Assembly: GCF_009758015.1 (NCBI RefSeq)
Contig: NZ_WSEL01000011.1
Span: forward strand, 216,424 to 280,423
Reading direction: 5' to 3'
DNA: 64,000 bases
Source of the DNA: Ramlibacter pinisoli
GTDB taxonomy: Bacteria; Pseudomonadota; Gammaproteobacteria; Burkholderiales; Burkholderiaceae_C
Shown: positions 1-64,000 of the stretch, piece by piece
How positions within the stretch are numbered: position 1 is the stretch's first letter
How the letters are laid out: the number at the start of each line of letters is the position of its first letter
Made by a program: the position numbers and the translations under genes
Notes under the pieces: generated by a model
Told to the model about the DNA's origin: nothing
What the model saw: only the letters and a program-made list of their open reading frames with translations
The model's database searches: none

Positions 1-1310
1 TGCTGGACGAGAGCGCCACCCACTGGATCCACGGCTTCTCGGTGCGCAGCCGCACCCAGGGCGTGTTCGACTGGGAGGCGACGGCCAGCCTGTACGACTA
101 CGCGCGCGACCTGAAGCGGCAGACCGCCGTGACCAACACGCTGCCGGGCGCGGCCAGCGGCGGCCCCGGGACGGTCGCCGACGGCAGCGGCACCGGCTGG
201 TCGACGCTGGCCCTGCGCGGCACCTGGCGGCCGGCGGGCATGAAGGGCCCGCACATCGTCGAGGGCGGGGTGCAGCAGGACGACTACAAGCTGTCCTACC
301 GCACCTCGACGATCACGGGCAACTGGCTGGCCGACCCGGGCGGCGCCCTGGCCAGCGACGTCGGCGGCCGCACCCGCCTGCGCAGCCTGTGGGGCCAGGA
401 TGCCTGGGCCTTCGCACCGGACTGGAAGGCGGTGCTGGGCGCCCGGGCGGAGCGCTGGTCGGCCTACTCGGGCTTCACCACCATCACCGCGGCGCCGGCG
501 GTGAACACGGCCTGGCCGGAGCGCACCGAGAGCCACCTGTCGCCCAAGCTCGCCGTGTCCTGGCAGACCCGGTCCGACCTGGTGCTCAAGGCGGCGGCCG
601 GGCGGGCGGTGCGCTTTCCCACGGTGGCCGAGTTGTACGGCGCCACCTCCACCACCAACTCGGCGTTCATCAACGACCCCAACCTGCGGCCCGAGCGCTC
701 GTGGACCGGCGAGCTCACCGCCGAGAAGGACGTGGGCAACGGGGTCGCCCGGGCCACGCTGTTCTACGAGGACACGCACGACGCGCTGTACACCCAGACC
801 ACGTTCGACACCGTGGCCAACCGCAACGTGAGCCGGGTGCAGAACGTCGGCCGCATCGTCACCAAGGGCATCGAGCTGGCCTGGAACGGCGCCGACGTGG
901 TCTGGCGCGGCCTGGACCTGCAGGCCAGCCTGACCTGGGCCGACTCGCGCATCAAGGAGAACGCCGGCTTCGTCACCGTGCCCGGCGACACCATCGGCAA
1001 GCGCCAGCCCAACGTGCCCGAGCTTCGCGCCTCCGGCCTGGCCAGCTGGCACTGGAGCGAGCGCTGGACGACCTCGGTGGGGGCGCGCTACAGCGGCACC
1101 CAGTACCGCACCCTGGACAACAGCGACGTCAACGGCAACACCTACATGGGCGTGAGCCCCTTCTTCGTCGTCGACGTGCGCGCCCGGGTGCAGATCGACA
1201 AGACGTTCAGCGCGGCGTTCGGCATCGACAACCTGAACAACCGCACCTACTGGAATTTCCACCCCTACCCGCAACGAACCTACTTCGCGGAAGTGAGAGC
1301 CGACCTATGA
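1..1310 (+). CDS. TonB-dependent outer-membrane receptor, C-terminal part (likely copper)
   Basis: This is the last ~435 residues of a TonB-dependent receptor; the reading frame is open from base 3 and the true start lies before the window. Family features are the alternating aromatic beta-strands, the extracellular-loop signature with FPTVAELYG and NLRPERSWTGELT, and the terminal strand with GIDNLNNRTYW. The protein would form the 22-strand barrel that takes a chelated metal across the outer membrane using TonB energy. Its stop overlaps the ATG of a YcnI-like copper protein by 3 bases (1307-1310), and a PCuAC copper chaperone follows, so copper or a copper complex is the likely ligand. The plug domain and TonB box are outside the window, so ligand choice rests on context. 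Confidence 0.93.
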   Translation, partial: LDESATHWIHGFSVRSRTQGVFDWEATASLYDYARDLKRQTAVTNTLPGAASGGPGTVADGSGTGWSTLALRGTWRPAGMKGPHIVEGGVQQDDYKLSYRTSTITGNWLADPGGALASDVGGRTRLRSLWGQDAWAFAPDWKAVLGARAERWSAYSGFTTITAAPAVNTAWPERTESHLSPKLAVSWQTRSDLVLKAAAGRAVRFPTVAELYGATSTTNSAFINDPNLRPERSWTGELTAEKDVGNGVARATLFYEDTHDALYTQTTFDTVANRNVSRVQNVGRIVTKGIELAWNGADVVWRGLDLQASLTWADSRIKENAGFVTVPGDTIGKRQPNVPELRASGLASWHWSERWTTSVGARYSGTQYRTLDNSDVNGNTYMGVSPFFVVDVRARVQIDKTFSAAFGIDNLNNRTYWNFHPYPQRTYFAEVRADL

Positions 1311-1855
1311 ACCACCACCTCCTCTCCCCCCTCGCCCTGGTCCTGGGACTGGGCCTGGCCTCGTCGGCCGGCGCGCACGTCGTGCTCGAATACCAGGTCG
1401 CGCCGGCCGACAGTGCGTACAAGGCGACCTTCAAGGTCGGCCACGGCTGCGGCAGCGCGGCGACCCGCCAGGTCAGCGTGGCCATCCCGGCCGGCGTGGC
1501 CGGCGCGCGCCCCATGCCCAAGCCGGGCTGGACGGTGGAGATCCAGCGCGAGAAGCTGGCCCAGCCCTTCACCAGCCACGGCCGCACCGTCACCGAGGAC
1601 GTGACCCGCATCACCTGGACCGCGCGCAGCGCGGCCGACGCCTTGCCGAGCGACCAGTACGACGAGTTCGTGCTGGTGGCCCAGCTGCCGGGGCGCGCCG
1701 GGCCGCTGTATTGGCCCCTCAGCCAGGTGTGCGATCCGGGCCGCCTGGACTGGGTCGAGGTGCCCAAGCCGGGACAATCGATCGCCGACCTCAAGAGCCC
1801 CGCCGCGGTGCTCGAAGTGCTGCCCGCCGCCGGCGCCAGCAGCCACCGCCACTGA
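1307..1855 (+). CDS. YcnI-family (DUF1775) periplasmic copper-binding protein
   Basis: A 182-residue exported protein. A signal peptide occupies about residues 1-23 and cleavage after AGA would leave His24 (HVVLE) as the mature N-terminus. In the YcnI family an N-terminal histidine plus a conserved acidic residue and Trp form a mono-histidine brace for Cu(II); here VVLEYQ follows the His and a conserved WPLSQVCDPGRLDW segment lies near the C-terminus. The start overlaps the stop of the receptor gene, so translation is probably coupled. An alternative in-frame extension far upstream is shadow coding inside the receptor. The role in copper acquisition or delivery is inferred from family and neighbours. 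Confidence 0.9.
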   Translation: MNHHLLSPLALVLGLGLASSAGAHVVLEYQVAPADSAYKATFKVGHGCGSAATRQVSVAIPAGVAGARPMPKPGWTVEIQREKLAQPFTSHGRTVTEDVTRITWTARSAADALPSDQYDEFVLVAQLPGRAGPLYWPLSQVCDPGRLDWVEVPKPGQSIADLKSPAAVLEVLPAAGASSHRH

Positions 1856-1873
1856 CCCCATCGGAGCGCCACC

Positions 1874-2362
1874 ATGACCAAGACCCGACCTTTCCTCGCC
1901 GCCGCCCTGCTGCTGGCCGCCGGTGCCGCCTTCGCCCAGGCCGCCGCGCCCGTCACCGCGCAACTGCCCTGGGCCCGCCCCACGGTGCAGGGCCAGCGCA
2001 GCGGCGGCGTGTACGTGACGCTGACCGCTTCCGAGCCGGTCACGCTGGTGGGCGCCGCGACGCCGATCGCCGGCACCGCCGAGGTCCACGAGATGAAGCT
2101 CGAGGGCGACGTGATGCGCATGCGCGCGCTCGAGCGGCTGGAGCTGCCGGCCGGCAAGGCGGTGGAACTCAAGCCCGGCGGCAACCACCTGATGCTGCAG
2201 GAGCTCAAGGCGCCGCTGCAGGCCGGCACCAGCATCCCGCTGACGCTGACCTTCCGCACCGCCCGTGGCGAGCAGCGGCAGCTGGCGCTGCAGGTGCCGG
2301 TGTCGGCCACCCCGCCCAAGGAGCTGGGCGCCGCGGCGGCGGCCGGCGCGCACAAGCACTGA
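1874..2362 (+). CDS. PCuAC-type periplasmic copper chaperone
   Basis: A 162-residue protein with a signal peptide (about 1-24, ending FAQA). It carries the full PCuAC metal motif H-X10-M-X21-H-X-M: His72, Met83, His105 and Met107 fall at exactly the family spacing. PCuAC proteins bind Cu(I) in the periplasm and pass it to the CuA centre of cytochrome oxidase or to partner proteins; the short C-terminal tail ending HKH may add a second binding site. It starts 18 bases after the YcnI-like gene and forms one operon with it and the TonB receptor. DUF1775 and PCuAC proteins are frequent partners in proteobacteria. Confidence 0.95.
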   Translation: MTKTRPFLAAALLLAAGAAFAQAAAPVTAQLPWARPTVQGQRSGGVYVTLTASEPVTLVGAATPIAGTAEVHEMKLEGDVMRMRALERLELPAGKAVELKPGGNHLMLQELKAPLQAGTSIPLTLTFRTARGEQRQLALQVPVSATPPKELGAAAAAGAHKH

Positions 2363-2472
2363 CGCGGCGGCCGGCGTCGCCGGTCACCCTTTCTTGCGCA
2401 TTGGGCGCGCGCACGCCATGCCCGGCCGCGCGGCGGGCTGCTAAGCTGCAGCAAACTTTCAGAGGCAGCCCC

Positions 2473-3183
2473 ATGAGCGACTCCCAGCATGTCGGCTTCG
2501 GCAAGTTCGTCCCGGGCTTCGACTTCCTGCAGAACCTGGCGCAGGGCGCCAGCAAGGCCATCCCGCAGATGCCCAGCCTGTCGAACTGGGTCGCGCCCAC
2601 CCTCAGCGTCGAGGAGCTGGACAAGCGCATCACCGACATGAAGGCGGTGCACTTCTGGCTGGACCAGAACTCCAAGGCGCTGGGCGCCACCATCCAGGCG
2701 CTGGAAGTCCAGAAGATGACCCTGGCCACCCTGCAGGGCATGAACCTGAGCATGGCGGAGGTCGCCAACGCCCTGCGGACCAACGCCGCCGACGCGGTGG
2801 CCGGCATGCAGAAGGCGGCGTCCACGCCGGCCGCCGCCCCCAAGGAGGCGAGTGCGGCGGCGCACGCCCCGCGTGCCAAGCCGGCCGAATCACCGGCGGC
2901 GTCGCGGTCCGACAAGCCGGCGGGGTCGGTGATCGACCCGCTGCAATGGTGGGGCGCCCTGACGCAGCAGTTCCAGCAGATCGCGACCGACGCCCTGAAC
3001 GACGCGGCGCGCCACACCGCCGTCGACGCAGCGTCCGGCATGGGCGGCGCCGGCAGCGCCGCGCAGCCGCCGGCCGCGCCGGTGCACGCGGCCGCGCCCG
3101 GCGCCGCTGCCAAGGCACCGCGCAAGGCGGCCGCCAAGGCGCCGCGGGCGCGCAAGACAGCGGCGCCGCGCACGCGCAGCTGA
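2473..3183 (+). CDS. PhaM-like polyhydroxyalkanoate granule-associated protein
   Basis: A 236-residue protein resembling PhaM of Ralstonia eutropha. The N-terminal ~110 residues hold the conserved helical part (GFGKFVPGFDFLQ, then a helix with LDKRITDMKAVHFWLDQN). The middle has a short conserved patch around DPLQWWGALTQQFQQIA, and the C-terminus is a basic Ala/Pro/Lys tail with AAKAPRKAAAKAPRARK. In PhaM the tail binds the nucleoid and the N-terminal half activates PHA synthase PhaC, tying granules to DNA so both daughters inherit them. ATG at 2473 is preceded by AGAGGCAG. Upstream in-frame sequence is open but overlaps the copper genes and is not coding. No phaC is nearby. Confidence 0.85.
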   Translation: MSDSQHVGFGKFVPGFDFLQNLAQGASKAIPQMPSLSNWVAPTLSVEELDKRITDMKAVHFWLDQNSKALGATIQALEVQKMTLATLQGMNLSMAEVANALRTNAADAVAGMQKAASTPAAAPKEASAAAHAPRAKPAESPAASRSDKPAGSVIDPLQWWGALTQQFQQIATDALNDAARHTAVDAASGMGGAGSAAQPPAAPVHAAAPGAAAKAPRKAAAKAPRARKTAAPRTRS

Positions 3184-3198
3184 GGGCGGGACAGCGGC

Positions 3199-4458
3199 AT
3201 GCAGCTCTTTCCCTTCGGGCACGCCACCCACCCGCAGTGGCCGATGGCCGCCGGCCTGGTGCTGGCGCAACTGCGCGCGCAGATGGCCTTGCGCGACTAC
3301 GCCTCGGCACCGACCCTGGGGCTGCTCTACATCACCGACCACTACGCCGCCCACGCGCAGGACATCCTGGACCACCTGAGCGCCGAACTGCCGGAAGTCA
3401 CCGACTGGTCCGGCACCGTCGGCGTGGGCATCGCGTCCAGCAACGTCGAGTACTTCGACGAGCCGGCGCTGGCGGTCATGCTGTGCGCCATCCCGTCCGA
3501 CCAGTACCGCGTCTTCTCCGGCGTCGCGCCGCTGGGCAGCGGCGAGGGCATGGGCTTCGAGCCGTACACGGCGCTGGTGCACGCCGACGCCGGCACGCCC
3601 GACGTCAGCGAGCTGATCGCCGAGATGGCCGGCCGCACCGCCACCGGCTACCTGTTCGGCGGGCTGGCCTCCAGCCGCTCCGACGTGGTGCAGTTCGCCG
3701 TCGGCGGCAACGGCAACATGCGCGGCCAGGGCAAGGCCCGCGGGGTGTACAGCGGCGGCCTGTCCGGCGTCGCCTTCGGCGAGGGGGTGGCGCTGGTCTC
3801 GCGCGTCACCCAGGGCTGCCAGCCGATCGGCCACCAGCGCAGCATCACCGAGGCCGACGGCAACGTGCTGGTCACGCTCGACGGCGAGCCGGCGCTGGAC
3901 GTGCTGCTGGAGGAGGCCGGCATCTCGCTCGAGCAGCCGCAGCAGGCGATGGCCACGCTGCGCGGCACGCTGGTCGGCCTGACCGAGGCCGGGGCCGACG
4001 TGATGGGGCGCGCCGGCACCTTCGGCACCGACGTGGTGGTGCGTCACATCATCGGCCTGGACCCGGCCCGGCGGGCGGTGGCCGTGGCCAGCCGGGTCGA
4101 GGCCGGCATGCGCATGGCGTTCTGCCAGCGCAATGCGCAGGCGGCACGGGCCGACCTCACCCGCATCTGCGCCGAGGTGCGCGAAGAACTGGAGCCGGAG
4201 GAACTGCCGCGCACCGTGGCGGCGGCGCTGGCCGCGCCCGAGGCGCAGTCGGCGCCCAGCCCCGAGCGCCGCATCGCCGGCGCCGTCTACGTCAGTTGCG
4301 CCGGCCGCGGCGGGCCGCACTTCGGCGGTCCCAGCGCCGAGCTGCAGATCGTGCGCCGCGCCCTGGGCGACGTGCCGCTGGTGGGCTTCTTTGCCGGCGG
4401 CGAGATCGCCCGCCACCACCTGTACGGCTACACCGGGGTGCTGACCGTCTTCCGCTGA
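3199..4458 (+). CDS. FIST N and C domain protein
   Basis: A 419-residue protein of the FIST family. The N-terminal FIST domain (about 20-220) includes the characteristic GTVGVGIASSNVEYF and FGGLASSR segments. The C-terminal FIST_C domain (about 225-400) includes VLFRTVAF-type positions and ends with VGFFAGGEIARHHLYGYTGVLTVF. FIST modules are predicted small-ligand sensors, often found alone or fused to signalling domains; no signalling domain is attached here. There is no signal peptide, so it is cytoplasmic. It begins 15 bases after the PhaM-like gene on the same strand. The ligand is unknown. Confidence 0.9.
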   Translation: MQLFPFGHATHPQWPMAAGLVLAQLRAQMALRDYASAPTLGLLYITDHYAAHAQDILDHLSAELPEVTDWSGTVGVGIASSNVEYFDEPALAVMLCAIPSDQYRVFSGVAPLGSGEGMGFEPYTALVHADAGTPDVSELIAEMAGRTATGYLFGGLASSRSDVVQFAVGGNGNMRGQGKARGVYSGGLSGVAFGEGVALVSRVTQGCQPIGHQRSITEADGNVLVTLDGEPALDVLLEEAGISLEQPQQAMATLRGTLVGLTEAGADVMGRAGTFGTDVVVRHIIGLDPARRAVAVASRVEAGMRMAFCQRNAQAARADLTRICAEVREELEPEELPRTVAAALAAPEAQSAPSPERRIAGAVYVSCAGRGGPHFGGPSAELQIVRRALGDVPLVGFFAGGEIARHHLYGYTGVLTVFR

Positions 4459-4465
4459 GCGCCGG

Positions 4466-4963
4466 TCAGCGGCGCCGCAGGGCGGCCCAGCGCAGGCCCA
4501 GCCAGCGCCGCATCACCCGCGCGGCCTGCCAGGTGGCGCTGGCCCGCACCTGTGCCAGCAGCGCCTCCTTCCATGCCGTCCAGCCCTCGTAGCAGCGGGC
4601 GAACCAGGGCAGGCGCATCAGGGCCGGGCGGGTGAGCGTGAAGAGCCGGGCCAGGACCGCCGTGCCGGCCACCTTGGCGGTGACGATGACGGCGGCGCCG
4701 AGCACGACGTGCCCGCTGCCGATCGCCGCCAGGGCGAGCAGCTTGACCGGCAGCAGCAGCAGCGCCGGCACCGCATACAGGGCCAGCGCCGGGTACGGCG
4801 GCAGGGCCCGGATGCGCGGCTCCAGCCAGCGCAGCCGCAGCCGCTCGGACAGGCGCACCAGCGCGTGCTGCAGCGGCTCCCAGCCCCATTCCTCGAACAG
4901 GATCAGCAGCGCCAGCGGCCAGCGCAGCAGCCAGCCCAGGAGGTTGACGAGCCAGCGACCCAT
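4466..4963 (-). CDS. Small conserved membrane protein, function unknown
   Basis: A 165-residue protein with no family I can name. It has two or three hydrophobic segments (about 5-25, 55-75 and 78-100) separated by basic stretches, and a Trp/Arg-rich C-terminal half. It lies 14 bases downstream of tgt on the same strand and converges with the FIST gene, whose stop is 7 bases away. The chosen ATG gives MGRWLVNLLGW. A longer frame runs back through tgt but is an overlap artefact. The position suggests cotranscription with queA-tgt; a direct role in queuosine synthesis is not implied. Confidence 0.7.
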   Translation of the reverse strand: MGRWLVNLLGWLLRWPLALLILFEEWGWEPLQHALVRLSERLRLRWLEPRIRALPPYPALALYAVPALLLLPVKLLALAAIGSGHVVLGAAVIVTAKVAGTAVLARLFTLTRPALMRLPWFARCYEGWTAWKEALLAQVRASATWQAARVMRRWLGLRWAALRRR

Positions 4964-4977
4964 GTCGGCGTGCCCCG

Positions 4978-7177
<2,200 letters not shown>

Positions 7178-7243
7178 GCTGCTTGAGGGTCGGACGAGAC
7201 CCGTGCCAAGAGGGAGGGGGACAGGGGAAGGCAGAATTGTCCC

Positions 7244-9331
7244 ATGCCCGCTGCCCAGGCCGTCGCCGCGCCGAAGAAGGCCCTGTCCGAGCCCCAGAAG
7301 GCCCTGCGCAAACTGGGGCTGGTGCGCGACATCGACCTGGCGCTGCACCTGCCCCTGCGCTACGAGGACGAGACGCGGATCGTGCGGTTGTGCGACGCGC
7401 GCGAGGGCGAGACGGTGCAGATCGAGGCCACCGTCACCGACAGCCAGATCGCCTTCCGGCCGCGCCGCCAGCTGGTGGTGACCGTCGACGACGGCAGCGA
7501 CACCTGCGTGCTGCGCTTCTTCTCGTTCTACCCGTCCCACCAGAAGGCGCTGGCGGTCGGCACCCGGCTGCTGGTGCGCGGCGAGCTCAAGGGCGGGTTC
7601 CTCGGCTGGCAGATGGTCCATCCGGCCACCCGGCCCGCCGGCGGCGCGTTGCCCGAGGCCCTGACCCCGGTCTATCCCACCGTGGCCAGCCTGCCCCAGG
7701 CCTACCTGCGCAAGGCGGTCCTGGCCGGGCTGGCGCGCGCCGACCTGTCGGAGACCGTGCCGGTGCCACTCGTGCCCCAGCTGGGCCTGCGCGACCCCTG
7801 GCCGCTGCGGGCGGCGCTGCAGTTCCTGCACCATCCGCCGCCCGACACGCCGCTGGCGACGCTGGAGGACCGCAGCCACCCGGCCTGGCAGCGCCTGAAG
7901 TCCGAGGAGCTGCTGGCGCAGCAGCTGTCGCAGCTGGAGAGCAAGCGCGAGCGCGACCGGCTGCGCGCGCCGGTGCTGGCCGCGCCGGCCGGCGGGCTGC
8001 ACGAGCAGCTGCTGCAGGTGCTGCCGTTCCAGCTCACCGCCGCCCAGCGGCGCGTCGGCGAGGAGATCGCCGGCGACCTCGGCCGGGCGGTGCCGATGCA
8101 CCGGCTGCTGCAGGGCGACGTGGGCGCCGGCAAGACGGTGGTGGCGGCGCTGGCGGCGGCCATCGCCATCGACGCCGGCTGGCAGTGCGCCCTGATGGCA
8201 CCGACCGAGATCCTGGCCGAGCAGCACTTCCGCAAGCTGATCGGCTGGCTGGAGCCGCTGCTGGCGGCGCGCGGGCAGGTGGTGGCCTGGCTCACGGGCA
8301 GCCAGAAGAAGAAGGAGCGGGCGCCGATGCTCGAGCGCATCGGCAGCGGCGAGGCGGCGCTGGTGGTGGGCACCCACGCCGTCATCCAGGAGCAGGTGCA
8401 GTTCCGGCGGCTGGCGCTGGCCATCATCGACGAGCAGCACCGGTTTGGCGTCGCGCAGCGGCTGGCGCTGCGCGAGAAGATGGACGAGGGCGGGCAGGAG
8501 CCGCATCTGCTGATGATGTCGGCCACCCCCATCCCGCGCACCCTGGCGATGAGCTACTACGCCGACCTGGACGTCTCCACCATCGACGAACTGCCGCCCG
8601 GGCGCACGCCCGTGGTCACCCGGCTGGTGGCCGACAGCCGGCGCGACGAGGTGGTCGAGCGCATCCGGGCGCAGGTCGCCCAGGGCCGGCAGGTGTACTG
8701 GGTCTGTCCGCTGATCGAGGAGAGCGAGGCGCTCGACCTCACCAATGCCACCGCCACCCACCAGGCGCTGTCGGCGGCATTGCCCGGCGTGCTGGTGGGC
8801 CTGCTGCATTCGCGCATGCCGGCGGCCGAGAAGAAGGCCGTGATGGCGCTGTTCACCGGCGGCCAGATGGGCGTGCTGGTCTCCACCACCGTGATCGAGG
8901 TCGGCGTCGACGTGCCCAACGCCTCGCTGATGGTGATCGAGCATGCCGAGCGGTTCGGCCTGTCGCAGCTGCACCAGCTGCGCGGTCGCGTCGGCCGCGG
9001 CGCGGCGGCCTCGGCCTGCGTGCTGCTGTACGCGCCGGGCGAGAACGGCCGCCTGGGCGAGACGGCGCGGGCACGGCTGAAGGCGATGGCCGAGACCGCC
9101 GACGGCTTCGAGATCGCGCGCCGCGACCTCGAGATCCGCGGGCCGGGCGAGTTCCTGGGGGCGCGCCAGTCGGGCGCGCCGCTGCTGCGGTTCGCCGACC
9201 TGGCCACCGATGCGCACCTGCTGGAGCCGGCGCGCCGCCTCGCGCCGCTGCTGCTCGATCGCCACCCGCAGGACGCCAGCCGCCACACGGCGCGCTGGTT
9301 GGGGGGAAAATCCGACTTCCTCAAGGCCTAG
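7244..9331 (+). CDS. recG: ATP-dependent DNA helicase RecG
   Basis: A 695-residue RecG, the fork-reversal and branch-migration helicase. The N-terminal wedge/OB domain covers about residues 25-170. The helicase core begins near 265 with [10 protein letters not shown], Walker [11 protein letters not shown], the DEQH box ([10 protein letters not shown]), the [12 protein letters not shown] motif III, and motif [11 protein letters not shown]. It closes with the RecG-typical [20 protein letters not shown]. Length matches the family (about 690). It is divergent from queA and 47 bases upstream of oxyR. Confidence 0.98.
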
Positions 9332-9378
9332 GGGCGCCGCTTCTTTGCCCGACCGACGACCGAGCCAATCCGCACCGC

Positions 9379-10335
9379 ATGACCCTCACCGAGCTCAAGT
9401 ACATCGTCGCCGTGGCGCGCGAGAAGCATTTCGGCAAGGCCGCCGAAGCCTGCTTCGTGTCGCAGCCGACGCTCTCGGTGGCCATCAAGAAGCTCGAGGA
9501 CGAGCTGGAGATCAAGCTGTTCGAGCGCAGCGCCAACGAGGTGAGCGTCACGCCGCTGGGCGAGGAGATCGTGCGCCAGGCGCAGAGCGTGCTGGAGCAG
9601 GCCGCCGCCATCAAGGAGATCGCCAAGCGCGGCAAGGACCCGCTGGCCGGCCCGCTGAAGCTGGGCGTGATCTACACCATCGGGCCCTACCTGCTGCCGG
9701 ACCTGGTGCGCCAGGCGATCGCGCGCACGCCGCAGATGCCGCTGATGCTGCAGGAGAACTTCACGGTCAAGCTGTTGGAGATGCTGCGCACCGGCGAGAT
9801 CGACTGCGCCATCATGGCCGAGCCCTTCCCCGACACCGGGCTGGCGCTGGCGGCGCTGTACGACGAGCCCTTCCTGGCGGTGGTGCCGACCTCGCACCCG
9901 TTCGCCGACCGCAAGACCATCACCTCGCAGGAGCTCAAGAGCGAGACCATGCTGCTGCTGGGCAACGGCCACTGCTTCCGCGACCACGTGCTGGAGGTCT
10001 GCCCCGAGTTCGCCCGCTTCTCCAGCGACGCCGAGGGCATCCGCAAGAGCTTCGAGGGCTCGTCGCTCGAGACCATCAAGCACATGGTGGCCGCCGGCAT
10101 GGGCGTGACCCTGGTGCCGCGGCTGTCGGTGCCCAAGGACGCCCTGGCGCCCAAGACCACCCGGCGGCGCAGGGACGACGACCCCTACGTGCGCTACATC
10201 CCGTTCGACGGCGACCCGCCCACGCGCCGGGTGGTGCTGGCGTGGCGCCGCAGCTTCACCCGCTACGAGGCCATCGCGGCCCTGCGCAACTCCATCTACG
10301 CCTGCGAGTTGCCGGGGGTCCGGCGGCTGTCCTGA
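9379..10335 (+). CDS. oxyR: OxyR, LysR-family peroxide sensor
   Basis: A 318-residue LysR regulator with the winged helix at the N-terminus ([19 protein letters not shown] and [13 protein letters not shown]). The redox pair of OxyR is present at exactly the E. coli numbering: Cys199 in GNGHCFRDH and Cys208 in LEVC. In OxyR these form a disulfide on exposure to hydrogen peroxide and switch on peroxide-defence genes. It lies between recG and a DyP peroxidase on the same strand (19 bases to the latter), so the peroxidase is a likely regulon member. Lack of a divergent target gene means autoregulation would act on its own upstream spacer. Confidence 0.96.
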
Positions 10336-10354
10336 CCCGGCTTCCCCTGCTGCC

Positions 10355-11281
10355 ATGCAAGACGACCAGATCCCCCTCTACCAGCCCGGCATCCTGGAAG
10401 GCGTGCCGCGGGTCGCGCGCTACGTGCTGTTCACCATCGCCGGCGAGCAGCAGCCGGCCGGCGCCATCCGCGCCGCCCTGCAGCGCGCCTCGCCCCTGGT
10501 CGACGGCCGCGACGTCGTCATCGGCATCGGCCCGCTGCTGGTCCAGGCGCTGGGCGGCGACATCCCCGGCCTGCACGACGTGCCCGACTTCTCCGGCCCG
10601 GTCAAGGTGCCCGCCACCCCCGGCCAGCTGTGGTGCTGGGTGCGCGGCGACGACCTGGGTGACCTGCTGCACGTCACGCGCAAGCTGCAGAAGGCGCTGG
10701 TGCCGGCGTTCGCGCTGCGCCACGTCACCGACGCGTTCCGGCACCGCCACGACGCGGCCTCCGGCTTCGGCCGCGACCTCACCGGCTTCGAGGACGGCAC
10801 CGAGAACCCGCACGGCGATGCGGCCCTGCAGGCGGCCTTCGTGCACGGCCAGGGCGAGGGCCTGGACGGCGCCAGCTTCGTCGCCGTGCAGCAGTGGGTG
10901 CACGACCTGGACGCCTTCGACGCCATGCCCGAGGACGAGCAGAACCATGCCATCGGCCGGCGCCTGTCGGACAACGAGGAGATCGACGACGCCCCCGCCT
11001 CGGCGCACGTCAAGCGCACCGCGCAGGAGAGCTTCGACCCCGAGGCCTTCGTGCTGCGCCGCTCGATGCCGTGGATGGCCAGCACCCAGGCCGGCCTGAT
11101 GTTCGTCGCCTTCGGCAAATCGCACGCCGCCTTCGAGGCCCAGATGCGCCGGATGGCCGGCCTGGACGACGGCATCGTCGACGGCGTGTTCCGGCTCTCG
11201 CGACCGGTCACCGGCGCGTACTACTGGTGCCCGCCGATGCGCGCCGGCCAGCTCGACCTGCGCCGCATCGGCTGCCCCTGA
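10355..11281 (+). CDS. DyP-type (YfeX-like) heme peroxidase
   Basis: A 308-residue dye-decolorising peroxidase of the class that includes E. coli YfeX. The signature [10 protein letters not shown] places the distal Asp at residue 147, and the proximal heme histidine is His218 in [10 protein letters not shown]; these sit close to Asp143 and His215 of YfeX. There is no signal peptide, so it is cytoplasmic. It oxidises organic substrates, probably including porphyrinogens, with hydrogen peroxide. The start ATG is 19 bases after the oxyR stop, suggesting shared transcription and peroxide control. Confidence 0.95.
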
Positions 11282-11282
11282 C

Positions 11283-12140
11283 GTGCCCGACCGGCTGGCG
11301 CTCTGGCTCGACCTCATCCGCTGGAACCGCCCGGCGGGCTGGCTGCTGCTGCTGTGGCCCACGCTGAGCGCGCTGTGGGTGGCGGCGGACGGCTTCCCGG
11401 GCTGGCACCTGCTGGCCGTGTTCACCCTCGGCACCATCCTGATGCGCAGCGCCGGCTGCTGCGTGAACGACGTCGCCGACCGCGACTTCGACCGCCACGT
11501 CAAGCGCACCGCGCAACGGCCGGTCACGTCCGGGCGCATCGGCGTGCCGGAGGCGCTGGCGCTGGGGGCGGGGCTGGCGCTGGCGGCCTTCGGGCTGGTG
11601 CTCACCACCAACGCGGCCACCATCGCCTGGTCGTTCGCCGCGCTGGCCATCGCGCTGGCCTACCCGTTCGCCAAGCGGCTGGTGTCGATGCCGCAGGCGG
11701 TGCTGGGCGTGGCCTTCAGCTTCGGCATCCCGATGGCGTTCGCCGCCCTCCAGTCGCGGGTGCCGCTGCTGGCCTGGGTGCTGCTGCTGGGCAACCTGTT
11801 CTGGGTGCTGGCCTACGACACCGAGTACGCCATGGTCGACCGCGACGACGACCTGCGCATCGGCATCAAGACCTCGGCCATCACCCTCGGGCGCGCCGAC
11901 GTCGCGGTGGTGATGGCCTGCTACGCCGCCTTCCTCGTCATCTGGGGCGCGGCGCTGGCGCCGCGGGCGCTCGGCCTGCCGTTCTGGTTCGGGTTGGCGG
12001 CGGCGGCCGCCCAGGCGCTGTGGCACTGGAGCCTGATCCGCGGGCGCACGCGCGACGGGTGCTTTCGCGCCTTCCGGCTCAACCACTGGGTGGGCTTCGC
12101 GGTGTTCGCCGGCATCGCGGCCGGCTACGCCCTGCGCTAG
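11283..12140 (+). CDS. ubiA: 4-hydroxybenzoate octaprenyltransferase
   Basis: A 285-residue UbiA integral membrane prenyltransferase of ubiquinone synthesis. Both Mg-diphosphate binding motifs are visible: [15 protein letters not shown] and [19 protein letters not shown]. Eight to nine hydrophobic helices fill the rest. A GTG start at 11283 lies one base after the peroxidase stop, pointing to translational coupling; no ATG is available near the N-terminus. It converges with proC, the two stops being 6 bases apart. Confidence 0.97.
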
Positions 12141-12146
12141 CCCGGC

Positions 12147-12971
12147 TCAGTCGCGGCCGAACTCGTCGCCCAGTTCGGCGGCGCGGCGGCAGGCGGCATG
12201 CATGGCGGCGACGAACCTGTCGGCCACCGCGTCCTGCTGCAGGGAGGTGAGGGCCGCGTAGGTGGTGCCACCCTTGGACGTCACCCGCTCGCGCAGCACC
12301 GCCGGCGGCTCGCTGGAGGCGCGGGCCAGTTCGGAGGCGCCGGCGAAGGTGCCGATGGCCAGTTGCAACGCCTTGGCCGGCGGCAGGCCCATCTCGGCGC
12401 CCGCCCGGGCCATGGCCTCGATGAAATAGAAGACGTAGGCCGGTCCCGATCCGGACAGCGCGGTCACCGCGTCGAGCTGCTGCTCGGCATCGACCCACAG
12501 GGTGGCGCCGGTGGGCGCCAGCACCTGCTCGACCAGCTGGCGGTCGGCGGCGCTGACGGCGGCCCGGGCAAAGAGCGCCGTCATGCCGCGGCCGACCAGG
12601 GCCGGCGTGTTGGGCATGCTGCGCACGATGCGCTCGCTGCCGGTCCAGTGCGCGATGCTGTCCGAGCGGATGCCGGCGGCGACGCTCAGGTGCAGCGCGT
12701 TGTGCGTGTGCGCTGCGACGGCCTGGGCGGCGGCGCGAAAGGTCTGCGGCTTGACGGCCCACACGACCAGCTGCGCCGGCGCGAGGAAGTCCCCGGCCTG
12801 CTCGTGCGCCGTGACGCCGAACTCGCGCGCGAGCCGCCCGCGCGCCTCCTCGAACGGTTCCACGACCTGCACCTGCGAGGGCGCCAGGCCCTGTCGCAGC
12901 AGGCCGCCGAGGATGGCGCTGGCCATGTTGCCGCCGCCGATGAATGCGATCCGGATCGAGTGCAGGTCCAT
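12147..12971 (-). CDS. proC: Pyrroline-5-carboxylate reductase
   Basis: A 274-residue ProC, the last step of proline synthesis (P5C to proline with NAD(P)H). The Rossmann start IAFIGGGNMASAI is at residues 8-20, VVWAVKPQ marks the cofactor domain edge, and the C-terminal family signature runs from ALSGSGPAYVF through TSKGGTTYAAL. It is a single-gene unit by appearance: convergent with ubiA, and its start lies 9 bases from the lacI-type gene stop on the same strand, so read-through from that gene is possible. Confidence 0.98.
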   Translation of the reverse strand: MDLHSIRIAFIGGGNMASAILGGLLRQGLAPSQVQVVEPFEEARGRLAREFGVTAHEQAGDFLAPAQLVVWAVKPQTFRAAAQAVAAHTHNALHLSVAAGIRSDSIAHWTGSERIVRSMPNTPALVGRGMTALFARAAVSAADRQLVEQVLAPTGATLWVDAEQQLDAVTALSGSGPAYVFYFIEAMARAGAEMGLPPAKALQLAIGTFAGASELARASSEPPAVLRERVTSKGGTTYAALTSLQQDAVADRFVAAMHAACRRAAELGDEFGRD

Positions 12972-12980
12972 GCGCGCAGT

Positions 12981-14054
12981 CTAGCCCGCAGCACGTTGCA
13001 GACCCGCGGGTGGCGCCGTGCTGCCGCGCTGCACGAGCTGGACCGGGAACTGCTGGAACGGCTCCCAGGGGCCGCCCTCGAGCCGTGCCACCAGCTGGTC
13101 GGCCGCGGCCCGGCCGATGTCCACCACCGGCGTCGCGACGCTCGTCAGGCCGGGCGTCTGCGTGGCACCCAGGTCGGTGTTGTCGACCCCCGTGATCGAC
13201 ATCTCCTGCGGGACCCGGACGCCGGCCTTGCGGCAGGCCAGCATCGCGCCGACGGCGAACACGTCGTTGGTCGCCACCACGGCCGTCGGCCGGTCGGGCG
13301 CCGCCAGCAGGCGTGCCATGCCCGCCTCTGCCGTCGCCAGCGAGATGGGCTCGTAGGCGACATGGCGCGGATCGAGGCCGAGGCCGTGTTCCGCCAGCGC
13401 GGCGCGCAGGCCTTCGCCGCGGGCCCGGGCGCGGTCGTTGCCGGACAACGGCGCGCTGAGCAGGCCGATGCGCCGGTGGCCCAGCGCAATCAAGTGCCGC
13501 GCCACTTCGTAGGTGGCCGCGCGGTTGTCGAACCCGATGCTGGGATGGCGTTGCAGCGGGTCCACGCCCCAGGTGAGCACGAACGGCCGGCCGTAGTCCT
13601 CCAGCAGCGAAAAGAGGGCCTGCTCATGGTCCAGGCCGACCAGCAGGAACGCGTCGACCCCGCGCTCGATCAGCTGGCCCGCGATGCGGGTCTCGACCGC
13701 GAGGTCATAGTGGTGCTCGGCCAGGACGAGGGCGTAGCCGCGCTCGTCCAGCCGCTGCTGCAGGGCGCTCGTGGTGCGGGCGTAGAGCGCGTAGTCGAAC
13801 GAGGGCACGATCGCGCCGATCATCCGGCTGCGGTGGCTGCGCAGGGTGCGGGCGGCGCCGTGCGGCACATACCGCAGCTTGGTGGCCGCCTCCAGCACCC
13901 GCCGGCGGGTGTCGGGGTCGACCTGCTGCGAGTTGTTCAGGACGCGGGAGACGGTGGCCGTCGATACGCCGGCGAGCTGGGCCACGTCCTTGGCGCCGGA
14001 GCGCGCCTTCGCCGCCCCCGCGGGCCGCTTGCTGCCGGAATGCTCGGTGCCCAT
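12981..14054 (-). CDS. LacI-family transcriptional regulator of the sulfatase/ABC operon
   Basis: A 357-residue LacI/GalR regulator. The N-terminal helix-turn-helix (about 21-43: KDVAQLAGVSTATVSRVLNN) and hinge helix (GAARTLRSHRS) are followed by a periplasmic-binding-protein-like ligand domain with TNDVFAVGAMLACR and GVDNTDLGA. It is divergent from the ABC importer operon with a 182-base spacer containing two identical 14-base TGTAATCGATTGCA sites, one next to its own start and one upstream of the importer. It most likely represses both directions until the imported solute or a product binds. The ligand is unknown. Confidence 0.93.
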   Translation of the reverse strand: MGTEHSGSKRPAGAAKARSGAKDVAQLAGVSTATVSRVLNNSQQVDPDTRRRVLEAATKLRYVPHGAARTLRSHRSRMIGAIVPSFDYALYARTTSALQQRLDERGYALVLAEHHYDLAVETRIAGQLIERGVDAFLLVGLDHEQALFSLLEDYGRPFVLTWGVDPLQRHPSIGFDNRAATYEVARHLIALGHRRIGLLSAPLSGNDRARARGEGLRAALAEHGLGLDPRHVAYEPISLATAEAGMARLLAAPDRPTAVVATNDVFAVGAMLACRKAGVRVPQEMSITGVDNTDLGATQTPGLTSVATPVVDIGRAAADQLVARLEGGPWEPFQQFPVQLVQRGSTAPPAGLQRAAG

Positions 14055-14062
14055 GACTCCCT

Positions 14063-14076
14063 TGTAATCGATTGCA
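14063..14076. promoter_or_regulatory. LacI-type operator 1
   Basis: TGTAATCGATTGCA, a near-perfect palindrome around central CG that fits LacI/GalR operators. It lies 9 bases upstream of the lacI-type gene start (that gene reads leftward), so binding would block its own transcription or ribosome access. An identical copy lies 114 bases to the right. Confidence 0.75.
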
Positions 14077-14176
14077 GGAATCTAACCCAGCGGAGAAGCT
14101 CATGACAACTCGGTCTATGGGGAAAGCCCCTAGACCGGCCACAATGACAGCACCGGAGCCGGTCGCTAGACTGCCA

Positions 14177-14190
14177 TGTAATCGATTGCA
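14177..14190. promoter_or_regulatory. LacI-type operator 2
   Basis: Second copy of TGTAATCGATTGCA, in the same orientation as the first. Flanking bases extend the palindrome to ATGTAATCGATTGCAT with a single mismatched pair. It lies 47 bases before the ATG of the solute-binding protein gene, where it would overlap or follow that promoter. The 114-base centre spacing (about 11 helical turns) would allow looping between the two sites. Confidence 0.78.
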
Positions 14191-14236
14191 TGGCCACTGC
14201 CGCCTCCTCCACCTTCCACCGCCTGGAGATCGACGC

Positions 14237-15652
14237 ATGAAGAAATCAGTTCGCTCGCCCCTCGACCTGGACGCCAGCCGCCGCGAGTTCCTGGGACAAG
14301 CCGCGGCGCTGGGCGCCGTCGGCGTGGCCGGGACATGGCCCGCGATGGCGCAGGCGCAAGCCGCGGCCGACCTGGGGCCCTACCGCTCCGCGAAGATCAA
14401 CTGGCGCCAGGCCGAAGGCGAATCGATCTCGGTCGCGGTGATCCCGGCCAGCTACTTCGACAACCTGCTCGGCCTGCTGCCGCAGTTCGAGGCCCTCACC
14501 GGCATCAAGGTGCGGGCGGAGAAGGTGCCGCCGGGCCAGATCCGGCAGAAGGCCCTGCTGGACCTGTCGTCCAAGACCGGGACCTACGCGACGCACGCGG
14601 CCGACCCCATGTACTACCCGCTGTACGTCTCCAACAAGTGGGTCGAACCGCTGGACAAGTACCTCGGGGACGCCACCCTCACCGACCCGGCCTGGTTCAA
14701 CTACAACGACATCTTCAAGGCCTGGCGCGACGCCGATTCCGTCGACGGCAAGCCCTATGGCATCCCATACGACGGCGAGGTCACCGTGCAGGTCTACCGC
14801 AAGGACCTGTACGACGCCAAGGGCCTGAAGCCGGCCGAGACCTACGACCAGCTGCTGTCCAACGCCAAGGCCCTGCACGACCCGGCCAACCGCATGTACG
14901 GGCTGGCGCTGCGCGGGTTCGCCGGCGCGGGCCAGAACATGTACATCTACCCGTCCCTGCTGCGGGGGTTCGGCGGCGACTGGTTCAGCAACAAGGCGCT
15001 GACCGTCAACGGGCCCGAGGCGGTCAAGGCGCTCGACTGGTACGTCCAGGCGCTGGCCCAGTACGCGCCGCCGGCGGTGCGCAACTGGAACTGGCCCGAC
15101 ATCGCCGACGCGTTCTCGCAGGGCACGGTGGGTTGCTACATCGACGCGCACTCGTCGGCCGCGGTCATCACCAACCCGGAAAAGTCCAAGGTGGTCGGCA
15201 AGGTGGCGTACGCCCGCTGGCCCAAGGGCCCGTCGGGCAAGCGCGTCACCTCGATCTGGAACTGGGGCTTCCCCATCAATGCGTCGCTGAGCGACAAGGC
15301 CAAGAAGGCCACCTGGCTGTTCATCAGCTGGGCCGCGTCGGCCGAGACCCAGGCCCGCACGTCGTGGAAGTTCGACGGCCCGGCCAAGCGCTCGGGCCTG
15401 AACCGCGCATCGTTGTGGAAATCGGCGGAGTTCGCCGCCGCCATGAAGGGCGCGGGCGACAACTTCATCCCCGCCGCGCTGGAATCGCTCGAGCAGGACA
15501 CGGACGTCGACTGGCGGCCCCGCGTGCCGCAGTGGCCCGCCATCGGCGACACCATGGCCACGGCCATCCAGGCGGCGCTGGTCGGCCAGAAGAAGCCGAA
15601 GGAGGCGCTCGACGAGGCCCAGGCCCGCATCGCGCAGGTGATGAAGGGCTGA
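14237..15652 (+). CDS. ABC importer solute-binding protein (family 1), Tat-exported
   Basis: A 471-residue extracellular solute-binding protein of the sugar/polyol type. The N-terminus carries a twin-arginine signal (SRREFLG at residues 14-20, then a hydrophobic stretch ending AMAQAQA), so it is probably exported folded. The body has the two-lobed architecture with conserved DSVDGKPYGIPY and a C-terminal region with WGFPINASLSDKAKKATW. It heads the LacI-controlled operon; two permeases, an ATPase, a sulfatase and its activating enzyme follow within a few bases of each other. The natural ligand is unknown; a sulfated small carbohydrate, polyol or amino-alcohol is inferred from the downstream sulfatase. 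Confidence 0.93.
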   Translation: MKKSVRSPLDLDASRREFLGQAAALGAVGVAGTWPAMAQAQAAADLGPYRSAKINWRQAEGESISVAVIPASYFDNLLGLLPQFEALTGIKVRAEKVPPGQIRQKALLDLSSKTGTYATHAADPMYYPLYVSNKWVEPLDKYLGDATLTDPAWFNYNDIFKAWRDADSVDGKPYGIPYDGEVTVQVYRKDLYDAKGLKPAETYDQLLSNAKALHDPANRMYGLALRGFAGAGQNMYIYPSLLRGFGGDWFSNKALTVNGPEAVKALDWYVQALAQYAPPAVRNWNWPDIADAFSQGTVGCYIDAHSSAAVITNPEKSKVVGKVAYARWPKGPSGKRVTSIWNWGFPINASLSDKAKKATWLFISWAASAETQARTSWKFDGPAKRSGLNRASLWKSAEFAAAMKGAGDNFIPAALESLEQDTDVDWRPRVPQWPAIGDTMATAIQAALVGQKKPKEALDEAQARIAQVMKG

Positions 15653-15658
15653 GGCCGG

Positions 15659-16561
15659 ATGCCTGCGCCCCGCGCGGCGGGCGCAGGGACGCTGGAGCGA
15701 CAGGAGCGGCGCTTCGCGCTGGCCCTGTTCGCGCCGGCATTCCTGCTGCTGCTGCTCACCACCACCGCCCCGCTGGTGTTCCTGGCCTGGAACAGCCTGC
15801 ACAAGCTCGACCTCGGCATGCCCTGGATGACGGGCTTCGCGGGCCTGGGCAACTACGCCAAGATGGGCGGCGACCCGCGCTTCTGGAATTCGCTGGCGCT
15901 CACCGTCGTCTACACGGCCTCCACGGTGATGCTGCAGGTGGCCATCGGCCTGTCGCTGGCGCTGCTGGTGCTGCAGATCCCGCGGGGCCAGGCGTGGCTG
16001 CGGGTCGCGGCCATCCTGCCCATCGTGCTGGCGCCGGTCGTGGTGGGCCTGTTCTGGCGCACCCTGGTGCTGTCGCCGGACGTCGGCCTGGTCGACGTCG
16101 TCACCCGCTGGCTCGGGCTGGGCAGCCACAACTGGCTCGGCGATCCCCAGCTCGCGCTGATCTCGGTGATCGCCATCCACACCTGGCAGTGGACGCCGTT
16201 CGCCTTCCTTGTGCTGCTGGCGACCCTGGCGACCCTGCCGCCGGACGTCTACGAGGCCGCCCGGCTCGACCGCGCCAACGCCCGCCAGCGCTTTCGCCAC
16301 ATCACGCTGCCACTGATCCGCCCGGCCGTGGTGATGGTGGTGATCCTGCGCACGATGACGGCGCTGTCGGCGTTCGCGGCCATCTTCGCCGCCACCGGCG
16401 GCGGCCCGGGAACGTCGACCGAGATCCTCAACCTGTACGCCTACCGGACCTCCTTCACCGAGCTGAACATCGGCTACGGCTCCGCGCTCGCCATGGTCCT
16501 GCTGGCCGTCACCATGCTCGTGTCGTGGCTGCTGTTCCGGCGCCGGAAGGCCCCCGCATGA
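15659..16561 (+). CDS. ABC importer permease 1 (MalF/UgpA type)
   Basis: A 300-residue binding-protein-dependent permease with about six transmembrane helices, the first near residues 20-42. The EAA loop that docks on the ATPase is visible as YEAARLDRANARQRFRHITL (about 198-217). It starts 6 bases after the solute-binding protein gene and overlaps the next permease gene by 4 bases. It pairs with the 16558-17397 product to form the channel. Confidence 0.95.
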   Translation: MPAPRAAGAGTLERQERRFALALFAPAFLLLLLTTTAPLVFLAWNSLHKLDLGMPWMTGFAGLGNYAKMGGDPRFWNSLALTVVYTASTVMLQVAIGLSLALLVLQIPRGQAWLRVAAILPIVLAPVVVGLFWRTLVLSPDVGLVDVVTRWLGLGSHNWLGDPQLALISVIAIHTWQWTPFAFLVLLATLATLPPDVYEAARLDRANARQRFRHITLPLIRPAVVMVVILRTMTALSAFAAIFAATGGGPGTSTEILNLYAYRTSFTELNIGYGSALAMVLLAVTMLVSWLLFRRRKAPA

Positions 16562-17397
16562 TGCGCGGCGCGTCACGGCAGGTGGTCCTGTTCGCCGTCG
16601 CCGGCCTGCTGGTGTCGGTGTGGGCGTTCCCGGTGCTGTGGGCGTTGCTCACGTCGTTCAAGACCGAGCGCGACGTGCTGGCCTACCCGCCGCTGCTGGT
16701 GTTCACGCCGACCCTGGCGAACTACCGCGACGTGCTGTGGGGCCCGACATCCATCCTGCCGAACCTGTGGTCGAGCGCCGTGGTGAGCTGCTGCGCCACG
16801 CTGCTGACGGTGGCCTTCGCCACGCCCGCCGCCTATGCCCTGGCCCGCCTGCGCTATCCGGGCCGGCGCGCCAGCGGGTTCTATGTCCTGGTCACCCAGA
16901 TGCTGCCGCCGGTGGGGCTGGTCATCCCCTACTACCTGGTGCTGCAGCGCATCGGCGCCCTCGACACCTACACCGGGCTGGTGGTGATCTACCTCACCTT
17001 CTCGCTGCCGTTCGCCATCTGGCTGCTGGTCTCGTACTTCGAGGACGTGCCGTACGAGATGGAGGAGGCGGCGCTGCTCGATCGCGCCGGCCGCCTGCGC
17101 GCGTTCTGGCACGTGGTCCTGCCGCAGGTGCGCGGCGGGCTGGCGGTGACCACCGTGTTCGTGTTCCTGAACGCCTGGAACGAATTCATGTTCGCCGTCG
17201 TGCTGGGCGGCAACAAGGTGCGGCCGGTCACGGTCGCGATGTTCAATTTCATCTCCGTCGAGCAGACCCAGTGGGCGCGCCTGGCCGCCGGGGCGATGGT
17301 GGCGATGGCGCCCGTGATCCTGGTCGGCCTGTTCGCGCAGCGCCACATCGTGAAGGGATTGACGGTGGGCGCGGTCAAGGGAGGGGGACGTCGATGA
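16558..17397 (+). CDS. ABC importer permease 2 (MalG/UgpE type)
   Basis: A 279-residue permease with six predicted helices and an EAA loop at about 174-195 (EMEEAALLDRAGRLRAFW, then LPQVRGG). The chosen ATG at 16558 overlaps the stop of permease 1; a second ATG directly follows (16561) and cannot be excluded. Its stop overlaps the ATPase ATG (ATGA), so four transporter genes are tightly coupled. Confidence 0.95.
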   Translation: MMRGASRQVVLFAVAGLLVSVWAFPVLWALLTSFKTERDVLAYPPLLVFTPTLANYRDVLWGPTSILPNLWSSAVVSCCATLLTVAFATPAAYALARLRYPGRRASGFYVLVTQMLPPVGLVIPYYLVLQRIGALDTYTGLVVIYLTFSLPFAIWLLVSYFEDVPYEMEEAALLDRAGRLRAFWHVVLPQVRGGLAVTTVFVFLNAWNEFMFAVVLGGNKVRPVTVAMFNFISVEQTQWARLAAGAMVAMAPVILVGLFAQRHIVKGLTVGAVKGGGRR

Positions 17398-18446
17398 ACG
17401 GGGGGGCGGTGCGCCTGCAGGGCGTGGTCAAGCGGCATGGGGAGACGACCGTGCTGCACGGCGTCGACCTGGAGATCCAGGCCGGGGAATTCTTCGTCCT
17501 GCTCGGGCCCTCGGGGTCGGGCAAGACCACCACGCTGCGCATCCTCGCCGGCCTGGAGACCGTCAGTGCCGGGCAGGTGCTGATGGATGGCGCCGACGTG
17601 ACCGAGCACGAGCCGGGCCTGCGCGACGTCGCCATGGTGTTCCAGAGCTACGCGCTGTACCCGCACATGACGGTGGCCGAGAACATCGGGTTCCCGCTGC
17701 GCATGGTCGGCACCCCGCGCGCGACGATCGCGCGATCGGTCGAGGACGCGGCGGCGCGGGTGAGCATCGGCCACCTGCTGCAGCGGCGCCCCGGGCAACT
17801 GTCCGGCGGGCAGCAGCAGCGCGTGGCGCTGGCCCGCGCCATCGTGCGCAAGCCGCGGCTGTTCCTGCTGGACGAGCCGCTGTCCAACCTGGACGCCAAG
17901 CTGCGGCTGGAGACCCGGCTGGAGCTGCGGCAACTGCAGCGCTCGCTGGGCGTGACCACCGTCTACGTGACGCACGACCAGGAGGAAGCCATGACGCTGG
18001 CCGACCGCGTGGCGGTGTTCATGGACGGCCGCATCGTGCAGGTCGCCACGCCGCGCGAGATCTTCCGGCGGCCCTCGCAGGTGTCGGTGGCCGGCTTCAT
18101 CGGCACGCCGCCGATGAATCTGCTGGACGCCACCTGGCAGGGCGACGCGGTGTCGATCGACGGCGTCGCCCATCCGGTCGGCGCCAGGACGGAGCAGCCA
18201 CGCGAGGTCACGCTGGGCGTGCGGCCTGGCGACCTGCGCGCCGGCAGCACCGGCATCCCGGCGCGCGTCGAGTACGTCGAGGAGCTCGGCGACCACTGCG
18301 TGCTCGACCTGCGGGCGGGCGCACAGCGCCTGAAGTGGCGCGCCGACGGACATCCCGACCTGCGCGAAGGCGACACCACCTGGCTCAGCTTCGCCCCAGC
18401 GTCGGCCCACCTGTTCGACCGCGCCGGCGGCGAACGCCTGAACTGA
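17394..18446 (+). CDS. ABC importer ATPase (UgpC/MsmK type)
   Basis: A 350-residue ATPase of the carbohydrate-uptake CUT1 class. Motifs in order: Walker A GPSGSGKT (38-45), Q-loop VFQSYALYPHM, signature LSGGQQQRVALAR, Walker B RLFLLDEPLSNLD, H-loop VTHDQEEA. A C-terminal TOBE/regulatory domain covers about 235-350, as in MalK and UgpC. The ATG overlaps the permease stop. The sulfatase gene begins 23 bases downstream, linking the importer with the hydrolase. Confidence 0.97.
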   Translation: MNGGAVRLQGVVKRHGETTVLHGVDLEIQAGEFFVLLGPSGSGKTTTLRILAGLETVSAGQVLMDGADVTEHEPGLRDVAMVFQSYALYPHMTVAENIGFPLRMVGTPRATIARSVEDAAARVSIGHLLQRRPGQLSGGQQQRVALARAIVRKPRLFLLDEPLSNLDAKLRLETRLELRQLQRSLGVTTVYVTHDQEEAMTLADRVAVFMDGRIVQVATPREIFRRPSQVSVAGFIGTPPMNLLDATWQGDAVSIDGVAHPVGARTEQPREVTLGVRPGDLRAGSTGIPARVEYVEELGDHCVLDLRAGAQRLKWRADGHPDLREGDTTWLSFAPASAHLFDRAGGERLN

Positions 18447-18469
18447 TCGATTGGCCGGAAGGAACCGAG

Positions 18470-20086
18470 ATGAACCAGCGCCCCAACATCCTCCTGATCC
18501 TCAACGACGACATGGGCTACTCCGACATCGGCTGCTTCGGCGGCGAAGTCGACACCCCCAACCTGGACCGCCTGGCCCGGGGCGGACTGCGCTTCACGCA
18601 GTTCTACAACACCGCGCGCTGCAGTCCTTCGCGCGCCTCGCTGCTGACCGGGCTGCATCCGCACCAGACCGGGATCGGGATCCTGACGTACGACTCGGGA
18701 CCGGAAGGCTACGCCGGCAACCTGAACCAGCGCTGCGCGACGATCGCCGAAGTGCTCAAGCCGGCCGGTTACCGCAGCTACCTGAGCGGCAAGTGGCACG
18801 TGTCGAGCAACCTGAAGCAGCCGACCGATTCGTGGCCGATGCAGCGGGGCTTCGACGACTTCTACGGCACCATCATCGGGGCCGGCAGCTTCTACGACCC
18901 GAACACGCTCACGCGCCGCAACGAGAACGTCGAGCACGAGGCGCGCGAACCGGGCTTCTTCTACACCGACGCCATCAGCGACGAGGCGGTGGCGTTCCTG
19001 CGCCGGCACCAGGCCGAGCACGCCGACAAGCCGTTCTTCCAGTACGTCGCCTACACCGCGCCGCACTGGCCGCTGCATGCCCATCCCGAGGACATCGCCA
19101 AGTACAAGGGGCGGTTCGACGAAGGCTGGGACCGGCTGCGCGAGCAGCGCCTGGAACGGCTGGTCAGTTCCGGCATCCTGGACGCCCAGTGGAAGCTCAC
19201 GCCGCGCGATCCGAACCAGCCGCCTTGGACCGACGTGCAGCACAAGCGCTGGCTCGCCAACTGCATGGAGGTGTACGCCGCCCAGATCGACCGGATGGAC
19301 CAGGGCATCGGCCGCATTCTGTCCACCCTGGAGCAGTCCGGGCAGCTCGAGAACACGCTGGTGATCTTCCTGTCCGACAACGGTGCCTGCGCCGAGGACA
19401 TCCCGGAGGACGTCACCATCGACGAAGTGGTGAACAAGCTGATGATCGCGCGCTCGCACACGCGCGACGGCCGCGAGGTGCGCTTCGGCAACAACCCCGA
19501 CGTCGAGCCCGGCCCCGAGGACACCTACCAGAGCTACGGGCAGGCCTGGGCCAACCTGTCGAACACGCCGTTCCGCCTGTACAAGCACTGGATCCACGAA
19601 GGCGGCATCTCGACCCCGCTGATCTTCCACTGGCCCCGGGGCATCGCGCAGCGCGGCGAGATCCGGCACACGCCGGGCTACCTGCCCGACATCATGGCCA
19701 CGATCCTGGATGTCAGCGGCGCCCCCTACCCGCAGCAGCTGGACGGACGGGCCATCCTGCCGCTGGAAGGCCACTCGTTGAAGCAGGCGTTCGCGGCCGA
19801 CGCCGGCGAGCGGCCGCCGATGTTCTGGGAACACGAGGGCAACGCGGCCGTCCGCATCGGCCAGTGGAAGCTGGTGCGCGAGTACCCCAAGGGCTGGGAG
19901 CTGTACGACATGGAGGCCGACCGCACCGAGTTGCGCAACCTGGCGTCCGAGCACCCGGACCGGGTGGCCGACATGAAGCGCCAGTACGACGCCTGGGCCG
20001 CCCGCTGCGGCGTGCTGCCGCGCGACAAGGTGGTGGCGCTGATGCGCAGCCAGGGCGTGACCAGGGCATTCTGGGAGGACGAGTGA
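18470..20086 (+). CDS. Cytoplasmic type I (formylglycine) sulfatase
   Basis: A 538-residue sulfatase of the alkaline phosphatase superfamily. The catalytic motif is Cys51-Ser-Pro-Ser-Arg (CSPSR), where Cys51 must be turned into formylglycine. Metal ligands are visible as NDDMG (Asp13, Asp14) and SDNG near residue 303, with GKWH near 105 and PHW near 197 as active-site segments. There is no signal peptide, so it should act on a sulfate ester already imported by the upstream ABC system. It would free sulfate plus an alcohol or sugar. Its stop overlaps the GTG start of the activating enzyme (GTGA). The exact substrate cannot be read from sequence. Confidence 0.95.
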   Translation: MNQRPNILLILNDDMGYSDIGCFGGEVDTPNLDRLARGGLRFTQFYNTARCSPSRASLLTGLHPHQTGIGILTYDSGPEGYAGNLNQRCATIAEVLKPAGYRSYLSGKWHVSSNLKQPTDSWPMQRGFDDFYGTIIGAGSFYDPNTLTRRNENVEHEAREPGFFYTDAISDEAVAFLRRHQAEHADKPFFQYVAYTAPHWPLHAHPEDIAKYKGRFDEGWDRLREQRLERLVSSGILDAQWKLTPRDPNQPPWTDVQHKRWLANCMEVYAAQIDRMDQGIGRILSTLEQSGQLENTLVIFLSDNGACAEDIPEDVTIDEVVNKLMIARSHTRDGREVRFGNNPDVEPGPEDTYQSYGQAWANLSNTPFRLYKHWIHEGGISTPLIFHWPRGIAQRGEIRHTPGYLPDIMATILDVSGAPYPQQLDGRAILPLEGHSLKQAFAADAGERPPMFWEHEGNAAVRIGQWKLVREYPKGWELYDMEADRTELRNLASEHPDRVADMKRQYDAWAARCGVLPRDKVVALMRSQGVTRAFWEDE

Positions 20087-21018
20087 CGGGTTGCTGCCTG
20101 CCTCGCGCGGCCGGCACCGGCGTGGCGCGCCTGCCCGCCGCGCCAGCGCCGGGCAGCCGCGCCGGCGAGCTGCTGCAGCTGCCGGCCGGCCGGTTCCTGA
20201 TGGGCAGCGAGGCGGCCGAAGGGTTCGCCGAAGACGGCGAAGGTCCGGTGCGGGCCGTGCAGCTCGGCGCCTTCCGCATCGGCCGCACCGCGGTCACGAA
20301 CGCGCAGTTCCGGGACTTCGTGCGCGCGACCTCCTACATCACCGAGGCCGAGCAGGCCGGCAGCTCGTTCGTGTTCTACCTGCAGCTCGAGGCCCGGGTG
20401 CGGCCGTCGATCCGCCAGGTCTCGCGCGACCTGCCCTGGTGGGTGCCGGTCGAAGGCGCCTGCTGGCAACGGCCGGCAGGGCCCGGGTCGTCGATCCACC
20501 AGCGGCTCGACCACCCCGTGGTGCAGGTGTCCTGGAACGATGCCGCGGCGTTCTGCGCCTGGTCGGGCACGCGCCTGCCGACCGAAGCGCAGTGGGAGTA
20601 CGCGGCGCGGGGCGGCTTGGCGGGCAGGCGCTACCCCTGGGGCGACGAGTTCGAGCCCGACGGGCAGCGGCGCTGCAACACCTGGCAGGGCGCGTTTCCC
20701 GCCCAGCCACGGCCAGGCTGGACGCCGGGCACCGAGCCGGCGGATGCCTTCCCGCCGAACGGCTGGGGCCTGTACGACATGGCAGGCAACGCCTGGGAGT
20801 GGTGCGCCGACTGGTTCAGCGCCGACTACCACCGCGTCACGGCCGGCCAGGATCCGCTGCACGACAAGCCGACCGGGCGCAAGTCGATGCGGGGCGGCTC
20901 GTTCCTCTGCCACGAGTCGTACTGCAACCGCTACCGCGTTGCCGCGCGCGGCGCCAACTCGCCCGGCACGGCCAGCAGCAACTGCGGCTTCCGCGTTGCC
21001 GCGGCCGCCGGCGGCTGA
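20083..21018 (+). CDS. Formylglycine-generating enzyme (aerobic sulfatase-activating)
   Basis: A 311-residue FGE/SUMF1-type protein. It ends with the diagnostic RGGSFLC-HESYC-NRYR segment holding Cys276 and Cys281; the 5-residue spacing is that of the active-site pair in human and Streptomyces FGE. Other family blocks are PVVQVSWNDAAAFCAW, LPTEAQWEYAARG and GNAWEWCADW. The enzyme uses copper and oxygen to convert the CxPxR cysteine of sulfatases to formylglycine. The GTG start overlaps the sulfatase stop, so the pair is cotranslated. There is no signal peptide, consistent with the cytoplasmic sulfatase. Confidence 0.95.
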   Translation: MTGCCLPRAAGTGVARLPAAPAPGSRAGELLQLPAGRFLMGSEAAEGFAEDGEGPVRAVQLGAFRIGRTAVTNAQFRDFVRATSYITEAEQAGSSFVFYLQLEARVRPSIRQVSRDLPWWVPVEGACWQRPAGPGSSIHQRLDHPVVQVSWNDAAAFCAWSGTRLPTEAQWEYAARGGLAGRRYPWGDEFEPDGQRRCNTWQGAFPAQPRPGWTPGTEPADAFPPNGWGLYDMAGNAWEWCADWFSADYHRVTAGQDPLHDKPTGRKSMRGGSFLCHESYCNRYRVAARGANSPGTASSNCGFRVAAAAGG

Positions 21019-21033
21019 GGGACAATCCTGGCC

Positions 21034-22608
21034 ATGCGGAGAGAGGAACTGCTGGCTGCGCTGGCGCGCACGACGGCATGCGATGTCGCCGTCATCGGCG
21101 GCGGCGCCACCGGCCTGGGCGTGGCGCTCGACGCGGCCAGCCGCGGCCTGTCGGTGGTGCTCCTCGAGTCGCACGATTTCGGCGGCGGCACCTCCTCGCG
21201 GGCGACCAAGCTGGTGCACGGCGGGGTGCGCTACCTGGCGCAGGGCAACGTGGCCCTGGTGCGCGAGGCGCTGCACGAGAGGCGCGTGCTGCTGCGCAAC
21301 GCGCCGCACCTGGCGCAGCCGCTGCCCTTCGTCATGCCCTCCTACCGGCTCTGGGAAACCCCGTTCTACGGCGCCGGCCTCAAGCTGTACGACGCGCTGG
21401 CCGGGTCGGACGGGCTGGCCGACACCCGCTTCCTGAACCGGGCCGAGACGCTGGCCGCGCTGCCGACGGTGCGGCCGGACGGCCTGAAGGGCGGGGTCGA
21501 GTACTGGGACGGCCAGTTCGACGATGCCCGGCTGGCGCTGGCGCTGGCGCGCACCGCAGCCGCCCGCGGCGCCCTGGTGGTCAACTACTGCGCCGTCACC
21601 GGCCTGCTGCACGAGGGCGGGCGGGTGGCCGGGGTGCGCTGCGAGGACCGCGAGGGCGGCGCCGTGTTCGAGGTGCGGGCGCGCTGCGTGGTCAACGCGG
21701 CCGGCGTCTGGGTCGACCGCCTGCGCCAGGCCGACGGCGAGGCGATCGGGCGCGCCGTCCAGCCGATGGTGGCGCCCAGCCAGGGCGTGCACGTGGTGGT
21801 CGACCGCGAGTTCCTGCCCGGGCGGCATGCGCTCATGGTGCCCAAGACGGCCGACGGCCGGGTGCTGTTCGGCGTGCCCTGGCTGGGCAAGGTGATCCTG
21901 GGCACCACCGACACGCCGCGCGGCGACCTGGCGCGCGAGCCGCGCCCGTTCGACGCGGAGCTGCGCTTCATCCTCGGCGAGGCCGCGCGCTACCTGGTGC
22001 GGGCGCCGCGCCTGCAGGACGCGCGCAGCGTCTGGGTCGGGCTGCGCCCGCTGGTGCGGCCGCCGGACGACGAGGGCGCCCCCACCAAGGCCCTGAGCCG
22101 CGAGCACACGGTGCTGGTCAGCCGCTCGGGCCTGGTCACGGTGACCGGCGGCAAGTGGACCACCTACCGCGCCATGGCCGAGGACGTGCTCGAGCGCTGC
22201 GCCGAGGCCGGGCTGCTGCACGGGCTGGAGCGCGGAGTGACTGCTGACTTGCCGCTGGTCGGCGCCGATCCGGACACCGCCGGCCGGCGCCCGCTCAGCG
22301 ATCCGCCGGGGCTGCACCTGTATGGCAGCGAGGCCGGCGCGGTGCAGGCGCTGCCGGGCGCCGGCGCCGAGCTCGGCGGCGGCCTGACCGAGGCCATGGT
22401 GCGCTTCGCCGCCCGCCACGAGTACGCCCGGACGGTGGAGGACGTGCTGGCGCGGCGCTCGCGGCTGCTGTTCCTGGACGCCGCCCAGGCCGCCCGGCTC
22501 GGCGCCGCGGTGGCCGGCATCCTGCGCGAGGAGACCGGGGTGGACCCGCACGAGGCCGCGTTCGCCGCCCTGGCGGCCAGCTACCGCCCGGACCGCCAGC
22601 CCGCCTAG
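21034..22608 (+). CDS. glpD: FAD-dependent glycerol-3-phosphate dehydrogenase
   Basis: A 524-residue GlpD-type flavoprotein. The dinucleotide fold is at the start (VAVIGGGATGLGVALDAA, about 19-36). The family block FGGGTSSRATKLVHGGVRYL and the substrate region TGGKWTTYRAMAEDV are present. It oxidises sn-glycerol-3-phosphate to dihydroxyacetone phosphate and feeds electrons to quinone at the inner membrane. It starts 15 bases after the FGE gene, so it belongs to the LacI-controlled operon rather than to a glpFK locus (neither gene is near). The linkage suggests the imported compound yields glycerol or G3P, but this is inference. Confidence 0.93.
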   Translation: MRREELLAALARTTACDVAVIGGGATGLGVALDAASRGLSVVLLESHDFGGGTSSRATKLVHGGVRYLAQGNVALVREALHERRVLLRNAPHLAQPLPFVMPSYRLWETPFYGAGLKLYDALAGSDGLADTRFLNRAETLAALPTVRPDGLKGGVEYWDGQFDDARLALALARTAAARGALVVNYCAVTGLLHEGGRVAGVRCEDREGGAVFEVRARCVVNAAGVWVDRLRQADGEAIGRAVQPMVAPSQGVHVVVDREFLPGRHALMVPKTADGRVLFGVPWLGKVILGTTDTPRGDLAREPRPFDAELRFILGEAARYLVRAPRLQDARSVWVGLRPLVRPPDDEGAPTKALSREHTVLVSRSGLVTVTGGKWTTYRAMAEDVLERCAEAGLLHGLERGVTADLPLVGADPDTAGRRPLSDPPGLHLYGSEAGAVQALPGAGAELGGGLTEAMVRFAARHEYARTVEDVLARRSRLLFLDAAQAARLGAAVAGILREETGVDPHEAAFAALAASYRPDRQPA

Positions 22609-22713
22609 GCCGCCCCGGGCGGGCAGCCCTCCCGGAACCCCCGGCGCACGGCCGCCGGAGGGGGCCCGGCCGGCGTCCGGCGCGGCGGCAGCGCCACGGC
22701 CCGCCAGGGGGTG

Positions 22714-22741
22714 TTGACAACTCCTGCGGACAAGCTATGAT
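22714..22741 (+). promoter_or_regulatory. Sigma-70 promoter of the spc operon
   Basis: TTGACA at 22714-22719 and TATGAT at 22736-22741 with a 16-base spacer, close to consensus. It leaves a leader of about 120 bases before rplN. The leader holds hairpins CTCGCC/GGCGAG (22748-22767) and CCCGC/GCGGG (22788-22806). This marks rplN as the first gene of a transcription unit. Confidence 0.85.
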
Positions 22742-22869
22742 CGCGGGCTCGCCTATTTTTGGGCGAGATTCTGCCCATTCGAAAACACCCGCGAGCGGTT
22801 TGCGGGGGTGGACGGCGGGCCCAAGACTGCCCTGGCCCTTCAGCCGGGGACAAGTTGGGAATACAAGAC

Positions 22870-23238
22870 ATGATCCAGACTGAATCCCGGCTCGAAGTCG
22901 CCGACAACACGGGCGCGAAGTCCGTGCTTTGCATCAAGGTGCTCGGTGGCTCCAAGCGTCGCTACGCCAGCGTGGGCGACATCATCAAGGTGAGCATCAA
23001 GGAAGCCGCGCCGCGTGGCCGCGTCAAGAAGGGCGAGGTCTACAGCGCCGTGGTGGTCCGCACCGCCAAGGGCATCCGCCGTGGCGACGGCTCGCTCGTG
23101 AAGTTCGACGGCAATGCCGCCGTGCTGCTCAACAACAAGCTGGAGCCGATCGGCACCCGCATCTTCGGACCGGTGACGCGCGAGCTGCGCACCGAGAAGT
23201 TCATGAAGATCGTGTCCCTGGCCCCGGAAGTTCTGTAA
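22870..23238 (+). CDS. rplN: 50S ribosomal protein L14
   Basis: A 122-residue L14, full length, recognised from [17 protein letters not shown] through [12 protein letters not shown]14 sits at the base of the L7/L12 side and contacts 16S rRNA and release or silencing factors. A 261-base spacer with a near-consensus promoter separates it from glpD. Its usual upstream partners rplP-rpmC-rpsQ are not adjacent, so the spc operon starts here. Confidence 0.99.
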
Positions 23239-23251
23239 GAGGACGACACCC

Positions 23252-23569
23252 ATGAACAAGATTCGCACCGGCGACGAGGTCATCGTCCTCGCGGGCCGTG
23301 ACAAGGGCAAGCGTGGCAAGGTCGTCCTGCGCAAGGACGACGAGCGCGTGGTGGTCGAGGGCATCAACCTGGTGAAGAAGCACACCAAGCCCAACCCCAT
23401 GAAGGGCACCACCGGCGGCATCGTGGAGAAGGCCATGCCGATCCACCAGTCCAACGTGGCGATCTTCAATCCCGCGACCGGCAAGGCCGATCGCGTCGGC
23501 GTCAAGACCCAGGGCGACAAGCGCGTGCGCGTGTTCAAGTCCAGCGGCGAAGAAATCAAGGTGGCATGA
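23252..23569 (+). CDS. rplX: 50S ribosomal protein L24
   Basis: A 105-residue L24, an assembly-initiating protein at the polypeptide exit. The KOW motif is at the start ([18 protein letters not shown]). It begins 13 bases after rplN, and its stop overlaps the rplE ATG by 4 bases. Confidence 0.99.
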
Positions 23570-24117
23570 GCATGGCAACCGCACGACTGCAACAGCATTA
23601 CCGCGAGAAGGTGGTCCCCGAGCTGACCACCAAGTTCGGCTACAAGTCGCCGATGGAAGTCCCGCGCCTGACCAAGATCACGCTCAACATGGGCGTGAGC
23701 GAGGCGGTCGCCGACAAGAAGGTCATGGACAACGCCGTGGGCGACCTGACCAAGATCGCCGGCCAGAAGTCCGTGGTCACCAAGGCCAAGAAGGCCATCG
23801 CCGGCTTCAAGATCCGCGAAGGCCAGGCCATCGGCTGCATGGTCACCCTGCGCGGCGTGAAGATGTACGAGTTCCTGGACCGCTTCGTCACCGTGGCCCT
23901 GCCGCGCGTGCGCGACTTCCGCGGCATCTCCGGCCGGGCCTTCGACGGCCGCGGCAACTACAACATCGGGGTCAAGGAACAGATCATCTTCCCCGAGATC
24001 GAATACGACAAGGTCGACGCCCTGCGCGGCCTGAACATCAGCATCACGACCACGGCCAAGACCGACGACGAGTGCAAGGCGCTGCTCGCGGGCTTCCGTT
24101 TCCCGTTCAAGAACTGA
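23566..24117 (+). CDS. rplE: 50S ribosomal protein L5
   Basis: A 183-residue L5 that binds 5S rRNA in the central protuberance. Typical blocks are [20 protein letters not shown] (here [11 protein letters not shown]) and [14 protein letters not shown]. Two starts are possible: ATG 23566, which overlaps the rplX stop, and ATG 23572 ([10 protein letters not shown]), which gives the more usual length; I keep the first because of the coupling. Confidence 0.98.
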
Positions 24118-24126
24118 AGGTGCACC

Positions 24127-24432
24127 GTGGCTAAAACAGCTTTGATCCAACGCGAACTCAAGCGCGACAAACTGGTCGCCCAGTACGCCAAGAAGCATGC
24201 GGAACTGAAGGCCATCGCCGGCGATGCGAAGAAGAGCGACGAGGAACGCGCGGCTGCGCGCCTGGCGCTGCAGAAGCTGCCGCGCAACGCCAACCCGACG
24301 CGTCAGCGCAACCGCTGCGAAATCACCGGCCGTCCGCGCGGAACCTTCCGCCAGTTCGGCCTGGCCCGCAGCAAGATCCGCGAGATGGCCTTCACCGGCG
24401 ACATCCCGGGCGTGATCAAGGCCAGCTGGTAA
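24127..24432 (+). CDS. rpsN: 30S ribosomal protein S14 (zinc-free form)
   Basis: A 101-residue S14 of the long, zinc-independent type: it lacks the CxxC pairs of the short form and carries [20 protein letters not shown]. It sits in the 30S head. A GTG start at 24127 is 9 bases after the rplE stop and follows AAGGTG. Confidence 0.98.
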
Positions 24433-24448
24433 GGCGAGGAGTACAGAC

Positions 24449-24844
24449 ATGAGCATGAGTGATCCCATCGCCGACCTGCTGACCCGCATCCGCAATGCGC
24501 AGATGGTGGCCAAGCCGACGGTGAGCGTCCCCGCCTCCAACCTCAAGGTCGCGATCGCCCAGGTCCTGAAGGACGAGGGCTACATCGACGGTTTCGAGGT
24601 CAAGAAGGACGGCAACAAGAGCGAGCTCGAGATCTCGCTGAAGTACTACGCCGGCCGCCCGGTCATCGAGCGCATCGAGCGCGTCAGCCGTCCCGGCCTG
24701 CGCGTCTACAAGGGCGCCGGCGCCATCCCCCAGGTCCAGAACGGCCTGGGCGTGGCCATCGTCACCACCCCCAAGGGCGTGATGACCGACCGCAAGGCCC
24801 GCGCCACCGGTGTCGGCGGCGAAGTGCTGTGCTACGTGGCCTAA
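24449..24844 (+). CDS. rpsH: 30S ribosomal protein S8
   Basis: A 131-residue S8, a primary 16S rRNA binder; in enteric bacteria it is also the translational repressor of the spc operon. It is recognised by [16 protein letters not shown] and the C-terminal [12 protein letters not shown] 24449 is preceded by GAGGAG at a 7-8 base distance; ATG 24455 is an internal alternative. Whether S8 represses this operon through an rplX/rplE mRNA site was not determined. Confidence 0.99.
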
Positions 24845-24860
24845 AGGGAAGGAACGACAA

Positions 24861-25394
24861 ATGTCCCGAGTAGGAAAGATGCCGGTCGCCGTCCCGCAGG
24901 GCGTGGACGTGCAGATCAAGGACGACCAGATCAGCGTCAAGGGCACCGGCGGCACGCTGTCGCTGGCCCAGAACGCCCTGGTCAAGATCACCAGCGAAGG
25001 CGGCAAGCTGAGCTTCGTGCCGGCCAACGAGTCGCGTGAAGCCAACGCGATGAGCGGCACGATGCGCCAGCTGGTCAACAACATGGTGCTGGGCGTGACC
25101 AAGGGCTTCGAGAAGAAGCTCACCCTGGTCGGCGTGGGCTACAAGGCCGCCGCCCAGGGCGCCAAGCTGAACCTGTCGGTGGGCTATTCGCACCCCGTCA
25201 ACAAGGACATGCCGGCGGGCATCACCGTCGCGACCCCGGCCCCGACCGAGATCGTGATCAAGGGTGCCGACCGCCAGCGCGTCGGCCAGATTGCCGCCGA
25301 GATCCGTGCCATCCGTCCGCCAGAGCCCTACAAGGGCAAGGGCATCCGCTACGCGGACGAGAAGATCACGATCAAAGAGACCAAGAAGAAGTAA
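24861..25394 (+). CDS. rplF: 50S ribosomal protein L6
   Basis: A 177-residue L6 with two tandem similar domains; the C-terminal part shows the L6 signature [14 protein letters not shown]. It lies near the factor-binding site of the large subunit. The ATG follows AAGGGAAGG with proper spacing; a longer frame back into rpsH is an overlap artefact. Confidence 0.99.
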
Positions 25395-25405
25395 GGAGCA
25401 GGACG

Positions 25406-25771
25406 ATGTTGACCAAGAAAGAGCAGCGTCTTCGCCGGGCCCGCCAGACCCGCATCCGGATCGCCACCCAGGGCACCGCGCGTCTGACCGTGAACCGCAC
25501 CAACCTGCACATCTACGCCTCCGTGATCTCCGGCGACGGCAGCCAGGTGCTGGCCAGCGCCTCCACGGCCCAGGTCGACCTGCGCAAGTCGCTCGGCGGC
25601 TCGGGCAAGGGCGGCAACACCGCCGCCGCCCAGCAGGTGGGCAAGCTGATCGCCGAGCGGGCCAAGGCTGCCGGCGTCGAGAAGGTCGCCTTCGACCGCT
25701 CCGGCTTCGCGTACCACGGCCGCGTCAAGGCGCTGGCCGATGCCGCCCGTGAAGCGGGCCTGCAGTTCTAA
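25406..25771 (+). CDS. rplR: 50S ribosomal protein L18
   Basis: A 121-residue L18, a 5S rRNA-binding protein. It shows the basic N-terminus and the terminal [21 protein letters not shown] block. It is located between rplF and rpsE with 11- and 17-base spacers. Confidence 0.99.
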
Positions 25772-25788
25772 CGGACACGGATACCAAC

Positions 25789-26331
25789 ATGGCACGAATT
25801 CAAGCGAAGACGCAAGGTGACGGTCCCGAAGACGGGATGCGCGAGAAGATGATCGCGGTGAACCGCGTCACCAAGGTGGTCAAGGGCGGCCGGATCCTCG
25901 GTTTCGCGGCCCTCACCGTGGTCGGCGACGGCGACGGCCGGGTCGGCATGGGCAAGGGCAAGTCCAAGGAAGTGCCCGCCGCCGTGCAGAAGGCGATGGA
26001 AGAGTCCCGCCGCAACATGACCAAGGTGTCGCTCAAGAACGGCACCCTGCACCACACGGTGTACGGCCAGCACGGCGCGGCCCGCGTGATGATGTCCCCG
26101 GCTCCCAAGGGCACCGGCATCATCGCCGGCGGCCCGATGCGCGCCGTCTTCGAGGTGATGGGCATCACCGACATCGTGGCCAAGAGCCACGGTTCGACCA
26201 ATCCCTACAACATGGTCCGCGCGACCTTCGACGCGCTCAAGCGCTCGACCACCCCGTCGGAAGTGGCGGCCAAGCGCGGCAAGTCGGTCGAAGACCTCTT
26301 CACCGCTGACCCGGAGATTCGACATGGCTAA
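25789..26331 (+). CDS. rpsE: 30S ribosomal protein S5
   Basis: A 180-residue S5, involved in decoding fidelity and mRNA unwinding at entry. It contains the double-stranded RNA-binding-like [20 protein letters not shown] segment and the [15 protein letters not shown] region. Its end overlaps rpmD by 8 bases. Confidence 0.99.
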
Positions 26332-26506
26332 CCAACAGACGGTCAAGGTGCAGCTGGTGCGCAGCCCCATCGGCACCAAGGAATCGCACCGCGCCACCGT
26401 GCGCGGCCTCGGCCTGCGCAAGGTGAACTCGGTGTCCGAACTGCAGGACACCCCGGCGGTGCGCGGCATGATCAACAAGATCAGCTACCTGGTGAAGGTG
26501 CTCTGA
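26324..26506 (+). CDS. rpmD: 50S ribosomal protein L30
   Basis: A 60-residue L30, the usual length for bacteria. [21 protein letters not shown] is split here by normal L30 sequence; the C-terminal [11 protein letters not shown] is typical. The start lies inside the end of rpsE, indicating translational coupling, and rplO begins 1 base after its stop. Confidence 0.98.
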
Positions 26507-26507
26507 C

Positions 26508-26939
26508 ATGGAACTGAACACGATCAAGTCTGCCGACGGCGCCCGCAAGCCGCGCCGCCGCGTCGGCCGCGGCATCGGCTCCGGCCTGGGCAAGACCGCG
26601 GGCCGCGGCCACAAGGGCCAGAAGTCCCGCGCCGGCGGCTACCACAAGGTCGGCTTCGAAGGCGGCCAGATGCCGCTGCAGCGTCGCCTGCCCAAGCGCG
26701 GCTTCAAGTCGCAGTCGCTCAAGTTCAACGGCGAGGTCACGCTGGCCGCGCTGGAGAAGCTCGGCGCCGCCGAGGTGGACCTGCTGACCCTGAAGCAAGC
26801 CAAGCTGGTCGACCAGCTGGTGCGCAACGTGAAGGTCATCAAGTCGGGCGAACTCAAGATCGCCGTCAAGCTGACCGGCATCGGCGCGACCGCCGGCGCC
26901 AAGGCTGCCATCGAGGCGGCCGGCGGCAGCCTGGCCTGA
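26508..26939 (+). CDS. rplO: 50S ribosomal protein L15
   Basis: A 143-residue L15 with the Gly/Arg-rich N-terminus ([20 protein letters not shown]) that threads into 23S rRNA. It starts 1 base after rpmD and precedes secY by 27 bases, as in the standard spc order. Confidence 0.99.
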
Positions 26940-26966
26940 GCAAGTTGGACCTGACGAAGGCAAGCA

Positions 26967-28286
26967 GTGGCCACTAACGCAGCCCAACTCGCGAAGACCG
27001 GCAAGTTCGGCGACCTGCGTCGCCGGCTGGTGTTCCTGCTGCTCGCGCTGGTGGTCTACCGCATCGGCGCGCACATCCCCGTGCCCGGCATCGACCCCGG
27101 TCAGCTGCAGCAGCTGTTCAGCGGCCAGCAGGGCGGCATCCTGAGCCTGTTCAACATGTTCTCGGGTGGCGCGCTGTCGCGGTTCACGGTGTTCGCGCTG
27201 GGCATCATGCCGTACATCTCGGCTTCCATCATCATGCAGCTGCTCACCTACGTCGTGCCGACGTTCGAGCAGCTGAAGAAGGAAGGCGAGTCCGGCCGCC
27301 GCAAGATCACGCAGTACACCCGCTACGGCACGCTGGGCCTGGCGCTGTTCCAGTCGCTGGGCATCGCCATGGCGCTGGAGGCCTCGCCGGGCCTGGTGCT
27401 GGCGCCGGGCTTCGGCTTCCGCATGACCGCGGTGGTGAGCCTGACGGCCGGCACCATGTTCCTGATGTGGCTGGGCGAGCAGATCACCGAGCGCGGTCTG
27501 GGCAACGGGATCTCGATCCTGATCTTCGCCGGCATCGCCGCCGGCCTGCCCAACGCCATCGGCGGCCTGCTGGAGCTGGTGCGCACCGGTGCCATGAACA
27601 TCCTGACGGCGCTGTTCGTCGTCGCCCTGGTGGTCGGCGTGACCTACCTGGTGGTGTTCATCGAACGCGGCCAGCGCAAGATCCTGGTGAACTACGCGCG
27701 GCGGCAGGTCGGCAACAAGGTCTACGGCGGCCAGTCGTCGCACCTGCCCCTGAAGCTGAACATGGCCGGCGTCATCCCGCCCATCTTCGCCTCGTCGATC
27801 ATCCTGCTGCCCGCCACGGTGGTCAGCTGGTTCTCGGCCGGCGACTCGATGCGGTGGCTCAAGGACATCGCCTCCATGCTCAAGCCGGGCGAGCCGATCT
27901 ACGTGCTGCTGTACGCCGCCGCGATCGTGTTCTTCTGCTTCTTCTACACGGCGCTCGTGTTCAACAGCCGCGAGACCGCCGACAACCTGAAGAAGAGCGG
28001 CGCCTTCATCCCGGGCATCCGGCCGGGCGACCAGACGGCGCGCTACATCGACAAGATCCTGGTCCGCCTGACGCTGGCTGGCGCGGTGTACATCACCTTC
28101 GTCTGCCTGCTGCCCGAGTTCCTGATCCTCAAATACAACGTGCCGTTCTATTTCGGTGGCACGTCGCTGCTGATCATCGTGGTGGTGACGATGGACTTCA
28201 TGGCCCAGGTGCAGAACTACCTGATGAGCCAGCAGTACGAGTCGTTGCTGAAGAAGGCCAATTTCAAGACCTCCCTCGGCGGGTAA
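26967..28286 (+). CDS. secY: Protein translocase channel subunit SecY
   Basis: A 439-residue SecY with ten transmembrane helices; it forms the protein-conducting channel with SecE and SecG. Hallmarks are [13 protein letters not shown], the [18 protein letters not shown] region, [13 protein letters not shown] and the cytoplasmic loop [16 protein letters not shown] that binds SecA and ribosomes. A GTG start at 26967 gives the expected N-terminus [18 protein letters not shown]. No infA follows; rpmJ begins 45 bases later. Confidence 0.99.
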
Positions 28287-28331
28287 GCCGGCCGGACGTA
28301 CCGGTTCAGGAAAGATTTAGGAGAAAGACAA

Positions 28332-28445
28332 ATGAGAGTTTCGGCTTCCGTCAAGAAGATCTGCCGCAACTGCAAGATCATCCGCCGCAAGGGCGTGGTC
28401 CGCGTGATCTGCACTGATCCGCGCCACAAGCAGCGCCAGGGCTAA
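28332..28445 (+). CDS. rpmJ: 50S ribosomal protein L36 (zinc-binding form)
   Basis: A 37-residue L36. The zinc set is complete: Cys11, Cys14, Cys27 and His33 (pattern CxxC...CxxxxxH), so this is the C+ form. An AGGAGAAAG sequence precedes the ATG. It lies between secY and rpsM. Confidence 0.97.
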
Positions 28446-28466
28446 GACAGGTTCAGAGGTAAAGAC

Positions 28467-28832
28467 ATGGCACGTATCGCCGGTATCAACATCCCGCCGC
28501 ACCAGCACGCCGAGATCGGTCTGACCGCCATCTATGGCATCGGACGCACGCGCGCCCGCAAGATCTGCGAAGCGACGGGCATTCCGTACTCGAAGAAGGT
28601 CAAGGACCTGTCGGACGCCGACCTCGAGAAGATCCGCGACCAGATCGCCCAGATCACCATCGAGGGCGACCTGCGCCGCGAGACCACGATGAACATCAAG
28701 CGCCTGATGGACATCGGGTGCTACCGGGGCTTCCGCCACCGCCGCGGCCTGCCGATGCGCGGCCAGCGCACCCGCACCAATGCGCGCACCCGCAAGGGCC
28801 CGCGCAAGGCCGCCCAGGCGCTCAAGAAATAA
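28467..28832 (+). CDS. rpsM: 30S ribosomal protein S13
   Basis: A 121-residue S13 in the 30S head, bridging to the large subunit and touching P-site tRNA. It is recognised by [20 protein letters not shown] and the basic C-terminus [17 protein letters not shown]. It is the first gene of the alpha-operon order rpsM-rpsK-rpsD-rpoA-rplQ. Confidence 0.99.
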
Positions 28833-28850
28833 CCGGGAAAGAGAACTGAC

Positions 28851-29255
28851 ATGGCCAAGGCTCCCGTCAACAACGCCGCGCAGCGTGTGCGCAAGAAGGT
28901 CCGCAAGAACGTCTCCGACGGCGTTTGCCACGTGCACGCGTCCTTCAACAACACGATCATCACCATCACCGACCGCCAGGGCAACGCGCTGAGCTGGGCG
29001 TCCTCGGGCGGCCAGGGCTTCAAGGGCTCGCGCAAGTCGACCCCGTTCGCCGCCCAGGTGGCCTCGGAAGTCGCCGGCCGCGCCGCGATCGAGCAGGGCA
29101 TCAAGAACCTCGACGTCGAGATCAAGGGCCCCGGCCCGGGTCGCGAGTCGTCGGTGCGCGCGCTGGCCGCGCTGGGCATCCGGATCAACTCCATCTCGGA
29201 CGTGACCCCGGTTCCCCACAACGGCTGCCGTCCCCAGAAGCGCCGCCGCATCTGA
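28851..29255 (+). CDS. rpsK: 30S ribosomal protein S11
   Basis: A 134-residue S11 of the platform near the mRNA exit. Typical blocks are [19 protein letters not shown] and the end [11 protein letters not shown]. It starts 18 bases after rpsM. An unusually structured 123-base spacer separates it from rpsD. Confidence 0.99.
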
Positions 29256-29281
29256 TCGCCCTGCGCGATCGGTGCGCGGTC

Positions 29282-29355
29282 GAAGTCCCCAGGACTTCCA
29301 CCAAGCCCACCGCCATCGGCCTGCGGCTGATGGCTCCCGCGGCAAACGGCCGCGG
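29282..29355 (+). other. Three consecutive hairpins in the rpsK-rpsD spacer
   Basis: Hairpin 1: GAAGTCC/GGACTTC with loop CCA (29282-29298). Hairpin 2: a 10-bp stem 29312-29321 with 29325-29334, including one G-T wobble, loop TGC. Hairpin 3: CCGCGG/CCGCGG with a 7-base loop (29337-29355). None is followed by a T-run, so they are not classic terminators. They end 11 bases before the rpsD ribosome-binding site (AAAGGAA, 29366-29372) and could be a translational control or processing element. Confidence 0.6.
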
Positions 29356-29378
29356 CAGATGAATCAAAGGAAAGACAA

Positions 29379-30002
29379 GTGGCACGTTATCTCGGCCCCA
29401 AGGCCAAACTCTCCCGCCGTGAAGGCACGGACCTGTTCCTCAAGAGCGCCCGCCGCTCGATCAGCGACAAGGCCAAGTTCGACTCCAAGCCTGGCCAGCA
29501 CGGCCGCACCTCGGGCCAGCGCACCAGCGACTTCGGCCTGCAGCTGCGCGAGAAGCAGAAGGTCAAGCGGATGTACGGCATCCTGGAGAAGCAGTTCCGC
29601 CGCTACTTCGAGGAAGCCGCCCGCCGCAAGGGCAACTCCGGCGCCAACCTGCTGTTCCTGCTCGAGTCCCGCCTGGACAACGTGGTGTACCGCATGGGCT
29701 TCGGCTCGACCCGCGCCGAGGCGCGCCAGCTGGTGAGCCACAAGGCGATCACGGTCAACGGCCACCCGGTGAACATCCCGTCGTACATGGTCAAGACCGG
29801 CGACGTCGTCGCGGTGCGCGAGAAGTCGAAGAAGCAGAACCGCGTGGTCGAGGCCCTGCAACTCGCCCAGCAGGTCGGCCTGCCGGCCTGGGTGGAAGTC
29901 AATGCCGACAAGGCCGAGGGCACCTTCAAGAAGGTCCCCGATCGCGACGAGTTCGGCGCCGACATCAAGGAAGCGCTGATCGTCGAACTGTATTCGCGCT
30001 AA
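29379..30002 (+). CDS. rpsD: 30S ribosomal protein S4
   Basis: A 207-residue S4, a primary 16S assembly protein and, in E. coli, translational repressor of the alpha operon. It is the zinc-free form: no cysteine cluster in the N-terminal 40 residues ([20 protein letters not shown]). The S4 RNA-binding domain is at about 97-160 with [23 protein letters not shown] start at 29379. Confidence 0.99.
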
Positions 30003-30024
30003 GCGGATCGCAACGTTCTTGTTC

Positions 30025-30052
30025 CCCCTGCCACGGGGCACCGTGGCGTGGG
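30025..30052 (+). other. Hairpin in the rpsD-rpoA spacer
   Basis: GCCACGG (30030-30036), loop GGCA, CCGTGGC (30041-30047), flanked by CCCC and GGGG that can extend the stem with a small internal loop. It lies about 55 bases before the rpoA start in a 105-base spacer and has no T-run. It may set the rpoA level relative to the ribosomal genes or be a processing site. Confidence 0.5.
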
Positions 30053-30107
30053 GACTTCACCAGCCTTACCGGTGTAACGAGCCGGGGGTATTGAGAGGAA
30101 GTCCTGC

Positions 30108-31097
30108 ATGCAAACAAACCTGCTGAAACCCAAAGCCATCAACGTCGAGCAACTCGGGACCAACCGGGCCAAGGTCACGCTCGAGCCGTTCGAGCGCGGC
30201 TACGGCCACACGCTGGGCAACGCCCTGCGCCGGGTCCTGCTCTCCTCGATGGTCGGGTATGCGGCAACCGAAGTCACCATCGCCGGTGTGCTTCACGAGT
30301 ACTCGTCGATCGACGGCGTCCAGGAGGACGTGGTCAGCATCCTGCTGAACCTCAAGGGCGTGGTCTTCAAGCTGCACAACCGCGACGAGGTCACCCTGTC
30401 GCTGCGCAAGGATGGCGAGGGCGTCGTCACGGCGGCCGACATCCAGACCCCGCACGACGTCGAGATCATCAATCCCGACCATGTCATCGCCCACCTGTCG
30501 CAAGGCGGCAAGATCGACATGCAGATCAAGGTCGAGAAGGGCCGCGGCTACGTGCCGGGCACGATGCGCCGCTACGCCGACGAGCCGACCAAGTCCATCG
30601 GCCGGATCGTGCTGGACGCCTCGTTCTCGCCGGTCAAGCGCGTGAGCTACACGGTCGAGAGCGCCCGCGTCGAGCAGCGCACCGACCTGGACAAGCTGGT
30701 CGTCGAGATCGAGACCAACGGTGCCATCACCGCCGAGGACGCCGTGCGCGCCTCGGCCAAGATCCTGGTCGAGCAGCTGGCGGTGTTCGCGCAGCTCGAG
30801 GGCAGCGAACTGGCCGCCTTCGACCAGCCGGTGCAGCGCAGCTCGCAGCAGTTCGACCCGATCCTGCTGCGCCCGGTCGACGAGCTGGAACTCACGGTGC
30901 GTTCGGCCAACTGCCTGAAGGCCGAGAACATCTACTACATCGGCGACCTGATCCAGCGCACCGAGAACGAGCTGCTCAAGACCCCCAACCTGGGTCGCAA
31001 GTCGCTCAACGAGATCAAGGAAGTGCTGGCTTCGCGCGGGCTCACGCTCGGCATGAAGCTGGAGAGCTGGCCGCCGGCCGGCCTCGACAAGCGTTAA
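30108..31097 (+). CDS. rpoA: RNA polymerase alpha subunit
   Basis: A 329-residue RpoA. The N-terminal dimerisation and assembly domain (1-235) shows [21 protein letters not shown] and [23 protein letters not shown]. The C-terminal domain (about 250-320) that contacts UP elements and activators shows [17 protein letters not shown] and [19 protein letters not shown] 30108 follows AGGAAG. Confidence 0.99.
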
Positions 31098-31160
31098 TCA
31101 ACCACTGTGCACCGGGCAGTACCTGACACGGCTGCCTGATCGATAAGGAAAGGAAAGCAC

Positions 31161-31565
31161 ATGCGCCACGGACACGGACTCCGCAAACTCAATCGCACCA
31201 GCGAGCACCGCCTCGCGATGCTGCGCAACATGATGAACTCGCTCATCGAGCACGAGGTGATCAAGACCACCGTGCCGAAGGCGAAGGAACTGCGCCGCGT
31301 CGTCGAGCCGATGATCACGCTGGCCAAGGAGCCCACGCTCGCGAACAAGCGCCTGGCGTTCGACCGCCTGCGCGACCGCGACAGCGTGACCAAGCTGTTC
31401 GCCGATCTCGGCCCGCGCTACAAGACCCGTCCGGGCGGCTACACCCGCATCCTCAAGATGGGCTTCCGCGTCGGCGACAACGCGCCGATGGCGCTGGTCG
31501 AACTGGTGGATCGTCCCGAGCCCACCGAAACCTCTGCTGCTGACGCAGAAAGCAGTGTTTCTTAA
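31161..31565 (+). CDS. rplQ: 50S ribosomal protein L17
   Basis: A 134-residue L17, the last gene of the alpha operon. The N-terminus [20 protein letters not shown] is invariant-like; the C-terminal extension ([12 protein letters not shown]) is slightly longer than in E. coli. The initiator tRNA gene begins 19 bases after its stop. Confidence 0.99.
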
Positions 31566-31567
31566 CC

Positions 31568-31573
31568 TATAAT
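31568..31573 (+). promoter_or_regulatory. -10 element (TATAAT) before tRNA-fMet
   Basis: A perfect TATAAT 12 bases upstream of the mature tRNA 5' end. No good -35 is seen at the usual 17-base distance (candidate CTGACG at 31540 is 22 bases away), so the tRNA may also depend on read-through from rplQ. Confidence 0.5.
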
Positions 31574-31584
31574 CAAGTCTCTGA

Positions 31585-31661
<77 letters not shown>

Positions 31662-31674
31662 ATAGACAGCCTGA

Positions 31675-31710
31675 GGGCCGACGGTTCATCCCGTCGGCCC
31701 TTTTGCTTTT
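31675..31710 (+). terminator. Intrinsic terminator after tRNA-fMet
   Basis: A 10-bp perfect stem GGGCCGACGG/CCGTCGGCCC (31675-31684 with 31691-31700), 6-base loop TTCATC, then TTTTGCTTTT. It closes the spc-alpha-tRNA transcription unit. Confidence 0.93.
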
Positions 31711-31839
31711 GAGGCGCTGAATGGGGCCTCGCCGTTACTGCGGAGCCGTGCCGCGCGGTTCACACAAGTCGAGGCCTGAGGTTCATCGCGATCCAGCCCG
31801 GCAGTCCGGCAGGGCGCATGACCTTGCGGGCCATCGCCC

Positions 31840-32739
31840 TCACCGGTCGATCGCGTATTGCCTGAGATCGCCTCGCACGAGCGCATCCGTCAGGGCGTCG
31901 GCCTGCCGCAGCACGCGCTCGCGCGCCGCGCGGGAGCCGAGCGTTGCCAGCACCCGTTGCGCAACGTCGCCTTCGCAGGTGCCGATGGCGAGGCACGCGG
32001 CATGGGCTGCGTCGGAGCCGGGGCTGCAGTCCTCGCCGAAACGGCAGCGCGCGATCTGGACAGCTTCCGGTTCCAGCGGCTCGAACACGTCGCCGTCGGG
32101 CTGGCTGGTGCGCTGCTCGACGTAGGCGGCCAGGGCATCGCCGGCCCACAGCACGGCTGTGCCGCCGTGCTGCCTGAAGGTGCTGACGAGCCACTCTGCC
32201 TCGACTGGCGTGGGCGAAGAGGCGCGGGCCACGACCAGCGGAACCGGGTCCAGCCGGCGTTGCAGCGCGTCCAGGTCCCGCAGGCCGCGCAGCGACTGGC
32301 AGCGCCCCGCCAGGGCCTGCCAAGCCTGCTCCGCCAGCCGGACGCTGTCCGGCTTCATCCAGGCCGCGGGCGCCACGAGAGGGGCGACGCTGGCGGGCGA
32401 GAGCACGAAGGCGCAGTGGCGCAGCAGGCGGTAGGCCTCGGTGCGCCGGAGCAGGTCCTGGCTCTCCAGGGCGCTCTCGACCAGCACGCGCGGGCTCGCA
32501 GCACCGGTGTCCGCGCGTGGCGGCGCCGGCTCCTGCACAGGCGGCGCACCGGCCGCTGCGCCTGGCACGCTCGCCGCCGTGCTGGCGGGCGTGTTCCGCG
32601 CCAGCGCCGTCGCCGTGAGGCGCACCGGCTCGTGCGGCGGTTCACGCAGCGCCGGCCGTGTCGCCAGCGCCGCCAGCAGCACGACAACCGCTGCCAGGCT
32701 CGCGGCCACCCCATGGCGCGGGCGCGGATCCAGGCGCAT
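31840..32739 (-). CDS. Hypothetical protein with single N-terminal membrane anchor
   Basis: A 299-residue protein of no family I recognise. After a short basic start (MRLDPRPRHG) there is one hydrophobic segment (about 12-28), then an Ala/Pro-rich linker to about residue 85, then a helical domain with six cysteines, among them RRTEAYRLLRHCAF, CQSLRGLRDLD, CRFGEDC and CLAIGTC. It is likely a periplasmic domain anchored in the inner membrane. A GTG six bases upstream of the ATG is an alternative start. It reads toward the tRNA terminator and lies 43 bases from the globin-like gene on the same strand. Confidence 0.7.
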   Translation of the reverse strand: MRLDPRPRHGVAASLAAVVVLLAALATRPALREPPHEPVRLTATALARNTPASTAASVPGAAAGAPPVQEPAPPRADTGAASPRVLVESALESQDLLRRTEAYRLLRHCAFVLSPASVAPLVAPAAWMKPDSVRLAEQAWQALAGRCQSLRGLRDLDALQRRLDPVPLVVARASSPTPVEAEWLVSTFRQHGGTAVLWAGDALAAYVEQRTSQPDGDVFEPLEPEAVQIARCRFGEDCSPGSDAAHAACLAIGTCEGDVAQRVLATLGSRAARERVLRQADALTDALVRGDLRQYAIDR

Positions 32740-32782
32740 GGACACGAGTGCGGCTCGGTGGTGTGGCTGTGCGGGGATCCGT

Positions 32783-33304
32783 TCAATGGTTGGTCACGCT
32801 GCCGCGGTACCGGGTGAGAACCTTGCCCACCTCCTGGACGTCATCCCCCGCCACTCCTGCGGCGAGCGCCTCGGTGGCCACGATGTTGATGAACAGTGCG
32901 AACTGGGCATCGGTGATGCGCATCCCGCGGTGCACGTCGGACATGGAACTGCGGCACTGGTGCTCGACCGGGAACGGCGCGGCCGCCGCGTCGACCGCCA
33001 CGCTGCCGTTCTTGGCTGACCGGCCGCCGAGGTCGTGGTCCAGCAGCCGGGCCAGGCAGGTCACCGTCTGCGACGTGGATTCCGTCAGCGGCACCACCCC
33101 GCCCGTGAAGAACACCTTGAGTTCCGATGCCAGCAGCGCCGGCACCACGCGCGCCTGGATGAAGGCGCCGATGCCGTCGGCGCCACCCAGCCGGGCCGCG
33201 ACGCTGTCATCGTCGTCGCGGGCGAATGCGGTCGTGGAAGCGAACAAGGTCGACGCGGCCAGGAGTGCCAGGCAGGCGCGAGAGGGACGGAAGGTGAGTG
33301 CCAT
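32783..33304 (-). CDS. Exported truncated-hemoglobin-like protein
   Basis: A 173-residue protein with a signal peptide (about 1-28, ending TTAFA) followed by a group-1 truncated globin-like fold. The GG pair of the AB region appears as ARLGGADGIGAFI, and the candidate proximal heme ligand is His125 in SDVHRGMRITDAQF, matching the usual HxGxxITxxxF pattern. Bacterial truncated globins are normally cytoplasmic; export is unusual. Heme binding, and oxygen or nitric oxide chemistry, are inferred. It is divergent from a ferritin-like gene, sharing a 260-base intergenic region with it. Confidence 0.7.
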   Translation of the reverse strand: MALTFRPSRACLALLAASTLFASTTAFARDDDDSVAARLGGADGIGAFIQARVVPALLASELKVFFTGGVVPLTESTSQTVTCLARLLDHDLGGRSAKNGSVAVDAAAAPFPVEHQCRSSMSDVHRGMRITDAQFALFINIVATEALAAGVAGDDVQEVGKVLTRYRGSVTNH

Positions 33305-33378
33305 GATGAGTCTCCAAGGCTGAACCGGATCCCGCCGGCGGCGGGGGCGACGTGCGCGACTCGATCGCGCACTCACGG

Positions 33379-33449
33379 TACGCACGGCCCGGGCGCCCGG
33401 ACGCATGCCCCTGCCAACCAAGGTGTGATCGACGGGCCTACGCACGGCC
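33379..33449. repeat. 11-base direct repeat in divergent promoter region
   Basis: TACGCACGGCC occurs at 33379-33389 and again at 33439-33449, exactly 60 bases apart, between the divergent globin-like and ferritin-like genes. The spacing of about six helical turns would place two proteins on one DNA face. No promoter elements could be assigned with confidence in this region. Confidence 0.5.
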
Positions 33450-33564
33450 GGCATCGACGGATGCAAGTCACCCGAGGCTGCCCGGGATTGCGCATCCATC
33501 CGGCAAGGCGCCGCGTATTGGAGGGTGTCGTGGCCACGACGCCGACCCACTCCAGGAGACCCAC

Positions 33565-34134
33565 ATGCAACCCATCCTTGCTTCCCGTCGTTCGTTCATC
33601 GGCACCGGCGGCCTGCTGTCGGCTGCCGCCGTCGCGCTGCTGGCCGGCCGCGAATCGCTCGCGCAGGGCAGCGCTGCCGATCCCGCCCGCGACGTCTCCA
33701 TCCTCAACACCGCGCTCGCCCTAGAGCACGAGGCGATCAACGCCTACCAGCTCGGGGCCGGCAGCGGCCTGCTGCAGAAGCCCGTGCTGGATCTGGCCGT
33801 GCAGTTCCAGGGCCACCACAAGGCCCACCGCGACGCGCTCGCCGCCGCCATCCAGAAGCTGGGCGGCCGGCCGGTCGAGGCGATGAAGCTGCAGGACTAT
33901 GCGCGCGCGCTCGATGCAGACCAGCTGCGCAGCCAGGCCGACGTGCTGGGGTTGGCGGCGCGACTGGAACTCGGCGCGACCAACGCCTACCTCGGCGTGA
34001 TTCCCGCCTTCTCGCAGCGCGAGCTGGGCCAGGTCGCGGGCCGGCTGGCGGCGGACGAGACCATGCACTACACCGTGCTGGCGAACGCGCTCGGCCGGCC
34101 GTTGCCCGCGCCGGCCCTCAGCTTCGGCGCGTGA
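33565..34134 (+). CDS. Tat-exported ferritin-like domain protein
   Basis: A 189-residue protein. A twin-arginine signal (SRRSFIGTGGLL, residues 7-18) leads to a four-helix bundle of the ferritin-like type with carboxylate/His pairs in ALEHEAINAYQ (Glu54, Glu56), GHHKAHRDAL, ARLELGATNAY and ADETMHYTVL. Related proteins are annotated as ferritin-like or DUF4439; a di-iron or structural role in the periplasm is possible. It is followed on the same strand by an ECF sigma factor and an anti-sigma factor. Upstream in-frame extension has poor coding character. Confidence 0.82.
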   Translation: MQPILASRRSFIGTGGLLSAAAVALLAGRESLAQGSAADPARDVSILNTALALEHEAINAYQLGAGSGLLQKPVLDLAVQFQGHHKAHRDALAAAIQKLGGRPVEAMKLQDYARALDADQLRSQADVLGLAARLELGATNAYLGVIPAFSQRELGQVAGRLAADETMHYTVLANALGRPLPAPALSFGA

Positions 34135-34206
34135 CCAGAACCGGCGCGCGAAGCGGCGCGGGCAACGCTGCTTCGTGTCTAATCCCGACACCACCGGACC
34201 CGCGCC

Positions 34207-34803
34207 ATGGACAGCCGTGACTCCGAAGCGCGCCTGATCGCGCTGCTGCGCACGATCGCCGAGACCGACGTGCACCCGCGGCAGGCGCGCGAAGCGGCCT
34301 TCCGCGAGCTCTACGAACGCACCTCCGCGCGCATGTACGGGCTGGCATTGCGGGTCACCGGCGACCGCGTGGCGGCCGAGGACGTGCTGCAGGAGGCCTT
34401 CCTGTCGATCTGGCGGATCGCCGACACCTACCGCGACGCCCTCAGCCCGCCGCTGGCGTGGATGGGCGTCGTGGTGCGCAGCCGGGCACTGGACTTCCTG
34501 CGGCGGCGCGCTGCCCAGCGCGCCGACCGGAGCGTGGAATTCGACGAGTCCGTCCACGACGTCGCCGGCGCCGACAGCGCCACGCCGCTGGACCTCACCG
34601 AGTCGAGCGAGCAGGCCTGGGCGCTGCACGAATGCCTGCGCAAGCTCGAGGCGCGCCAGCGCGAGGTGCTCAGCCTCGCCTACCTGCGAGACCTGAGCCA
34701 CAGCGAACTCGCCCGGCAACTCGAACTGCCCATCGGCACCGTGAAGTCCTGGATCCGCCGCGGCATCGACCAGCTGCGCGGCTGCATGGCGCACTACGCC
34801 TGA
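34207..34803 (+). CDS. ECF RNA polymerase sigma factor (SigK/RpoE-like)
   Basis: A 198-residue extracytoplasmic-function sigma factor. Region 2 (about 35-105) shows LYERTSARMYGLALRVTGD and AEDVLQEAFLSIWR; region 4 (about 135-195) shows ARQREVLSLAYLRDLSHSELA and PIGTVKSWIRRG. It starts 72 bases after the ferritin-like gene and 11 bases before its likely anti-sigma factor. The trigger is unknown; the neighbours suggest periplasmic oxidative or iron stress. Confidence 0.95.
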   Translation: MDSRDSEARLIALLRTIAETDVHPRQAREAAFRELYERTSARMYGLALRVTGDRVAAEDVLQEAFLSIWRIADTYRDALSPPLAWMGVVVRSRALDFLRRRAAQRADRSVEFDESVHDVAGADSATPLDLTESSEQAWALHECLRKLEARQREVLSLAYLRDLSHSELARQLELPIGTVKSWIRRGIDQLRGCMAHYA

Positions 34804-34814
34804 GGAGCCGTCCC

Positions 34815-35636
34815 GTGGACCTGCTGCGACATCCCGAACTGGCCGATCGGCTGGCCGCTGCGCACGCCCTGGGCACCTTGCGCGGCGGCGCGCGCCGGCG
34901 CTTCGAGTCGCTCGCCCGGCACGATCCGCGCCTGCGGGCGCTGGCCCTGATCTGGCAGGAGCGCATCGCCGCCATGACCGAACTGCAGCCGCAAGAGGGA
35001 CCGGGTCCCAACGTCTGGAAGCGCATCGAGATCGAGCTGCAGCGCGAGCGGGCCGGCCGCGACCGCCCTGCCCTGCAGCGGGCGGCCGCCGCGGCGGATG
35101 CGGGCTGGCTCGCGCGCTGGGGTTGGCCGGGCGCGGCCCTGGCCGGTGGCGTGGCCACGCTCGCGGCCATCGCCGTCAGCGTGCAACTCGCGTCCAGCCT
35201 GCAGGACAGCGAAGGCGCGCTGGCGCGGGCCCAGGCCGAGCGCGCCGCGGCCGGCCTGCAGAACGCACAGCTGGTGTCGCAACTCGGTGCCACGCCGCAG
35301 ATCCGCTACGTCGCGGTGCTGCAGGACGACCGCTCGGCGCCGGCCGTGCTGGTCACCTTCGACGTGCGCAGCAGCACGCTCACCTTGCGGCGCGTGGGCG
35401 ACTTCCGCGAAGGCGCGGAACGCTCGCTGCAGCTGTGGGCATTACCCGCCACGGGCGGGCCGCGTTCGCTCGGTGTGCTGGGCGAGGGCGGCGTGGTGCG
35501 CCTGGGCGCCGAGGAACAGGCGGTGCGCGAGGTGCCCACCCTGGCCATCAGCCTGGAGCCCAAGGGCGGCGTGCCTTCCGAGCGCGGCCCCACCGGGCCG
35601 GTGCTGTTCAAGGGAGCCCTGCTGCCGACGTCCTGA
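34815..35636 (+). CDS. RskA-type membrane anti-sigma factor
   Basis: A 273-residue protein with a cytoplasmic N-terminal part (1-100), one transmembrane segment at about 105-125 (GAALAGGVATLAAIAVSVQL) and a periplasmic RskA-like domain with LVTFDVRSSTLTLRRVG and SLQLWALP. The N-terminal HxxxCxxC zinc motif of ZAS anti-sigma factors is absent. It would hold the upstream ECF sigma factor at the membrane until a periplasmic signal triggers release. GTG start at 34815 after GAGGAG. Confidence 0.9.
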   Translation: MDLLRHPELADRLAAAHALGTLRGGARRRFESLARHDPRLRALALIWQERIAAMTELQPQEGPGPNVWKRIEIELQRERAGRDRPALQRAAAAADAGWLARWGWPGAALAGGVATLAAIAVSVQLASSLQDSEGALARAQAERAAAGLQNAQLVSQLGATPQIRYVAVLQDDRSAPAVLVTFDVRSSTLTLRRVGDFREGAERSLQLWALPATGGPRSLGVLGEGGVVRLGAEEQAVREVPTLAISLEPKGGVPSERGPTGPVLFKGALLPTS

Positions 35637-35740
35637 GCCGGGCGGTCGTCCGCTCAGCGCACGGGCGCCATGTCTGGAGTGGGAATCACGAGACCCGAAG
35701 GTCTGGAGGCGCGCACCGCGAACGGTGGCAAACGGTGAAG

Positions 35741-35816
35741 TGGCGCGGCTGGCGGGGATCGAACCCACGACCCTTGGCTTCGGAGGCCAATACTCTATCC
35801 ACTGAGCTACAGCCGC
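35741..35816 (-). tRNA. tRNA-Arg (CCG)
   Basis: A 76-base tRNA on the minus strand, CCA encoded. Acceptor stem GCGGCTG pairs with CAGCCGC, discriminator base G73, anticodon loop CTCCGAA with anticodon CCG on a TTGGC/GCCAA stem. It decodes CGG. No integrase or attachment-site duplication is visible beside it. Confidence 0.96.
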
Positions 35817-35896
35817 GCGAACCTCGCATTGTACCGGGCGTGCGACGCGACGGCCGCGCCAGGCGTGCGCCGTCGGGCTGCACGGAGTGCGCTGGC

Positions 35897-35902
35897 TATA
35901 AT
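35897..35902 (+). promoter_or_regulatory. -10 element (TATAAT) of the cytochrome gene
   Basis: A perfect TATAAT 44 bases before the ATG of the diheme cytochrome gene; no consensus -35 is found 16-18 bases upstream, so an activator may be needed. The upstream tRNA-Arg reads in the opposite direction. Confidence 0.5.
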
Positions 35903-35945
35903 CAAAGGTTGTTTTGACAAGCCGCCGCGCAATCCCGAGGACGCC

Positions 35946-36839
35946 ATGAGCGACAACACGCACGAAGAAGCCCACACCGGTCCGATCAAGACGCCCAAGC
36001 AGTTGCTGCTGGCCGTCTTCTTCTCCTTCCTGGTGCCCGTGCTGATCATCATCGGCCTGGTGTCCTACGTGACCAACGAGGCCAAGCCGGCCGGCACGAC
36101 GCAGGCTGAATCGTTCACGCTGGGTGGCGTCACCGCGCAGGATGTCGAGCGCGGCGTCGCCGAGCGCATCCGCAAGGTCGGCACCGTCGAGATCCGTGAC
36201 GCCAACCGGCCGCTCAAGGGCGGCGAGGACGTGTTCAAGGCCCAGTGCACCGCCTGCCACACGGCGGGTGTCGCCGGTGCCCCCAAGTTCGGCGACGAGG
36301 GTGCCTGGGCGGCCCGCATCAAGACCGGCTTCGACACGCTGGTCGCCTCGGCTCTGAAGGGCAAGGGCGCGATGCCGCCCCAGGGTGGCGGTGACTTCGA
36401 GGACACCGAGATCGCGCGCGCCGTGGTCTACATGGCCAACGCCGCCGGTGCCAAGTTCGCCGAGCCGCAGGCGCCCAAGGCCCCGGCCCAGGCCGCGGAA
36501 GGCGGCGCCGCGGCGCCCGCCGCCGCAGCAGCGCCTGCCGCGCCGGCAGCGGCGGCCACCCCCGTTGCGGCCGCTGCACCGGCCGCCGCGCCGGCTGCCG
36601 CCGGCAACGGCGAAGCCCTCTACAAGCAAGCCTGCGTGGCCTGCCATGCGGCCGGCGTGGCCAACGCGCCCAAGTTCGGCGACAAGGCGGCCTGGGGCCC
36701 GCGCGTCGCCCAGGGCGTGCCGGCGCTGGTCCAGTCGGTCGTCAAGGGCAAGGGCGCGATGCCGCCCAAGGGTGGCACGGCGGCCTCGGACGCCGAGATC
36801 CGCTCGGCCGTCGAGTACATGGTGAACGCGGCCAAGTAA
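35946..36839 (+). CDS. Membrane-anchored diheme cytochrome c (c5 type)
   Basis: A 297-residue protein with an uncleaved N-terminal anchor (about 20-42, LLLAVFFSFLVPVLIIIGLV) and two cytochrome c5-like domains joined by an Ala/Pro-rich linker (about 180-222). Heme sites are CTACH and CVACH; each domain has the KFGD and KGKGAMPP segments, the Met being the sixth ligand. It is a periplasmic electron carrier, probably to a terminal oxidase. The two domains are similar enough to suggest internal duplication. A bidirectional terminator lies 26 bases after the stop. Confidence 0.93.
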   Translation: MSDNTHEEAHTGPIKTPKQLLLAVFFSFLVPVLIIIGLVSYVTNEAKPAGTTQAESFTLGGVTAQDVERGVAERIRKVGTVEIRDANRPLKGGEDVFKAQCTACHTAGVAGAPKFGDEGAWAARIKTGFDTLVASALKGKGAMPPQGGGDFEDTEIARAVVYMANAAGAKFAEPQAPKAPAQAAEGGAAAPAAAAAPAAPAAAATPVAAAAPAAAPAAAGNGEALYKQACVACHAAGVANAPKFGDKAAWGPRVAQGVPALVQSVVKGKGAMPPKGGTAASDAEIRSAVEYMVNAAK

Positions 36840-36864
36840 ACCGCCGCTCGCTCCAGTCCCCACA

Positions 36865-36887
36865 AGCCGGTCAACGACCGGCTTTTT
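36865..36887. terminator. Terminator shared by convergent genes
   Basis: AGCCGGTC (36865-36872), loop AAC, GACCGGCT (36876-36883), then TTTTT. It ends the cytochrome transcript. The last codon and stop of the minus-strand gene (stop at 36871-36873) lie inside the stem and loop, so the hairpin is partly coding on the other strand. Confidence 0.88.
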
Positions 36888-37410
36888 CGTTGGCGCGCGC
36901 CTGCGGGCTGGGCACGAAGCCGAAGCGCGCCGGCAGGCTGGCGGCTTCGACCGGCTCGGGCTTCCAGCCGCCCGACTCCACCAGGTCGGCGGCGACATGC
37001 ATGTCCAGCGTGTGCAGCAGGCCGAGCCCCGACTCGGTGTCGACGAACAGGCGGCCGTGGTCGTCCAGCAGGCACGTGCGGCACGCCACCGTGCGGCCGG
37101 TGTGCGTGGTCAGCGTGCCGTCGCCGGACAGCCGCAGCACGAAGGGCGCCGCTTCCAGTTCCACGTACACGCGCTGCGGGCCGTTCTGGAAGAACCAGCA
37201 GCCGTCGTCGTCGCGCTCGTAGTTGCGGTGGATGAAGTCGACCAGCTTCTCGTGCCGCAGCAGCGAGCCGCGCGCCTGCGGGAAGGGACCGGCGGCCTGG
37301 GTGCGGTCGTCACGCATGTACCAGTTGCCGCGCGCATCCAGCCCCAGCCAGCCGAAGCAGTGCGGCACGTTGGGCCACTTGGCCATGGCCTGGCGGACGA
37401 TGTCATCCAT
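36871..37410 (-). CDS. Conserved hypothetical protein
   Basis: A 179-residue cytoplasmic protein without membrane segments. It starts MDDIVRQAMAKWPNVPHCF and has a conserved-looking core with GWLGLDARGNWYMRDD, KLVDFIHRNYERDDDG and FFQNGPQRVYVELE. I think it belongs to a domain-of-unknown-function family seen in Burkholderiales (possibly DUF2946, from memory and unverified). Beta-rich central and C-terminal parts are likely. Function unknown; it converges with the cytochrome gene. Confidence 0.82.
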   Translation of the reverse strand: MDDIVRQAMAKWPNVPHCFGWLGLDARGNWYMRDDRTQAAGPFPQARGSLLRHEKLVDFIHRNYERDDDGCWFFQNGPQRVYVELEAAPFVLRLSGDGTLTTHTGRTVACRTCLLDDHGRLFVDTESGLGLLHTLDMHVAADLVESGGWKPEPVEAASLPARFGFVPSPQARANEKAGR

Positions 37411-37771
37411 CGATCCATTATCGGAGTCCGTGCGGTGGAGCGGGAACCGCGCCGGTCGCGCCCGCCAGGTGGCTCTGCGGGGCCGGAAAACAAAAGGCGC
37501 CGGGGTTGCCGGCGCCTTGTCAATCTGCATCTTCGGATGCAGCCATCGTTCTTAGTCTCGTCTCCTCGGACCCCCGCCTTCCGCGGACCTTGTCCGCTTG
37601 CGAGTGCATGGACTCTACCGGCCGCACCGCGCGAGTGCATTGGTGGTTTCCCCCGGGGGCAATCGGGCCTTTCGCCGCGTTGCCGTCGCCCTGCAGCCAC
37701 GGAGTCGACCACCGTGGCACAGCTTATGCGTGCTCCGTAACCAAGTGTGTTCGTTCGGATCGGAGATTCAG
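37411..37771. other. Structured intergenic region with orphan hairpins
   Basis: A 361-base region between two divergent genes with no convincing protein gene; short open frames use codons unlike the neighbours. It contains two adjacent hairpins (37494-37518 and 37525-37542) and must hold the promoters of the minus-strand hypothetical gene and of amtB. A minus-strand small RNA ending at the first hairpin is possible. Confidence 0.4.
37494..37518 (-). terminator. Candidate minus-strand intrinsic terminator
   Basis: A perfect 10-bp stem AAGGCGCCGG/CCGGCGCCTT with loop GGTTG; read on the minus strand it is followed by TTTTGTTTT. A second hairpin, CTGCATC-TTCG-GATGCAG (37525-37542), lies 6 bases to the right. 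No minus-strand protein gene ends here, so the terminated transcript would be noncoding or a leader. Confidence 0.5.
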
Positions 37772-39259
37772 ATGGCAGTGATGGCTAGATACCGGCTCGT
37801 CGCAATCGCGCTCGCCTGCACCGCGTGGAGCTTCGCCCAGGCCCAGTCTCCCGCCGTGCCCGGCGGCCCGGCACCGGTTGCCGTTGCTGCGCCTGCCGCC
37901 GCCGCGCCGCTCGAGCCGGCGGCCCCGGTGGCGCCCACGAGTGCCGCGGTGGCCGTGTCGGCAACGGCCACGCCCGCGGCCACTGCGGCCGTCGTGACGC
38001 AGGCACCCGCGCCGCTGACCGGTCCCACGCTGGTCCGGCAGGACACGCTCAATGGCGCCGACACGGCCTGGATGCTCACCGCGACCGCGCTGGTGCTGCT
38101 CATGACGCTGCCCGGCATCGCGCTGTTCTACGCCGGCATGGTGCGGCGCAAGAGCGTCCTCAACACCATGGCCAGCGTGGTCGCGATCACCGGCGTGGTG
38201 AGCCTGCTGTGGTTCGCCGTCAGCTACTCGCTGGCCTTCACGCCCGGCAATGGCTGGATCGGCAGCGGCAGCCGCCTGTGGTTCGGCGGCCTGGACTACG
38301 TCAAGGACACCGGCAAGGTGATGGTCAGCCACGTGGCGCCGAACGTGCCCGAGTCGGTCTACGCCATGTTCCAGCTCACCTTCGCCATCATCACCGCGGC
38401 CCTGGTGGTGGGCTCGTTCGTCGAGCGCATGAAGTTCTCGGCCATGCTGTGCTTCGTCGCGCTGTGGTCCGTGCTGGTCTACGCACCGATCGCGCACTGG
38501 GTCTGGGAGCCGGGCGGCTGGCTGGCCCAGTTGGGGGCACTCGACTTCGCCGGCGGCTCGGTGGTGCACATCAACGCCGGCATCGCGGGCCTGGTCTGCG
38601 CCTATTTCATCGGGCCGCGCCGCGGCTACGGGCGCGAGCCGTTCGAGCCGTACAGCCTGGGTCTCACGATGGCGGGCGCCGGCCTGCTGTGGGTCGGCTG
38701 GTTCGGCTTCAACGCCGGGTCGGCGGTGGCGGCGGACGGTCGTGCCGGCCTGGCGATGGCGGTCACGCACATCGCCGCCGCCGCCGGCGCGCTGGCCTGG
38801 ATGGCCGCCGAATGGCTGGTGCGCTCGCGGCCCTCGCTGCTCGGCCTGTGCTCGGGCGTCGTCGCCGGCCTGGTGGCCATCACGCCGGCCTCGGGCTACG
38901 TGACGCCCAGTTCGGCCCTCTTCATCGGCGCCGTCGCCGGCATCGCCTGCTACTGGGGCGCCACCGGCCTGAAGCGCCTGCTCGGCGCCGACGACTCGCT
39001 CGATGTCTTCGGCGTGCACGGCATCGGCGGCATCGTCGGCTGCCTGCTGACCGGCCTGCTGGCCAGCAAATCGGTCGCGGGCGTCGAAGGCAGCATCGTG
39101 GTGCAGGCCATCGGCGCCGTCGTGGTGCTGGCGTACAGCCTGGTGATGACCGCGCTCCTGCTCGTCGTCACCAAGGTCCTGGTGGGCCTGCGGGTCGACG
39201 AGCACAGCGAGCACAGCGGCCTGGACATCGCCCAGCACCGTGAACGGCTGGGCGCCTGA
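37772..39259 (+). CDS. amtB: Ammonium transporter AmtB
   Basis: A 495-residue Amt/MEP/Rh transporter. A signal-like segment (1-24, ending AQAQ) precedes a long Ala/Pro/Val-rich stretch to about residue 85, then eleven membrane helices. The pore histidines are in DFAGGSVVHINAG and VFGVHGIGG. It moves ammonium or ammonia across the inner membrane under nitrogen limitation. The usual PII gene glnK is not upstream. The leader is longer than in E. coli AmtB. Start ATG 37772 is preceded by GGAG; an ATG nine bases later is an alternative. Confidence 0.95.
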   Translation: MAVMARYRLVAIALACTAWSFAQAQSPAVPGGPAPVAVAAPAAAAPLEPAAPVAPTSAAVAVSATATPAATAAVVTQAPAPLTGPTLVRQDTLNGADTAWMLTATALVLLMTLPGIALFYAGMVRRKSVLNTMASVVAITGVVSLLWFAVSYSLAFTPGNGWIGSGSRLWFGGLDYVKDTGKVMVSHVAPNVPESVYAMFQLTFAIITAALVVGSFVERMKFSAMLCFVALWSVLVYAPIAHWVWEPGGWLAQLGALDFAGGSVVHINAGIAGLVCAYFIGPRRGYGREPFEPYSLGLTMAGAGLLWVGWFGFNAGSAVAADGRAGLAMAVTHIAAAAGALAWMAAEWLVRSRPSLLGLCSGVVAGLVAITPASGYVTPSSALFIGAVAGIACYWGATGLKRLLGADDSLDVFGVHGIGGIVGCLLTGLLASKSVAGVEGSIVVQAIGAVVVLAYSLVMTALLLVVTKVLVGLRVDEHSEHSGLDIAQHRERLGA

Positions 39260-39283
39260 GCGCCCGCACCATCAGGAGACGCC

Positions 39284-39697
39284 ATGCTGGCGAGCGAGAA
39301 ACTGGCGGTCGCCGCCCACCTGCACGTGCTGCTGCGCCGCAAGACGGGCCGCGTGACCGACACCGAGTGGATGGCGCAGAACGCGGAGTACGCCGCCGAG
39401 ATCGTGCGCTTCGCACGCGCCAAGGCCCTGGAGGACGGCCACCCGGACCTCGATGAATGGGCCGGCAAGCTCGAAGCCGCGGTCCTGGCCCACACGGCCT
39501 TGCCGCCGCGGCCGTTCGCACAGGCCGCCCTGCAGGCCATGCGCGGCCGGCCGGCCATGCCCGCTCCAGCGCCTGCGGCCGCGGCGGCGCCGCTGTCCGA
39601 GTTCCCGCCCGAGACCGGATTCGCCGAATCGACGCTCGACCCGGCGCGGCCCCCCAAGGACCCGGGCACGCCGCGCTACGTCGGCGGCATCCGCTGA
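39284..39697 (+). CDS. Hypothetical protein downstream of amtB
   Basis: A 137-residue acidic soluble protein with no family I can name. The N-terminal 85 residues look helical (SEKLAVAAHLHVLLRRKTGR, EYAAEIVRFARAK); the rest is Pro/Ala-rich, ending GTPRYVGGIR. It follows amtB by 24 bases with an AGGAGAC ribosome-binding site, so the two are probably cotranscribed. Confidence 0.75.
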   Translation: MLASEKLAVAAHLHVLLRRKTGRVTDTEWMAQNAEYAAEIVRFARAKALEDGHPDLDEWAGKLEAAVLAHTALPPRPFAQAALQAMRGRPAMPAPAPAAAAAPLSEFPPETGFAESTLDPARPPKDPGTPRYVGGIR

Positions 39698-39764
39698 CGC
39701 AGGCGCCGCGGCCCCGGTGCTACAGTGCCCGCGGGCCGCGTCGGCCACCGTTGGGAGGGGATTC

Positions 39765-40613
39765 ATGGGATCGAGATTCGCAGGGCCGGCGGCCCTGCCC
39801 GCCGCGCGCGCGCGCCAGGTCGCCTGGGCGGCCGCACTGGCCGCGGCGGCCACCGGCGCGCTGGCGCAGCCGATCGAGTTCACGGGCTCCGTCGGGGTGT
39901 CGCAGCGCCGGCTGCAGGAGCGCAGCGCCGGCGCGACGCTGCTGACCGAGCAGGGGCCGGTCGGCGTGCTGCAACTCGAAGGAACGCGCAACTACGCGGA
40001 CGGCAAGGCGCTGTCGGTGCGCTTCACCGCCCTGGGCGGCGATCTCGACTACGACGGCCAGACCCAGGCCGGTGCGCCGCTGTCGACGCGCTCGCGCCAC
40101 TCGGAGGCGGGCCTCGACCTGCTGGTGCGGCCACACGCGCCGGCGCCCTGGGGCGAGGCCTGGCTGACGCTCGGCTGGCTGGGCAACCGGCGCGACATCC
40201 GCAGCACGCCGGCCGCCACCGGGCTGCTGGAGGATTCGTCCTCGGTCTGGGCCGGCCTGCGCTGGCGCGCGCCCCAGCTGCCCGCGGCCGGCTGGCAGCT
40301 GCGCCCCGAGGTCGAGGGCCGCATCAGCGTGTGGCACCGCATCGACGTCGACTTCCGCGGCGCGCGCGAGCCGCTCGCCCTGCGGCCGCTGGACGACGCC
40401 TCGTTCGAGGGCGCGCGCCGGCGCCAGCTGGTGCTGCGGCTGGTGGGCTCCAGGCCCGAGTCGCCCTGGTCCTGGGCCCTCGAGTGGTCGCGCATCACGC
40501 AGGGCGAGAGCCCCAGCGCCCCCCTGACCGCCAATGGCGCCCCGGTGGGCACCGTGCGCCAGCCCGAGCTGTCGATCGAGGACTTCGGGCTGCGCGTGTC
40601 GCGCCGCTTCTAG
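39765..40613 (+). CDS. Putative outer-membrane beta-barrel protein
   Basis: A 282-residue exported protein: signal peptide about 1-35 (ending GALAQP), then alternating hydrophobic/polar strands (for example GVLQLEGTRNYADGKALSV and LRPEVEGRISVWHRI) and a C-terminal Phe in the last strand (LRVSRRF), the recognition signature for outer-membrane insertion. No named family recognised. It has a strong GGGAGGGG ribosome-binding site. It converges with the GMC oxidoreductase gene; both stop codons share the palindrome CTAG at 40610-40613. Confidence 0.75.
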   Translation: MGSRFAGPAALPAARARQVAWAAALAAAATGALAQPIEFTGSVGVSQRRLQERSAGATLLTEQGPVGVLQLEGTRNYADGKALSVRFTALGGDLDYDGQTQAGAPLSTRSRHSEAGLDLLVRPHAPAPWGEAWLTLGWLGNRRDIRSTPAATGLLEDSSSVWAGLRWRAPQLPAAGWQLRPEVEGRISVWHRIDVDFRGAREPLALRPLDDASFEGARRRQLVLRLVGSRPESPWSWALEWSRITQGESPSAPLTANGAPVGTVRQPELSIEDFGLRVSRRF

Positions 40614-42238
40614 CCCGCTTCGCGCACCACCCACTCGGCGGCCTTCTCGGCCATCATCAGCGTCGGCGAGTTGGTGTTGCCGCTGGTGATGGTGGGCATG
40701 GCGCCGGCGTCCACCACCCGCAGGCCGGCGACGCCGCGCACCCGCAGCTGCGAGTCGAGCACCGCCAGCGGGTCGTCGTCGCGCCCCATGCGGGTGGTGC
40801 CCACCGGGTGGAAGATGGTGGTGGCGATGTCGCCGGCCAGCCGCGCCAGTTCGGCGTCGCTCTGGTACTGCACGCCCGGCCGCCACTCGGTCGGCTGGAA
40901 GCGCGCCAGGGCGGGCTGGGCAACGATGCGGCGCGTCAGGCGCAGCGAGTCGGCCGCCACCTGCCGGTCCTCGGCGGTGCTGAGGTAGTTGGGCGCGATC
41001 GCCGGCGCGTCCTCGAAGCGGTTGCTGCGGATGCGCACCGTGCCGCGGCTGGTGGGATTGAGGTTGCAGACGCTGGCGGTGAAGGCGTTGAACGGGTGCA
41101 GCGGCTCGCCGAAGGCGTCCAGGCTGAGAGGCTGCACGTGGTACTCGACGTTCGGCCAGGGCTGCTCAGGCGTGCTGCGGGTGAAGGCGCCCAGCTGCGA
41201 CGGCGCCATGCTCATCGGCCCGCTGCGCTTGAGCAGGTACTCCAGCCCGATGCGCGCCTTGCCCCACCAGCTGTTGGCCAGGGTGTTGAGCGTCTCCACG
41301 CCCTGCACCTTGAACACCGCGCGGATCTGCAGGTGGTCCTGCAGGTTGCCGCCGACGCCGGGTGCATCGTGCAGCACCTCGATGCCATGGCGCTGCAGCA
41401 GGTCGGCCGGACCGATGCCGGACAGCTGCAGCAGCTGCGGCGAGCCGATCGCGCCGGCGCACAGCAGCACCTGGCGGGTGGCACGCACGTTCAGCAGTTC
41501 GTCGCCGGTCCAGACCTCGGCGCCGTCGCAGCGCAGCGCGCCGTCGGCGCCGGGCGCGATGTGCAGGCGCTTGACGTGCGCCCGCGTCCACATCTCGAAG
41601 TTGGGCCGGCCGTAGCAGATCGGCCGCAGGAAGGCCTTGGCGGTGTTCCAGCGCCAGCCGTTCTTCTGGTTGACCTGGAAGTAGCCGACCCCCTCGTTGC
41701 TGCCGCGGTTGAAGTCCTCGCTGTGCGGGATGCCGGCCTCCTGGGCCGCCTGCGCGAACGCATCGAGGATGTCCCAGCGCAGGCGCTGCCGCTCCACCCG
41801 CCACTCGCCGCCCACGCCGTGCACCGCGTCGGCGCCCTTGTAGTAATCCTCGTGCTTCTTGAAGTACGGCAGGCACTGCTCCCAGCGCCACGAGGCGTCG
41901 CCGGTGAGCTGGGCCCACTGGTCGTAGTCGCGCGACTGGCCGCGCATGTAGATCATGCCGTTGATGCTCGAGCTGCCGCCCAGCGTCTTGCCGCGCGGAT
42001 AGCGCAACTCGCGTCCGTTCAGGCCGGCGTCGGCCTCGGTGCGGTAGAGCCAATCGGTGCGCGGGTTCCCGATGCAGTACAGGTAGCCGACCGGGATGTG
42101 GATCCAGTGGTAGTCGTCCTTGCCCCCGGCCTCGATCAGCAGGACCCGCCGGCCAGGGTCGGCCGACAGGCGATTGGCCAGCAGGCAGCCCGCGGTGCCG
42201 GCGCCGATGATCACGTAGTCGAAGGTGGTGTCGCTCAC
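40610..42238 (-). CDS. GMC-family FAD oxidoreductase (choline dehydrogenase-like)
   Basis: A 542-residue GMC flavoenzyme. The FAD fold is YVIIGAGTAGCLLANRL (about 8-24). GMC signature 1 is around RGKTLGGSSSINGMIYMRG, signature 2 is GAIGSPQLLQLSGIGP, and the catalytic His-Asn pair lies in FHPVGTTRMG and SGNTNSPTLMMAEKAA. It oxidises an alcohol to an aldehyde. BetA-like similarity is evident, but the BetB and BetI partners are not here; the neighbour is a CoA-acylating aldehyde dehydrogenase, suggesting degradation of an alcohol to an acyl-CoA. GTG start. Confidence 0.92.
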   Translation of the reverse strand: MSDTTFDYVIIGAGTAGCLLANRLSADPGRRVLLIEAGGKDDYHWIHIPVGYLYCIGNPRTDWLYRTEADAGLNGRELRYPRGKTLGGSSSINGMIYMRGQSRDYDQWAQLTGDASWRWEQCLPYFKKHEDYYKGADAVHGVGGEWRVERQRLRWDILDAFAQAAQEAGIPHSEDFNRGSNEGVGYFQVNQKNGWRWNTAKAFLRPICYGRPNFEMWTRAHVKRLHIAPGADGALRCDGAEVWTGDELLNVRATRQVLLCAGAIGSPQLLQLSGIGPADLLQRHGIEVLHDAPGVGGNLQDHLQIRAVFKVQGVETLNTLANSWWGKARIGLEYLLKRSGPMSMAPSQLGAFTRSTPEQPWPNVEYHVQPLSLDAFGEPLHPFNAFTASVCNLNPTSRGTVRIRSNRFEDAPAIAPNYLSTAEDRQVAADSLRLTRRIVAQPALARFQPTEWRPGVQYQSDAELARLAGDIATTIFHPVGTTRMGRDDDPLAVLDSQLRVRGVAGLRVVDAGAMPTITSGNTNSPTLMMAEKAAEWVVREAG

Positions 42239-42299
42239 CCCGAAACTATCGCACGACTCAACCGGGCCCCGTCCGGGCGGCCGGCCCGGACCGGGCAGC

Positions 42300-43838
<1,539 letters not shown>

Positions 43839-43920
43839 GGCGGGGTGCGGGTCGGGGGGAAAGGAGCGCCAGTCTAGGCGCCGGTCCACCCTTTGCAAAG
43901 CGCATCCGGCTGATTACATT

Positions 43921-43936
43921 GTTCAGGATGTTGAAC
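43921..43936. promoter_or_regulatory. Inverted repeat at the lysR start
   Basis: GTTCA-N6-TGAAC, a palindrome that spans the ATG of the LysR gene (43928) in the 89-base spacer between it and mmsA. Its size suits a LysR half-site pair, and its position suggests autoregulation. Confidence 0.4.
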
Positions 43937-44875
43937 GATCCGCCGCCCGCCAAGGGCCCCGCCGCGCCCGCCTTCGCCGACCTGCACCTGCTGACCATCC
44001 TGGCCCACACCCGCAGCTACACCCAGGCCGCGCGCCGCCTGGGGGTTTCGAAGGCGTCGGTCAGCATGCGCATCGCCGAGCTGGAGCGCAGCGCCGGCGT
44101 GGCGCTGGTGCGCCGCACGACCCGCTCGGTCGCGCTCACCGAGGCCGGCGAGCAGCTGGTCGAGGAGACCCGCGGCGCCTTCGAGCGCATCGAGCAGAGC
44201 TTCGCCGGCGTGCGCGACCTGGCCGGCCACCCGCGCGGCCTGGTGCGCATGACGGCCCCGGTGGCGCTGGGGCGCCAGCACGTGGTGCCGACGCTGGCGC
44301 CGTTCCTGCGCCAGTACCCCGAGATCCGCCTCGAGCTGGACCTGAGCGACCGCTTCGTCAACCTGGCCCAGGAGGGCTACGACCTGGCGGTGCGCCACGG
44401 CCACGAGCCGCCCGACACCCATGTCGCGTGGACCCTGTGCGAGACCCGCTCGCTGCTGCTCGCCAGCCCCGACTACCTGCGCCGGCACGGCACGCCCGCG
44501 CAGCCGGCGGACCTGGTGCGCCACCAGTGCCTGCTGTACCTGCGCGGCCCGGCGGGCCAGAGCTGGTCGTTCGAGCGCGAGGGCCGCAAGCCCGGCGAGC
44601 CGGTCATCGTGCCGGTGCACGGGCCGCTGCGCGCCAACAACAGCGAGGCCCTGCGCGAGGCCGTGCTGGGCGGGCTGGGCATCGGCCTGCTGCCCGACTT
44701 CAGCGCCGGTTCCGAGCTGGCGGCGCGCCAGCTGGTGCGGGTGCTGCCCCAGTGGCGTCCGCGCGGCTTCTTCGGCGAGCGCATCTTCGCCATCCGGCCC
44801 TGGAGTGCCCACGTGCCGCGGGCCGTGCAGTGCCTGGTCGACCACCTGCGGACCGCGTTGCGGAACGGCTTCTGA
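43928..44875 (+). CDS. LysR-family regulator
   Basis: A 315-residue LysR regulator with the N-terminal winged helix (FADLHLLTILAHTRSYTQAARRLGVSKASVSMRIAELE, split here only for description) and an effector domain of the CrgA/DmlR-like type (LRANNSEALREAVLGGLGIGLLPDF). It is divergent from mmsA and the GMC oxidoreductase, the probable targets. The start chosen gives MLNDPPPAKG; a longer frame upstream would overlap mmsA. Confidence 0.92.
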   Translation: MLNDPPPAKGPAAPAFADLHLLTILAHTRSYTQAARRLGVSKASVSMRIAELERSAGVALVRRTTRSVALTEAGEQLVEETRGAFERIEQSFAGVRDLAGHPRGLVRMTAPVALGRQHVVPTLAPFLRQYPEIRLELDLSDRFVNLAQEGYDLAVRHGHEPPDTHVAWTLCETRSLLLASPDYLRRHGTPAQPADLVRHQCLLYLRGPAGQSWSFEREGRKPGEPVIVPVHGPLRANNSEALREAVLGGLGIGLLPDFSAGSELAARQLVRVLPQWRPRGFFGERIFAIRPWSAHVPRAVQCLVDHLRTALRNGF

Positions 44876-44960
44876 GGGCCGGCAGCCGTTTGGAGGACCA
44901 CGGCCAGCCCGGCAACGGCTAGGATGACCGCTTCCCCGCTCCGGCCCGCCCCTCCCGCAC

Positions 44961-46085
44961 ATGCAGGACGATCCGACGACGCCCCGACTCGAGCCCCCGG
45001 TGGCCGGCGATGCCCCGGCACGGATCCTCGGGCAGTGGACGGCCGCGCAGTTCGCCCGCCCGCGCCTGCTGCGCTCGCTGCAGCGGCACCTGGTTGCGGT
45101 CGGCGCCGGGGCGGCCTGGGACCTGCGTGGGGTGGACCGCCTGGACCATGTGGGCGCCCAGCTGCTCTGGGACCACTGGGGCGGCCGGCGGCCCGAGCGG
45201 CTGGAGGTGACGCCGGCGCAGCAGGCCGTGCTGGCGCGGATCGAGCAGTTCTGCTCCCAGCCGCCGGCGCGTCGGCGTCCGCGCGGCTGGCGCGGTGCGG
45301 TCACCGACTTCGGCGCCGGCGTCCTGCACGCCCTGCACGAACTGCGCGAGTTCGTGCGCCTGACCGGGCAGCTGGCCCTGGACATGCTGCGGTTGGCCCG
45401 CAAGCCGCACGAGGGACCCTGGCGCGACCTGTCCGGCCACCTGTACCGCATCGGTGCCACGGCGCTGCCCATCACCGCCCTGGTGGGCTTCCTCATCGGC
45501 GTGGTGCTGGCCTACCTGACCGCCAAGCAGCTGCGGCAGTTCGGCGCCGACGCCTACATCGTCGACATCCTGGGCGTGGCCCTGATCCGCGAACTGGGCC
45601 CGCTGCTGGCCGCCATCCTGGTCGCGGGCCGCTCCGGTTCGGCGATCACGGCGCAGATCGGCGTCATGCGGGTCACCGACGAACTCGATGCCATGGTCGT
45701 GATGGGCATCTCGCACAGCTTCCGCCTGGTGCTGCCGCGCGCCCTGGCGCTCGCCGCCGCCATGCCGCTCATCAGCGTGTGGACGACGCTGTGCGCGCTG
45801 GCCGGCGGCATGCTGGCGGCCGACATCGCGCTGGGCATCACGCCCTCGTACTTCCTGCGCGCCCTGCCCGAGGCGGTGCAGATCGGCAACCTGCTGCTGG
45901 CCACCGCCAAGTCGGTCATGTTTGGATTGCTGATCGCGCTGATCGGGTGCCACTACGGCCTGGGGGTGCAGCCCAATACCCAGAGCCTGGGCGAGGGGAC
46001 CACGTCCTCGGTCGTGACCTCGATCACCGTGGTCATCCTGGTCGATGCCCTGTTCGCGATCGCGTTCCAGGAAGTGGGATTCTGA
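44961..46085 (+). CDS. MlaE-family lipid ABC permease with N-terminal STAS-like domain
   Basis: A 374-residue permease. The first ~100 residues resemble a STAS domain (WDLRGVDRLDHVGAQLLWDHW); the rest has five or six membrane helices with MlaE-family blocks FLIGVVLAYLTAKQL, IRELGPLLAAILVAGRSGSA and IGVMRVTDELDAM. It forms the inner-membrane core of an MCE transport system for phospholipid or related hydrophobic molecules. It heads an operon with an ATPase, an MCE protein, a lipoprotein and a cyclic-nucleotide-binding protein. Confidence 0.93.
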   Translation: MQDDPTTPRLEPPVAGDAPARILGQWTAAQFARPRLLRSLQRHLVAVGAGAAWDLRGVDRLDHVGAQLLWDHWGGRRPERLEVTPAQQAVLARIEQFCSQPPARRRPRGWRGAVTDFGAGVLHALHELREFVRLTGQLALDMLRLARKPHEGPWRDLSGHLYRIGATALPITALVGFLIGVVLAYLTAKQLRQFGADAYIVDILGVALIRELGPLLAAILVAGRSGSAITAQIGVMRVTDELDAMVVMGISHSFRLVLPRALALAAAMPLISVWTTLCALAGGMLAADIALGITPSYFLRALPEAVQIGNLLLATAKSVMFGLLIALIGCHYGLGVQPNTQSLGEGTTSSVVTSITVVILVDALFAIAFQEVGF

Positions 46086-46087
46086 CC

Positions 46088-46912
46088 TTGCTCGAGCCGG
46101 CCGCGCTCGCCCAGATGCCGCCGGCCGGCGCGCCGATGATCGAGATCAGCGGGCTGAGCACCGTGTTCGAGCTGCCGGGCCGGCGCCTGACGGTGCACGA
46201 GAACCTCGACTTCAGCGTGCAGCGCGGCGAGGTGGTGTCGCTGGTGGGCGGCTCGGGGACCGGCAAGACCGTGCTGTTGCGCCAGATCCTGGGGCTGGAA
46301 CGGCCGACGGCGGGCGACGTCCGCCTGCTGGGCCAGCCGGTGGCCGAACTCGGCGAGCGCGGCGCATCGGCGCGCATCGGCATGCTGTTCCAGCACGGGG
46401 CCCTGTTCTCCGCCTTCAGCGTGCTCGAGAACATCGCCTTCCCGCTGCGCGAACTGCGCACGCTGCCGCGCTCGCTGGTGCGCGAGGCGGCGATGGTGAA
46501 GCTGCAGATGGTGGGGCTGCGGCCCGAGGACGGTGCCAAGATGCCGGCCGACCTGTCGGGCGGCATGATCAAGCGGGTGGCGCTGGCCCGCGCCCTCATC
46601 ATGGATCCGCCGCTGCTGCTGCTGGACGAGCCCACTGCCGGCCTCGACCCGGACAGCTCGGACGGCTTCGTCACGCTGCTGCGTTCGCTGCACCGCGAGC
46701 TGGCGCTCACGGTGGTGATGGTGACGCACGACCTCGACACGCTGTTCGAACTGTCGACCCGCATCGCGGTGCTGGCCGACCGCCGCGTCATCGTCGACGG
46801 CCCGCCGCGCGAGGTGATCGCCTTCCAGCACCCGTTCGTGCATGATTTTTTCCTCGGCCAGCGGGGCCAGCGCGCGATGGAACTGCTGCGCGAATACCCG
46901 TTTGCCGTCTAG
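46088..46912 (+). CDS. MlaF-type ABC ATPase
   Basis: A 274-residue ATPase with Walker A GGSGTGKT, signature LSGGMIKRVALARAL, Walker B LLLLDEPTAGLDP and H-loop VTHDLDTL. It powers the adjacent MlaE-like permease. The start is uncertain: TTG 46088, used here, has the best upstream purine run, but ATG 46115 or ATG 46136 (MIEISGLST) would also leave a complete ATPase. Confidence 0.93.
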   Translation: MLEPAALAQMPPAGAPMIEISGLSTVFELPGRRLTVHENLDFSVQRGEVVSLVGGSGTGKTVLLRQILGLERPTAGDVRLLGQPVAELGERGASARIGMLFQHGALFSAFSVLENIAFPLRELRTLPRSLVREAAMVKLQMVGLRPEDGAKMPADLSGGMIKRVALARALIMDPPLLLLDEPTAGLDPDSSDGFVTLLRSLHRELALTVVMVTHDLDTLFELSTRIAVLADRRVIVDGPPREVIAFQHPFVHDFFLGQRGQRAMELLREYPFAV

Positions 46913-46921
46913 GAGCTCCCG

Positions 46922-47899
46922 ATGGAAAACAAGGCCCACGCCCTCGCCGCCGGATTGTTCGTCCTGGCCCTCACCGCGCTGCTGCTGGTGCTGGGCGCGT
47001 GGCTGACGCGCGACCAGGGGCCGCGCGAGCGCTACGAGATCTCCACCCGCGAGCCGGTCACCGGCCTGCAGGCGCAGGCGCCGGTGCGCTACCGCGGCGT
47101 CGACGTCGGCAAGGTGGCCGAGATCGGCTTCGACCCCAAGGTGCAGGGCAACGTCCTGATCCGCCTGGACGTCGACCATGGGGCGCCCGTCACCGGCGAG
47201 ACCTTCGCCACCCTGTCGTTCCAGGGCGTCACCGGCCTGGCCTTCGTGCAGCTGGACGACTCGGGCAAGCCGTCGATACGGCTCGCGCCGGCCGACGGCG
47301 CGCCGCCCCGCATCCCGCTGCGGCCCGGGCTGCTGTCCAAGCTGACCGACAAGGGCGAGGCCATCCTGGGCCAGGTGGAGCAGATCACCGAGCGGCTGAA
47401 CCAGCTGGTCGACGGCCCCAACCAGCAGCGCCTCACCGAAGCGCTGGACAACATCGCGCGCGCCGCGGCCAACATCGGCACGCTCAGCGCCGACGTCGAC
47501 CGGACGCTCACCACGCAGTTCAGCCCGCAGCGGGTGGACATCCCCGCGCTGGTCAAGCGCGTCGACAGCACGCTGGCCTCGCTGCACGACACCTCCGAGC
47601 AGGCGCGCGTCACCATCGGTGAAATCAACCGCACCGCGGGCCGCCTGAACGAGAAGGACGGCCCCATCGACCGCCTGGCGATCGGCGCCGCGTCGCTGTC
47701 GCACGCGGCCGACTCGTTCAACCTGGCCACCTTGCCGCGCGTGAACCGCGTCACCGAGGACACCTCGCGCGCCGTGCGCCAGCTCAGCCGCACGGTCAAC
47801 GGCATCAACGACAACCCGCAATCGCTGATCTTCGGGACCGGACGGGTCGATCCCGGTCCGGGCGAGGCGGGCTTCACAGCACCGGGAGGGGCACGATGA
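46922..47899 (+). CDS. MCE-family (MlaD-like) substrate-binding protein
   Basis: A 325-residue protein with one N-terminal transmembrane helix (about 8-27) and an MCE domain (about 38-115) showing PVRYRGVDVGKVAEIGFDP. A long helical C-terminal part (140-290) follows, with LTEALDNIARAAANIG and repeated Asn/Thr-rich heptads. MCE proteins oligomerise into periplasmic rings or tubes that carry lipids. Length exceeds MlaD (about 180) and is closer to the longer MCE forms. It overlaps the following lipoprotein gene by 4 bases. Confidence 0.94.
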   Translation: MENKAHALAAGLFVLALTALLLVLGAWLTRDQGPRERYEISTREPVTGLQAQAPVRYRGVDVGKVAEIGFDPKVQGNVLIRLDVDHGAPVTGETFATLSFQGVTGLAFVQLDDSGKPSIRLAPADGAPPRIPLRPGLLSKLTDKGEAILGQVEQITERLNQLVDGPNQQRLTEALDNIARAAANIGTLSADVDRTLTTQFSPQRVDIPALVKRVDSTLASLHDTSEQARVTIGEINRTAGRLNEKDGPIDRLAIGAASLSHAADSFNLATLPRVNRVTEDTSRAVRQLSRTVNGINDNPQSLIFGTGRVDPGPGEAGFTAPGGAR

Positions 47900-48555
47900 A
47901 CCACGTTGCATCCAGCGCGCGCCGCCAGTGGCTGGCAAGCGCGGCGAGCCTGGCGCTGGCCGGTTGCGCCAGCGTCGTCGACAAGCCGCAGCGTCCGACG
48001 CTGTTCGACCTCGGGCCGATCGCGTCCGTGGCGCCGCCGCCCGAACGGCCCGGGCCGCGCGCGCCGCTGGTCATCCCGGAGATCGATGCCTCGGGCGCGC
48101 TGGACGGCTCGGCCATCCTGTACCGCCTGGCCTACTCCGACGACCACCAGCTGCGCGCCTACTCGATGTCGCGCTGGAGCGCGCCGGCGCCGCAGCTGGT
48201 GCGCCAGCGGCTGCGCCAGCAGCTCGGGCGCGAGCGGCCGGTGCTCACCCTCGACGAGAGCGCCGCCATCGCGCGCCAGGCCGGCGAGCCCCTGTACACG
48301 CTGCGCCTGGAGCTGGAGGAGTTCTCCCACGTGTTCGACACGCCCGAGCGCAGCCGCGGCGTGCTGCGGCTACGCGCCACGCTGCTGGCCAACACCGCCG
48401 CCGGCGAGGCGCTGCTCGGCCAGCGCAGCATCGGCGTCGAGGGTGTCGCGCCCAGCCCCGACGCTCCGGGCGGCGTGCGGGCGCTCACCGCCGCCACCGA
48501 CGCGGCGGCGCAGGACATCGGGCAATGGCTGCGGCAGGTGTCGGCACCGCGATGA
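47896..48555 (+). CDS. ABC-type transport auxiliary lipoprotein (PqiC-like)
   Basis: A 219-residue lipoprotein; lipobox LALAGC places the lipidated residue at Cys24. The mature part has the domain found with MCE transporters (FDLGPIASVAPP, then ILYRLAYSDDHQLRAYSMSRW). In Pqi-type systems PqiC sits in the outer membrane and caps the MCE tunnel; the same role is likely here. ATG overlaps the MCE gene stop. Confidence 0.92.
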   Translation: MNHVASSARRQWLASAASLALAGCASVVDKPQRPTLFDLGPIASVAPPPERPGPRAPLVIPEIDASGALDGSAILYRLAYSDDHQLRAYSMSRWSAPAPQLVRQRLRQQLGRERPVLTLDESAAIARQAGEPLYTLRLELEEFSHVFDTPERSRGVLRLRATLLANTAAGEALLGQRSIGVEGVAPSPDAPGGVRALTAATDAAAQDIGQWLRQVSAPR

Positions 48556-49157
48556 GCGGCCCTGGCGTGCAGACGGCCAGCGCTGCGGCGCTGGTCACCA
48601 GCGTGGCGCCGCGGCGCCCGGTCGAGGAGCAGCTGCGCGCCGCCGGCCTCGAGCTGCTCGGCTGCTGCGTCCAGCTGTCCGACCGGCGCGAGCTGCTGCA
48701 GGAGTCGCCGCTGCTGGCCGATTTCACGCCGGCCGAACTCGACATCCTGGGCGAGGCCATGCTGCGCGTGCGCGCGCAGGCCGGGCAGGTGCTGATCGCC
48801 GAAGACGACATCAGCGACTGGATGATGCTGCTGCTGTCGGGGACCGTGGACGTCGGCAAGCGCAAGGTGGGGGCCGAGGTGCTGCAACCCCCGCGCGCCG
48901 ACACGACGCGGCTGGCGGTGGTCAAGGCCGGCGCGGTGCTGGGCGAGATGTCGATGCTGGACGGCGAGCCACGCTACGCGAGCTGCTGGGCGCTGGGCGA
49001 GGTGGAGGCGGCGGTGCTGTCGCGGGCGGCGGTGGCGCGCCTGATCACCGAGCAGCCGGCGGTCGGCGCCAAGCTCCTGGTCAAGCTCACGCAGCTGCTG
49101 GCCCAGCGCCTGCGCAACACCAGCAACCAGGTGATGCGGATGCTGCAGGCCGGCTGA
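48552..49157 (+). CDS. Cyclic-nucleotide-binding-domain protein
   Basis: A 201-residue protein with a Crp-type nucleotide-binding fold at about 55-190 (LADFTPAELDILGEAML, LSGTVDVGKRK, GAVLGEMSMLDGEPRYASCWA) and no DNA-binding domain. The PRYAS segment occupies the phosphate-binding cassette position but the canonical RxA order is altered (GEPRYAS). Its ATG overlaps the lipoprotein stop, so it is part of the lipid transport operon and may regulate it by binding a nucleotide. Ligand unknown. Confidence 0.88.
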   Translation: MSGPGVQTASAAALVTSVAPRRPVEEQLRAAGLELLGCCVQLSDRRELLQESPLLADFTPAELDILGEAMLRVRAQAGQVLIAEDDISDWMMLLLSGTVDVGKRKVGAEVLQPPRADTTRLAVVKAGAVLGEMSMLDGEPRYASCWALGEVEAAVLSRAAVARLITEQPAVGAKLLVKLTQLLAQRLRNTSNQVMRMLQAG

Positions 49158-49163
49158 AGCGGC

Positions 49164-49796
49164 TCAGCGGCCCAGGGCCGGGAACAGCTTGAGCAGGCCG
49201 AGCGCCATCACTTCGACGGCCAGCGCCGCCAGGATCAGGCCCATCAGGCGCGTCATCACGTTGATGCCGGTGCGCCCCAGCACGCGCGCGATCACGTCGG
49301 CCAGCGACAGGCAGACGGCGGTGGCCAGGGCGATGACCACCCCGTAGCCCACCAGCGTGAGCAGCTGCAGGACGGTGTGCGCCTGCTCGGCGTAGATGAC
49401 CACGGTGGAGATGGTGGCCGGGCCGGTGAGCAGCGGGATGGTCAGCGGGACCACCGCGATGCTGGCGCCCATGGCCGCCTTCTCCGCGCCTTCGGCCATC
49501 TCGTCGCCCGAGCGCTTGGCTTCGGCCGGCTGGGCGTTCAGCATGTTCAGCGCGCTGGTCAGCAGCAGCATGCCGCCGCCGACCTGGAAACTGGCCAGCG
49601 AGATGCCGAAGAACGCCAGCAGCTGCAGCCCCAGCAGGGCGCTGGAGGCGATCACCACGAAGGCGGTGAACGAGGCCGTGAGCACCGTGCTGCGCCGCTG
49701 CAGCGCCGAGAAGCCCTGGGTGTAGTGGATGAAGAACGGCACGATCGCGAGCGGGTTCACGATCGCGAGCAGGGTGACCAGCGGCTTGAGGTCCAT
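49164..49796 (-). CDS. MarC-family integral membrane protein
   Basis: A 210-residue protein with six hydrophobic helices. MarC/UPF0056 features are IVNPLAIVPFFI near the start and VVPLTIPLLTGPATISTVV in the middle. Function unknown; the family was wrongly linked to antibiotic resistance. It converges with the lipid transport operon (stops 6 bases apart). Confidence 0.93.
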   Translation of the reverse strand: MDLKPLVTLLAIVNPLAIVPFFIHYTQGFSALQRRSTVLTASFTAFVVIASSALLGLQLLAFFGISLASFQVGGGMLLLTSALNMLNAQPAEAKRSGDEMAEGAEKAAMGASIAVVPLTIPLLTGPATISTVVIYAEQAHTVLQLLTLVGYGVVIALATAVCLSLADVIARVLGRTGINVMTRLMGLILAALAVEVMALGLLKLFPALGR

Positions 49797-49847
49797 CTCA
49801 GCCCGTGGCCCGGCGCACCGCGCCGCCGCAGTGCGGGTGCAGCGCCA

Positions 49848-50594
49848 TTAGCGGCCTCCCGACACGTCGACCAGGCTCATGGTGGTGTAGCTGGCCTGCG
49901 GCGACAGCAGCCAGACGATGGCCTCGGCGACCTCGTCGGCGCCGCCGCCGCGTTGCATCGGCACCAGGTGGGCGAGCTGCTGCACCCGGTCGGGGATGCC
50001 GCCGGAGGCGTGGATCTCGGTCTCGATCAGGCCCGGGCGCACCGCGTTGACGCGGATGCCCTCGGCCGCCACCTCCTTGGCCAGGCCGATCGTGAAGGCG
50101 TCGATGGCGCCCTTGGCGGCCGCGTAGTCGACGTACTGGCCCGGCGCGCCGAGCCGGGCGGCCGCGCTCGAGAGGTTGACGATGGCCCCGCCGGAGCCGC
50201 CGTGGCGCGTGCTCATCCGCCGGATGGCTTCACGTGCGCACACCATGCTGCCGATGACGTTGATGGCGAACATGCGCTGCAGGCGCTCGGTGGACATCTC
50301 CTCGACCCGCGCCGCCACGTCGACCACGCCGGCGTTGTTCACCAGCCCGGTGAGCCGCCCCAGCCGGGCCTCGACCTGCTCGAACATGGCGAGGACCTGC
50401 TCCTCCCGTGCCACGTCGGCCTGCACCGCCAGCGCGGTGCCGCCAGCCGACTGGATGGCGCGCACCACGGTGTCGGCCGCCGCGGCGTTGGCCGCGTAGT
50501 TGACCGCCACAGCCCATCCGCGTGCCGCGGCCAGCCGGGCGGTCGCAGCGCCGATCCCGCGGCTGCCGCCGGTGACCAGGATGACTTGTTCCAT
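49848..50594 (-). CDS. Short-chain dehydrogenase/reductase
   Basis: A 248-residue classical SDR. NAD(P) motif TGGSRGIG (8-15), VNNAGV, catalytic Ser in NLSSAAA and the YAAAK pair. The Ser-Tyr-Lys triad is intact. Substrate unknown; it resembles YgfF-like sugar or 3-oxoacyl reductases. It lies upstream of marC on the same strand and is divergent from the DsbA-like isomerase gene. Confidence 0.92.
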   Translation of the reverse strand: MEQVILVTGGSRGIGAATARLAAARGWAVAVNYAANAAAADTVVRAIQSAGGTALAVQADVAREEQVLAMFEQVEARLGRLTGLVNNAGVVDVAARVEEMSTERLQRMFAINVIGSMVCAREAIRRMSTRHGGSGGAIVNLSSAAARLGAPGQYVDYAAAKGAIDAFTIGLAKEVAAEGIRVNAVRPGLIETEIHASGGIPDRVQQLAHLVPMQRGGGADEVAEAIVWLLSPQASYTTMSLVDVSGGR

Positions 50595-50677
50595 CGGCTC
50601 CTCCTGCCCCGGTCGGGCGATTACGATACGGCCCGATTAGAACAAAGCGGCCCCCAACCGCGCCTTCCGGAGACGAC

Positions 50678-51277
50678 GTGCCCCACGCGATCGAATACTT
50701 CCTCGCCCCGCAGAGCCCCTGGACCTATCTGGGCCACGAGCGCTTCGTGGCCATGGCCCGCGCTGCCGGCACCGCCGTCCGCGTGCTGCCGATGGACCTG
50801 GGCCGGGTGTTCCCGGTCAGCGGCGGGCTGCCGCTGCCCAAGCGGGCGCCGCAACGGCAGGCGTACCGGCTGGTCGAGCTGCAGCGGTTCCGCGACCACC
50901 TGGGCCTGCCGCTGAACCTGCACCCCAAGTTCTTCCCGGTCTCGGCCGATCCGGCCTCGCGCCTGATCATCGCGGTCGACCTGCACGACGGCAGCGAGGC
51001 CGCGCTGCGCCTCACCGGTGCGGTGCTGACGGCGGTGTGGGCGCAGGAGCGCGACATCGCCGATGCGGCGACGCTGGCCGGCCTGCTGCGCGAGTGCGGG
51101 CTGGCCGCGGCGCGGCTGGACGACGCCGCGGCGCCGGCGGTGCAGCAGCGCTACGACGAGAACACGCAGGCCGCCATCGACCGCGGCCTGTTCGGCTCGC
51201 CCAGCTACGTCGTCGATGGCGAACTGTTCTGGGGGCAGGACCGGCTCGAGTTCGTGCAACGCAAACTTCAATCCTGA
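50678..51277 (+). CDS. 2-hydroxychromene-2-carboxylate isomerase-like (GST kappa/DsbA fold)
   Basis: A 199-residue member of the DsbA/GST-kappa superfamily. The N-terminal [15 protein letters not shown] has the SPW segment at the place of the CxxC motif, so it is an isomerase-like and not a disulfide oxidase. The C-terminus contains [28 protein letters not shown] isomerases act in naphthalene-type aromatic degradation with glutathione; no such pathway is adjacent. GTG start at 50678 after CCGGAGA. Confidence 0.88.
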
Positions 51278-51294
51278 CCGACTAGGAGTACGAC

Positions 51295-51981
51295 ATGGGT
51301 GCATTCGTGGACCTCAAGGCCGCCGACGGCTTCGCCTTCCCCGCCTACGTGGCGCAACCCCAGGGCGCCGCCAAGGGCGCGGTGGTGGTGCTGCAGGAAA
51401 TCTTCGGCGTCAACTCCCACATCCGGGCGGTGGCCGACGGCTACGCGGCGCAGGGCTTCCTGGCCGTGGCGCCCTCGACCTTCCACCGCGTCAAGCCGGG
51501 CGTGGAGCTGGGCTACACGCAGGACGACATGTCGGCCGGCTTCGCGCTCAAGACCGCGGTCGAGGCCCTGCCGGCACCCGGCGTGCTGCAGGACATCCAG
51601 GCCGCGATCCAGCATGCCGCGCGCGGCGGCAAGGTCGGCATCGTCGGCTACTGCTGGGGCGGGCTGCTGTCCTGGCGCTCGGCCTGCCAGCTCGACGGGC
51701 TGTCGGCCGCGGTCACCTACTACGGCGGCGGAATGACCACGCCGGACGAGGCGGCCCGCCATCCCAAGGTGCCGGTGCTGTCGCACTTCGGCGACCAGGA
51801 CCACTGGATCCCGCTGGACAGCGTGGAGGCTTTCAAGAAGGGCCACCCCGAGGTCGAGGTGCACGTCTACCCGGCCAACCACGGCTTCAACTGCGACCAG
51901 CGCGGGTCCTACGACGCCGCGGCGGCCAAGCTGGCCCTCGAGCGCTCGCTGGCCTTCTTCGGCAAGCACCTGGCGGCCTGA
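51295..51981 (+). CDS. Dienelactone hydrolase family protein
   Basis: A 228-residue alpha/beta hydrolase. The nucleophile is Cys120 in GYCWGG, with the acid in GDQDHWIP and His in NHGFNC, which is the Cys-Asp-His triad of dienelactone hydrolase. It acts on lactone or ester intermediates, possibly in chlorinated or other aromatic breakdown. It follows the isomerase gene by 17 bases and overlaps the next gene by one base. Confidence 0.93.
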
Positions 51982-52877
51982 TGCGCGCCCGGCTCGTCGC
52001 GGCGCTGCTTTCGCTGGCCGCGGCGGCAGCGCCGGCGCTGGCGCTGGCGGCGGGCTATGCCGGCCCGCTGTTCGACGCCCACCTGCACTACAACGAGGAG
52101 GCCTGGAACGGCAGCAGCGGGCCGCACCCGCCGGCCGACGTGCTGGGCCGGATGCAGCGCAACGGCGTCAAGGCCATCATCGCCAACTCGCGTCCCAACG
52201 ACGGCACCCACCTGCTGGCCTCCCTGCCGCAGGTGCGCGCCGCCGGCGTCGCGGTGGTGCCGTTCGTGCGCCTGTACCGCAACCGGGCCGACTACGACAA
52301 CTGGTTCCGCGACCCGGGCATCTACGCCATGGTGCAGGCCGAACTGGCGCGTGGCACGGCGGCCGGGCCGTTCCGCGGCATCGGCGAGTTCCACCTGTAC
52401 GACAGCGCCAATGCCAACGGGCCGGTGGCGCGCCAGCTGATGCAGCTGGCGGAGGAGCGGCAGCTCGCGGTGCTGGCGCATGTCGACGACGCGGCGATCG
52501 ACCTGCTGATGGCGCACACCGCCAGCCGGGGCCAGAAGCTGCGCCTGATCTGGGCCCACACCGGCATCGGCGGCGCGCCGGTGGCCCGCGTCGACCAGCT
52601 GCTGACGCGCTACCCGCTGCTGGTGGGCGAGCTGTCGTACCGGCCCGGCCTGACCTGCGATGCTCGCAAGCTGTGTCCCGAGTGGCGCCAGCTGCTGCTG
52701 AAGTACCCGACCCGCTTCGTGCTGGGCTCGGACACCTGGGTCAACCAGCGCTGGACGTCCTACGACGACACCATGAACGGCTACCGCAGCTGGCTGGCCG
52801 AGCTGCCGCCGGACGTGGCGCGCCGCATCGCCTGGGACAACGCCGCCGGCCTGTTCGGCCTGCCCTCGCCCCCATGA
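51981..52877 (+). CDS. Exported amidohydrolase-like protein
   Basis: A 298-residue protein with a signal peptide (about 1-24, ending LALAAG) and a TIM-barrel amidohydrolase-like domain. The metal HxH is DAHLHYN, further His are in LAHVDD and WAHTGIGG, and an Asp in LGSDTWV. The combination fits the amidohydrolase_2 type. The substrate is unknown. Its ATG overlaps the stop of the dienelactone hydrolase by one base; the next gene starts inside its last codons. Confidence 0.88.
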
Positions 52878-53521
52878 TCGAACTGCACCACTATCCCGGC
52901 ACCGCGGCCATGGTGCCGCACATCCTGCTGGAGGAGATCGGCGCGCCGTACCGGCGGGTCCACGTCGACCGCCCGGCCAACGAGCACAAGCAGCCGCCCT
53001 ACCTGCAGCTGAACCCGAACGGCCTGATTCCCGTGCTGGTCGACGGTGACCTGGTGCTGTACGAGACGGCCGCCATCGTGCTGCACCTGTGCGACCGCCA
53101 GCCGCGGGCGGGGCTGGCGCCGGCCGTCGGCACGGACCAGCGCAGCCACTTCTACAAGTGGCTGGTGTGGGCCACCAACACCCTGCAGGCGACCCTGATG
53201 GCGTACTTCTATCCCGAGCGCTGGGTCGATCCCGGCAACGCCGAGGGGGCGGCGCAGGTCAGGCGCCAGGCGCAGGCCAGGGTGGCCGGCATGCTCGACC
53301 AGCTCGATGCCCAGCTCGCCGCCGGCGGGCCCTGGTTCCTAGGTCCGCAGTACTCGGCCGTGGACGCCTACCTGTGGACGCTGTGCCGCTGGACGCGCAA
53401 TTTCAGCGCCGACCGCGCGCGCGACCGGCCGCACCTGGGGCCCTACCTGCAACGCGTGTTGGAGCGGCCGGCCGTGCAGCGGGCGATTGCCAACGAGAAG
53501 CTGCAGCCGCCCTACGTCTGA
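52874..53521 (+). CDS. Glutathione S-transferase family protein
   Basis: A 215-residue GST. The N-terminal thioredoxin fold has the cis-Pro glutathione site [13 protein letters not shown] and [10 protein letters not shown]; the C-terminal helical domain has [17 protein letters not shown]. Overlaps the previous gene by 4 bases, giving a four-gene run (isomerase, hydrolase, amidohydrolase, GST). It converges with the DUF72 gene; the two coding ends overlap by 10 bases. Confidence 0.93.
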
Positions 53522-54246
53522 GCGAGCAGCTCGCGCAGACGCAGCGCATCGCCGGTGGCCGCGCCGCGGGCCGTGTTGTCGAAGATGCACCAGGCGTCCC
53601 TGCCTTCGTCCGCGGCCAGCCGCAGCCGCTGCGCCAGTGCCAGCAGCGTCGCCTCCGGATACGGTGAGGTGTAGACCCGCGGCCAGCCGTGCAGGCGCAG
53701 ATAGACGCACTGCGGCCAGCCGCCCGGCCAGCGGCCCGGTGCATGGCGCACCGGGTCGGCCAGGACGCGGGCGATGCGGCGCTGTGCCAGCCAGGCGTCG
53801 ACGGCGGGCGTGAACCAGCTGGCGTGGCGCGGCTCCAGCACCGCCGGCGCCGGATGCAGCCCGTGCAGGGCGGCGAAGAAGGCATCGGCCGTCGGAGCGT
53901 CGAACGCCAGGCTGGGTGGCAGTTGCACCAGCAGGGCCCGCAGGCGGTCTCCGAGCGCGCCGGCGGCGTCGAGGAACGACCGCAACGGCGCCTCGCAGTC
54001 CACCAGGCGCCGCTCATGGGTGATCTCCCGCGGCAGCTTGGCCGAGAACGCGAAGCCGTCCGGCACCTCGGCCGCCCAGCGGGCCCAGGTCGCGGCGCGG
54101 TGCGGACGGTGGAAGGACGAATTGATCTCGCAGGCCTCGAAGACCTGCGCGTAGCGCTGCAGGTGGCTGGCGCCGGCAGGAAACCGGTGCTGCTCCCCGG
54201 GTGCCAGCGACCAGCCGGCGGTGCCGATGCGGATCGTGCCGGCCAC
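53512..54246 (-). CDS. DUF72 domain protein (YecE-like)
   Basis: A 244-residue DUF72 protein, TIM-barrel fold of unknown reaction. Typical segments are IRIGTAGWS at the start, EINSSFHRPHRAATWARWA, FAFSAKLPREITHERRL, and YLRLHGWP followed by CIFDNTARG near the end. GTG start at 54246, just inside the end of corA, indicating cotranscription. An apparent longer frame extending into corA is an artefact. Confidence 0.92.
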   Translation of the reverse strand: MAGTIRIGTAGWSLAPGEQHRFPAGASHLQRYAQVFEACEINSSFHRPHRAATWARWAAEVPDGFAFSAKLPREITHERRLVDCEAPLRSFLDAAGALGDRLRALLVQLPPSLAFDAPTADAFFAALHGLHPAPAVLEPRHASWFTPAVDAWLAQRRIARVLADPVRHAPGRWPGGWPQCVYLRLHGWPRVYTSPYPEATLLALAQRLRLAADEGRDAWCIFDNTARGAATGDALRLRELLAQT

Positions 54247-54251
54247 GAGCG

Positions 54252-55358
54252 CTAGCGCGCGCTGCGTTCCAGGTAGTGCTTGCGCCAGAACACCAGCCCG
54301 AGCAGCGCCGCGACCGCCGCCATGCTGCCGATGGCCAGCCAGAAACCGAACCGGTCGTGCAGCAGCGGCATGCTGGCGAAGTTCATGCCGAACACGCCGG
54401 TGATCAGGTTCAGCGGCAGGAAGATGGCCGTCAGCGCCGTCAGGGTGCGCATGATGTTGTTGGTGCGGTGGCTCTGGGCCGAGAAGTGGATCTGCACCAC
54501 GCTCTCGGCGCCCTGCTCCATGCGCCGGACCTGGTGCACCACCCGCTGGATGTGCTCGATGACGTCGCGCGCCCGGGCGGTCAGGCCATCGCGCTCGGCC
54601 TGCGTGAGGCCGGGCGGCGGCTGCTCGCGGGCGGTGTCCAGCCACTCCTGCATGGCGTCGTTCTGCTCCTCGCACAGGTCTTCCAGCATGTGCAGCTCGC
54701 GCCGGGCGACCATCAGCGCGCTCCAGCCGCGGTAGTCGGAGCCCGGCCGCAGCAGCTCCTGCTGCCAGCGGTCGAGCTCGGTGCTCAGCTGCTTGCGCAG
54801 TTCCAGGTAGCTGTCGACCATGACGTTCACCATCCGCAGCATCAGGTCGGCCGGACTGCCCGGCAGGCGGCTGCGGTTGCCGTTCAGGCCCTCGCTCTGC
54901 ACCGCGTCGGACAGGTAGCGGCTGATGAACGAGCGCGCGGTGAAGCAGCCCTGCGGGTGCACCGTCACCAGCAGGCGGTCGAACACCACGAAGGCGACAG
55001 CCCGGGTGCGGATGCGGAAGAAGCTGGCCAGCATCTGGGCGCCGGCGCCGCGCGGCAGCCCCTGGCCCTGCAGCTCCTGGTCGACCTCGTCGGCCGTCGC
55101 CAGGCGGCGGAACACCACCAGGTCGTACACCGAGGTGTAGTCGTAGTGCGAGGGGTGCAGGGCGTTGTCCAGGTCCTGGACATGGAGGTCGAGCAGGGCC
55201 GAGCCACCGATGCGCTGCACCGCCGCCTGCAGGGCCGGCAGTTCCTCGTGCAGCGTCTCGCGGTCGAGGTAGATCCAGACGAAGCCGTCGGCCGGCCCCC
55301 GCCGGGGCAGCGTGTCGAGGAAGCGGAGCGTGCCGGCCGTGAATTCGACGAGCTGCAT
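54252..55358 (-). CDS. CorA-family divalent cation transporter
   Basis: A 368-residue CorA-type protein: a large cytoplasmic alpha/beta domain, a long stalk helix (about 200-300) and two C-terminal transmembrane helices. The pore signature GVFGMNF (GMN) follows the first helix, and the tail is basic (WRKHYLERSAR). It may carry magnesium or, in the ZntB branch, zinc; the sequence does not settle it. It starts 9 bases after the hemB stop on the same strand. Confidence 0.92.
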   Translation of the reverse strand: MQLVEFTAGTLRFLDTLPRRGPADGFVWIYLDRETLHEELPALQAAVQRIGGSALLDLHVQDLDNALHPSHYDYTSVYDLVVFRRLATADEVDQELQGQGLPRGAGAQMLASFFRIRTRAVAFVVFDRLLVTVHPQGCFTARSFISRYLSDAVQSEGLNGNRSRLPGSPADLMLRMVNVMVDSYLELRKQLSTELDRWQQELLRPGSDYRGWSALMVARRELHMLEDLCEEQNDAMQEWLDTAREQPPPGLTQAERDGLTARARDVIEHIQRVVHQVRRMEQGAESVVQIHFSAQSHRTNNIMRTLTALTAIFLPLNLITGVFGMNFASMPLLHDRFGFWLAIGSMAAVAALLGLVFWRKHYLERSAR

Positions 55359-55367
55359 CGGGAGGCG

Positions 55368-58215
<2,848 letters not shown>

Positions 58216-58225
58216 AATTGCCGCG

Positions 58226-58573
58226 ATGAGCGACGCATCCTCCCGGCCCTCGTACTACGAGCGCCACATCTTCTTCTGCCTGAACAAGCGAAGCAACGGC
58301 GAGAACTGCTGTGCCGACCACAACGCCCAGGAGGCGTTCGACCGCTGCAAGGCGCAGGTGAAGTCGCAGGGGCTCGCCGGTCCGGGCAAGGTGCGGGTGA
58401 ACAAGGCCGGATGCCTCGATCGCTGCGCCGCCGGCCCGGTCGCCGTGGTCTACCCCGAGGCGGTCTGGTACACCTACGTCGACGCCCAGGACATCGACGA
58501 GATCGTCGAGTCGCACCTGAAGAACGGGCGCGTGGTCGAGCGCCTGCTCACCCCACCCCACCTGGGCCGATGA
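58226..58573 (+). CDS. 2Fe-2S ferredoxin, thioredoxin-fold type
   Basis: A 115-residue ferredoxin-like protein with thioredoxin fold. Four ligand cysteines are available: Cys18 (FFCLN), Cys28 or Cys29 (GENCC), Cys63 and Cys67 (AGCLDRC). The pattern matches the (2Fe-2S) proteins related to NuoE and the Aquifex ferredoxin. It starts 10 bases after the VanZ gene, and its stop overlaps the hydrolase ATG. Electron partner unknown. Confidence 0.93.
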   Translation: MSDASSRPSYYERHIFFCLNKRSNGENCCADHNAQEAFDRCKAQVKSQGLAGPGKVRVNKAGCLDRCAAGPVAVVYPEAVWYTYVDAQDIDEIVESHLKNGRVVERLLTPPHLGR

Positions 58574-59193
58574 ACGCGCAGACCGAACGGCTGCACCTGC
58601 AGGGCGCGGCCGGCGCCATCGAGGTGCAGCGCGACGCCCCCGCCGGCACGCCGGTCGGCACTGCCGTCATCGCCCACCCGCATCCGCTGTTCGGCGGCAC
58701 CATGGACAACAAGGTGGTGCAGACCCTGGCGCGCGCCTTCGTGCAGGCGGGCTGGACGGCAGTGCGCTTCAACTTCCGCGGCGTCGGCGGCTCGGCCGGC
58801 GTGCACGACGAGGGCCGCGGCGAGGCCGAGGACATGGGCGCGGTGCTGCAGGCGCTGGCCCCGGACGGCCCGGTGGCACTGGCCGGCTTCTCGTTCGGCG
58901 CCTTCGTGGCCAGCCGGGTGCTCGCGGCCGCGTGGAGCACGCGCGAGGTGCGCAAGGTGGTCCTGGTCGGCACCGCAGCCCAGCGCTTCGAGGTGTCGGT
59001 GCTGCCGCCGGAGGCGCACGATCGCACGCTGGTGGTCCACGGCGAGCAGGACGACACCGTGTCGCTGCAGTCGGTGATGGACTGGGCGCGCCCGCAGTCG
59101 CTCCCTGTTACGGTTGTGCCAGGAGGCGGGCATTTCTTCCACGGACAATTGCCGCTGCTGAAATCCCTGGTGGCGCGCCACCTGCGTTCCTGA
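58570..59193 (+). CDS. Alpha/beta hydrolase
   Basis: A 207-residue alpha/beta hydrolase of the small CocE-like or YfdB-like type. It shows HPHPLFGGTMDN, FNFRGVGGS, the nucleophile elbow GFSFGAF, the acid in HGEQDDTV and His in GGHFFHG. Substrate unknown. Overlaps the ferredoxin gene by 4 bases. Confidence 0.93.
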   Translation: MNAQTERLHLQGAAGAIEVQRDAPAGTPVGTAVIAHPHPLFGGTMDNKVVQTLARAFVQAGWTAVRFNFRGVGGSAGVHDEGRGEAEDMGAVLQALAPDGPVALAGFSFGAFVASRVLAAAWSTREVRKVVLVGTAAQRFEVSVLPPEAHDRTLVVHGEQDDTVSLQSVMDWARPQSLPVTVVPGGGHFFHGQLPLLKSLVARHLRS

Positions 59194-59203
59194 TCCCCCG
59201 CCC

Positions 59204-60361
59204 ATGATTCGACTCGCCCAGGCGCTGGCCGCGCCTTTGCTGGCGTTGCTTTGCCTCGCGGCCGCCGCCCAGACGCCACAGCCGCCCGACATCGCGGCGC
59301 GCAGCTACCTCCTGCTGGACGTCAGCGCCAACCAGGTGCTGGCCGGGCGCGAGGCCGACTCGCCGGTGGAGCCGGCCTCGCTCACCAAGCTGATGTCGGC
59401 CTACCTGGTGTTCGATGCGCTGCGCTCCGGGAAGATCTCGCTGCAGCAGCCGCTCCCGGTCAGCGTGCGGGCCTCGAAGATGCCCGGTTCGCGCATGTTC
59501 ATCGACGCCGGCATGCAGGTGCCGGCGGAGGACCTGATCAAGGGAATGGTCGTGCAGTCCGGCAACGACGCGACGATGGCCCTGGCCGAAGCCGTGGGCG
59601 GGACCGCCGAGCGCTTCGTGCAGCTGATGAACGACCAGGCCAAGGCGCTGGGCATGAAGAGCACGGACTTCCGCAACCCGGTGGGCCTGTCGGAGCCGGG
59701 GCACATGACCACGGCGCGCGACCTGGGCATCCTGGCCACGCGGCTGATGCAGGACTATCCCGAGTTCGTGGGCTATTACGCGATCAGGAAGTACCGCTAC
59801 CAGGGCACGCCGACCGCCAACGACACCAACCGGAACATGCTGCTGTTCCGCGATCCCACGGTCGACGGCCTCCATGCCGGCCACACCGACACGGCCGGCT
59901 ACTGCCTGATCACCACCGCCCGGCGCGACTTCCCCAACCTGCCCGGCCGGCGCCTGCTGTCCATCGTGCTGGGCGCCGGCAGCGAGGCCGGTCGCGCCAA
60001 CGAGTCGCAGAAGCTGTTGAACTGGGGGTTCACCGCCTACGAGGGCATCAAGCTGTTCGATGCCAACCAGGCGGTGGTGACACCGCAGGTCTGGAAGGGC
60101 ACCGCGCCGACGGTCAAGCTCGGGCGTCCGCAGCCGCTGGTGGTGGCGGTGCCGGCCGGCACCGCGGGCCAGCTCAAGACGGCGGTGGCCCGGCCCGACC
60201 CGCTGGTGGCCCCGTTCACCAAGGGCCAGCAGGTCGGCGCCCTCAAGGTGACGGCCGGCGACCGGGCGGTGGCCGACGTGCCGCTGCTGGTGCTGGAGCC
60301 GGTGGAGCAGGCCGGCATCCTCGGCCGCGCCTGGGACGCGCTGCGCCTCTGGATCAAGTGA
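59204..60361 (+). CDS. PBP5/6-type D-alanyl-D-alanine carboxypeptidase with altered KTG motif
   Basis: A 385-residue periplasmic serine peptidase: signal peptide about 1-22 (ending AAAQ), peptidase S11 domain (30-265) and the C-terminal PBP5_C beta domain (about 285-370) with an amphipathic membrane-binding tail (WDALRLWIK). The nucleophile Ser59 and Lys62 form SLTK, and SGN is at 119-121. The third motif, normally Lys-Thr-Gly, reads His224-Ala225-Gly226 (DGLHAGHTDTAG). It trims D-Ala from muropeptide pentapeptides if active. The altered triad may lower activity; DacA or DacC assignment is therefore kept general. Confidence 0.9.
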   Translation: MIRLAQALAAPLLALLCLAAAAQTPQPPDIAARSYLLLDVSANQVLAGREADSPVEPASLTKLMSAYLVFDALRSGKISLQQPLPVSVRASKMPGSRMFIDAGMQVPAEDLIKGMVVQSGNDATMALAEAVGGTAERFVQLMNDQAKALGMKSTDFRNPVGLSEPGHMTTARDLGILATRLMQDYPEFVGYYAIRKYRYQGTPTANDTNRNMLLFRDPTVDGLHAGHTDTAGYCLITTARRDFPNLPGRRLLSIVLGAGSEAGRANESQKLLNWGFTAYEGIKLFDANQAVVTPQVWKGTAPTVKLGRPQPLVVAVPAGTAGQLKTAVARPDPLVAPFTKGQQVGALKVTAGDRAVADVPLLVLEPVEQAGILGRAWDALRLWIK

Positions 60362-60428
60362 GCGGGCGCGGGCGCGTGCCGCCCGCTGCCGGCCGGCGCC
60401 CTGCTGGCGGGGCGCCGTTCCCCGGCCC

Positions 60429-60457
60429 TTGAGGGAAAACCCGTCCCGGGATATACT
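60429..60457 (+). promoter_or_regulatory. Promoter of the str operon
   Basis: TTGAGG (60429-60434), a 17-base spacer, TATACT (60452-60457). It lies 91 bases upstream of the rpsL start; the leader carries GC-rich inverted repeats such as GCGGG/CCCGC. This is the likely main promoter for rpsL-rpsG-fusA-tuf. Confidence 0.8.
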
Positions 60458-60547
60458 GGCGGGCTTTCCCGCATTTGGGGCGGGAGGGGTGTTGCCAGCC
60501 GCAGCCGCGGCTGGCGCCGTTTACAGACGTTTAGGGACGTTTTCTCA

Positions 60548-60925
60548 ATGCCAACCATCAATCAACTAGTGCGTCAGGGGCGGGAGGTCGAAAAGACCAA
60601 GTCCAAGTCCCCCGCGATGCAGAACAGCCCCCAGCGCCGGGGCGTGTGCACGCGCGTGTACACCACGACGCCGAAGAAGCCGAACTCGGCCCTGCGCAAG
60701 GTCGCCAAGGTGCGCCTGACCAACGGGTTCGAGGTCATCTCGTACATCGGCGGCGAAGGCCACAACCTGCAGGAGCACTCGGTCGTGCTCGTGCGCGGCG
60801 GTCGCGTCAAGGATCTGCCCGGCGTTCGTTATCACATCGTGCGCGGTTCGCTGGACCTGCAGGGCGTGAAGGATCGCAAGCAGTCGCGTTCCAAGTACGG
60901 CGCCAAGCGCCCGAAGAAGGCCTGA
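60548..60925 (+). CDS. rpsL: 30S ribosomal protein S12
   Basis: A 125-residue S12, which monitors decoding. The residues altered in streptomycin resistance are unchanged: the [12 protein letters not shown] and [10 protein letters not shown] segments have the wild-type Lys. The N-terminus is [18 protein letters not shown]. First gene of the str operon, 164 bases before rpsG. Confidence 0.99.
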
Positions 60926-61089
60926 TCGGCCGGTCGTGAGTTTGTCGGTGCTGTCCAGCCCTGGCAGGCTGAGTCAGCGGAGTGACCCGAAGCACGGATG
61001 TCCCGTGTGGGTCGAGTAAGCGAAGGTCCCATGACCTTCTGGGCCCCCGACAGGGACAAGCCAGCTGAAGCAATGGAAGAGGTGAAGAA
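60926..61089 (+). other. rpsL-rpsG intercistronic region
   Basis: A 164-base spacer rich in short inverted repeats, holding no ORF of note. In E. coli S7 binds the (shorter) S12-S7 spacer mRNA to repress its own translation; this longer spacer could carry the equivalent site, but no match to the E. coli structure was demonstrated. The rpsG ribosome-binding site is AGAGGTG at 61079. Confidence 0.45.
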
Positions 61090-61563
<474 letters not shown>

Positions 61564-61586
61564 GAACCGTCCCAACCTGCGGTACG

Positions 61587-61608
61587 GGCCCGCCACGAGC
61601 GGGCCTTT
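61587..61608 (+). terminator. Attenuator-like hairpin between rpsG and fusA
   Basis: GGCCCGC (61587-61593), loop CACGA, GCGGGCC (61599-61605), then TTTAT. The short T-run suggests partial termination, allowing different levels of S7 and elongation factor G. It sits in the 68-base spacer, 24 bases before the fusA start. Confidence 0.7.
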
Positions 61609-61631
61609 ATCGCTTCCAACGAAAGATCATC

Positions 61632-63734
<2,103 letters not shown>

Positions 63735-63742
63735 CAGCAACC

Positions 63743-63804
63743 CGTCTGCGACGGCGTGCCCCCTGCTGCCCGTGGCAGGGGAACCAGGCAACGCCGTGCA
63801 GACG
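63743..63804 (+). other. Long bulged hairpin in the fusA-tuf spacer
   Basis: Outer stem CGTCTGC (63743-63749) with GCAGACG (63798-63804), one bulged G, then ACGGCGT (63751-63757) with ACGCCGT (63791-63797). An inner stem CCCCTGC/GCAGGGG (63760-63766 with 63775-63781) completes it. It is followed by TAAAAC, not a T-run. It is likely an RNase III or other processing site, or a partial attenuator, between fusA and tuf. Confidence 0.65.
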
Positions 63805-63843
63805 TAAAACCAATCCACGGGCATTGCTCTTTAGAGGACAGAA

Positions 63844-64000
63844 ATGGCAAAAGGTAAATTCGAGCGGACCAAGCCGCACGTGAACGTGGGCACCATCGGT
63901 CACGTGGACCACGGCAAGACCACGCTGACGGCGGCCATCACGACGGTGCTGTCGACCAAGTTCGGCGGTGAAGCCAAGGCCTACGACCAGATCGACGCGG
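63844..64000 (+). CDS. tuf: Elongation factor Tu, 5' part
   Basis: The first 52 residues of EF-Tu, cut by the window end: [20 protein letters not shown], then the G1 box [17 protein letters not shown]-Tu carries aminoacyl-tRNA to the ribosome. It is the fourth gene of the str operon, after a 109-base structured spacer. Confidence 0.98.

Follow-up and report, generated by a model that had tools for sequence, protein, structure and literature searches.

A candidate cassette for import and cytoplasmic desulfation of glycerol sulfate beside a resident glpD in Ramlibacter

In the Pseudomonas ats system (the AtsR-AtsBC importer with AtsA or AtsK), a sulfate ester enters by ABC import and is hydrolysed in the cytoplasm; control is by sulfur starvation, and the importer is of another ABC class than the one described below. 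In the Ugp/UgpQ system, a glycerophosphodiester is imported whole and cut inside, and its glycerol part goes on to GlpD. The sulfoquinovosyl-glycerol binding protein SmoF takes a sulfonate, not a sulfate ester. BetC of choline-O-sulfate degradation belongs to the class I sulfatases and acts on a small alkyl sulfate (PMC5870055). The slf operon of plasmid pP62BP1, small and regulated, has been proposed to serve the catabolism of organic sulfates, with the alcohol oxidised onward; the cited passages give it a metallo-beta-lactamase type alkylsulfatase, an AraC regulator and a fatty-acid route, and name no formylglycine sulfatase (PMC3346939). The AtsA enzymes of P. aeruginosa and Enterobacter are both S1_4 in a published table (PMC5066984), B. 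theta BT4683 is also called S1_4 (PMC10154612), and the substrates that the cited parts of these two papers give for S1_4 enzymes are aryl esters or mucin glycans.

Many bacterial sulfatases lack an assigned physiological substrate. Here, the gene neighbourhood points to a candidate that is small and simple to synthesise, and the substrate question is therefore directly testable. Two isomers of glycerol sulfate have been reported in atmospheric particles (PMC12224290). In open-access titles and abstract openings, none of the matches listed dealt with this gene set or with the breakdown of glycerol sulfates by bacteria, and passages of PMC6107682 likewise offered nothing relevant; the pathway appears undescribed as far as that search goes.

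An importer, a sulfatase and its activating enzyme

The window (the whole analysed stretch, 64,000 nucleotides of Ramlibacter pinisoli DNA) carries a LacI-family gene divergent from a substrate-binding protein (SBP) gene, two permease genes and genes for an ATPase, a sulfatase, a formylglycine-generating enzyme (FGE) and a GlpD-like protein. All eight stand where an earlier note on this DNA had placed them:

12147..12971, minus strand: proC, left neighbour of the cassette (synteny)
12981..14054, minus strand: LacI-family repressor, divergent; Pfam LacI and Peripla_BP, no NCBIfam equivalog cut-off reached
14063..14076, no strand: operator-like palindrome TGTAATCGATTGCA, site 1, kept in relatives
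14177..14190, no strand: operator-like palindrome TGTAATCGATTGCA, site 2, 114 bases from site 1
14237..15652, plus strand: SBP (Pfam SBP_bac_1) with a twin-arginine type N-terminus
15659..16561, plus strand: ABC permease 1 (Pfam BPD_transp_1)
16558..17397, plus strand: ABC permease 2 (Pfam BPD_transp_1)
17394..18446, plus strand: MalK/UgpC-type ATPase with a TOBE domain (Pfam)
18470..20086, plus strand: predicted cytoplasmic formylglycine sulfatase (Pfam Sulfatase; aligned to 7all and 1hdh)
20083..21018, plus strand: FGE (Pfam FGE-sulfatase), whose GTG start overlaps the sulfatase stop
21034..22608, plus strand: GlpD-like FAD dehydrogenase (Pfam DAO, DAO_C), resident gene of the site
22870..23238, plus strand: rplN (ribosomal protein L14), right neighbour of the resident glpD (synteny)

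From the SBP gene to the GlpD-like gene, the plus-strand gaps are 6, -4 (or -1), -4, 23, -4 and 15 bases, where negative values are overlaps. The alternative value arises at permease 2, which starts with two adjacent ATG codons; we took the first (16558), and 16561 is also possible. The operon-like spacing of the earlier description is upheld: overlaps span 4 bases (4 or 1 at permease 2), and no gap exceeds 23 bases. The grouping is beyond chance. Among 80 sulfatase-centred loci, counted with those of the window's own genome (L001-L008) left out, all four importer genes are present in 64, and 58 of those 64 also carry the FGE gene; 7 more loci are cut by contig ends and 9 are without such ABC genes. 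What is widespread is the set of importer, sulfatase and FGE genes. Two loci broken off by their contigs, 285 bases after the FGE gene (L042) and 364 bases after the sulfatase gene (L056), represent missing data, not absence. At the thresholds used and with at most three candidates scored per genome, the sulfatase was found in 3 of 399 genomes of the order and 4 of 397 of the phylum, both counts including the window's genome; an equivalent sampling of an alpha-proteobacterial class with the sulfatase of a Sulfitobacter plasmid (L152) returned 1 of 386, the chosen centre itself, which was already known.

Control by the LacI protein, as the earlier note proposed, finds support. Allowing up to two mismatches, all 36 of the LacI-SBP intergenic regions examined contain operator-like palindromes (0.1 expected from shuffles), and 29 of these regions carry two sites. 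In the 5.5 Mb genome, the two TGTAATCGATTGCA sites are the only exact matches, and three further places match the palindrome with two mismatches. An orthologue of the LacI gene is found in 35 of the 80 loci and a GntR-type regulator in 26, never both in one locus. As to the direction of regulation, we infer repression.

The transport genes have the components of a CUT1-type ABC importer: SBP_bac_1, two permeases and a MalK-type ATPase with TOBE/OB (Pfam). They fall outside the UgpBAEC glycerol-3-phosphate importer, with scores below the NCBIfam cut-offs for UgpA (93.5 against 335, permease 1), UgpE (80.1 against 297) and UgpC (402.8 against 432, ATPase), and no match of the UgpB profile to the SBP. 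The nearest solved relatives of the SBP are 5iai and 4rya, named as sugar and sorbitol SBPs, and it matches SmoF weakly (E 1e-10). Its twin-arginine type start, in which R15 and R16 are invariant across 25 aligned sequences, suggests that it is probably Tat-exported. Its predicted structure, built from 25 similar sequences, has a mean pLDDT of 66.

The sulfatase is strongly conserved at its predicted active site. Eleven motif residues are identical in 87 of 87 sequences, among them C51, P53 and R55 of the CxPxR activation motif; the counterparts of the metal and sulfate ligands D13, D14, D317, N318, K113, H115, H211 and K375 (AtsA numbering) are likewise matched in 87/87. Every catalytic residue compared with the P. 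aeruginosa arylsulfatase (1hdh) is present in the window protein and its relatives, and the best solved match is 7all. From its similarity to 1hdh, the sulfatase would have its nearest characterised relatives in SulfAtlas S1_4, and sulfate-ester hydrolysis is its predicted activity. The BetC profile TIGR03417 scores 103.4 against a cut-off of 433.45. A sulfatase-fold enzyme could instead act as a phosphodiesterase or as a phosphonate monoester hydrolase and supply GlpD with glycerol 3-phosphate, which would account for GlpD without GlpK in the window; moreover, in one related locus (L039), ugpB, ugpA and ugpE over NCBIfam cut-offs adjoin the cassette, together with glpK-glpD. However, the sulfatase-type residues K108, H110, H199 and K372 are present in 87/87, the PehA model NF045661 scores 81.5 against a cut-off of 900, and of the 13 loci with glp genes, 12 have glycerol kinase. 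We rejected this explanation on the residues and the PehA score, and consider it very improbable.

The FGE gene product has an FGE domain (Pfam, 268 bits) and aligns with the solved FGEs 5nxl and 6s07 (332 bits), including GGSFLCHESYCNRYR, which presumably holds the two active-site cysteines. From the domain and the aligned GGSFLCHESYCNRYR, it is predicted to be of the oxygen-dependent type.

The earlier note held that both enzymes lack signal peptides. This stands for the sulfatase, which has no room for one: the match to the window protein begins somewhere within its residues 1-7, and a start codon lies at most 10 codons upstream of the matched region in 80/80 loci. An in-frame stop follows within 60 codons upstream in 53 of them; in the other 27 the frame is open further, and a start there would be a guess. 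The FGE was judged by eye only. Together with the importer genes, the sulfatase without room for a signal peptide supports the proposal that the ester is imported intact and cleaved in the cytoplasm.

The resident glpD and glp genes near related sulfatases

It is tempting to read the product from the GlpD at the end of the operon, as the earlier note did when it proposed a glycerol- or glycerol 3-phosphate-yielding reaction. In that form the argument fails. Of 20 genomes of the genus that were examined and lack the sulfatase, 19 have glpD next to rplN, and in the window the cassette from LacI to FGE sits between proC and this glpD; the site is seen in two states. The gene is resident here whether the sulfatase is present or not, so it says little about the product, and we dropped it as evidence. 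The case shows how a guess at function can go astray when a housekeeping gene adjoins a cassette. The window protein is an FAD-dependent oxidoreductase with a GlpO-type C-terminal domain (DAO 214.9 bits, DAO_C 53.5 bits; solved relatives 3da1, 2rgh and 2qcu), and it stays below the equivalog cut-offs NF008899 (304.5 against 360) and NF009906 (290.1 against 352). Ten related loci have a glycerol kinase gene between those for FGE and GlpD; the window locus lacks it. In the genome as a whole, the single match is on a different contig (C6:70701-72239), and no further glp gene was recognised within the 4.5 kb examined there. The eight-gene order without glpK does occur elsewhere, as had been suggested as a check, but it is rare: 1 of 80 loci (L013), plus two genomes (G401 and G419).

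The glycerol idea fares better in relatives, where the same sulfatase stands near bona fide glpK/glpD with different GlpDs and importers. One or both genes are present in 13 of the 80 loci, or 4 of 40 flank contexts, where 0.04-0.23 contexts would be expected by chance; the association is above chance, yet a minority. In nine loci, glycerol kinase follows FGE after 7-22 bases. In Xanthobacter aminoxidans (L076), a GlpR-type regulator gene, glpD and glpK lie upstream of the SBP gene on the same strand. The Sulfitobacter plasmid reads glpD-glpK-GntR-sulfatase-TRAP-FGE. A further locus (L057) has MFS-sulfatase-FGE and then a GlpR-type gene, glpD and glpK, with no ABC importer and with a divergent regulator separating the glp genes from FGE. 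The GlpDs of these three loci pass the equivalog cut-off, unlike that of the window, and the GlpDs of the glp-bearing contexts form two subfamilies that are 31-37% alike. The L039 locus, with glpK-glpD and with ugp genes next to the cassette, also counts in favour of glycerol. The order FGE-glpK-glpD is common to the two beta-proteobacterial contexts, which could stem from a single event, and the context of the window's genus is a weak vote for glycerol because glpD is resident there. Glycerol kinase being the recurrent partner, a glycerol 3-phosphate-yielding reaction is less likely than a glycerol-yielding one.

The examined DNA of the other 67 loci, some cut by contig ends, shows no glpK or glpD, and of four new plasmid settings opened, one (L152) has them with the sulfatase and in three none was found. 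Other flank families, read by eye, are at least as recurrent: Bug-type binding proteins and ABC ATPases occur in 10-11 contexts, and a GMC-type oxidoreductase and a CoA-transferase in 4 each. Those 67 loci, the resident glpD of the genus, and the second sulfatases (of two types) and TauD-type dioxygenases near 13 and 6 of the 80 loci would all suit general sulfate-ester scavenging, with sulfate as the prize, a substrate unrelated to glycerol and glp genes nearby by chance or through favoured landing sites. However, LacI or GntR-type control would suit a carbon source over sulfur starvation, and glp genes turn up next to the sulfatase more often than chance predicts, with GlpDs and importers that differ; we consider scavenging unlikely, at about one chance in four. 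The ester might also be a sulfated longer polyol or sugar, such as a hexitol sulfate, handled by the same steps to a product other than glycerol. The relatives of the SBP and the LacI regulator are in keeping with this, and the GMC-type oxidoreductase could act on another alcohol. Against it, no other sugar kinase or isomerase was recognised among the recurrent flank families, which were named by eye, and the FGGY kinase near the copy carried by a Labrenzia plasmid, closer to XylB than to GlpK, is below both cut-offs. We regard such an ester as improbable.

Proposed pathway and comparison with known systems

We favour, with a probability of roughly 0.55, LacI-repressed import and cytoplasmic desulfation of glycerol sulfate by a cassette fused to a resident glpD. 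The importer would bring a small anionic sulfate ester into the cell, the FGE from the overlapping gene would activate the sulfatase, and sulfate and an alcohol would be freed inside. The alcohol would most likely be glycerol, and the ester therefore most likely a glycerol sulfate. Glycerol would then pass through the glycerol kinase encoded elsewhere in the genome and the GlpD-like dehydrogenase to dihydroxyacetone phosphate. The importer-sulfatase part of this reading is firm, while gene content suggests the ligand and product. In the genus, we infer that the cassette arrived at a site flanked by proC on one side and the resident glpD (or glpK-glpD) on the other. In the window, glpD begins 15 bases after FGE and is probably on the same transcript.

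Depending on the locus, this sulfatase has a CUT1 ABC, TRAP or MFS importer as its partner. There is a broader and more tentative possibility, to which we give somewhat less than even odds: a modular glycerol-sulfate pathway in which one sulfatase lineage with FGE feeds glycerol kinase and GlpD, with interchangeable importers (CUT1 ABC, TRAP, MFS) and regulators (LacI, GntR), across alpha- and beta-proteobacteria and plasmids. If glycerol sulfate is the substrate, small organosulfates like those found in aerosols would have a biological sink.

Compared with described systems, the cassette resembles ats in ester import and cytoplasmic hydrolysis, and AtsA (1hdh) is a solved relative of its sulfatase. 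It departs from ats in its CUT1 importer, in a regulator of the LacI or GntR type, in carrying the FGE gene within the operon and, in some contexts, in its glp neighbours. The S1_4 enzymes (both AtsA and BT4683) would be the nearest characterised relatives of the sulfatase, with known substrates of the aryl and mucin kinds, whereas the BetC cut-off is missed. The slf operon is similar in its proposed organic sulfate catabolism and differs in sulfatase type and regulator, and SmoF binds a sulfur-bearing glycerol compound, as the SBP would in our reading. The logic is that of Ugp/UgpQ, with sulfate in place of phosphate, a different hydrolase and an importer below the Ugp cut-offs.

The operon and its relatives

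The eight genes that an earlier note had described in the window (a LacI regulator, an SBP, two permeases, an ATPase, a sulfatase, an FGE and a GlpD-like gene) are all present as it stated, judging from coordinates checked against sequence reads and from families assigned with Pfam and NCBIfam. Its account of tight plus-strand spacing also stands, with overlaps of up to 4 bases and gaps of 23 bases or less. The GTG start codon of FGE overlaps the stop codon of the sulfatase gene, which makes joint translation of enzyme and activator probable, and the GlpD-like gene follows FGE after 15 bases. Going by the closest named relatives of the sulfatase and of GlpD, the genus is probably Ramlibacter. 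The same genome has a separate chromosomal cluster (G000:C3:766193-779628) where Pfam Sulfatase matches five times and another strong FGE is present.

A sulfatase scan of species genomes gave 565 loci, and the best 80, all from outside the window's genome, were retained for all locus counts. All four importer genes are found in 64 of these best 80, with FGE also in 58 of those 64; seven hold a partial importer set at contig ends, and nine are without ABC genes. In three of the nine (L056, L057 and L065), the sulfatase is preceded at a distance of 65-73 bases by a gene for an MFS transporter, identified by a protein scan in L057 and by eye in L056 and L065. Five more (L031, L038, L044, L047 and L050) lie near another sulfatase and a TauD-type dioxygenase, and the last, L085, is on a short contig. 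Around the cassette at L016, L017, L018, L020, L024, L030, L031, L034, L038, L044, L047, L048 and L050 there are recurrent genes for Bug-type binding proteins, TauD-type dioxygenases and second sulfatases, the last of two types, which hints at larger sulfate-ester islands. Records of metagenome-assembled genomes (MAGs) titled Bordetella parapertussis or Acidobacteria (L017, L035, L047 and L065) group with other beta-proteobacterial loci, and these depositors' labels look doubtful.

Sulfatase copies of 60-80% identity are carried on seven plasmid records, five of which were inspected (Paracoccus albus, P. saliphilus, one of three Labrenzia, Sulfitobacter and Bradyrhizobium). On the P. albus, P. 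saliphilus, Labrenzia and Sulfitobacter plasmids (L149-L152), TRAP genes downstream of the sulfatase replace the ABC importer; the Bradyrhizobium plasmid has the cassette in its ABC form. At E 1e-60 the TRAP binding protein matched six plasmid records, which are the seven sulfatase-bearing ones without Bradyrhizobium. FGE was not found in the P. albus stretch examined. A Phaeobacter plasmid has a more distant sulfatase (48%) behind a TauD-type gene. On the Bradyrhizobium plasmid, a gene annotated as a chloride channel comes directly after FGE (L154, 14594-16384), and a similar-looking gene is present at L063 (12609-14399); its role is perhaps anion (sulfate) export.

The window sulfatase aligns to the P. 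aeruginosa arylsulfatase 1hdh across nearly its full length, and its top-scoring solved match is 7all. P. aeruginosa AtsA (PMC5066984) and BT4683 (PMC10154612) are placed in SulfAtlas S1_4. Eleven motif or catalytic positions are identical in all 87 sulfatases compared (the window, the best 80 of 565 loci and six plasmid copies); the L153 plasmid sulfatase has an identity of only 48%, yet keeps all eleven. In the best 80 loci, the match to the window sulfatase starts no later than residue 7 (residues 1-7), and a start codon lies at most 10 codons upstream of the matched region. An in-frame stop occurs within 60 codons upstream in 53 of the 80, and the start is less certain in the other 27, which have no such stop. 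Unlike the sulfatase, the SBP has an extended N-terminal region in which a pair of arginines is conserved in all 25 aligned sequences, a feature of Tat-exported proteins.

Regulation and the resident glpD

Two operator-like elements lie between the LacI and SBP genes of the window:
14063-14076, exact match to TGTAATCGATTGCA
14177-14190, exact match to TGTAATCGATTGCA

No other exact copy occurs in the 5.5 Mb genome, where three further places match with two mismatches and a reversed control pattern has no match. The LacI-SBP intergenic regions examined were that of the window and those of 35 loci. All 36 contain a site that differs from TGYAATCGATTRCA at no more than two positions, where simple base shuffles predict 0.1 such regions, and 29 contain two or more; the window is no independent test here, because the motif was derived from it. 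Among the best 80 of 565 loci, 35 have LacI, 26 have a GntR gene within the operon, none has both, and 19 have neither.

The earlier note took GlpD at the operon end as a clue to a glycerol- or G3P-yielding product. Read from the window alone, this clue is a neighbour effect, since in this genus glpD is resident at a proC-rplN site regardless of the sulfatase. A GlpD-like gene (E 1e-120) is present in 58 of 60 genomes compared within the genus, and the sulfatase (E 1e-150) in 17. Of the 30 GlpD loci listed, 20 come from genomes without a sulfatase match, and in 19 of these rplN adjoins glpD; at the remaining one, L108, the contig continues for 1.5 kb downstream and no rplN was found there. The opposite neighbor of glpD at these 20 loci is proC (12) or glpK (8). 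Where proC is the neighbor, glpD faces it over a short gap; where glpK is, six of the eight genomes were extended and all six have proC beyond glpK, often with one gene between.

The LacI-to-FGE cassette sits between proC and glpK or glpD in the window's genome (G000), G401, G415, G416 and G419, and by coordinates the sulfatase is also next to glp genes in G414, G421, G428 and G429, giving 9 of 17 sulfatase-bearing genomes. A Bug-type gene separates FGE from glpK in G416 and G428. The cassette is sited elsewhere in G400, G403, G410, G424, G444 and G446; G445 has a sulfatase of 59% identity without the cassette, and G451 has cassette and glpD on different contigs, with no glp gene found in the 16 kb examined. 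Across the 60 genomes, GlpK (E 1e-120) gives a single match in 56, two matches in one and none in three; its gene lies beside glpD or elsewhere, and elsewhere in the window's genome. In G445, G447 and G450, the best GlpD match (56-57% identity) has a single TGA codon in frame.

With glpD only 15 bases after FGE, its transcription in the window probably depends on the cassette. The window's genome has at least one GlpD at E 1e-120 (24 of 49 candidates scored). If this is the sole GlpD, LacI would govern general G3P oxidation as well, unless FGE contains an internal promoter.

The proposed glycerol link across genomic contexts

Beyond the window's genome, glpK and/or glpD is in view at 13 of the best 80 of 565 loci, with glpK in 12 of the 13. 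We grouped the 80 loci into 40 contexts by common flanking genes, excluding glp and cassette genes; short contigs count as separate contexts, and 61 loci are flanked on each side by 3 kb or more. Four contexts bear glp genes (Ramlibacter and kin, Alcaligenaceae-like MAGs, L057 and the Xanthobacter locus L076), against 0.04 to 0.23 expected under random placement, depending on what is assumed for flank length, genome size and copy number. The corresponding probability is 1e-7 to 1e-4 for four or more, and 1e-5 to 2e-3 for three or more. On the sulfatase tree the glp label is clustered and requires six changes, at least four of them forced by well supported branches; the "no" labels of L042 and L056 beside glp rows are missing data.

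The arrangements differ among contexts. At nine loci the gap between FGE and a downstream glpK is 7-22 bases, and in L076 a GlpR-type gene (below cut-off), glpD and glpK lie upstream of the SBP on the same strand, with glpK 26 or 68 bases away depending on the SBP start chosen. The Sulfitobacter plasmid has glpD, glpK, then GntR, sulfatase, TRAP and FGE on one strand, its GlpD and GlpK both above NCBIfam cut-offs. At L039, genuine ugpB, ugpA and ugpE adjoin the cassette. We did not count the Bradyrhizobium locus L064, where the upstream GlpR-like regulator and UgpB/UgpA-like genes are all below cut-off. GlpDs of the glp-bearing contexts form two subfamilies, 31-37% alike. Both organism-named relatives of the L039 GlpD among 120 matches listed are Alcaligenaceae, whereas those of the window GlpD among the matches listed are mostly Ramlibacter, which argues against a recent transfer carrying everything.

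Several observations count against glycerol. Most of the best 80 of 565 loci have no glp gene in view, none was found in three of four new plasmid settings, and other flank families are found in at least as many contexts (families from single linkage with mixed reading frames, rows named by eye). Glycerol is nevertheless our best guess, from gene content and context, for the product of the sulfate ester.

Proposed pathway and known systems

The cassette would import a small sulfate ester, probably glycerol sulfate; formylglycine formation would then allow desulfation inside the cell, the released alcohol would be phosphorylated, and oxidation would yield dihydroxyacetone phosphate. The predicted import and intracellular desulfation follow from established family knowledge and sequence, and we infer the phosphorylation and oxidation.

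Taking up a sulfate ester and cleaving it in the cytoplasm is already known in kind. In a non-exhaustive search of titles and abstract openings, we did not find this gene set, the exchangeable importers or the glpK/glpD link. A recent case is acesulfame degradation in Shinella, where a formylglycine sulfatase, described as 30% identical to choline sulfatase, is encoded on a catabolic plasmid (PMC11500405).
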